Assembly (NCBI GenBank): GCA_902516925.1
Contig: CABYAF010000007.1
Span: 1-36,548 of the forward strand
DNA length: 36,548 bases
Direction: 5' to 3'
Source: an uncultured Bacteroidota bacterium
GTDB lineage: Bacteria; Bacteroidota; Bacteroidia; Flavobacteriales; Flavobacteriaceae
Shown: positions 1 to 36,548 of the stretch, in pieces
How the letters are laid out: each line of letters opens with the position of its first letter
Position numbering within the stretch: the first letter of the stretch is position 1
Program-made: the position numbers and the translations under genes
The notes under the pieces: generated by a model
Database searches by the model: none
Seen by the model: the letters and a program-made list of their open reading frames with translations, nothing else
What the model was told of the DNA's origin: nothing

Positions 1-556
1 TCACTTAATTGTTTCTCCTCACCATACATCAAAAAAACTATTCGAATTGATTGATAATGAGATAGCTAATGTTAAAAAAGGCCTTAAAGGAGAAATTATT
101 TTTAAGTTAAATAGTTTTACCAGTTATAAATTTGTTGATAAGCTATATGAGGCCAGTAGATTAGGGGTTAATGTTAAATTATTAGTCAGAGGAATATGTT
201 GTCTTATTCCAAATAAATTGGGGCTAAGTGAGAATATTGTGGTTAAAAGTGTTGTTGATAAATATCTTGAACATTCAAGAGTTTACGTTTTTGAAAATGG
301 TGGGGATAAAAAAGTATATATATCTTCAGCTGATTTAATGACAAGAAATATTGAAAAACGAGTTGAAGTTGCATGTCCAATATACCAAGAGGATCTTAAA
401 AGTCAAGTTCTAGAAACACTAAAAATTAGTGATAATGATAATATAAAGACAAGATTAATTAATAATAAACCTCAAAATGAATTTGTTAATAATTTAGATA
501 ATAAAATAAGGTCACAATGGGAGACTTATAATTACTTTAATAATATCTTACAATAA
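1..556 (+). CDS. ppk1: Polyphosphate kinase 1, C-terminal part (5' end outside window)
   Basis: PPK1 reversibly transfers the gamma phosphate of ATP onto polyphosphate. The open frame runs from base 2, so the gene is cut by the window edge; an internal ATG at base 47 is not the real start. The visible ~184 residues match the C-terminal catalytic (PLD-like) domains: an LIVSP segment, then LVRGICCL, VVDKYLEHSRVYVF and SSADLMTRN, all strongly conserved in PPK1. From family knowledge, the His in LEHSR probably corresponds to the second conserved active-site histidine; the autophosphorylated His lies upstream, outside the window. The stop codon directly abuts the start of the exopolyphosphatase gene, so synthesis and breakdown of polyphosphate are encoded together. 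Confidence 0.93.
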   Translation, partial: HLIVSPHHTSKKLFELIDNEIANVKKGLKGEIIFKLNSFTSYKFVDKLYEASRLGVNVKLLVRGICCLIPNKLGLSENIVVKSVVDKYLEHSRVYVFENGGDKKVYISSADLMTRNIEKRVEVACPIYQEDLKSQVLETLKISDNDNIKTRLINNKPQNEFVNNLDNKIRSQWETYNYFNNILQ

Positions 557-1453
557 TTGAAAAAGATTGCTGCTATTGATATTGGATCCAATGCTGTTAG
601 AATGTTAATTTGCTATGTGATTCAATCTGGAAATCATCATATATTTCAAAAAAATTCTTACCTAAGACTGCCTTTAAGACTAGGAGAAGATTCTTTTATA
701 GATGGCAAAATCTCAAACAAAAAGATTAAAACTCTTTCTGATGCACTTATCTCATTTAAATATATAATGAGAGTCCATAAGGTTGATGAATATCAAATAT
801 ATGCTACCTCAGCTCTAAGAGAATCTAAAAACTCATTAAATGTTATTTCAGAGGTTGAAGAAAAATCTGGTTTAAAAATTAATTTAATTAGTGGTCTAAA
901 AGAAGCTAAAATTATAGCTAAAGGTAATTCATTATCTAAATTAGAATTTAATAAGGCTTATTTATATGTTGACGTTGGAGGAGGGAGTACCGAGTACTCA
1001 ATTTTAAGAAGAGGTGAAGACAAAATTTCTAAATCATTTAAAATAGGTACAGTAAAGCTTTTAAATAATACAATAGATCTCTTAACTGTAGATGAGATAG
1101 AGGATTGGATTACATCAAATATTGACCCAAATGAAAAAGTCAAGTTGTTTGCAACAGGAGGTAACATTAATAAAATACAGACAATTACAGGCACTAAAAC
1201 TGGTAAGCCAATTTCATATCTTTCTATAAAAAATCTACTTAACAACCTCCAGACATATAGTTACAAAGACAGAATGATTAAGTTTAATTTGAGCCCTGAT
1301 AGAGCTGATGTAATAGTTCCAGCATTAAAAATATTTATTTTGACTATGGAGTCAATAAGATCCAATAAAATGTTTGTTCCAAAGTTCGGGCTTGTTGATG
1401 GGATGATTAATGAGATATTTTATAAGAAAAATGGATGTAAACTAGATCCTTAA
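557..1453 (+). CDS. ppx: Exopolyphosphatase, Ppx/GppA family
   Basis: Predicted to release terminal phosphate from polyphosphate (or from pppGpp in GppA-type members). The 298-residue protein has the ASKHA-fold phosphate loops: AIDIGSNAVRM at residues 6-16, ATSALRES at 83-90 and DVGGGSTE at 139-146, then an ATGGN adenosine/phosphate motif around 200. It is the short form without the extra C-terminal domains of E. coli Ppx. The start is TTG, immediately after the ppk1 stop, and no ATG fits the conserved N-terminus. Its last 12 bases overlap the convergent dnaX tau extension. The usual ISGxEEA motif reads ISGLKEA (112-118), one acidic residue replaced by Lys. Polyphosphate is the likelier substrate because of the ppk1 linkage; GppA activity cannot be excluded. 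Confidence 0.9.
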   Translation: MKKIAAIDIGSNAVRMLICYVIQSGNHHIFQKNSYLRLPLRLGEDSFIDGKISNKKIKTLSDALISFKYIMRVHKVDEYQIYATSALRESKNSLNVISEVEEKSGLKINLISGLKEAKIIAKGNSLSKLEFNKAYLYVDVGGGSTEYSILRRGEDKISKSFKIGTVKLLNNTIDLLTVDEIEDWITSNIDPNEKVKLFATGGNINKIQTITGTKTGKPISYLSIKNLLNNLQTYSYKDRMIKFNLSPDRADVIVPALKIFILTMESIRSNKMFVPKFGLVDGMINEIFYKKNGCKLDP

Positions 1454-2002
1454 CTTAAACTCATCAATTAAAGAGCTTATAATATTGTTACTATCTTGAA
1501 TAATTTTAAGCTTTTCTTTACTATCTAAGAATGTCTTTTTATCTGTTTCCTTAGATAATCTAACATCAATATCTAAAGAATAATTATTAAGTTCTTTTGA
1601 TATAAATGTTTTTATTTTGACCTTATATTCTGTCATTTCTTTGAAATTCATTTTATTAATTGTGTCGATAATAATCATATTATTTTTAATAGATGGTTTA
1701 TTCATATTTAACAATGAGAGGATATTGCTATTACCTTTATCTCTTTCAGAATTACAGAACTTTTCCCACGCTATTTGAAAATCATTCTCAGTAAAATCAT
1801 CATTTGGAAGCTCTAAATCTGTATCATTAGTTTGTGCTTCAACAGACTTTTTGAAGGATAGGCTTGCTATTGATAAAGATGAAATATCTTTCTGTATAGG
1901 TTGGCTAAATAGCTTATCAGAATCTTTAGATTCAATAACATCAGCTTCAGGTATTATATCTTGAATGTTATTTATTAACTCAGTAGTCTTAATTAAAGAC
2001 TT
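1442..2002 (-). CDS. dnaX: DnaX tau-specific C-terminal extension, read in the -1 frame after the A10 run
   Basis: Reading the minus strand with one A re-read in the A10 run continues without a stop from dnaX to a TAG at 1442-1444, for a combined tau-like protein of 536 residues. The extension begins KSLIKTTELINN, then has an acidic linker, then a segment around FQIAWEKFCNSE and an alpha/beta tail ending DEFKLRI. A Trp-x-x-Phe helix and such a tail are typical of the DnaX C-terminus in this phylum, which in other bacteria binds polymerase alpha and DnaB helicase. It has no plausible independent start (only a TTG at 1714 inside the domain), so it is part of dnaX. Either programmed slippage makes both forms, or the homopolymer was miscounted and the gene is simply full length. 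Its end overlaps ppx by 12 bases. Confidence 0.85.
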   Translation of the reverse strand, partial: KSLIKTTELINNIQDIIPEADVIESKDSDKLFSQPIQKDISSLSIASLSFKKSVEAQTNDTDLELPNDDFTENDFQIAWEKFCNSERDKGNSNILSLLNMNKPSIKNNMIIIDTINKMNFKEMTEYKVKIKTFISKELNNYSLDIDVRLSKETDKKTFLDSKEKLKIIQDSNNIISSLIDEFKLRI

Positions 2003-2010
2003 TTTTTTTT
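1985..2010 (-). promoter_or_regulatory. Candidate dnaX slippage site: A10 run with adjacent 6-bp hairpin
   Basis: On the minus strand, ten A residues (2010 to 2001) are read as AAA AAA AAA A, followed by GT CTT TAA. A six-base dyad AGTCTT/AAGACT (1996-2001 with 1985-1990, loop of five) starts at the last A and contains the zero-frame stop in its loop. A -1 shift on A AAA AAA gives a further Lys and opens the tau frame. This resembles dnaX slippage sites of E. coli (ribosomal) and Thermus (transcriptional, A9). On the plus strand the same bases are a weak hairpin followed by T10, which could act as an intrinsic terminator for transcripts from the ppk1-ppx side. Confidence 0.6.
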
Positions 2011-3051
2011 AATGCTATCTAAAGATGCTAATTTCATTAAACATAGTTCAAGATGTATTCTTTTGTCATTAACTTTTTGATAATTGATTAAAGTATCATT
2101 AATAATCTCTATCATTGAGATTAGATTGTTATTTGATATATCTTTCGAATGGTCAAAATATCTTTTACTTAACTTGTTTTTGTAATCTGAAAGTTTATCA
2201 GATGAATTAAGACTATGGATAAGTATCTCTCTTAAATGCTTAGATAGTCCATTCAGAAAATTTATATCATCAAAACCTTTTATATATAACTCATTGTATA
2301 GATTAAGAATTCCTGGAATATCTTTTTTATTAATAAATTCAGATATCTTGAAATATGTATTAAAGTCTAGAACATTTAGGTTTGATGTAACTTCACTAAC
2401 AGTAAGATTTGAATCAGTGAAACTTACTAATCTGTCAAAGATTGATAAAGAATCCCTAATTGATCCATCAGATCTTTCAGCAATTAATGAGAGACAACCA
2501 TCTTCATATTTAACCTTTTTATCTTTACATATTTTTGATAATAGTTTTATAATAGATTCATTATCAACTTTTTTAAAATCATAGATCTGACATCTTGATA
2601 AAATTGTAGGTAAAATTTTATTTTTTTCTGTAGTTGCAAGAATAAAAACAACATGTTCAGGTGGTTCTTCTAAAGATTTGAGAAATGCATTAAATGCTTG
2701 ATTAGACAGCATATGAACCTCGTCTATTATATATACCTTATATCTTCCAGTCTGAGGAGGGATCCTAATTTGATCGGTTATATTTCTTATATCTTCTACT
2801 GAATTATTTGAAGCAGCATCTAATTCAAAAATATTAAACTCAAAGTCATCTTCTAAATCGTTTATTGTCTTTGCAAGAATTCTAGCACATGATGTTTTAC
2901 CAACTCCTCTTGGTCCACAAAAAAGTAAAGCTTGGGGGATATTATCATTCTTTATTGCATTATTTAATGTCTTCACAATAGCATCTTGACCAATCATATC
3001 ATTAAAGTTTTTAGGCCTATATTCTGAAGCAGATGAAATTGAATTTATCAT
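1993..3051 (-). CDS. dnaX: DNA polymerase III clamp loader subunit DnaX, zero-frame (gamma-like) product
   Basis: AAA+ ATPase of the clamp loader that places the sliding clamp on DNA. The 352-residue zero-frame product carries Walker A GPRGVGKTSC (about 46-55), ELDAASNN, Walker B IIDEVHML, sensor 1 and Arg-finger segment ATTEKNKI...LSRC, and sensor 2 SDGSIRD, followed by the oligomerisation domain. The zinc-binding Cys cluster normally between Walker A and ELDAASNN is absent, replaced by a short acidic stretch; I recall this in other Flavobacteriia DnaX. The frame ends two codons after a run of ten A residues (I-K-K-K-S-L-stop). Continuing one base back gives a much longer protein (next entry). 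A TAnnTTTG element lies just upstream of the ATG. Confidence 0.93.
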   Translation of the reverse strand: MINSISSASEYRPKNFNDMIGQDAIVKTLNNAIKNDNIPQALLFCGPRGVGKTSCARILAKTINDLEDDFEFNIFELDAASNNSVEDIRNITDQIRIPPQTGRYKVYIIDEVHMLSNQAFNAFLKSLEEPPEHVVFILATTEKNKILPTILSRCQIYDFKKVDNESIIKLLSKICKDKKVKYEDGCLSLIAERSDGSIRDSLSIFDRLVSFTDSNLTVSEVTSNLNVLDFNTYFKISEFINKKDIPGILNLYNELYIKGFDDINFLNGLSKHLREILIHSLNSSDKLSDYKNKLSKRYFDHSKDISNNNLISMIEIINDTLINYQKVNDKRIHLELCLMKLASLDSIKKKSL

Positions 3052-3056
3052 TTAAA

Positions 3057-3064
3057 CAAATATA
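3057..3064 (-). promoter_or_regulatory. dnaX promoter, -7 box TATATTTG with -33 TTG
   Basis: Read on the minus strand, TATATTTG fits the Bacteroidota -7 consensus TAnnTTTG. A TTG (3087-3089 on the plus strand as CAA) lies 22 bases upstream, fitting the -33 element. The box is five bases from the dnaX ATG, so the leader is extremely short or absent. Confidence 0.5.
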
Positions 3065-3126
3065 AAGATTGAGAAAATTTAATCATCAATTGACATATTT
3101 TTTTTAATAAAATTATCAACAAATCT

Positions 3127-3134
3127 TATATTTG
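3127..3134 (+). promoter_or_regulatory. rnpB promoter, -7 box TATATTTG
   Basis: TATATTTG matches TAnnTTTG and ends four bases before the deduced 5' end of RNase P RNA, which is the spacing expected for a -7 box. No TTG is present at the usual upstream distance; the nearest (3090-3092) is too far, so the -33 element is weak or absent. Confidence 0.55.
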
Positions 3135-3138
3135 CCAT

Positions 3139-3420
3139 GCAAGCCTTCTTATCGCTGATTATTCAGAGGAAAGTCCGGACACCAAAGAGCAATGTAGCGG
3201 GTAACACCCGTCATCTATAATGGATAGGAATAGTGCAACAGAAAGTATGTACAGGTAATGCTGTAGTGGAATCTTGTAAACTCTGCATGGTGAAACGCCA
3301 AGTATATCTACACTTTAAAACTGCTCGTTTTATGTAGAAGGGTAGGCGGTATGAATGTAATAGTAATATTACATCTAGATAAATGATAAGACTAGACAGA
3401 ATCCGGCTTATAGGCTTGCT
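3139..3420 (+). ncRNA. rnpB: RNase P RNA (M1 RNA, bacterial class A)
   Basis: Catalytic RNA that trims the 5' leaders of tRNA precursors. The universally conserved 5' core GAGGAAAGTCCGGAC is at 3166-3180 and the matching 3' core ACAGAATCCGGCTTATAGG at about 3396-3414; together they form P4 and its flanks. The ends pair: GCAAGCC at 3139-3145 with GGCTTGC at 3413-3419 forms P1. The run of T residues at 3420-3426 right after P1 looks like the transcription end. The length of about 282 bases is short for class A. The final 13 bases overlap the convergent 3' end of rsmD, so the P1 strand also encodes the last residues of RsmD. Confidence 0.95.
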
Positions 3421-3953
3421 TTTTTTATAAAGCTTAAAATAGAACTTCCATATCTTCTTTCATCAATAGTGTTATTTTTTTCTAATAAAGAAATATTTGA
3501 GCTATGTTCAATAATTATTTCCCCATTTTCAAATAGAAGATCTCTTTGCTCAATAATATTTATCAAATCAAGGTATTGATCCATTAAGAAATTATAAGGC
3601 GGATCCAAAAAAATAATATCAAAATTTTCGTTAGTATTTAATAAAAAGTCCTTAGAATTATTTTTCCTAGTAACAATATCAAATCCATGTTTTGTTGCGG
3701 TATCTCTAATAAACTTTATACACTTAAAGTTATTATCGACTGAAAATATTTTTTTGCATCCTCTTGAAGAAAATTCATATGATATATTTCCTGTGCCTGC
3801 AAATAAGTCTAAAACTTTTAACTTTTCAATCTTAAACTTATTTGATAATATATTAAACAGAGATTCTTTTACTTTGTCAGTAGTGGGCCTACTTGGAAGA
3901 TCTTTTGGAGCCCTAATTAATATACTCTTTTTAGTCCCTGATATTATCCGCAT
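3408..3953 (-). CDS. rsmD: 16S rRNA (guanine966-N2)-methyltransferase RsmD
   Basis: Methylates G966 of 16S rRNA using S-adenosylmethionine. The 181-residue protein begins MRIISG, with the RsmD motif RPTTDKVKESLFN (22-34), the SAM-binding loop LDLFAGTGN (48-56) and the catalytic DPPY (117-120) of N6/N2-aminomethyltransferases. Length is normal for the family. Its start overlaps the end of the upstream DUF3822 gene by 23 bases, so the two are probably translationally coupled. Its last codons (K-K-A-S-L) are antisense to the T-tract and P1 helix of rnpB. Confidence 0.92.
   Translation of the reverse strand: MRIISGTKKSILIRAPKDLPSRPTTDKVKESLFNILSNKFKIEKLKVLDLFAGTGNISYEFSSRGCKKIFSVDNNFKCIKFIRDTATKHGFDIVTRKNNSKDFLLNTNENFDIIFLDPPYNFLMDQYLDLINIIEQRDLLFENGEIIIEHSSNISLLEKNNTIDERRYGSSILSFIKKASL
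3413..3426 (+). terminator. rnpB 3' end, P1 strand plus T7
   Basis: The 3' strand of helix P1 is followed directly by seven T residues (3420-3426). P1 plus the U-tract could act as an intrinsic terminator. It lies inside the rsmD coding region on the other strand. Confidence 0.4.
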
Positions 3954-4680
3954 TTATTACTGAAAAAAATTTTTCTTCAAAATTGAGTATAGAATGAGTA
4001 TCATCTTCAATAAATTCAATACTTGAATATTTAGATGCTAGATTATAATATTTATCAAAGATTTCATGTCTACCTATAAATATAATTTTATCTTTTTTAA
4101 TTGATCTTTGGAAGTTTTTCAGAACAAAGAAGGTGTAATACAAGAATTCATTTTCATCAACTATTTCAAAGGTGTTAAAAAATACAAACTCATTTTTATT
4201 AAATATTATTATTTCAAAAGATTCACTACTTATTTTTATAAAAAATGATAATCCATCAGAGTTATCAATGACACCATCTAAATAATTATATAACTGAGTA
4301 AAATGATTTACATGAGTAGTGTTTTGTTTATCTAAACTCAAAGTATTTGATAAGTCTTTATTTTTTGAATAGACAACAGCAATTTTTTGATCAGTAGATA
4401 TATCCTCTTCAAGATTATTAACAAAGTCTGTATTAGTCTCTAAATACTTTGCCTTCATATCTTTATCGTAAAATTTAACTGGAATTATTGATGGGGCTGA
4501 ATTATAATGAACTATCTCTAATGATTTTAAAGATGAATTGTCTAATATATCTGAAATTTTAGACAACTTGACTTTATCAATGTATGTAGATGTGATGCCC
4601 TCATTTAAAAAGTTTAAATGAAAGAATGATTTAAATTGATAAATAGATGCTTTACTAATCTTAATCTTTGTTTTTAGCAT
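3931..4680 (-). CDS. DUF3822 family protein (actin-like fold family)
   Basis: A protein of about 249 residues that reads as DUF3822, a Bacteroidota family usually next to rsmD. Visible features are an N-terminal beta-rich half, a segment KIAVVYSKNK, a central LSFFIKISSESFEIIIF and the helix-rich ENEFLYYTFFVLKNFQ typical of the family; there is no signal peptide or membrane segment. From memory, a Bacteroides homologue structure has an actin-like ATPase fold, but the protein's function is unknown. The ATG at 4680 is preferred over the TTG one codon upstream. It overlaps the upstream pilin-like gene by 20 bases and rsmD by 23, so all three are likely one transcript. Confidence 0.75.
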   Translation of the reverse strand: MLKTKIKISKASIYQFKSFFHLNFLNEGITSTYIDKVKLSKISDILDNSSLKSLEIVHYNSAPSIIPVKFYDKDMKAKYLETNTDFVNNLEEDISTDQKIAVVYSKNKDLSNTLSLDKQNTTHVNHFTQLYNYLDGVIDNSDGLSFFIKISSESFEIIIFNKNEFVFFNTFEIVDENEFLYYTFFVLKNFQRSIKKDKIIFIGRHEIFDKYYNLASKYSSIEFIEDDTHSILNFEEKFFSVINADNIRD

Positions 4681-5317
4681 CAAAAATTGTAGGCCAATTT
4701 CCGCTTGTGCTCACATCACTCATTGATCCTAAAATAATTTCAGGTCCATTTACTCCATCTACAGATACGACCTTGTTTTCTTGATCAAGTAGATCTTTAT
4801 TTTGGTCAAATAAAACAATATCTTTTTTGACCTTAACTTCAAAAACAGGAACTTGGTATCCATTCTTATCAATTATATCAGCTTTTATTGAAAACTCTGA
4901 GTCAGTCCCGTCAACTGGAACCTTAGCCATCATTTTGTAGGATTCATTATCTCCGAATAAAGAGTCTTTAACTGAGACAAATCCTAATGTATCAACAATC
5001 TCTACTTCTTTTAACATATCAATCCTGTATGTTCTATTATACTCTAGATAGGATGAGTCCCTTTTCTCAATTACTGTAAAAATACCATTATCAATAAAAC
5101 TAACTAAACTGTCAAAATTATTTGCGTAAAACCCATTGACATCTTTATGGGCAATTTGAGCAGTCCTAATATCTTTTAGTCTGTCAATTACTTGAGTATA
5201 TCTATCGTTTTTTACTTGATTAAATTTTATTGGTCCATTAATAGAACTGTATATTTGTGAGGCGAAAAATATTGATAGAGCCCATAAAAATAATTCTAAT
5301 GCACGTTTTCTATTCAT
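4661..5317 (-). CDS. Membrane-anchored pilin-like protein, function unknown
   Basis: A 218-residue protein with a short basic N-terminus (MNRKR), one hydrophobic segment at about 8-25, then an amphipathic helix with KDIRTAQIAHKD...GFYANNFDSL (about 47-70). This resembles the alpha-1 region of type IV pilins and pseudopilins (single N-terminal helix, then an AQxAY...GxY pattern), although no prepilin peptidase site is obvious. The rest looks beta-rich and ends NWPTIFDAKNKD. Similar proteins are conserved in Flavobacteriia as unnamed hypotheticals. It is the first gene of a run with DUF3822 and rsmD and has a good TAnnTTTG promoter. It faces the periplasm if the membrane segment is an uncleaved anchor. 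Confidence 0.6.
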   Translation of the reverse strand: MNRKRALELFLWALSIFFASQIYSSINGPIKFNQVKNDRYTQVIDRLKDIRTAQIAHKDVNGFYANNFDSLVSFIDNGIFTVIEKRDSSYLEYNRTYRIDMLKEVEIVDTLGFVSVKDSLFGDNESYKMMAKVPVDGTDSEFSIKADIIDKNGYQVPVFEVKVKKDIVLFDQNKDLLDQENKVVSVDGVNGPEIILGSMSDVSTSGNWPTIFDAKNKD

Positions 5318-5340
5318 CTTTGGTATTATTTTGATTTAAA

Positions 5341-5373
5341 CAAATCTACAATTTTTTTTTTTTCGTTAAACAA
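5341..5373 (-). promoter_or_regulatory. Promoter of the pilin-like/DUF3822/rsmD run, with T12 in the spacer
   Basis: On the minus strand TAGATTTG (5341-5348) is a -7 box and TTG (5371-5373) a -33 element, separated by 22 bases. The spacer contains twelve consecutive T on the plus strand (5352-5363), so its length, and promoter strength, could vary by strand slippage. The gene start is 23 bases downstream of the box. Confidence 0.5.
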
Positions 5374-5408
5374 TATATAAATGAATTATATTAGAAAAAT
5401 ATTTATAA

Positions 5409-6131
5409 ATGAAAACTATAGCCTTAATCCCTGCAAGACTAGAGTCTAAAAGGTTTCCTAATAAATTAATTCAGGAAATAAATGGAGTACCTATTATCCT
5501 TAAGACATATAATGCTGCAATAGATACTGATCTTTTTGATGAGGTATATGTGGTAAGTGGAAATGATGAAATACTTAAAATGATTCAATCAGCTGGGGGT
5601 AAGACATTTAAATCTATTAATAATCATCAATCAGGTACAGATAGAATTGCTGAGGCGGCTATTGATATAGACTGTAATATTATTGTTAACCTTCAGGGTG
5701 ATGAACCATTTATCAATAAAATTGCATTGGTAGAACTAATTAAATCCTTTGATGATCCAAAAGTCAAAATGGCTTCACTTATGACAAAATTTAAATCCTT
5801 CAATGAGATAAATAATCCAAATAATGTAAAAGTAATAATCGATAATCATTCTGATGCGCTGTGTTTTTCAAGATTACCCATTCCATATGGATCAAAAAAA
5901 ATTAATGATTATAATCGTCATGTTGGTGTTTATGCATTTTTAAAGAATGCTTTAATTGAATTCTCTAGAATGGAAAGGTCAAACCTTGAAATTATTGAAA
6001 ATCTTGAAGGTCTAAGAATAATTGAAAACTCCAAAAAAATTAGAATGATAAACACAAACTTTCATGGAATATCTATAGACACTCCAGAAGATCTTTTAGA
6101 GGCGGAAAAATATTTGTCATCAGATGATTAA
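5409..6131 (+). CDS. kdsB: 3-deoxy-manno-octulosonate cytidylyltransferase (CMP-Kdo synthetase)
   Basis: Activates Kdo with CTP for lipopolysaccharide core synthesis in the cytoplasm. The 240-residue protein begins with the nucleotide-binding signature IALIPARLESKRFPNK (4-19) and has NLQGDEPFI (94-102), where the Asp coordinates Mg2+, plus the C-terminal IDTPEDLLEAEKYL. Length is typical. It is divergent from the pilin-like gene; no TAnnTTTG box is obvious in its own upstream region, which is an AT-rich stretch. The last eight bases overlap the acyltransferase start, so the two are likely co-translated. Confidence 0.94.
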   Translation: MKTIALIPARLESKRFPNKLIQEINGVPIILKTYNAAIDTDLFDEVYVVSGNDEILKMIQSAGGKTFKSINNHQSGTDRIAEAAIDIDCNIIVNLQGDEPFINKIALVELIKSFDDPKVKMASLMTKFKSFNEINNPNNVKVIIDNHSDALCFSRLPIPYGSKKINDYNRHVGVYAFLKNALIEFSRMERSNLEIIENLEGLRIIENSKKIRMINTNFHGISIDTPEDLLEAEKYLSSDD

Positions 6132-6657
6132 AGTTTTATCAAAATTTATTTTTAAAAAAATAATTTGTTGGAAGGTAATAGGTTCTCTTCCCTTAAATGA
6201 AAAATATGTCATTGCTGTAGTCCCACATTCAAGTTATTTTGATTTAGTCATTGCAGTTCTAATAAGAACATATTCAGGTTTGAAAATAAAGTTCATTGGT
6301 AAAAAAGAGCTATTCAACCCAATTACATCTTTCTTCTTTACATTTCTTGGAGGAATTCCTGTAGATAGAGGTAAAAACACAAATATTGTTGATGAAGTTG
6401 TTAGCTTATTTGATCTAAACGAAATTGAAATACTAGCAATAGCACCAGAAGGCACAAGAAAAGAAGTTAAAAAGTGGAAATCGGGGTTCTATTATATTGC
6501 ATTAAATGCAAATCTACCTATTTTGATGGTGTCATTTGATTATACGAAGAAAGAGGTTGTAATCCATAATAAATTTTCACCCACAGGAGATATAAATAAA
6601 GATTTTATTGAGCTTGAAAAAAAAGTTAGTGATGTTGTTTCAAGAAATAGACTTTAA
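6124..6657 (+). CDS. Lysophospholipid acyltransferase (PlsC-like)
   Basis: Probable 1-acyl-glycerol-3-phosphate or related acyltransferase working at the inner membrane. The 177-residue protein has the HX4D catalytic motif HSSYFD (35-40), the second block GGIPVDRGK (76-84) and the phosphate-binding EGTR (109-112), then a PILMVSFDY strand. It is shorter than canonical PlsC (about 240), lacking most of the N-terminal membrane region, as is common for the small acyltransferases of this phylum. The ATG lies within the kdsB stop region (8-base overlap), suggesting an envelope lipid role. It converges on yebC with a 4-base overlap. The exact acyl acceptor cannot be told. Confidence 0.85.
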   Translation: MIKVLSKFIFKKIICWKVIGSLPLNEKYVIAVVPHSSYFDLVIAVLIRTYSGLKIKFIGKKELFNPITSFFFTFLGGIPVDRGKNTNIVDEVVSLFDLNEIEILAIAPEGTRKEVKKWKSGFYYIALNANLPILMVSFDYTKKEVVIHNKFSPTGDINKDFIELEKKVSDVVSRNRL

Positions 6658-7370
6658 TCATCAGTCTTCATATCGTGATAGACATTTTGAACATCTTCAT
6701 CTTCATCAATCATATTTATCAGTCTTTCTACCTTTAATCTTTCAACTTGAGGTAAAGCCTTGTTAATTTTTGCCTCCCTTTCAAGCTCACTTGAAGAAAT
6801 TTCAAGTTTTCTTCTCTCTAATTCTTTTTGAATTGATCCAAAATCTTCAAACCTTGCTGTAATACTAATTTCTTTTTCTGATTTACTCAGTTCAATAACT
6901 CCAAAATCTATAAGCTCTAGCTCAAGCTCTTCAATATCGATACCTTCATCTTCTATCTGAAAAAAACATAAGTGATCAAATAAAAAATCAACTGATCCTG
7001 AAGTAGCCAGACTTCCATCACACTTATTAAAATAACTTCTAATATTAGCAACAGTTCTATTATTATTATCTGTAGCAGCCTCAACAAGAATAGCTATACC
7101 GTGAGGTGCATACCCTTCTAAAAGAACTTCTTTGAAGTTTTCAGAACTTTTTTCAGAAGCCTTTTTTATGGCTCTTTCAATATTTTCCTTAGGCATATTT
7201 GCTGCCTTAGCGTTTTGAATTATTGCTCTTAATCTTGAATTTGAGGATGGATCTGGACCAGACTCTTTAACTGCTATTATCAATTCTCTCCCAATTCTTG
7301 TGAAGGTCTTAGACATATTAGACCATCTCTTCATTTTTCTTGCTTTTCTAAATTCAAATGCTCTTCCCAT
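6654..7370 (-). CDS. yebC: YebC/PmpR family protein
   Basis: A 238-residue YebC-family protein. It shows the classic N-terminal block with KMKRWSNMSKTFTRIGREL (12-30) and SNSRLRAIIQNAKAANMPKENIERAIKKAS, then the acidic C-terminal domains. YebC was long called a transcriptional regulator; recent work links the family to helping ribosomes through proline-rich stalls. The start gives MGRAFEFRKARK, the standard N-terminus. It lies four bases after gcvT and is the last gene of the minus-strand run from clpC. The very 3' end overlaps the convergent acyltransferase by four bases. Confidence 0.92.
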   Translation of the reverse strand: MGRAFEFRKARKMKRWSNMSKTFTRIGRELIIAVKESGPDPSSNSRLRAIIQNAKAANMPKENIERAIKKASEKSSENFKEVLLEGYAPHGIAILVEAATDNNNRTVANIRSYFNKCDGSLATSGSVDFLFDHLCFFQIEDEGIDIEELELELIDFGVIELSKSEKEISITARFEDFGSIQKELERRKLEISSSELEREAKINKALPQVERLKVERLINMIDEDEDVQNVYHDMKTDD

Positions 7371-7374
7371 ATTA

Positions 7375-8448
7375 TTAGATAAATGGAGGTCTAACTATTT
7401 CTGCTTTAATAAAGTTCTCTCTTATTCTTATATAAATAATTCTTTCTTCAAGATATTTGTAGTCAATGTATGCTAGACCAATTCCAATTTTTAAAATTGG
7501 AGAAAACGTACCTGACGTAACTTTGCCAATATTCTTTTTTTCTGGATTAAAAATTTCATATCCATTTCTTGGAATAGATTTTTCAAGTAATTTAAATCCA
7601 ACTAGTTTTCTTTTACTTCCTGTCTGAATTTCTAACTCAATAACATTACTTCCTATAAAATTTGTTCGAGTCTTAGTAATCCATCTTAAATTAGCTTCTA
7701 ATGGAGAGGTTTCCTCAGTAATATCATTACCATACAAACAATAACCCATTTCAATTCTTAAGGTGTCTCTTGCAGCAAGTCCAATTGGTTTTAAATCATA
7801 TTCTTTATTTGAAAATAAAGTATCCCAAATTTTTAAAGCTTTATTATTTGGAGTATATATCTCATAACCACCAGAACCTGTATACCCAGTTTTAGAAATA
7901 ATTACATCTTTACATCCAGCAAACTCACCATTTATGAAAGAATAATTTTTTAATGATAATAGATTTTCGCTAGTAAAATTTTGACAAAATGATTCTGCCA
8001 TAGGACCTTGGATTGCAAGGAGTGAAATATCATCAGACAAGTTAGATATTGAACAATTAAATTTTTTGTTTTTTTCAACTATCCATACCCAGTTCTTTGA
8101 TATGTTTGATGCATTTACTACTAAAAGATATTTCTTAGTCTCTAACCTATATACAATTAAATCATCGATTATTCCTCCTGATTCATTAATCATACAATTA
8201 TATTGAGCTCTACCAATCTCAATATTTGATATATCATTTGAGCATAACCTTTGAATAAATTCAGTTGAGTTCAACCCTGAAATTTCAAACTCTCCCATAT
8301 GTGAAACATCAAATATTCCTACACTATTTCTAACATGAATATGCTCCTCATTAACAGACGAATAGCTAATGGGCATAGTATATCCTGCAAAATCAACAAT
8401 TTTTGCATTTAATTCTTTATGTCTGTCAAAAAGAACTGTCTTTTTCAT
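7375..8448 (-). CDS. gcvT: Glycine cleavage system T protein (aminomethyltransferase)
   Basis: Transfers the methylene group from aminomethyl-lipoyl GcvH to tetrahydrofolate, releasing ammonia. The 357-residue protein has the family start HKELNAKIVDFAGYTMPI, then GIFDVSHMGEF (44-54), SKTGYTGSGGYEIY in the middle and AARDTLRIEMGYCLYGND before the C-terminal barrel. Length is normal. It sits between thrC and yebC (four bases on each side), and the gcvT-yebC pairing is common in Flavobacteriia. The other glycine cleavage genes are not in this window. Since threonine can be converted to glycine, co-transcription with thrABC is metabolically reasonable. Confidence 0.95.
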   Translation of the reverse strand: MKKTVLFDRHKELNAKIVDFAGYTMPISYSSVNEEHIHVRNSVGIFDVSHMGEFEISGLNSTEFIQRLCSNDISNIEIGRAQYNCMINESGGIIDDLIVYRLETKKYLLVVNASNISKNWVWIVEKNKKFNCSISNLSDDISLLAIQGPMAESFCQNFTSENLLSLKNYSFINGEFAGCKDVIISKTGYTGSGGYEIYTPNNKALKIWDTLFSNKEYDLKPIGLAARDTLRIEMGYCLYGNDITEETSPLEANLRWITKTRTNFIGSNVIELEIQTGSKRKLVGFKLLEKSIPRNGYEIFNPEKKNIGKVTSGTFSPILKIGIGLAYIDYKYLEERIIYIRIRENFIKAEIVRPPFI

Positions 8449-8452
8449 TAAT

Positions 8453-9757
8453 TCAATTTCTCTGTAATAAGAACTCTTTTAACTCAGAGTAGTTTTCAAT
8501 TGATAATGATTCCTTCTCTTTACCCATAATATCTTTGATTGCCTTTGGGTAGCTAACATTTGTGTTTGTAGCATTCTCTACAACATCTTTAAATTTTATA
8601 CTATGTGCTGTTGAAATAAAAATTCCATTTACATCCTTAATATTATTTATTGACATATATTTTTTTAAGCCTAAATATCCAACTGCAGAATGAGGATCTG
8701 ACAAATAATTATGAGAGTTAAACAATGATCTCATTGCTTCTTTTGTTAATTTGTCATCAAAACAAAAGCCTGATATATTCTTTCTTAATTTTTGTAAATC
8801 ATTATTATATATTTTTTGAATCCTGACAAAGTTACTTGGTTCAGATACATCCATCGCATTTGAGATTGTTCTTTTTGTTGGGTGTGGTTCAAAAATACCA
8901 TCTTTAATGTATCTTGGAACTGTGTCATTAATGTTTGTAGATGCAATAAAGTGATTAATTGGAAGTCCCATTGACTTGCTTAATATTCCAGCACAAATGT
9001 TTCCAAAATTTCCACTTGGGACCGAAAACAAGATTTCTTTTTTATTTTTTATTTTTTTATAAGCTAAAAAATAATAAAACATTTGAGGTAACCACCTAGC
9101 TACATTTATTGAATTTGCAGATGTCAAAGCAATTTTCCTATTAATTTCTTCGTCATTAAAGGCCTTCTTTACCATAGATTGACATTTATCAAAATCTCCT
9201 TCAACTTCAATTGCTTTAACATAATTTCCATTTGTTGTTATCTGTTGCTCCTGAACCTTGCTAATCTTACCTTTAGGGTATAAAATACAGACCTCAATAT
9301 CTTTTGTGCCTAAAAACCCTCTTGCTACAGCTCCTCCTGTATCACCAGAGGTAGCAACTAATACAGTCATCTTTTTTGAACTATAATTACTTTTAAAATA
9401 GTCAAGACATTGAGCCATAAATTTTGCACCAATGTCTTTGAAAGCTAATGTGGGACCATGGAATAATTCAAGTGAATAAATAGAATTATCAATCTTTTTT
9501 AATGGTATTTTAAATGAGATTGTCTTATCAATAATATCGATCAATTTAGATTTTGGAATCTCACCACCTATATATTTGTTTATAATTTCATAACAAATAT
9601 CAACATCATCGATATCTTTAATCGATTCAATAAATTTTTTAGATAGAGCTATTTTTTCTTGAGGATAATAAAGACCCTTATCAGGTGCTAACCCATTTAT
9701 AACAGCCTTCATAAATGAAGTAGGAGAAGAATTGTGATTTAAGCTAACATATTTCAC
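8453..9757 (-). CDS. thrC: Threonine synthase
   Basis: PLP enzyme converting O-phosphohomoserine to threonine, the last step of the pathway. The 434-residue protein carries the PLP lysine in HGPTLAFKDIGAKF (Lys107), the phosphate/PLP loop TSGDTGGA (136-143), and the VPSGNFGN segment that binds the cofactor phosphate. Its length and N-terminus (DKGLYYPQ) fit the E. coli-type, SAM-independent class. The start overlaps the end of thrB by four bases, consistent with coupled translation. Confidence 0.95.
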   Translation of the reverse strand: MKYVSLNHNSSPTSFMKAVINGLAPDKGLYYPQEKIALSKKFIESIKDIDDVDICYEIINKYIGGEIPKSKLIDIIDKTISFKIPLKKIDNSIYSLELFHGPTLAFKDIGAKFMAQCLDYFKSNYSSKKMTVLVATSGDTGGAVARGFLGTKDIEVCILYPKGKISKVQEQQITTNGNYVKAIEVEGDFDKCQSMVKKAFNDEEINRKIALTSANSINVARWLPQMFYYFLAYKKIKNKKEILFSVPSGNFGNICAGILSKSMGLPINHFIASTNINDTVPRYIKDGIFEPHPTKRTISNAMDVSEPSNFVRIQKIYNNDLQKLRKNISGFCFDDKLTKEAMRSLFNSHNYLSDPHSAVGYLGLKKYMSINNIKDVNGIFISTAHSIKFKDVVENATNTNVSYPKAIKDIMGKEKESLSIENYSELKEFLLQRN

Positions 9758-10683
9758 TTTGTATCAAGAATTTTAATTCCTTGACTATTAATTTTAGATA
9801 TAAATCCATCATAACTAATACCCAATTTTTCATAATGGTTTGATATGCTATCTAAAATTTTAGTAGAGGAAATACGGTTATTTGATAAGGAAAAAATTGA
9901 TGGACCAGACCCTGATATTCCAACAGCAATACAACCATTTTTCTTTGATATCTCTTTTACTTTATCAAATTCAGGAATTAAGAGTGCTCTATCTGGCTCT
10001 ACAACTTCGTCAATAACTGATCTTGACATTAGATTAAAATCTCCTGTGTAGAGACTACTTATAAATGAACCTAAATTCGCAGACTGCTTTACCATTTTTT
10101 CAATCTTTACTTTTTTCTTCACAACTTTTCTTGAATCTGAAGTTTTAATTTCGATATTTGGCCTGACAATAATTACTTCTAGGTCTTTTGGTGAAGGAAG
10201 TTTTACTACATCAATCTTATCTGTAGATCTCACTAGAGAAATTCCACCTAAAATTATTGGAGCAACATTATCTGCATGATAAGATCCACTGACATATTTT
10301 TCACCTTCCATTGAGAATTTGATTAAATCTAATTGACCAAAATGGGAATCAAGAAGTTGATTTATTGCAAAAACTGTACCTGCTGAACTAGCTGCAGAGC
10401 TGCCAATCCCACTTCCAGGTTTAATGCCTTTATTAATCTCAATTCTAAATCCATTATTAACATCAATTTCTTTAAGCATAGCTTGAGCAGCTATACCTGC
10501 AACATTTTCATTTATATTATTAGTCAAGTTATATCCTCCATTAGTACTTATAATAATTCCTTTAGAACTAGTTTTTGAGACTTTTATTTCATCTCCTCGG
10601 TTTTCAAGACATAATCCAAGAATATCATATCCACATGATAAATTTGTGATACTTCCTGGAGAAAAAACTTTTATACTATCCAT
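9754..10683 (-). CDS. thrB: Homoserine kinase
   Basis: GHMP-family kinase that phosphorylates homoserine using ATP. The 309-residue protein has the SPGSITNLSCGYD substrate region (8-20), the ATP-binding glycine loop KPGSGIGSSAAS (88-99) and the C-terminal GISGSGPSIFSL motif. All three GHMP motifs are present and the length is normal. It overlaps thrA at its start (8 bases) and thrC at its end (4 bases), so the three pathway genes form an uninterrupted coupled set. Confidence 0.95.
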   Translation of the reverse strand: MDSIKVFSPGSITNLSCGYDILGLCLENRGDEIKVSKTSSKGIIISTNGGYNLTNNINENVAGIAAQAMLKEIDVNNGFRIEINKGIKPGSGIGSSAASSAGTVFAINQLLDSHFGQLDLIKFSMEGEKYVSGSYHADNVAPIILGGISLVRSTDKIDVVKLPSPKDLEVIIVRPNIEIKTSDSRKVVKKKVKIEKMVKQSANLGSFISSLYTGDFNLMSRSVIDEVVEPDRALLIPEFDKVKEISKKNGCIAVGISGSGPSIFSLSNNRISSTKILDSISNHYEKLGISYDGFISKINSQGIKILDTK

Positions 10684-13123
10684 TTCCTTGACTAGCTTTT
10701 ATAATATCAGCAAAAACACCAGAAGCAGTAAACTCACCACCAGCACCCGCACCTTTAACAACAAGAGGTGAATCTTTATATCTTTCTGTATGAAATACTG
10801 TGATATTATCAGATCCTACTAAATTATAAAATGGGTGTTCAGTAGTTACTGATTCTAGTCCTACACTAGCTTTTCCATTATCAAGCTTAGCTACAAATTT
10901 TAATCTTGAATTATTCTCTTGAGCTTTTTTAAGGATAGAGTTAAAATGATCTTTATTCTTTTCTAGTGATAATAAAAAATCTTTTTTAGATTCAGCTTTA
11001 ATAGAATCTTCTGGTAGGAAGTGGTTTTTTCTAATATCCTCAATTTCTATTTTATATCCACTTTCTCTCGCCAGTATTAATATCTTTCTAGATACATCTA
11101 CACCACATAAATCTATTTTAGGGTCTGGCTCAGTATAACCAAGATCAACTGCTTTGGATACAATTTTGTGGAAAGTATCAACTTTATTAAAACTATTAAA
11201 AATATAATTTAATGTTCCGGAAAGCACCGCTTCAATTTTAATTATTTTATCACCAGAATTTATTAAATTATTTAATGTGCTTATAACAGGTAATGCAGCT
11301 CCAACATTTGTTTCATAGAGAAATGAGCAGTTATTATTCCTTGATAATGTTTTTAAATTCTGATAGTTAGAAAGCGCTCCAGAATTTGCTATTTTATTAC
11401 AAGTTATTATTCCTATTCCATTATTTAAGTATTCATTGTAAGTCTTTGGTATTAAATCACTTGCAGTATTGTCAATAAATAAGCTATTTCTTAAATTAAG
11501 TTCAAGAATTTTACTTTGAAAATCAGTAGAATTTGCAATCATTTTTGATTTTTCAAGATTTTTAGACCAATTTTTTAAATCAATTTCTGAGTCAGAGATA
11601 ATCATTTTTCTTGAATTAGAAATGCCAAGAACTTTAAGATTTATTTTTAGGTTTTTTGCAATAAACTCTTTTTGATTCCTGATTTGTTCAATCAGAAATC
11701 CTCCAACATTTCCAACTCCGGTTATAAATATGTGAATGTCTTTGAGATTTTCTTCAAAAAAAGTTTCATGTAAAGCATTTAATGCTTTCTTAGTATTGTC
11801 TTTATCAATTATAATTGAAATATTTCTTTCAGAAGCTCCTTGAGCAATCGCTCTAATATTGATATTATTTTGACCTAAAGCATTAAATAGTTTACCACTA
11901 ATTCCCTTTTTACTCTTCATCTTATCACCAACAATTGCAATATTTGATAGGTTAGATTCAATCTGAGATTCATTAATTCTATTCTGTGATATTTCAAATT
12001 TAAACTCATTGTCTATTTCTTCTTTTGCTAAAGAAGCATCATTTGAATTAACAGCAATACATATAGAAAATTCAGAGGATGCTTGAGTAATCATCACAAC
12101 ATTAATTTGCTTTGATGATAATGACTCAAAAAATCTTTTAGAAAAACCAGGAACTCCAACCATACCTGATCCCTCGAAGTTAATTATAGAAATATTTTCA
12201 ATATGACTAATACCTTTTACAATTTCATCCACATCAAGTTTAGTGGAGTTTGATATGCAAGTTCCATTTGCATCTTGATCAAATGTATTTTTTATGTAAA
12301 CTGGGATGTTATCTTCAATTAATGGTTGAAGTGTTGGGAAATATATCACTTTAGCACCAAAAAATGATAACTCCATAGCTTCTTTGTATGATAAAAAATC
12401 TATAGGAGAGGCTTTTTCTACAATTTTAGGGTTTGCACTAAAAACTCCACTAACATCCGTCCAAATTTCTAAACATTTTGCATTACAAAATTTTGCATAT
12501 ATAGAAGCACTATAATCTGAGCCTCCTCTTCCAAGATTTGAAATTTCATTTGAATCATTTGAGCAAATGTATCCTGGTGCAATCATGACCCTTGAATCTA
12601 AATGATCAAATTTGTTCTTTATGTTTATTGATGACTTTTCTGTATCTAATATTTCATTATTATTTAACACTTTAGTGTAAATTAATTCTTGCGAATTTAG
12701 ATATGAAATATCAAATCCTTTTTGCTTAAGAATCTCAAATATTATATTACTTGATAAAATTTCTCCTAGAGTTAATACCTTTGAGACAGTCTTTTTTGTT
12801 ACCTCATCAATTGTTGAAATAGCATCAAGAATTTCTTCAAGTTGATTTATTTTCTCTTTTAAAAAACTTTTTAGATAGCTTTGACCATCAAGATTTGATA
12901 AATTATTGATTATTTCAAGGTGTCTATCCTCTATATTTTTTAATACCTTTTCAGTTGATTTTCCCTTAAGAATTAGACATTCTTGAAGGAGGTTAGTTAT
13001 CCCCCCAAGTGCAGAAACAACAATCAAAACATTATCATCTTGATTATTATTCAAAATTGATATTACTTTTGATATTGACTCTGAATTAGCGACTGATGTA
13101 CCACCAAACTTAAGGACTTTCAA
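10676..13123 (-). CDS. thrA: Bifunctional aspartokinase / homoserine dehydrogenase
   Basis: Catalyses the first and third steps from aspartate to threonine. The 815-residue fusion begins with the aspartokinase signature KFGGTSVA (5-12) and GRGGSDYSA (198-206). Two ACT-type regulatory motifs follow, QASSEFSI (347-354) and QGASERNISI (428-437), likely for threonine feedback. The homoserine dehydrogenase part starts at FITGVGNVGG (466-475) and contains VLSGTLNYIFN and GYTEPDPKIDL. The start is TTG, set by the KFGGTS motif; it overlaps the clpC stop as TTGA. No threonine leader peptide or attenuator can exist here because the gene is joined directly to clpC. Confidence 0.95.
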   Translation of the reverse strand: MKVLKFGGTSVANSESISKVISILNNNQDDNVLIVVSALGGITNLLQECLILKGKSTEKVLKNIEDRHLEIINNLSNLDGQSYLKSFLKEKINQLEEILDAISTIDEVTKKTVSKVLTLGEILSSNIIFEILKQKGFDISYLNSQELIYTKVLNNNEILDTEKSSINIKNKFDHLDSRVMIAPGYICSNDSNEISNLGRGGSDYSASIYAKFCNAKCLEIWTDVSGVFSANPKIVEKASPIDFLSYKEAMELSFFGAKVIYFPTLQPLIEDNIPVYIKNTFDQDANGTCISNSTKLDVDEIVKGISHIENISIINFEGSGMVGVPGFSKRFFESLSSKQINVVMITQASSEFSICIAVNSNDASLAKEEIDNEFKFEISQNRINESQIESNLSNIAIVGDKMKSKKGISGKLFNALGQNNINIRAIAQGASERNISIIIDKDNTKKALNALHETFFEENLKDIHIFITGVGNVGGFLIEQIRNQKEFIAKNLKINLKVLGISNSRKMIISDSEIDLKNWSKNLEKSKMIANSTDFQSKILELNLRNSLFIDNTASDLIPKTYNEYLNNGIGIITCNKIANSGALSNYQNLKTLSRNNNCSFLYETNVGAALPVISTLNNLINSGDKIIKIEAVLSGTLNYIFNSFNKVDTFHKIVSKAVDLGYTEPDPKIDLCGVDVSRKILILARESGYKIEIEDIRKNHFLPEDSIKAESKKDFLLSLEKNKDHFNSILKKAQENNSRLKFVAKLDNGKASVGLESVTTEHPFYNLVGSDNITVFHTERYKDSPLVVKGAGAGGEFTASGVFADIIKASQGNG

Positions 13124-15672
13124 GAAGCTATCTCTTTTTTATTAATTAACAATGTTAGAGTCTCAGAGTTAGATTTATGATCAACATATAACTTGTCACC
13201 CTGCTTAATTTTATCAGAAACTAGGTTTTCTGCGATTAAGTCTTCAATGTATTTTTGTATCATTCTGTTTAAAGGTCTTGCACCATTTTTTTTATCAAAT
13301 CCTTTATCACATATGAATGCTTTTGCTTTTGATGAAATAGATAATTCATACCCTATACCACTGACTCTTTCTTTAAGTTTATCAATCTCAATCGTTACTA
13401 TTTTATTGATTTCTTTTATGGATAGTGAGTTAAATATTATACAATCATCAACTCTGTTTAGGAACTCTGGTGCAAAAGTATTTTTTAATGCTCGTTGAAT
13501 TACTTTTTGTTCGGTTTGAGATGTTTGATCAATTGATGATTTAGTCTCAAAGCCAACACCAATTCCAAAGTCATTGATTTGTTTAACACCTATATTTGAG
13601 GTCATTATAATAATTGTATTTTGAAAATTTATTTTTCTACCAACACTATCCGTAAGGAATCCATCATCTAATATTTGGAGTAGCATGCTATAGATATCAG
13701 GATGTCCTTTTTCAATTTCATCAAATAAAACAACAGAGTATGGTCTTCTTTTTACTTTTTCAGTTAACTGACCTCCCTCTTCATATCCAACATATCCTGG
13801 AGGTGCTCCAATAAGTCTTGATACTGAAAACTTTTCCATGTATTCACTCATATCAATTCTAATTAGATTTTCTTCTGATTCAAAAATCTCAGATGCTAAC
13901 ACTTTAGCTAATTGAGTCTTACCAACTCCAGTTTGACCAAGAAAGATGAATGAACCGATAGGTCTATTGGGAGAGTTGAGCCCAGCTCTATTTCTTTGAA
14001 TAGATTTTACAACTTTAGATACAGCCTCGTCTTGTCCAATAATTTTATCCTTTATAATCTTTTCAAGTTTTGATAATTTATTTTTCTCGGTTGAAACAAT
14101 TTTATTGACGGGGATATTTGTCATCATAGACACAACATCAGCAATCTCATTTTCATCAACTGTTACTCTATTTAATTTAGAATCCTCATGCCATCTGTTT
14201 TGAGCCTCAACAAGTTTTTTCTCTACTCTTTTCTCGTCATCTCTAAGTTTAGCAGCCTCTTCATATTTTTGTTTCTTAACAACAGAGTTTTTTAATTCCC
14301 TTACATCATCAAGTTGTTTCTCCATCAGGATTACTTCCTCAGGGACATCCATATTATTTATGTGAGCTCTAGATCCAGCCTCATCTAAAGCATCAATCGC
14401 CTTATCAGGGAGAAATCTATCAGTTATATACCTTTGACTAAGTTCAACACAGGCAACTAAAGCTTCATCAGTATAATTTACACTATGATGTGACTCATAT
14501 CTATCCTTAATATTTCTTAAGATTTCAATTGTTTCATCTTTATTAGTCTCTTCTACAAGTATTTTTTGAAATCTTCTTTCAAGTGCACCGTCCTTTTCAA
14601 TATGCTGGCTATACTCATTTAAAGTTGTAGCTCCTATACATTGAATTTCTCCTCTTGCAAGTGCAGGCTTAAACATATTAGACGCATCAAGACTCCCAGT
14701 AGCACCTCCTGCTCCAACTATAGTATGAATTTCATCAATAAATAAAATTATATTCCTATTCTTTTCAAGTTCATTCATAACAGCCTTCATTCTTTCTTCA
14801 AATTGACCTCTATATTTAGTTCCAGCAACAAGACTTGCTAAATCAAGAGTTATAACTCTTTTTCCATATAAAATTCTTGAAACCTTTTTTTGAATTATTC
14901 TTAAGGCTAATCCTTCAGCGATTGCAGATTTTCCAACACCTGGTTCGCCAATTAAAAGAGGGTTATTCTTTTTTCTTCTGCTTAAAATTTGAGATACTCT
15001 TTGAATTTCTTTATCTCTTCCAATGACTGGATCTAATTTATTAGACTCAGCTAAGGCGGTCATGTCTCTCCCGAAATTATCTAAAACAGGGGTCTTAGTA
15101 TTCGATGAAGACTTGGTCTTTTGTTTCGAAGAGAAAGGGTTTTTAGATTCTTCAGAATCATCTTTTTCATCTGGAAATGCAGAAGAGGTAGGATATTCAA
15201 TTATATCATCAGATCCTGAATCGTTAATCATAGATTTGAACTTCTCCTTAACATTGTCATATGTTATATCCAATTTCAATAAAACTTTTGTAATAGGATC
15301 ATTATCATTTCTAAGTATACAAAGGAGCAAATGTGCTGTATTAATATTTGTGCTTTGAAATAATTTTGCTTCTAAAAAAGTTGTTTTTAGGGCTCTCTCT
15401 GCTTGCCTTGTCAGATGAAGATTCTTTTTTTCATTTAACCCAACGGAAACACTATCAATGATTGCAGGATTTAAAATTTCAATTTTTTTTCTTAATTCAT
15501 CAAGATTAATCTCAATTGAGTTTAATATTGAGATAGCTTTACCCCCTCCATCTCTGAGCATACCAAGAAGTAAGTGTTCAGTTCCAATCTGTTTGTGACC
15601 TAGCCTAAGAGCCTCTTCTTTACTGTAAGAAATAACATCTTTTACTCTTGAAGAAAAATTATCATCCATCAT
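13120..15672 (-). CDS. clpC: ATP-dependent Clp protease ATP-binding subunit ClpC
   Basis: Hsp100 unfoldase that feeds substrates to ClpP. The 850-residue protein has two N-domain repeats (about 1-150, with GTEHLLLGMLR), a charged linker rich in Ser/Lys (165-195), AAA1 with Walker A GEPGVGKS (242-249) and Walker B LFIDE, a UVR-type middle segment KYEEAAKLRDDEKR (469-482), and AAA2 with GQTGVGKT (579-586). An IGVGF loop in AAA2 is the expected ClpP-contact motif, so it is ClpC rather than ClpB. It starts ATG-ATG and is first in the long minus-strand run. Sharing a transcript with threonine genes (TTGA overlap) is an unusual context. Confidence 0.95.
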   Translation of the reverse strand: MMDDNFSSRVKDVISYSKEEALRLGHKQIGTEHLLLGMLRDGGGKAISILNSIEINLDELRKKIEILNPAIIDSVSVGLNEKKNLHLTRQAERALKTTFLEAKLFQSTNINTAHLLLCILRNDNDPITKVLLKLDITYDNVKEKFKSMINDSGSDDIIEYPTSSAFPDEKDDSEESKNPFSSKQKTKSSSNTKTPVLDNFGRDMTALAESNKLDPVIGRDKEIQRVSQILSRRKKNNPLLIGEPGVGKSAIAEGLALRIIQKKVSRILYGKRVITLDLASLVAGTKYRGQFEERMKAVMNELEKNRNIILFIDEIHTIVGAGGATGSLDASNMFKPALARGEIQCIGATTLNEYSQHIEKDGALERRFQKILVEETNKDETIEILRNIKDRYESHHSVNYTDEALVACVELSQRYITDRFLPDKAIDALDEAGSRAHINNMDVPEEVILMEKQLDDVRELKNSVVKKQKYEEAAKLRDDEKRVEKKLVEAQNRWHEDSKLNRVTVDENEIADVVSMMTNIPVNKIVSTEKNKLSKLEKIIKDKIIGQDEAVSKVVKSIQRNRAGLNSPNRPIGSFIFLGQTGVGKTQLAKVLASEIFESEENLIRIDMSEYMEKFSVSRLIGAPPGYVGYEEGGQLTEKVKRRPYSVVLFDEIEKGHPDIYSMLLQILDDGFLTDSVGRKINFQNTIIIMTSNIGVKQINDFGIGVGFETKSSIDQTSQTEQKVIQRALKNTFAPEFLNRVDDCIIFNSLSIKEINKIVTIEIDKLKERVSGIGYELSISSKAKAFICDKGFDKKNGARPLNRMIQKYIEDLIAENLVSDKIKQGDKLYVDHKSNSETLTLLINKKEIAS

Positions 15673-15852
15673 TTATTATTTAGTTGACTAAAATATATCA
15701 TTAATATAAATTAACAAAGAAAATACTTATACTAATTGCTTATTTCATGATAAAACTTTTCAATTAATAATGTTAATAAATTATATGTTTTTATATTAAT
15801 TAAAGAGTTTAAAATATTTCATGATTAAGTATTTTAGCAATTATATACCGTT
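15673..15852. promoter_or_regulatory. Divergent clpC/gyrA intergenic region
   Basis: A very AT-rich 180-base spacer between two divergent starts must hold both promoters. No perfect TAnnTTTG is seen. The closest matches are TATTTTAG at 15830-15837 for gyrA and CAAAGAAA at 15715-15722 (read on the minus strand) for clpC, each with one deviation. No clear operator or heat-shock inverted repeat was found. Confidence 0.35.
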
Positions 15853-18339
15853 ATGGAAAAAGAAAAACTAATCCCAATAAAAATAGAAGATGAAATGAAG
15901 TCTGCATACATCGATTATTCGATGTCTGTAATTGTTTCAAGAGCATTACCTGACGTTAGAGATGGCCTCAAGCCTGTTCACAGAAGAGTCTTGTTTGGGA
16001 TGAATGAAATGGGTATAAGATCTTCATCTTCATACAAGAAATCTGCTAGAATTGTCGGAGATGTAATGGGTAAATATCATCCTCATGGTGATAGCTCTGT
16101 ATATGATACAATGGTTAGAATGGCTCAAGAATGGAGTTTAAGATATAATCTAGTTGATGGTCAGGGTAACTTTGGATCAGTTGATGGAGATAGTCCTGCA
16201 GCTATGAGATATACTGAAGCAAGAATGCAAAAGATATCTGAAGATTTGTTGTCAGATATTGATAAAGAGACTGTTGATTTCCAGCTAAACTTTGATGATA
16301 CGATAATGGAACCTACTGTATTACCAACAAGAGTTCCAGCATTAATAATAAATGGAGCCTCAGGAATTGCAGTTGGTATGGCTACTAATATGCCTCCTCA
16401 TAATTTATCAGAAGTTATAGATGGAATAATGCAGTATATAGACAATAATGATATTACAATTGATGAGCTTATTCAATATGTAAAAGCTCCTGATTTCCCA
16501 ACTGGAGGTACAATTTATGGATATGATGGTGTTAAAGACGCATTTCACACTGGAAAGGGAAGGGTTGTAATGAGAGGTAAAGCTATTATTGAGAATGTAA
16601 ATGATAGGGAGTGTATCATTGTTTCAGAGATTCCTTACCAGGTAAATAAAGCAGACATGATTAAAAAAACAGCTGACCTAGTCAATGATGGTAAAATAGA
16701 GGGAATATCAACCATAAGGGATGAATCAGATAGAAAAGGTATGAGGATTGTATATGTTCTTAAGAGAGACGCAATTCCAAATATAGTTCTTAACAAACTC
16801 TATAAGTACACTCCTTTGCAATCTTCTTTTAGTGTAAACAATGTTGCCTTAGTAAACGGAAGACCAGAGCTTCTAAATTTAAAGGATTTAATTCATCATT
16901 TTGTTGACCACAGACATGATGTTGTAGTCAAAAGGACAAATTTCGAGCTAAAAAAAGCAGAACAAAGAGCACATATACTAGAAGGACTCATTATTGCTAG
17001 TGACAATATTGATGATGTTATAGATTTAATAAAAAAATCTTCAAATGCAGAAGAGGCTAGACAAAAGCTTGAAAAAAAATATAAGCTCTCTGAAATTCAG
17101 GCAAAGGCTATAATTGAGATGAGATTAAGACAGCTTACTGGACTTGAACAAAATAAATTGAGAGAAGAATATGATGAGCTTCAGAAAACTATTAAAGGAT
17201 ATAAAGAACTTTTAGATAGTAAGCCTAAAAGAATGAGTCTTATCAAAGAGGAGCTTTCAGATATCAAAGAAAAATATGGAGATGAAAGAAGATCAGAAAT
17301 TGAATATGCTGGAGGTGACTTTAGAGTAGAAGATATAATTCCTGACGAAAAAGTAGTTATTACTATATCTCATGCAGGCTATATTAAAAGAACCCCATTA
17401 ACAGAATATAAAACCCAAAATAGAGGTGGAGTGGGTCAGAAGGCAACTAAAACTAGAGATGAAGACTTTCTAGAAGATTTATTTGTGGGTACAAACCATC
17501 AATACATGTTGTTCTTTACACAAAAAGGTAAATGTTTTTGGATGAGAGTTTTTGAAATACCAGAAGGCTCTAAGAATTCAAAGGGTAGAGCTATTCAAAA
17601 CCTTATCAATATAGAACAAGATGATAGAGTTAAAGCATTCATATGTACTCAAGATTTAAAAGATGAAGATTATGTAAATAATCATTTTGTAATAATGGCT
17701 ACAAAAATGGGTCAAGTCAAAAAGACATCACTTGAGCAATATTCAAGGCCTAGAACTAATGGGATAAATGCAATTACAATAAAAGAAGATGATGAATTAC
17801 TAGAAGCAAAACTTACAAATGGTAATAGTCAAATTATGCTTGCTGTAAAATCTGGAAAAGCCATTCGATTTGAAGAGGGAAAAACTAGACCTATGGGAAG
17901 AAATGCATCTGGTGTTAGAGGAATAAGACTTAAAGATAATAAAGATGAGGTTGTAGGAATGATATCTGTAAATGACATGGATGCAAATATTCTAGTCGTT
18001 TCTGAAAATGGATTTGGAAAACGTTCCTCACTCGAAGATTACAGGTTAACTAATAGAGGAGGTAAAGGCGTTAAAACAATATCTATTACAGAAAAAACCG
18101 GTAAATTAGTAACTTTAAAAAGTGTCTCTGATAGTGATGACCTAATGATTATCAATAAATCTGGAATTGCTATAAGAATGCAAGTAGAGGATTTAAGAGT
18201 TATGGGAAGGGCAACACAAGGAGTAAAGGTCATTAGCCTAAAGGATGGTGATAGTATTGCTGCAGTTGCTAAAGTAATGAAAGATGATGATGATATTGAA
18301 GATATTAATGATATTGAATTTACAGGAGACGCAGTATAA
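15853..18339 (+). CDS. gyrA: DNA gyrase subunit A
   Basis: Type II topoisomerase subunit that breaks and rejoins DNA for negative supercoiling. The 828-residue protein has the catalytic Tyr120 in AAMRYTEAR and the quinolone-resistance region [17 protein letters not shown] (76-92), with Ser81 and Asp85 equivalent to E. coli Ser83 and Asp87, so it looks wild-type sensitive. The C-terminal beta-pinwheel contains the GyrA-box-like QNRGGVG (blade 1) and a second NRGGKG repeat, which separates it from ParC. The tail is acidic. It is followed 11 bases later by a TPR gene, likely in the same operon. Confidence 0.95.
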
Positions 18340-18350
18340 ATAATAAAAAA

Positions 18351-19583
18351 ATGAAAAAACTAATAATTTATATTTTACTATTTGCAGTATCTTTTTCTTA
18401 TTCACAAAAAAAAGAACTTAGAAATGCAAATAAGTTTTTTGTTTCAGGCGAATATGCTTCAGCAATTGACCTATTAGATTCATCTAGAGAAACTTTTGAT
18501 TCGAGTGATAATAAAATTAAATCTCAAGCTATGCTTCTTTATGGAAAAATACATACTGCTATGCAAGACTTTGATTTAGCTATGCAGGCTTTTGATATGT
18601 CAAGAAATCTAGGTATATCAGTTCAACTCTTAGATCCTGAGATTAATAAACTTGAAACTGCTCTAATAACAAGTGCTGTTGGTGATAATGAAACAGAAGA
18701 CTTTGCATCTGCAGCAAAAAAGCTTAAAATGGTATATGACTTAAAAAAGGATGTTAATCAAGAATATCTTTTTTATGCTGCCTCATCTGCGGTTAATTCA
18801 CAAGATTATTCATTAGCACTTCAATATTATGAAGAATTAAGAGATATAAAATATGAAGGAATTGAGACTAAGTTTTACATAACAGAAGTAAGCTCTGGAA
18901 ATGAAATCGAAATTAATTCTGAAACTGAATTTAAATTATTGCAAAAGTCAAAGGATTACTCGAATCCAAGAGAGGAAGAAACAGAATCAAAATTTCCAGA
19001 AATAGTTAAAAATATTGCTTTAATATATAAAGAGCTTGGTCAAAATGATAAGGCCTTAGCTGCCATCGAGGCTGCTAGATCTTCAAATCCTGATGATGTC
19101 GGACTTATTATTACTGCTGCTAACATATATTTTGAATTAGATAACAAAGAAGCATTTAAAGTTGCAATGTCTGAAGCAATTGAAAAAGAGCCAAACAATC
19201 CAGTCTTATACTATAATTTAGGTGTTGTTAGTGGAGAACTAGGAGAAAAAGATGCTGCGATCTCATACTACGAAAAATCCATAGAATTAGACCCAACTAA
19301 TGAAAATAGTTATCTTAACCTGGTAGCTCTAATACTTGATGGAGAACAAGACATTGTCAATGAGATGAATAGCTTAGGTACCTCAAGAGCAGATAATCTT
19401 AAATATGATGAATTAAAAGGATTAAGAGAAAATCTATACAAAGAATGTGTCCCAATCTTACAAGATTTAATATCAATAAATAATAATATCGAGGCAATTA
19501 GAACTTTGATGAATATTTATGGTACAATCGGAGACAATTCAGGCTATATGGAGATGAAAAATCTTTTAGAACAACAAGATTAA
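18351..19583 (+). CDS. Exported tetratricopeptide-repeat protein
   Basis: A 410-residue protein with a cleavable-looking signal peptide (MKKLIIYILLFAVSFSYSQ), so it is likely periplasmic. TPR-like helical pairs occur at about 25-75 and 130-165, and three consecutive TPRs at about 213-330, with typical features such as YKELGQNDKALAAIEAA and YYNLGVVSGELGEKDAAISYYEKSIELDP. The C-terminal part (LKGLRENLYKECVPILQDLI) is also helical. It is commonly found just after gyrA in Flavobacteriia. TPRs mediate protein-protein contacts; its partner is unknown and no enzymatic motif is visible. Confidence 0.85.
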   Translation: MKKLIIYILLFAVSFSYSQKKELRNANKFFVSGEYASAIDLLDSSRETFDSSDNKIKSQAMLLYGKIHTAMQDFDLAMQAFDMSRNLGISVQLLDPEINKLETALITSAVGDNETEDFASAAKKLKMVYDLKKDVNQEYLFYAASSAVNSQDYSLALQYYEELRDIKYEGIETKFYITEVSSGNEIEINSETEFKLLQKSKDYSNPREEETESKFPEIVKNIALIYKELGQNDKALAAIEAARSSNPDDVGLIITAANIYFELDNKEAFKVAMSEAIEKEPNNPVLYYNLGVVSGELGEKDAAISYYEKSIELDPTNENSYLNLVALILDGEQDIVNEMNSLGTSRADNLKYDELKGLRENLYKECVPILQDLISINNNIEAIRTLMNIYGTIGDNSGYMEMKNLLEQQD

Positions 19584-19612
19584 ATGATTCTTTTTCAGAT
19601 CATTTTTTTATC

Positions 19613-19620
19613 TAAATTTG
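19613..19620 (+). promoter_or_regulatory. tRNA operon promoter, -7 box TAAATTTG
   Basis: TAAATTTG matches the Bacteroidota -7 consensus exactly and lies 11 bases before the mature 5' end of tRNA-Ser. The -33 region upstream has no clear TTG. Confidence 0.5.
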
Positions 19621-19631
19621 TAAACTCTTTT

Positions 19632-19715
19632 GGAGAGGTGCCAGAGTGGTAATGGAGCAGATTGCTAATCTGTCAACGTGTAAACGTTGCCTGGGTTCGA
19701 ATCCCAGTCTCTCCG
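19632..19715 (+). tRNA. tRNA-Ser (anticodon GCU)
   Basis: A class II tRNA of 84 bases. Acceptor GGAGAGG pairs with TCTCTCC (one G-T pair). The anticodon loop is TTGCTAA with GCT central, reading AGC/AGU serine codons. A long variable arm (AACGT/ACGTT) and T-arm CTGGG TTCGAAT CCCAG follow. The discriminator is G; CCA is not fully encoded. Confidence 0.96.
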
Positions 19716-19723
19716 CATATTTT

Positions 19724-19797
19724 GGTCGCGTAGCTCAGCTGGATAGAGCATCTGCCTTCTAAGCAGACGGTCATAGGTTCGAATCCTATCGCGATCA
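19724..19797 (+). tRNA. tRNA-Arg (anticodon UCU)
   Basis: A 74-base tRNA eight bases after tRNA-Ser, probably on the same precursor. Acceptor GGTCGCG pairs with CGCGATC. The anticodon stem TCTGC/GCAGA encloses CTTCTAA with TCT, reading AGA/AGG arginine codons, the dominant Arg codons in this AT-rich genome. The T-arm is ATAGG TTCGAAT CCTAT. CCA is not encoded. Confidence 0.96.
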
Positions 19798-19804
19798 CAT
19801 TTTT

Positions 19805-19843
19805 AGATTGTTTGAAGATAAACTATGCTTTGAACAATCTTTT
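19805..19843 (+). terminator. Intrinsic terminator after the tRNA pair
   Basis: AGATTGTTTGAAG (19805-19817) pairs with CTTTGAACAATCT (19828-19840) over 13 positions, two of them G-T wobble, around a 10-base loop, followed by four T. It starts eight bases after tRNA-Arg, as expected for the end of the tRNA transcript. It also argues against translation of the sulfatase from the TTG at 19808. Confidence 0.6.
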
Positions 19844-19858
19844 CTATATTCTTACTAT

Positions 19859-21385
19859 ATGAGGAATTATTCAATTATTTTCTTTCTATCATTAGTAATA
19901 TTTTCATGTTCAAAAACTGAAAATAGAGACACCTTCCCTAATATAGTTTTCATTTTAGGAGATGATTTAGGATATGGGGAAATTGGGATTTTAGGTCAAG
20001 ATAAAATTGAGACACCTAATATTGACGAGCTTGCAAAAAGTGGTATGATTTTAACGGATCATTACACTGGATCACCTGTTTGTGCACCTTCAAGATCTAT
20101 TCTTCTTACAGGCCTTCACTCTGGAAATAATCCAATTAGAGGAAATGATGAATGGAAAGAGAGAGGTGATGTTTGGAGTTTTGAAGCTATGTTTGATAAT
20201 CCTGAATTGGAGGGACAAAGACCATTGCCTGATTCAATTATAACAGTAGCTGATATTTTAAAATCACAAGGATATAAAACCGGAATGTTTGGTAAATGGG
20301 GTTTAGGTGCTCCAAACACTAACAGTATTCCAAATAATAAAGGCTTTGACTTCTTCTATGGTTACAACTGTCAAAGACAGGCTCACACATTCTACCCTAC
20401 ACATTTATGGAAAAATAAGGAAAGACATATATTAGATAATCAAATTGTCAATAAAGGAAGACTATCAATAGATCTTGATCCTAATAATGAAGAGAGTTAT
20501 ATTAAGTATAATCAAAAAGATTATGCTCCAACACTAATACATCAAGAAGCGCTAAAGTTTATTGAAAGAAATAAAGATGATAGGTTTTTTGTTTATTATG
20601 CTTCCCCTATTCCGCATTTACCTCTGCAAGCACCTGTTGAATGGGTAGATTTTTATAAGGAGAAATTTGGAGATGAGAAGCCATATACTGGAGGATCAGG
20701 GTATTATCCTAACCAATATCCAAAAGCTACTTATGCAGCAATGATATCATATTTAGATCAACAGGTTGGAGAATTAGTAAAAAAACTTAAAGAAATTGGA
20801 AAATATGATAATACTCTGATTATTTTTTCAAGTGATAATGGTCCAACTCATATTAAGCATGTAGATATTGATTTCTTTAATAGCGCTGGTCCCTTTTTAA
20901 ATTCAGAAAATACAGTAAAGGGTAATTTAAATGAGGGGGGTATTAGGGTTCCAACAATTGTAACTTGGCCAGATGTAATACCTTCTGGTTCAGAGTCTAA
21001 TCATCCAAGCACATTTTATGACTACTTTGCCACAGTCTCTGATTTAGTTGGCGTATCACCTCCATACAAAACAGATGGAATTAGTTTTCTACCTACTCTA
21101 AAGGGTAAAACTCAAGAAAAACATAAATATTTATACTGGGAGTTTCCTTCATATGGTGGACAGCAGGCTATAAGAATTGATAAATGGAAAGGTATTAAGA
21201 AGGGATTGTTCAAGGGCGAATCAAAACTAAAACTTTATAATTTAAGTGTTGATTCAAAAGAGTTAAATGATGTTGCATCTAAGCATCCTGATATTGTAAC
21301 AAAAATGGAAAACATGATGAAAGAGGCACATAATACTCCATCAATGGATATATTTAAAATACCAGTTCTAGAAAATGATAAATAA
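19859..21385 (+). CDS. Sulfatase (arylsulfatase-like lipoprotein) 1
   Basis: Type I sulfatase that hydrolyses sulfate esters, predicted on an envelope membrane facing the periplasm or outside. From ATG 19859 it has 508 residues: a lipoprotein-like signal ending IFSC (Cys17), metal-binding Asp pair in GDDLGYG (34-40), and the modified site CAPSR (75-79) in VCAPSRSILLTG, where Cys becomes formylglycine. Further motifs are FGKWGLG, GYNCQRQAHTFYPTHLW, PHLPLQAP and FSSDNGPTH, as in arylsulfatases of marine Bacteroidota and Planctomycetes. A TTG 17 codons upstream would lie inside the terminator and is rejected. The stop overlaps the next sulfatase by 11 bases. The substrate is unknown. Confidence 0.92.
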   Translation: MRNYSIIFFLSLVIFSCSKTENRDTFPNIVFILGDDLGYGEIGILGQDKIETPNIDELAKSGMILTDHYTGSPVCAPSRSILLTGLHSGNNPIRGNDEWKERGDVWSFEAMFDNPELEGQRPLPDSIITVADILKSQGYKTGMFGKWGLGAPNTNSIPNNKGFDFFYGYNCQRQAHTFYPTHLWKNKERHILDNQIVNKGRLSIDLDPNNEESYIKYNQKDYAPTLIHQEALKFIERNKDDRFFVYYASPIPHLPLQAPVEWVDFYKEKFGDEKPYTGGSGYYPNQYPKATYAAMISYLDQQVGELVKKLKEIGKYDNTLIIFSSDNGPTHIKHVDIDFFNSAGPFLNSENTVKGNLNEGGIRVPTIVTWPDVIPSGSESNHPSTFYDYFATVSDLVGVSPPYKTDGISFLPTLKGKTQEKHKYLYWEFPSYGGQQAIRIDKWKGIKKGLFKGESKLKLYNLSVDSKELNDVASKHPDIVTKMENMMKEAHNTPSMDIFKIPVLENDK

Positions 21386-22937
21386 AATTAGATTTCTAAT
21401 ACTCATTCAATTTATACTAATTGGATGTAAAACAAATGATTCCAAATTTAATCTACCTAACATTATTATAATTTATACTGATGATTTAGGTTATGGGGAT
21501 GTAAGTGCATATGGGAAAGGGACATTGAATACACCCAATATAGATAAACTGGCCAATGAGGGTATTAGATTTAATAATGGTTATTCAACCTCAGCTACAT
21601 GTAGTCCAAGTAGATATGGACTTTTAACAGGTAATTATCCTTGGAGAAAAAATGGGTTAAGAGTTATTACAGGTGGATCTTTAGTAATTGACACAACTGA
21701 GATGACTATTCCTAAACTTTTAAAAACAAAGGGTTACCACACAGGAATTGTCGGTAAATGGCATTTAGGATTGGGTTCAGGTGATGGTGTTGCAGGTTCA
21801 GGTATAATAAATTATAACTTAAATATTTCTCCTGGACCAAACCAAGTTGGATTTGACTTTTCTCATATTATGGCAGACACTCAAGATAGAGTTCCTTCTG
21901 TCTATATCGAAAATGGTAAAGTCGTTAATCTTGATCCAAATGATCCAATTGAGGTCAATTTTTTTCATCAAAATAAACATGATGATTATGGTTTGCCAAC
22001 TGGATTAAAAAATCCTGAAATGACAACAATGAAGTGGCATCATGGCCATAATGGTTCAATTATAAACGGTGTGCCAAGAATTGGTTACATGAAAGGTGGT
22101 AAAAATGCACTTTGGAGTGACATTAATATGGCTGATCATTTTCTAGATAAGTCAATAGAATATATAAAAGCCAACAAGTCTAGACCTTTCTTTCTTTTTT
22201 ATTCACTTCAACAACCTCATGTACCGAGAACTCCTCATCCAAGATTTGAAGGTTATTCTGGTATGGGGCCAAGAGGAGATGCTATTGTTGAGGCTGATTG
22301 GTCGATTGGAGAGCTATATAAGACTCTTCAAAATGAAGATTTATTAGATAATACTTTTATTATTTTTTCAAGTGATAATGGTCCAGTTTTAAATGATGGA
22401 TATTATGATGATGCTGTTGAAAAACTAGGAGATCATACTCCGTCAGGTGGACTACGGGGTGGGAAATATAGTCTTTTTGAAGCAGGTACAAGAGTACCAT
22501 TTATAGCATATTGGAAAGGAAAAATTAAACCAGGAGTTTCAAATGAAATAATATCTCAAGTTGATTTATTTAACTCAATTTCTGTTTTAGTTGGAGCAAA
22601 ATATAAGTCAACTGATGGAAATGATTTTTCACAACTTTTAATAAACAATAAAGGTAAAGGTAGAGATGAACTTATTATTGAAGCCTCAACAAGAACAGCA
22701 TATAGAAAAGGTAACTGGGTTATGATACCCCCATACAATGGACCTGCAGTTTCAGAAAATGTTAATATTGAGCTAGGTAATTCATTAGATTTCATGCTAT
22801 ATAACCTAAAAGAAGATCCATCTCAAAAAAATAATTTGTCTATAATTAGAAAAGATAAGTTGAAGGAGATGATTTCAAGTTTTGTAAGAATAAGGGGTAA
22901 GAATTTCTCCAACATAGAAGACCTTATTCTTGAATAG
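21375..22937 (+). CDS. Sulfatase (arylsulfatase A-like lipoprotein) 2
   Basis: A 520-residue type I sulfatase. The signal ends in a good lipobox LIGC (Cys18), followed by the metal-binding YTDDLGYGD (34-42) and the formylglycine site CSPSR (76-80) within ATCSPSRYGLLTGNYPWR. GKWHLGLG, PHVPRTPHPRF, FSSDNGPV and GGLRGGKYSLFEAGTRVPF match arylsulfatase A-like enzymes. The ATG lies inside the last codons of sulfatase 1 (11-base overlap), so both are made from one message. It converges with sulfatase 3, overlapping by 14 bases. The substrate cannot be assigned from sequence. Confidence 0.92.
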   Translation: MINKIRFLILIQFILIGCKTNDSKFNLPNIIIIYTDDLGYGDVSAYGKGTLNTPNIDKLANEGIRFNNGYSTSATCSPSRYGLLTGNYPWRKNGLRVITGGSLVIDTTEMTIPKLLKTKGYHTGIVGKWHLGLGSGDGVAGSGIINYNLNISPGPNQVGFDFSHIMADTQDRVPSVYIENGKVVNLDPNDPIEVNFFHQNKHDDYGLPTGLKNPEMTTMKWHHGHNGSIINGVPRIGYMKGGKNALWSDINMADHFLDKSIEYIKANKSRPFFLFYSLQQPHVPRTPHPRFEGYSGMGPRGDAIVEADWSIGELYKTLQNEDLLDNTFIIFSSDNGPVLNDGYYDDAVEKLGDHTPSGGLRGGKYSLFEAGTRVPFIAYWKGKIKPGVSNEIISQVDLFNSISVLVGAKYKSTDGNDFSQLLINNKGKGRDELIIEASTRTAYRKGNWVMIPPYNGPAVSENVNIELGNSLDFMLYNLKEDPSQKNNLSIIRKDKLKEMISSFVRIRGKNFSNIEDLILE

Positions 22938-24345
22938 TTTTATTATCTGTTAATAATTTCACCAATTCTTTTTCAGGAATGCTAATTGGATCATTTATCA
23001 TTTGAATCCAATTATCTAATTGTTCCCTTAAATTATTTATTTCCTTATTGAATCTGATATCATCAATAATGTTATTCAATTCAAAAGGATCATTTTCTAA
23101 GTCATAGAACTCTTCAAAACTTTTAGGATTTCTAAACCAAAGCTTTTCTTCTTTTGATAATAATTCATTATCGTTTAGATAAGATAGATGCCTCATTAAT
23201 TTCATTTGAGACCTGTATTTGTTATCAATAGCATGTGGAATATTAATATTATAGTTTCTAATATACTTGTACCTTTTTGATTTTACTGCCCTTATCTTTT
23301 CAGGTACTTCATCAAATCTATCACTAGCTGTAAATAAATATTTCCTTTTGTTTTTGTTTTTATTTGAACCAAGAAAGGCTCTGCCTTGATATATTGCTGG
23401 AATATCAATTCCAGTAATTGATAATATTGTAGGAGCAAAGTCTATAAAATTAAGAAGATCCAGATTTCTTTTATTTTTTATGTTCATACTTTTTGGAAAT
23501 TTAATTATTAACGGAACTTTTGAACCTGTTTCATATATTGCTCTTTTGTGTCTTGGGAAAGGACCACCATGATCGCTATAAAAAAATATATAGGAATTAT
23601 CATAAAGATTTTGCTCCTTAAGTCTTTGAATTATCATTCCTATTTGTTTGTCGGCTTCTAGTATATTTGAGTAGTTGACTGCCATGGAGTGTCTTGTAAT
23701 CGAATCATTTGGAAAAAATGGAGGTACTTTTAAATTTTCAGGATTAACTTGCAGCTTCTGCTCATCTCTTATCCAAATTTGAGATTCATGGGTAATTCCA
23801 AAATTAAATACAGAAAAGAATGGCTCACTTCCTTCTCTGTTTTCCCATGAAGCATTAATACTGGAATCATCCCATGCTTCTTTTGTCAATTTAAAATTAT
23901 AATCTTCTTTACTATTATTTGAAGTGTAATAACCATTCTCTCTTAAAATTTGAGTAAATGGTTTAATCTGTTCTGCAAATTTTGATGAGTAGAAAGGAAA
24001 TCCTAGTTGTTTTTCGTGTTCTTCTCTTTCAGCTCTGTAATAACTATAAGCCCTTTGATTCCCAGTTCCAATTGAATTTGGGTACATGCCAGTAATAATT
24101 GCACTTCTTGATGGAGCGCACACTGGATATGGAGAGTTCATTCCTTCATATACAATTCCATTATCTAGTAGCTGATTTATGTTCTGTAACTCAATAGTGT
24201 TATCTCCATAAAATGGAAAAAAATATTGAGATTGATCTTCTAAAACTAGCCAAATGACATTAGGTTTTATGGCTTCATTTACTTGACAACTATTTACAAC
24301 AAAAAAACTTGTAAGTATTGAAGTAAAAAATAATTTTTTTCTCAT
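22924..24345 (-). CDS. Sulfatase 3, sulfamidase-like (heparan N-sulfatase type), opposite strand
   Basis: A 473-residue sulfatase on the minus strand. The lipoprotein-like signal ends VNSC (Cys20). The metal site is LEDQSQ instead of the usual DD, and the formylglycine motif is CAPSR (76-80), followed by ITGMYPNSIGTGNQR, a pattern I associate with sulfamidase-like (SGSH-type) sulfatases. YSDHGGPFPRHKRAIYETGSKVPLIIKFP carries the second metal-binding Asp-His pair. The C-terminus has FYDLENDPFELNN. It lies between and opposite to the other sulfatases, with its own -7 box. Activity on N-sulfated amino sugars is a guess from family resemblance. Confidence 0.88.
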   Translation of the reverse strand: MRKKLFFTSILTSFFVVNSCQVNEAIKPNVIWLVLEDQSQYFFPFYGDNTIELQNINQLLDNGIVYEGMNSPYPVCAPSRSAIITGMYPNSIGTGNQRAYSYYRAEREEHEKQLGFPFYSSKFAEQIKPFTQILRENGYYTSNNSKEDYNFKLTKEAWDDSSINASWENREGSEPFFSVFNFGITHESQIWIRDEQKLQVNPENLKVPPFFPNDSITRHSMAVNYSNILEADKQIGMIIQRLKEQNLYDNSYIFFYSDHGGPFPRHKRAIYETGSKVPLIIKFPKSMNIKNKRNLDLLNFIDFAPTILSITGIDIPAIYQGRAFLGSNKNKNKRKYLFTASDRFDEVPEKIRAVKSKRYKYIRNYNINIPHAIDNKYRSQMKLMRHLSYLNDNELLSKEEKLWFRNPKSFEEFYDLENDPFELNNIIDDIRFNKEINNLREQLDNWIQMINDPISIPEKELVKLLTDNKTIQE

Positions 24346-24367
24346 AAAAATTGGTAAATTAATATAT

Positions 24368-24375
24368 CAAATTTA
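24368..24375 (-). promoter_or_regulatory. Promoter of sulfatase 3, -7 box TAAATTTG
   Basis: Read on the minus strand, TAAATTTG matches TAnnTTTG and lies 22 bases upstream of the sulfatase 3 ATG, in the 41-base gap between divergent sulfatases 3 and 4. No clear -33 TTG at normal spacing. Confidence 0.4.
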
Positions 24376-24386
24376 TTATTATCAAA

Positions 24387-25784
24387 TTGAATAAATTTAA
24401 ACTTTTAGTAATCTTATTATTAGCTTTAATTGTCATTAATTGTTCTCAAAATGAAAGCAAAGCCAATAAACCAAATATAATTATTATTCTTGCTGATGAC
24501 CTTGGATATGGAGATATAGGTGTTTTTGGAAATAAGAATATTAGAACACCTAATATTGACGAAATGGCATTTGAGGGACAAAAATGGACAAATTTTTATG
24601 CTGGAGCCAGTGTGTGTACTCCCAGTAGAGCTGCACTTCTGACGGGTAGACTTCCACTAAGAACTGGTTTAACAAGTAATGTAAGAGGAGTCTTATTCCC
24701 AAATTCCTTAAACGGGATTCCCCAATCTGAAATAACAATTGCTGAACAACTCAAGAAATCAAATTATAAAACGAAATTAGTGGGTAAATGGCATTTAGGT
24801 AACAAAGAAGATTATTTTCCTATGAATCATGGATTTGACTCATGGTTTGGATTACCTTATTCAAATGACATGGATAATGTATCAAATATGAATTATTGGG
24901 ATATGTGGAAAAGTGATGAGAGAAAAAATTACAATAATTTCAATGTCCCGTTAATATTTGATAATAAAATTATCGAGAGACCTGTTGATCAAAGAACAAT
25001 AACTAAAAGATATCTTAATGAATCATTAAAGTTTATTGAAGAAAATAGTGATGATAATTTCTTCCTTTACTTAGCTCACAGTATGCCTCATGTTCCTTTA
25101 TTTTCATCTGAAATGTTTGAGGGTAAATCTATTGGAGGTCCCTATGGGGATGTAATAGAAGAAATAGACTATGGTGTTGGAGAAATTATTAATAAAATTA
25201 AAAAGTTAGGCTTATCGGATAAAACAATTATTGTATTTACATCCGAGAATGGTCCTTGGTTAGAAATGGGTCAAGAAGGAGGAACCGCTGGTATGTTAAG
25301 AGGAGGAAAGGGCTCAACATGGGAGGGAGGCATAAGAGTTCCAACCGTAATCTGGGGGCCAGGTTATGTTAAGCCAGGTGTAGTTGATGATATTGGAACA
25401 TCAATGGACTTATTTTCAACCTTCAGTTATTTGGCTGATGTCGAGGTTCCTTATGATAGAATAATTGATGGCAATAACTTAAGTAATGTTTTTAAATCAT
25501 TATCTAAAAGTCCGACCGAAAGTTTTTTTTATTACTGGGGGTCAGAACTAATGGCTGTTAGATATAAGTCTTATAAATTACACCTCAACTTACATGAGGC
25601 ATATGATGGAAAACCAATGGAAACACTTGAAACACCATTATTATATAATCTTGATAATGATCCTTCCGAGAATAATAATATCTATGAAGATAATCTTGAT
25701 ATTTTAAATAAAATTGATCAGATTACAAAAAAACATAAAAGTGATTTAATAATTGCAAAGGATTTATTAATAGATTTGAAATAA
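24387..25784 (+). CDS. Sulfatase (arylsulfatase A-like lipoprotein) 4
   Basis: A 465-residue type I sulfatase starting with TTG, chosen because it gives a complete basic-hydrophobic signal (MNKFKLLVILLLALIVINC, Cys19). Metal site LADDLGYGD (35-43), formylglycine motif CTPSR (77-81) in VCTPSRAALLTGRLPLRTG, then GKWHLGN, HSMPHVPLF, TSENGPWLEMG and RGGKGSTWEGGIRVP are typical of arylsulfatase A/GALNS-like proteins. The Asp of the usual SDNG is Glu here (SENG), as in several family members. It begins the plus-strand run sulfatase 4, sulfatase 5, FGE-like, DUF4442, NMO, with two bases to sulfatase 5. Confidence 0.92.
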   Translation: MNKFKLLVILLLALIVINCSQNESKANKPNIIIILADDLGYGDIGVFGNKNIRTPNIDEMAFEGQKWTNFYAGASVCTPSRAALLTGRLPLRTGLTSNVRGVLFPNSLNGIPQSEITIAEQLKKSNYKTKLVGKWHLGNKEDYFPMNHGFDSWFGLPYSNDMDNVSNMNYWDMWKSDERKNYNNFNVPLIFDNKIIERPVDQRTITKRYLNESLKFIEENSDDNFFLYLAHSMPHVPLFSSEMFEGKSIGGPYGDVIEEIDYGVGEIINKIKKLGLSDKTIIVFTSENGPWLEMGQEGGTAGMLRGGKGSTWEGGIRVPTVIWGPGYVKPGVVDDIGTSMDLFSTFSYLADVEVPYDRIIDGNNLSNVFKSLSKSPTESFFYYWGSELMAVRYKSYKLHLNLHEAYDGKPMETLETPLLYNLDNDPSENNNIYEDNLDILNKIDQITKKHKSDLIIAKDLLIDLK

Positions 25785-25786
25785 TT

Positions 25787-27403
25787 ATGATTAGAAATCT
25801 ACTTACAGTCTTAATATTTAGTATTTTTTTTGGAACCAGTTGTGAAAAAGAGGATGGTGTTAAACCTAATATATTATTCATAATGTCTGATGATCACGCT
25901 TATCAAGCAATTAGCGCTTATGATGATAGGCTAATTCAAACTCCAAACATCGATAGAATTGCAGATGAAGGAATGTTGTTTACTAATGCCTCGGTAACAA
26001 ACTCAATATGTGCACCCTCAAGAGCAGTTATATTAACTGGTAAACACAGTCATATTAACGGAAAAATAGATAACATTGCAAAATTTGATGATTCTCAGAT
26101 GACTTTCCCCCAATTATTTAAAAAGAATGGTTATCAAACAGCTATGTTCGGAAAACTACACTTTGGAAATAATCCGAAAGGTATTGATGATTTTCTGATT
26201 CTACCAGGTCAGGGAGATTATATTAATCCTAGATTCCTAGGAAAAGAGAAGGATACAATTATTACTGGATATGTAACAGATGTTATTACTGACTTAACAT
26301 TAAACTGGTTTAAAAATAAAAGAGATGATGATAAGCCCTTCTTAACATTTTATCTTCATAAAGCTCCTCATAGGGCATGGTGGCCAAGTCCTGAAAAGTT
26401 TGCTGAATTTTATAATAAAAAGTTTCCTGAACCAGAAACTCTTTATGATGATTATTCCAATAGGGGTACTGCTGCAAAAACTGCTGAGATGAATCTACTT
26501 ACTCATATGCAATACATGCAAGACAGCAAAGTTCGTCCTTCAGTGTTTGAAAAAATGGAGAATGTAGAGCCAAAAATTGTTTATGCAAGAGGTGATGGAA
26601 CCTTTTTTGAACCTAGCTCTAATTCTTTTAATAACCGTTATGATAGAGCTAATGAGGAGCAAAAGAAAAAATATGATATCACATTAGATAAAATCAGTAA
26701 AGATTTTGAAGCAAATTGGCCAAATATGACCAATAAGCAAAAAATGCAGTGGAAGTTTCAACGATATATGCAAGACTATTTGGCAACCATTTCATCTGTA
26801 GATGATAACGTCGGTAGAGTTTTAGACTATCTGGAAGAAACAGGACTTGATAAAAACACTATTGTTGTTTACACTTCAGATCAAGGATTCTATCTTGGTG
26901 AGCATGGATGGTTTGATAAAAGGTTTATTTATGATGAGTCTTTCAAAACCCCACTAATGATTAAATGGCCTAATCAAATTAAACCTGGAACAACAAATGA
27001 GGAAATGGTTCAAAATCTTGACTTTGCTCAAACCTTATTAGAAGCTGCAATGATTGATGCACCAAAAGATATGCAGGGTGAAAGTCTGATACCATTATTA
27101 AAAGGAAATTCTGATAAATGGAATAGGGAATCAGTTTATTATCATTATTATGAGTATCCTTCAGTTCATATGGCAAAAAGACACTATGGAATAGTTAATA
27201 AAGATTATAAGTTAACCCATTTTTACTATGATGTTGATGAGTGGGAATTATATGATCGTAAAAATGATCCAAATGAAATGAATAATATTTATAATGATCC
27301 TAATTATAAGGATATTGTTGACAATTTAACACAAGAATTAAAAGAACTTAGAATTAAATATAAAGACTCGGAGGAACTAGATAAAAGCTTTATATATAAT
27401 TGA
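25787..27403 (+). CDS. Sulfatase 5, N-acetylglucosamine-6-sulfatase-like surface lipoprotein
   Basis: A 538-residue type I sulfatase. The signal ends GTSC (Cys19), and the residues after Cys (E-K-E-D) match the Bacteroidota lipoprotein export signal X-K-(D/E)2, predicting display on the cell surface. Metal site MSDDHAYQAISAYDD (33-47), formylglycine motif CAPSR (75-79) in ICAPSRAVILTGKHSH, and the late motifs TSDQGFYLGEHGWFDKRF, PLMIKWP and YDRKNDPNEMNN resemble N-acetylglucosamine-6-sulfatases. A central insert of about 100 residues contains long charged helices. One base separates it from the FGE-like gene. Confidence 0.9.
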   Translation: MIRNLLTVLIFSIFFGTSCEKEDGVKPNILFIMSDDHAYQAISAYDDRLIQTPNIDRIADEGMLFTNASVTNSICAPSRAVILTGKHSHINGKIDNIAKFDDSQMTFPQLFKKNGYQTAMFGKLHFGNNPKGIDDFLILPGQGDYINPRFLGKEKDTIITGYVTDVITDLTLNWFKNKRDDDKPFLTFYLHKAPHRAWWPSPEKFAEFYNKKFPEPETLYDDYSNRGTAAKTAEMNLLTHMQYMQDSKVRPSVFEKMENVEPKIVYARGDGTFFEPSSNSFNNRYDRANEEQKKKYDITLDKISKDFEANWPNMTNKQKMQWKFQRYMQDYLATISSVDDNVGRVLDYLEETGLDKNTIVVYTSDQGFYLGEHGWFDKRFIYDESFKTPLMIKWPNQIKPGTTNEEMVQNLDFAQTLLEAAMIDAPKDMQGESLIPLLKGNSDKWNRESVYYHYYEYPSVHMAKRHYGIVNKDYKLTHFYYDVDEWELYDRKNDPNEMNNIYNDPNYKDIVDNLTQELKELRIKYKDSEELDKSFIYN

Positions 27404-27404
27404 T

Positions 27405-27980
27405 ATGAAAAAAATATTCCTAATCTTATTTATTGCTCTTGCTTCATGCACGTCTCCTAAAGATTATAATATTAAGACTATTTCAGTTAAGGAATTCAGA
27501 GACTTTATTAATGATACTGGTTATATAACTAGTGCAGAAAAGTATGGTTGGTCCTTTGTTCAAGAAAATGTTTATGATTATAAAGTTATCAATGGTGCAA
27601 ATTGGATGAAACCAGATGGTATCAATTTCTCAATTGATAGTCTACCTGTAACACAAGTAAGTTACAAAGATGCAATTGAGTATTGTAAATGGGCAGATGT
27701 TCAACTTCCGACATATGAGCAGTATTGGGAATTAGTATCCTCAGATGATAGATTAATAGTTTCAGATAATATATATCCAATTTCTTCTGTCCAATCTGTA
27801 AATATTGTTGGAAATGTTTGGGATATTACTGAGCCTGGTAACCTAGATCAAGTAAGACTAGCAGGTGGATCTCTATTTTGTTCAATAGATACTTGCCATG
27901 GAACTCAAGAAGATAGAGAACTGTATGTTGATAAAGAAACTGGTAATATTCATATTGGATTTAGTATTTTAACAGAATAA
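27405..27980 (+). CDS. Small formylglycine-generating-enzyme-like (SUMF1) lipoprotein
   Basis: A 191-residue lipoprotein (lipobox LASC, Cys15; no surface-export signal after it) with a compressed FGE/SUMF1 domain. Matches to FGE are FRDFINDTGYITSAEK (31-46), FVQENV, NGANWMKPDG (63-72), LPVTQVSYKDAIEYCKWADVQLPT (80-103), GNVWDIT (136-142), VRLAGGSLFC and NIHIGF near the end. Both FGE catalytic cysteines appear in the correct C-x4-C spacing (Cys159, Cys164). The usual central region (YPWG and NxFGLYDM) and the RYRxAAR block after the cysteines are missing; normal FGEs are about 300 residues. Lying directly behind five Cys-type sulfatases, it may modify their Cys to formylglycine in the periplasm. 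It could also be a non-catalytic SUMF1 domain. Confidence 0.75.
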   Translation: MKKIFLILFIALASCTSPKDYNIKTISVKEFRDFINDTGYITSAEKYGWSFVQENVYDYKVINGANWMKPDGINFSIDSLPVTQVSYKDAIEYCKWADVQLPTYEQYWELVSSDDRLIVSDNIYPISSVQSVNIVGNVWDITEPGNLDQVRLAGGSLFCSIDTCHGTQEDRELYVDKETGNIHIGFSILTE

Positions 27981-28439
27981 ATGAAATATACACCAAGTAA
28001 AATAAATAGATGGATGCTCTTAAATCTACCTGCTGCCTGGTTAACAGGTGTGAGGCTTACTCTAATTAATGAAAATAAATGTGAAGTTAAAGTAAGATTT
28101 AAATGGATTAATCAAAACCCTTACAGGTCTATGTTTTGGGCAGTTCAAGGTATGGCTGCTGAGTTAACTACTGGTATGTTACTTACAAAATCTATTCAAG
28201 ACTCTAAAGCTAATATCTCAATGCTTCTTGTAAGTAATAAGTCAAGCTTTCATAAAAAAGCAGTAGGTAAAATAACTTTTACTTGTAATGAAGGTGAAAT
28301 AGCTAAACAATTAATAAATTCGACTGTAAAAAATATTACCTCTAAAGCTTGGTTCAAAGCAAGGGGATATGATGAACAAGGAGAATTAGTCTCTGAATTT
28401 GATTTTGAATGGTCATGTAAAAAAAGAAAAAATGGATAA
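27981..28439 (+). CDS. DUF4442 domain protein (hotdog-fold thioesterase-like)
   Basis: A 152-residue soluble protein read as DUF4442, a hotdog-fold family related to PaaI-type acyl-CoA thioesterases. Visible are the N-terminal helix region MLLNLPAAWLTGVRL, the strand VKVRFKWINQNPYRSMFWAVQGMAAELTTG (the helix that wraps in the hotdog) and a C-terminal strand region ending in basic residues KKRK. It starts immediately after the FGE-like stop and overlaps the next gene by eight bases, so it is probably on the sulfatase transcript. No link with sulfate removal is known; the substrate is unknown. Confidence 0.8.
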   Translation: MKYTPSKINRWMLLNLPAAWLTGVRLTLINENKCEVKVRFKWINQNPYRSMFWAVQGMAAELTTGMLLTKSIQDSKANISMLLVSNKSSFHKKAVGKITFTCNEGEIAKQLINSTVKNITSKAWFKARGYDEQGELVSEFDFEWSCKKRKNG

Positions 28440-29409
28440 ACACTTTTATAATAAATTAAATATGCCTATGATTGCAGCGCCTCTATTCTTAATTTCAGGT
28501 CCAAAACTTGTAATAGAATGTTGTAAAAAAGGAATAGTTGGAACTTTTCCTGCCCTTAATCAAAGGACTTCAGAAGGATTTGAAGAGTGGGTAGTTGAAA
28601 TAAAGGAAGAGCTTTCAAAATTCGAGAATGAGACAGGCATAAAGCCAGCACCATTTGGAGTAAACTTAATTGTTCACCCCTCAAACATTAGAGTAAAAGC
28701 AGACTTAGATATTTGTGTCAAACATAAAGTCCCATTAATTATAACATCATTAGGAGCTGTCCCTGACATTGTTAATGCAATTCATAGTTATGGTGGATTA
28801 GTATACCATGACATTATTAAAAAAAGACATGCAGAGAAGGCAGCTGAGGCAAACGTTGATGGACTGGTGCTTGTTACTGCTGGAGCAGGTGGTCATGCTG
28901 GATTGAAAAACCCTATGGCGATGATATCATTGATTAAAAGTTTCTTCAATAAAACAATTATTCTATCAGGAGCCATATCAAATGGCAGAGATATTGCATC
29001 TGCTCTTCAAATGGGTGCAGACATTGCATACATGGGTACTAGGTTTATTAATACTAAAGAAAGTATGGCTGAAGAAGGCTATAAAGAGATGATTATTAAT
29101 TCTTCTGCTGAAGATATTGTTTATACAGCAGCAGTATCTGGAGTTCACGCTAATTTCTTAAGACCTAGTTTAGAGGCTATGGGAGTAACTGAGGAAGTAT
29201 GGAATGATTCTAAAAAAATAGATTTTGGAAAAGATATGGCTGAGGCTGAGGCAAAAGCGTGGAAAACAATTTGGTCTGCAGGACACGGTGTTAGCTCAAT
29301 AAATGATAATCCAACTTGTAAAGATTTGATAGATAAATTAAAACTTGAATTTATTGAGTCAATTGAGAGTCAGAAGTCTAATCTGAAATATAGTGATAAT
29401 AATTATTAA
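28432..29409 (+). CDS. Nitronate monooxygenase-like flavoprotein
   Basis: FMN-dependent TIM-barrel enzyme of the nitronate monooxygenase (2-nitropropane dioxygenase) family, 325 residues from ATG 28432. Family features are MPMIAAPLFLISGPKLV at the N-terminus, the phosphate/FMN-binding and catalytic-His block TAGAGGHAG (149-157), ILSGAISNGRDIASALQMGADIAYMGTRF near 180-210 and a C-terminal helical tail. A TTG 11 codons upstream is less likely. The ATG is within the DUF4442 stop (ATGGATAA). Members may oxidise nitronates or act in lipid metabolism (enoyl reductase-like); which one cannot be told. It converges on rsmE with a four-base overlap. Confidence 0.88.
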   Translation: MDKHFYNKLNMPMIAAPLFLISGPKLVIECCKKGIVGTFPALNQRTSEGFEEWVVEIKEELSKFENETGIKPAPFGVNLIVHPSNIRVKADLDICVKHKVPLIITSLGAVPDIVNAIHSYGGLVYHDIIKKRHAEKAAEANVDGLVLVTAGAGGHAGLKNPMAMISLIKSFFNKTIILSGAISNGRDIASALQMGADIAYMGTRFINTKESMAEEGYKEMIINSSAEDIVYTAAVSGVHANFLRPSLEAMGVTEEVWNDSKKIDFGKDMAEAEAKAWKTIWSAGHGVSSINDNPTCKDLIDKLKLEFIESIESQKSNLKYSDNNY

Positions 29410-30095
29410 TTAATTATTGATCTTATTATAGACATACCATAAATTGCGGCTGTCTCAGATCTTAACCTGCTATTACCTAGGGTTACTTCTTTTATATATT
29501 GTTTTTTTGCAAGATCAATTTCCCTGTCAGAAAAACCTCCCTCAGGCCCTATCATAAGACAAATATTTGGTTTAGTAAAAAGCTTTTCACTTAATTTATT
29601 AGATGTTTTTAGATTAGCCATCAATAATTGATCCTCACAATTTAATATAAAATTTTCAAAAGTATTTATTGAATTAATTTTAGGTTTGAAGAACTGGTTA
29701 GATTGTTTTAAGGAGCTAATTAAAATTCTTTTTAATCTCTCGGTATTAACCTTCTTTTTTTCTGAATGTTCACAAACTATAGGAGTTATTTGACTAATTC
29801 CTAACTCAGTTGCTTTCTCTACAAACCATTCAAATCTTGAAATATTTTTAAGAGGAGATATGGCAACATGAATACATAAATTAGGTGCTTCAAACTTTTC
29901 GACACCTTTAATCTTAACTTTTATTCTTTTTCCTTTTTCAATTATCTCAGCATTACATAAACAACCCAATCCATTTGTTATCCTAACATTATCTCCAATA
30001 TTTTTTCTAAATGATTTGGATATATGTTTACTGTCAATTTCATTCATGAATATATATTTATCTGTAGCTTTATAATTTGAGTAAAATAGATCCAT
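29406..30095 (-). CDS. rsmE: 16S rRNA (uracil1498-N3)-methyltransferase RsmE
   Basis: SPOUT-fold methyltransferase acting on U1498 of 16S rRNA. The 229-residue protein shows the N-terminal PUA-like part with HISKSFRKNIGD, FEWFVEKATELGI (88-100), and the knot motifs GPEGGFSD (183-190) and LGNSRLRSETA (206-216). Length is normal. It overlaps the tsaD stop by a single base (TAATG), so they are translationally coupled. Confidence 0.94.
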   Translation of the reverse strand: MDLFYSNYKATDKYIFMNEIDSKHISKSFRKNIGDNVRITNGLGCLCNAEIIEKGKRIKVKIKGVEKFEAPNLCIHVAISPLKNISRFEWFVEKATELGISQITPIVCEHSEKKKVNTERLKRILISSLKQSNQFFKPKINSINTFENFILNCEDQLLMANLKTSNKLSEKLFTKPNICLMIGPEGGFSDREIDLAKKQYIKEVTLGNSRLRSETAAIYGMSIIRSIIN

Positions 30096-31114
30096 TAGAA
30101 AGTTAGTCTTGGAGAAGGGGTTGACCTTAGGTTAGATTCAAGTGATTCTTTATATTTTAAATGACCTACAATACCAATCATTGCTGCATTATCAGTTGAA
30201 TACTCAAGTTCTGGTATAAAAATTTTTAAATTATTTTTAATTGAATACTTCTTGAGTCTATCTTTTAGATAACTGTTAGCTGATACACCACCTCCAAAAA
30301 CTATTGTATTAAGATTATTATTTATAGATAGCAACTCAACTTTAGTCATTAGGTTGTCAATTAAGTTTTTTTGGATTGATGCACAAATATCATTAATATT
30401 CTCACTGATAAAGTTTTTGTCTTTAATTTGATTTCTATCAAGGAAATTAATGAATGCAGTTTTTGACCCTGAATAGCTTATGTTAGCACCCTCAACTTTT
30501 GGTAAAGGAAATTTAAATTTTTTTTCATCCCCTTCTTTTGCAATTTTATCTATCAATGGCCCAGCAGGGTATCCAAGTCCTAGTTTTTTTCCACACTTGT
30601 CAAATGCTTCTCCAATAGCATCATCCAGAGTTTCCCCTAATATTTCCATTTTAAAATATTCCTTTACAAGAATTAACTGAGTATGGCCACCTGATATAGT
30701 AACTCCTAGAAATGGAAAAGGAGGGTGTTCATTTCCATTATTTATAAAATGTACCAATAAATGAGCCTGCATATGATTAACTTCTATTACAGGTATATTT
30801 AATGATAAGCCTAATGCCTTTGCAAACTCAGTCCCAACAATTAGTGATCCCATTAACCCTGGTCCGCGAGTAAAAGAAATTGCAGAAACTTGATTTAGTG
30901 AAATTTTAGCTTCTTTTACAGCAGATTCAACAACTGGGATTATATTTGATAAATGAGCTCTGGAGGCTAGTTCTGGTACTACACCACCATAGTTTTTATG
31001 AATATCTTGATTAGCAATTATGTTAGATAATACTTTACCATTTTTTAAAATTGCTGCAGAAGTATCATCACATGAGGATTCAATTCCTAGTATGTAGATA
31101 TCTTTGTTTGACAT
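30095..31114 (-). CDS. tsaD: tRNA N6-threonylcarbamoyladenosine transferase TsaD
   Basis: Transfers threonylcarbamoyl from the adenylate to A37 of ANN-reading tRNAs, working with TsaB/TsaE. The 339-residue protein has ILGIESSCDDTSA (8-20), GGVVPELASRAH (43-54), the metal-binding HMQAH (114-118) and ISGGHTQL, plus STDNAAMIG with the third metal ligand near the C-terminus. Length is normal. It is first of a tsaD-rsmE pair and divergent from tamB, an arrangement common in this phylum. Its TAnnTTTG box faces that of tamB. Confidence 0.95.
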   Translation of the reverse strand: MSNKDIYILGIESSCDDTSAAILKNGKVLSNIIANQDIHKNYGGVVPELASRAHLSNIIPVVESAVKEAKISLNQVSAISFTRGPGLMGSLIVGTEFAKALGLSLNIPVIEVNHMQAHLLVHFINNGNEHPPFPFLGVTISGGHTQLILVKEYFKMEILGETLDDAIGEAFDKCGKKLGLGYPAGPLIDKIAKEGDEKKFKFPLPKVEGANISYSGSKTAFINFLDRNQIKDKNFISENINDICASIQKNLIDNLMTKVELLSINNNLNTIVFGGGVSANSYLKDRLKKYSIKNNLKIFIPELEYSTDNAAMIGIVGHLKYKESLESNLRSTPSPRLTF

Positions 31115-31117
31115 TAC

Positions 31118-31125
31118 TATCTTTG
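31118..31125 (+). promoter_or_regulatory. tamB promoter candidate, -7 box TATCTTTG
   Basis: TATCTTTG matches TAnnTTTG, 26 bases before a possible ATT start for TamB. No TTG lies at the normal -33 distance. It is only five bases from the opposing tsaD box. Confidence 0.4.
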
Positions 31126-31130
31126 TAAAA

Positions 31131-31164
31131 CAAATTTAAACAAGAAATATCATTAAGAATTCAA
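31131..31164 (-). promoter_or_regulatory. tsaD-rsmE promoter, -7 box TAAATTTG with -33 TTG
   Basis: On the minus strand TAAATTTG (31131-31138) is a -7 box 16 bases upstream of the tsaD ATG; a TTG (31162-31164) lies 23 bases further upstream, near the usual spacing. Confidence 0.5.
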
Positions 31165-31193
31165 AAAAAATATTTTTTATCATTTCCGGATTA

Positions 31194-34100
31194 TTGCTTT
31201 TAGTATTAACCACATTTTTTTTGATTATTAATGCTCCATCATTTCAGGATTACATTAGAAAAAATATAATATCATATATAAATCTAAATACAGATAATAC
31301 TATTGAAATTTCAGATTCTAAATTTAATTTAAAGGGTGATCTTGTAATTTCTGGCATAATACTTTCAGATGTGAATTCTGATACAATCATTCAACTAGAA
31401 TCATTAAGTACAAAGTATATCCCTTTAATATCAGATTATCAATATAACAGTTCTCTAAATATTGATGGGTTAAAACTTTTTATTAACAAAGAGGATAAAA
31501 AATTAGAGGAAGGTTTGAATATAAATGATATTAATGAAGTTTTTGATAATATTTTCTTTGATAATTTAAACATAACAGACTCTTATTTGATATTTGTTGA
31601 TGATTCAATACAAAATCAAATAAGTATAGAGAACTCCTCTATAAAAGAGATTAATAGGAATATAGATGGAATTGAATTTAATATAGAAAGTCTGAGCGGA
31701 TCTTATGATAATTTATCGATAGATGATTTTTATTCAAAAGTAAATCTTAATAATTCAAGTATTACTTTAGATAATTTAAGTATAAACAATAAAGATAGTT
31801 TCTTAAGAGGTAATATTACAGTCAACTTTGATGAGGGTTTTAGATTAAAAAATATTAATAATTCTAGTATAAATTTTAATATTAATCCAATCTTATTAGA
31901 ATTATTTCAAAGTAATTATAAAATAAACGATTATGTATCGGGAGAAATAGAATTTTACGGGACAAAAGAGGCCTTAACTATTAATAGCCTATCATTGTCT
32001 AGCGAATTATTTAAGTTTAATGCTGAGATAAATATTCTGAATATCTTATCTAAAGAAGTTGAAATAAATGCCTTAATAAATGACTTAGATATTGATGAAG
32101 AATATCTGGCCTTGAACTATCAGCTCAATGAAAAATTTAATTTGCCCTTCTTAAAAGGAAATCTAAACATTAGAAATAAAGATTTAACTTTTAGTTTAAC
32201 TGAAGATAAGGATTCAGAAACTAAACTTAATCTTAATGGTACCGCTAATCTCGATGATAGCTTTAATTATCAAATAGATATAAGTTACACGCTAGGAGAA
32301 AATGACGAAATATTAGAAATTCTAGATCTTAATCATATAGATGTAAACGCTTTAATTAAAGGCTCCTCCAAGGAATTAAATTATATTAACTCAAATGTTA
32401 ATTTAATAAAGAACAATAATGAATTTTACTTAAACACAAATTCATACATACAAAATAATATACTAGATGGAAGCTTAGGAATATACTCAGATAATATAAA
32501 CATTGAGTCTAGTCTTTCAGGTAATATGTCAAAAAAAGTATTTGATGTTGACAGTAAAATTGATATCAATGTGAAAGATAGGTTTGGTAATATTGAATTT
32601 TCTACACAATCAAATCTTAAAATCAACTTCTCAAACACAAATAATATAATTTCATTTTTGAAATTAGATGAATTGTATTTTAAAAACTCTAATGATGAAT
32701 TTAAGCTTGAAAACTTCTATGAGCTTAATAAAATTTTTGATACAGATTTTATAAATCAAGAAAGTGAATTTGATTTTGAAATATCATTAAGTGAAGGTTT
32801 ATTTCAAATAGACTCTTTTCTTGGTGAAAGGTTGAAAATAAATGGTTATTTCAGAGATAATGATGATTTAAATTTTGATATTAAAATTTCTGACGTTTTG
32901 GTTAAGAACTTCTTTGACATAAATAAAAATCCAATTTCTGGCAGTATTAATTCCGATATAAATATTAGGAGAAGTATAGAGAATAGAACTTTTAGATTAG
33001 ATTCTAATTTTTCTGATCTTCAAATTAAAGATTATGATCTTGGTCAATTAAGTTTAAATGTATTTGGTAACACAGATTACAATTCCTATGCGATTAATAT
33101 TGACTTGTCTAAAGAAGAACTAACCTCTGTTAAAGGTGAAGGATCTATAATAGTAACTGATGAAGATCCAAATATTGATATAGATATTATTATTGAAGAC
33201 TTTGATATATCATTTATTGAAAAGATAGGCTCGAATACAATATCAAATATATCTAGTATTGTTTCAGGAGAAATTAACCTCTGGGGACAATCCGATAACA
33301 TTCAACACAATGGCAAGTTATACCTAAATCAGTCTAAGTTTAAAGTTCCATATTTAAATATTGAATATCTCCTATCAGAAAACTCAGAAATTGACTTATA
33401 TAATCAAAATTTTGAGTTTAGTAATGTCAATATTAAAACAGAATCAGATAATTTTCCAACATCATTAGTTGGTAAGATTACTCACCAAGATTATAAAAAC
33501 TGGAATTTAGATCTCAACTTTCAATCAGAAAGGCTTTATATACTTAACAAAGAATATGATGAGAATGAAGCTTTTTACGGAAAAGCCTATATGGGAGGGG
33601 ATATTAAAATAAAAGGTCCAACTAATCAAGTATCAATTAATATAGATGGTGTGACTAAAAGTGGGACAAGCATTACGATTCCTCAGTCAAATAATTATAC
33701 AGTTGATGATTTCTCTTTTATCACTTTTACAGATCTAAATTCATATTCTAAACAGTCTTTAGACTCAGAGAGCATTTCTAATATTATAAATAAGACACTT
33801 GATTTAAATATCAACTTACAAATTAATGATAGTGCTGAAGTAAAAATTACAATTGATCAAGAAACTGGAAGCTATATAAGTGGAAAAGGTAATGGCGATC
33901 TTTTAATGGAAATTGACTCTGATGGAAAGTTTAACATCTATGGAGATTATATTACCAATGAGGGTATATATAATTTTAGAAATCTAGCTTTAATTGATAA
34001 AAAATTTCAATTAAAGAAGGGTGGAACTATTACCTGGGATGGAGATCCGCTTTCAGCTCAAATGAATATTCAGGCAACATATGAGGTGCCTGGTGGAGCA

Positions 34101-34772
34101 AACCCTGCTCTTCTTTTAGATAACCCAAACTTTAACAAAAAAATTCCAACGGATGTTGATATAAAACTAACAGGTGAGTTGACTAAACCTGATAGCCCAG
34201 ACTTTGAAATATTCTTTCCAAATACGAGCAGTACAGTAATTTCAGAGATAAATTATAGATTAAATGATCCAGAAGTAAGACAATTGCAGGCTATTTCATT
34301 GTTGACTCAAGGTATTTTTATAAACGAAGTAAGTGTATCAATACAAGGAGTAACTAACAATATATATGAAAAGGTCTCTGAAGTTTTTAGCGATATACTT
34401 GGCGGAAGTCAGGGACCCTTAGAAGTAGGTTTAAATTATCTTCAGGGTGATAAAAGCGAAATATTGGATATTAAAACTGAAGATAGATTTGGTGTAACAC
34501 TATCAACAAAAATAAGTGATAAAATTTTATTTAATGGAAAAATTGGAGTTCCAATTGGAGGAATAGAAGAAACACTAATTATCGGAGATGTTCGGATTGA
34601 CTTTATCTTAAATGACGATGGAACATTAAGGGCAAAAGTCTTTAACAAAGAAAATGAATTTAGATATATCGGAGATGAGCTAGGTTACACGCAAGGAATA
34701 GGTTTATCATACCAAATAGATTTTCAAACTTTTAGAAGTCTATTGTCAAAAATTATTGCTAATAATAATTAA
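31194..34772 (+). CDS. tamB: TamB-like translocation/assembly protein (DUF490)
   Basis: A very large (1192 residues from TTG) AsmA/TamB-type protein: an N-terminal membrane anchor, then about a thousand residues of beta-strand-rich repeats that form a groove carrying lipids or outer-membrane-protein substrates between membranes, and a C-terminal DUF490 domain (about 850-1190) with GAN...PTDVDIKLTGEL, SEINYRLNDP and a C-terminal GLSYQIDF strand. The TTG at 31194 is the first standard start, but it truncates the anchor: the open frame continues upstream, reading IIKNSKKIFFIISGLL, so an ATT at 31152 (1206 residues) or ATA is likely the true start. Divergent from tsaD, as in many Flavobacteriia. 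Confidence 0.88.
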   Translation: MLLVLTTFFLIINAPSFQDYIRKNIISYINLNTDNTIEISDSKFNLKGDLVISGIILSDVNSDTIIQLESLSTKYIPLISDYQYNSSLNIDGLKLFINKEDKKLEEGLNINDINEVFDNIFFDNLNITDSYLIFVDDSIQNQISIENSSIKEINRNIDGIEFNIESLSGSYDNLSIDDFYSKVNLNNSSITLDNLSINNKDSFLRGNITVNFDEGFRLKNINNSSINFNINPILLELFQSNYKINDYVSGEIEFYGTKEALTINSLSLSSELFKFNAEINILNILSKEVEINALINDLDIDEEYLALNYQLNEKFNLPFLKGNLNIRNKDLTFSLTEDKDSETKLNLNGTANLDDSFNYQIDISYTLGENDEILEILDLNHIDVNALIKGSSKELNYINSNVNLIKNNNEFYLNTNSYIQNNILDGSLGIYSDNINIESSLSGNMSKKVFDVDSKIDINVKDRFGNIEFSTQSNLKINFSNTNNIISFLKLDELYFKNSNDEFKLENFYELNKIFDTDFINQESEFDFEISLSEGLFQIDSFLGERLKINGYFRDNDDLNFDIKISDVLVKNFFDINKNPISGSINSDINIRRSIENRTFRLDSNFSDLQIKDYDLGQLSLNVFGNTDYNSYAINIDLSKEELTSVKGEGSIIVTDEDPNIDIDIIIEDFDISFIEKIGSNTISNISSIVSGEINLWGQSDNIQHNGKLYLNQSKFKVPYLNIEYLLSENSEIDLYNQNFEFSNVNIKTESDNFPTSLVGKITHQDYKNWNLDLNFQSERLYILNKEYDENEAFYGKAYMGGDIKIKGPTNQVSINIDGVTKSGTSITIPQSNNYTVDDFSFITFTDLNSYSKQSLDSESISNIINKTLDLNINLQINDSAEVKITIDQETGSYISGKGNGDLLMEIDSDGKFNIYGDYITNEGIYNFRNLALIDKKFQLKKGGTITWDGDPLSAQMNIQATYEVPGGANPALLLDNPNFNKKIPTDVDIKLTGELTKPDSPDFEIFFPNTSSTVISEINYRLNDPEVRQLQAISLLTQGIFINEVSVSIQGVTNNIYEKVSEVFSDILGGSQGPLEVGLNYLQGDKSEILDIKTEDRFGVTLSTKISDKILFNGKIGVPIGGIEETLIIGDVRIDFILNDDGTLRAKVFNKENEFRYIGDELGYTQGIGLSYQIDFQTFRSLLSKIIANNN

Positions 34773-34788
34773 CAATTTGTCTTTATTG

Positions 34789-34820
34789 TTGAATATCCTA
34801 AATTTTTATATTTAAATTTG
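34789..34820 (+). promoter_or_regulatory. pfkA-gap promoter, TTG-N21-TAAATTTG
   Basis: TAAATTTG at 34813-34820 matches the -7 consensus exactly and TTG at 34789-34791 fits the -33 element with a 21-base spacer. Transcription would start just before the pfkA ATG at 34831. Confidence 0.55.
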
Positions 34821-34830
34821 TTCAACTTTA

Positions 34831-36548
<1,718 letters not shown>

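Follow-up and report, generated by a model that had tools for sequence, protein, structure and literature searches.

A candidate site of transcriptional slippage where gamma and tau diverge in dnaX, conserved across much of Bacteroidota with either product as the default frame

The dnaX gene is the standard example of a single gene from which two clamp-loader proteins are made by recoding. In Escherichia coli, as described in the accessible text of PMC3711429 and PMC5009743, the short form ends just past the shift site, where an in-phase A AAA AAG is accompanied by a Shine–Dalgarno (SD)-like stimulator and a stem-loop. In Thermus thermophilus the A9 run of dnaX is a site of transcriptional slippage (Larsen et al. 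2000, in the account available from PMC5009743 and PMC1088944); tau is templated there and mixed mRNAs were reported. The portion of Antonov et al. 2013 (PMC3711429) available to us describes a new dnaX organisation, in which tau is made by recoding, in 17 genes from 12 genera, nine of them with A10; two adjacent ORFs are joined by a -1 step at poly-A, for which transcriptional slippage was proposed. The 2016 review, in the part of PMC5009743 at hand, notes that the roles can be swapped by changing a single base. According to the excerpted text of PMC3017870, Blochmannia dnaX and other endosymbiont genes are broken at poly(A) tracts, and the text seen of PMC3971599 does no more than tabulate whether flavobacterial endosymbionts have dnaX.

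We analysed a stretch of 36,548 nucleotides (hereafter the window; contig CABYAF010000007.1) from an uncultured member of the Flavobacteriaceae, whose source assembly (GCA_902516925.1) comprises 0.99 Mb in 33 contigs and is rated 63% complete. The dnaX gene lies on the minus strand. Its zero-frame ORF (3051..1993) encodes a gamma-like protein of 352 residues with an AAA+ clamp-loader domain, lid and domain III, which matches PF13177 (1e-36), PF22608 (2.8e-9) and PF12169 (1.3e-7) in Pfam and reaches 371.7 bits against NCBIfam TIGR02397 dnaX_nterm (cut-off 250). At the end of domain III, the plus strand carries T10 at 2001–2010, i.e. A10 followed by G on the coding strand, read in the zero frame as ATT AAA AAA AAA AGT. 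Past the run this frame continues AGT CTT TAA, so the protein ends in SIKKKSL at a stop two codons downstream (1995..1993), and the third frame reads GTC TTT AAT TAA, ending three codons downstream (1989..1991). When one A is re-read, a frame is open from 2002 to the TAG at 1444..1442 (tau-specific extension, 1442..2002), which gives 186 codons with the re-read AAG counted in and a tau-like product of 350 + 186 = 536 residues. The three frames thus run 2, 186 and 3 codons to a stop, and the zero-frame and third-frame stops together shut both non-tau frames. A preliminary description of this DNA, made from its letters, had already reported the split at A10 with a 352-residue zero-frame product and an open continuation to 536 residues in total, and this holds on the minus strand; only its length of 180 codons for the continuation was slightly low. 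Residues 53–185 of the tail resemble NCBIfam NF011531 gamma/tau (profile positions 480–612 of 614, 7.9e-15, 54.7 bits), a fragment match that does not reach the whole-protein cut-off of 685, and against Pfam the tail has no match below E 0.05.

Our main reading, to which we assign a probability of roughly three in four, is that this is a programmed slippage site at which RNA polymerase slips on the A10 run and both gamma and tau are made. Slipping would produce a mixed pool of mRNAs with differing numbers of A's: the 352-residue gamma-like clamp loader would come from messages in which the ten A's are as templated or changed by a multiple of three, the 536-residue tau-like protein from those that gain one A (10 + 1 + 3n), and a gamma-sized protein again from third-frame messages, which stop three codons past the run. 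From sequence comparison we infer slippage, its transcriptional nature and the production of both proteins; the length and purity of the run, its independence of codon phase, the closure of both other frames, the occurrence of both shift directions and the absence of any conserved stem-loop are all consistent with polymerase slippage. Since the hairpin next to the run is not supported (see below), the Thermus-like, transcriptional reading is placed ahead of the E. coli-like one.

The gene type has already been published by Antonov et al. 2013, and the window is a further case of it. As in the two-ORF dnaX genes of that study, so far as its accessible text describes them, two adjacent ORFs are separated by a -1 step in the DNA at poly-A, the arrangement recurs in several genera and the tail is homologous to tau; some of its nine A10 genes may be from Bacteroidota. 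Going beyond the cases described in that text, the present collection has 245 loci with the run, with both defaults side by side and the switches between them counted. The likeness to the Thermus gene, in the published outline of it, is a long sense-strand A-run at the gamma/tau boundary (A10 in the window), nearby stops in both non-tau frames (after 2 and 3 codons here) and gamma and tau from one gene. However, in Thermus tau is templated and mixed mRNAs are on record, whereas the window templates gamma and is known from its sequence; the window would work like the Thermus gene in reversed arrangement. With the E. coli gene, as given in the sources cited above, it shares the derivation of two clamp-loader proteins from one gene and a short form that ends just past the shift site, but the window has no in-phase A AAA AAG (its codons are AAA AAA AAA AGT), no SD-like stimulator and no conserved stem-loop, and its short form is the default. 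Blochmannia dnaX likewise has a frame break at poly(A) where, in the available part of PMC3017870, transcriptional slippage may restore tau; that break, however, is said to lie downstream of the gamma-making slippage site in the tau-only part, whereas the run of the window marks the gamma/tau boundary and is shared by many relatives.

In the genus sample of 25 genomes, 22 had a dnaX match; in the other three (G013, G014 and G023) the matches were weaker and looked like paralogues. An A-run stands at the same place in 22/22 loci, as A10 in 8, A11 in 13 and A12 in one, and both non-tau frames stop within 5 codons in every one of them. The closest named relatives are uncultured marine Bacteroidetes assemblies, e.g. 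AG-447-E18 and AG-894-I17 (95% protein identity), and a more distant one is ‘Cryomorphaceae bacterium MED-G11’ (78–79%), so the source organism is probably marine; four near relatives at 84–95% protein identity have the identical A10 in the identical phase. A kept run with a near stop, which the preliminary description had proposed to look for in relatives, is therefore present throughout the genus, and its proposal of slippage with the short form as default is supported by comparison of these sequences, 14 of the 22 loci being gamma-default. It had also taken in-frame runs in related genomes as the mark of a sequencing error. Eight of the 22 loci are indeed in frame and tau-default, each with a long A-run and stops in both other frames; judged by their sequences, these eight are the mirror arrangement and no correction of the break. 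On a tree of the N-terminal part (22 rows) the default changes four times within the genus, and well-supported branches alone force two changes.

To follow the site further, we searched 149 genomes of the family (144 matched, own included), 60 of the order (55 matched) and 90 of the phylum (88 matched), and tabulated 274 distinct dnaX loci; 23 of the 80 new phylum-level matches were left out, and those taken in were chosen partly for family spread. A run of at least eight A's is kept in 245/274 loci: 22/22 in the genus, 141/143 in the family with 6/6 more from later searches, 40/48 in the order and 36/55 in the phylum sample. Hence the restriction of the site to ‘this lineage’ in the preliminary description was too narrow; it holds there, and it also extends through family and order and to 36 of the 55 sampled phylum-level loci. 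Among the 245 loci the run is A10 in 168, A11 in 36, A9 in 32 and of other length in nine, and among all loci tabulated it occurs in all three codon phases. It is also found in 12 loci whose dnaX has a GC content of about 50% or more (up to 0.64), with loci of 54–64% GC among those that carry it. Tau is the default frame in 176 loci and gamma in the other 69, gamma-default loci being present in the genus, family, order and phylum groups. In 64 of these 69, tau is reached by one extra A and in five by one fewer or two extra; the five are few, and assembly error is possible in some of them. Contig ends fall inside the tau tail in 5/245 loci.

The 29 loci without a counted run are mostly phylum-sample loci with no A-run of eight or more at the site (19); the other ten comprise two with another cassette, one with an eroded run, one that has lost its tail, four that are too divergent and two at contig ends. 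At the eroded site (L071, genome G044) the sequence is GGAAAAG TAA, with no A-run and with a tau tail that remains open when read in the -1 frame, which may represent an error, decay or another mechanism. In L306, from an order-level relative with a very reduced genome (G187, a single contig of 0.34 Mb), dnaX encodes 343 residues and the tau tail is gone, leaving a gamma-only clamp loader. The dnaX genes of order genomes of 0.6 Mb (L314–L317) are very divergent and have A8–A11 runs at varying places.

Both non-tau frames stop within 6 codons of the run in 207/245 loci and within 10 in 234/245, compared with 19.4% and 36.9% of 81,236 control codon boundaries in the N-terminal parts; the control spans 252 loci, before seven more were dropped, and the loci are related, so this contrast does not represent independent trials. 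The closure within 6 codons is seen in 150/176 tau-default loci, in 52 of the 64 gamma-default loci that need one extra A and in 5/5 of the remaining gamma-default loci. Runs of nine or more A's are rare elsewhere in the same genes, with 13 outside the site in 288 kb of N-terminal coding sequence of the 274 loci. Moreover, 20–36% of Lys codons elsewhere in these dnaX genes, depending on the group, are AAG, and thus the encoded protein does not require the run to be unbroken. From this conservation, the site appears to be a working device and sequencing error appears unlikely.

Selection on the tail was compared between loci with and without a required shift. In the six nearest gamma-default species, among which the tau-default L009 branches, the N-terminal part has a dN/dS of 0.077 and the tail, which is open for 182–185 codons, one of 0.207; in seven further gamma-default species the values are 0.074 and 0.203, and in a tau-default clade of five they are 0.083 and 0.245. 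The window tail is homologous to the tails of 114/116 tau-default family loci (phmmer E<1e-3). By these estimates, purifying selection acts on the tail as protein about equally strongly in loci that need a shift to reach it and in loci that do not, and this is our best evidence for the production of tau here.

On a FastTree tree of the 245 loci a minimum of 37 changes of default frame is needed, compared with a mean of 60.5 and a minimum of 53 in 100 shuffles of the labels; the default state is thus clustered and yet often switching. The count is 38 on 249 rows, with four divergent loci still in, and falls to 28 when the rows are the 169 from genus and family; all three counts were taken on FastTree trees irrespective of branch support. 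Because both non-tau frames are shut at once, only two size classes of product would arise whichever frame is encoded by the DNA, and hence a change of one base could turn a tau default into a gamma default, or the reverse, with neither product lost. A wider history, for which we judge the odds to be even, is that an A10 gamma/tau slippage site is ancestral to most Bacteroidota and slips so efficiently that the frame written in the DNA is nearly neutral; lineages would then drift between defaults, with selection holding only the run and its two flanking stops, and some lineages would have swapped in a ribosomal cassette.

Four other explanations of the window have to be weighed against polymerase slippage. 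Ribosomes might slip back one base on AAA AAA AAA to produce tau, as in E. coli with roles reversed, which we regard as unlikely. The zero frame does contain A AAA AAA, the direction needed here is -1, and such a shift could serve the window and 63 like loci; in tau-default loci the one-extra-A frame, which equals the -1 frame, closes fastest, and it closes within 0–3 codons in 212 of all 245 loci, a pattern that suits a ribosomal shift as well as the insertion of one A. However, five gamma-default relatives need the opposite direction, so a single -1 ribosomal shift cannot serve them, and mixed direction is taken as a sign of transcriptional slippage in the available text of Antonov et al. 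2013. A AAA AAG is out of the zero-frame phase in the window, and by eye no SD-like word was seen in the 40 nt upstream of the run. Within the genus, an SD-like word occurs within 16 nt upstream in 1/22 loci and an adjacent GGAG in 0/22. In the wider family, by comparison, GGAG directly precedes the run in 82/141 loci (e.g. L102, L123 and L149) and an SD-like word lies within 16 nt in 100/141, versus 9.3% of control positions; this GGAG may reflect a conserved D-G-E peptide, or an SD-like stimulator may be present there, and the ribosomes of Bacteroidia are reported, in the text consulted of PMC9976891, not to use SD pairing. As for RNA structure, the preliminary description had noted a 6-bp dyad that begins at the end of the A-run and holds the zero-frame stop in its loop. 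It is present (AGTCTT-TAATT-AAGACT, 2001..1985), but as part of the device it does not stand: it starts inside the run, the 66-nt stretch containing it is weak (-6.1 kcal/mol, z -1.66, with 16/200 shuffles as good), and among the genus loci it has 6 bp in 3/22 and 5 bp in one more. Downstream of the run, the median predicted structure is also weaker than in a control stretch 300 nt upstream, not matched for composition, in 4/4 groups, although five tau-default genus loci (L018, L019, L020, L021 and L023) reach -9.8 kcal/mol or lower in the 61 nt downstream. The hairpin was therefore rejected as a stimulator, and the dyad is probably incidental to the codons for S-L-I-K-T. Even so, ribosomal slipping on the run may contribute alongside polymerase slippage.

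A sequencing or assembly error that hides a run truly in the tau frame is very unlikely: homopolymers are error-prone and the source assembly is fragmented and incomplete, but the same A10 in the same phase recurs in the four near relatives, 14/22 genus loci are gamma-default, and at least nine gamma-default genomes elsewhere are single contigs (G085, G049, G047, G218, G227, G174, G190, G201 and G234). Phase variation in the DNA, by which cells with A9, A10 or A11 would each make one protein or the other, is in line with the mutability of long homopolymers and with the variation of run length and default frame among species; we think it extremely improbable, as the length is narrowly kept at 10 (168/245), the stops that close both non-tau frames fit the presence of both products in each cell, and a contingency locus would hardly be expected in a replication gene. 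Finally, the gene might be decaying, with tau lost and gamma alone made, to which the short zero frame and the lost tail of L306 in its tiny genome lend something; next to no credence can be given to this for the window, where the six nearest gamma-default species retain a tail open for 182–185 codons at dN/dS 0.207.

Ribosomal signals are much clearer in two order-level loci, L266 and L294 (genomes G192 and G221, family code f7), which have no A-run and carry CCA AAA AAG TAG at the same place; strong stem-loops (72 nt folding at -28.0 and -20.8 kcal/mol) come after A AAA AAG UAG there, gamma is the default and tau lies in the -1 frame. From its sequence, this looks like an E. coli-like ribosomal cassette with the roles reversed, and ribosomal shifting in dnaX probably occurs in this order. 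The four other f7 genomes examined (L258, L268, L296 and L299) have A10. Both solutions thus seem to occur in one family, which suggests that the two products are selected and not one mechanism.

If polymerase slippage is indeed the mechanism, a large part of the phylum makes both dnaX products in this way, and an apparent frameshift in dnaX in a Bacteroidota assembly may belong to a normal gene. Repeated default switching would then provide many natural replicates for the gamma:tau ratio demanded by selection, and the slippage site and the ribosomal cassette could be compared side by side within one order. In full-text literature searches, which left subscription papers largely outside, we did not find the extent of the site in Bacteroidota, the repeated switching or the cassette swap described.

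The possibility that frame-breaking A-runs are generally tolerated in this genome was examined and rejected. The 0.99-Mb assembly has 16 distinct runs of A10 or more (overlapping matches merged), and two long same-strand frames meet at a run only at dnaX. Six other such runs that lie in same-strand open frames were read: four precede the first ATG or lie at most 7 codons from it; the other two, further inside a delta'-like holB (A11) and a 442-residue ORF (A10), are in frame. The in-frame A11 of the delta'-like clamp-loader gene (L002/L035, C1:73106-73116 of the same genome) is early in the ATPase domain, and relatives L028, L031 and L032 have A9–A11 at that site, in frame by eye. Elsewhere in the window, T12 at 5352–5363 (A12 on the minus strand) lies between the divergent ORFs 4661–5317 (-) and 5409–6131 (+). 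At 19808–27980 there are five neighbouring ORFs, one of them on the minus strand, which we take to be sulfatase-like, followed by a small ORF that presumably resembles a formylglycine-generating enzyme domain.
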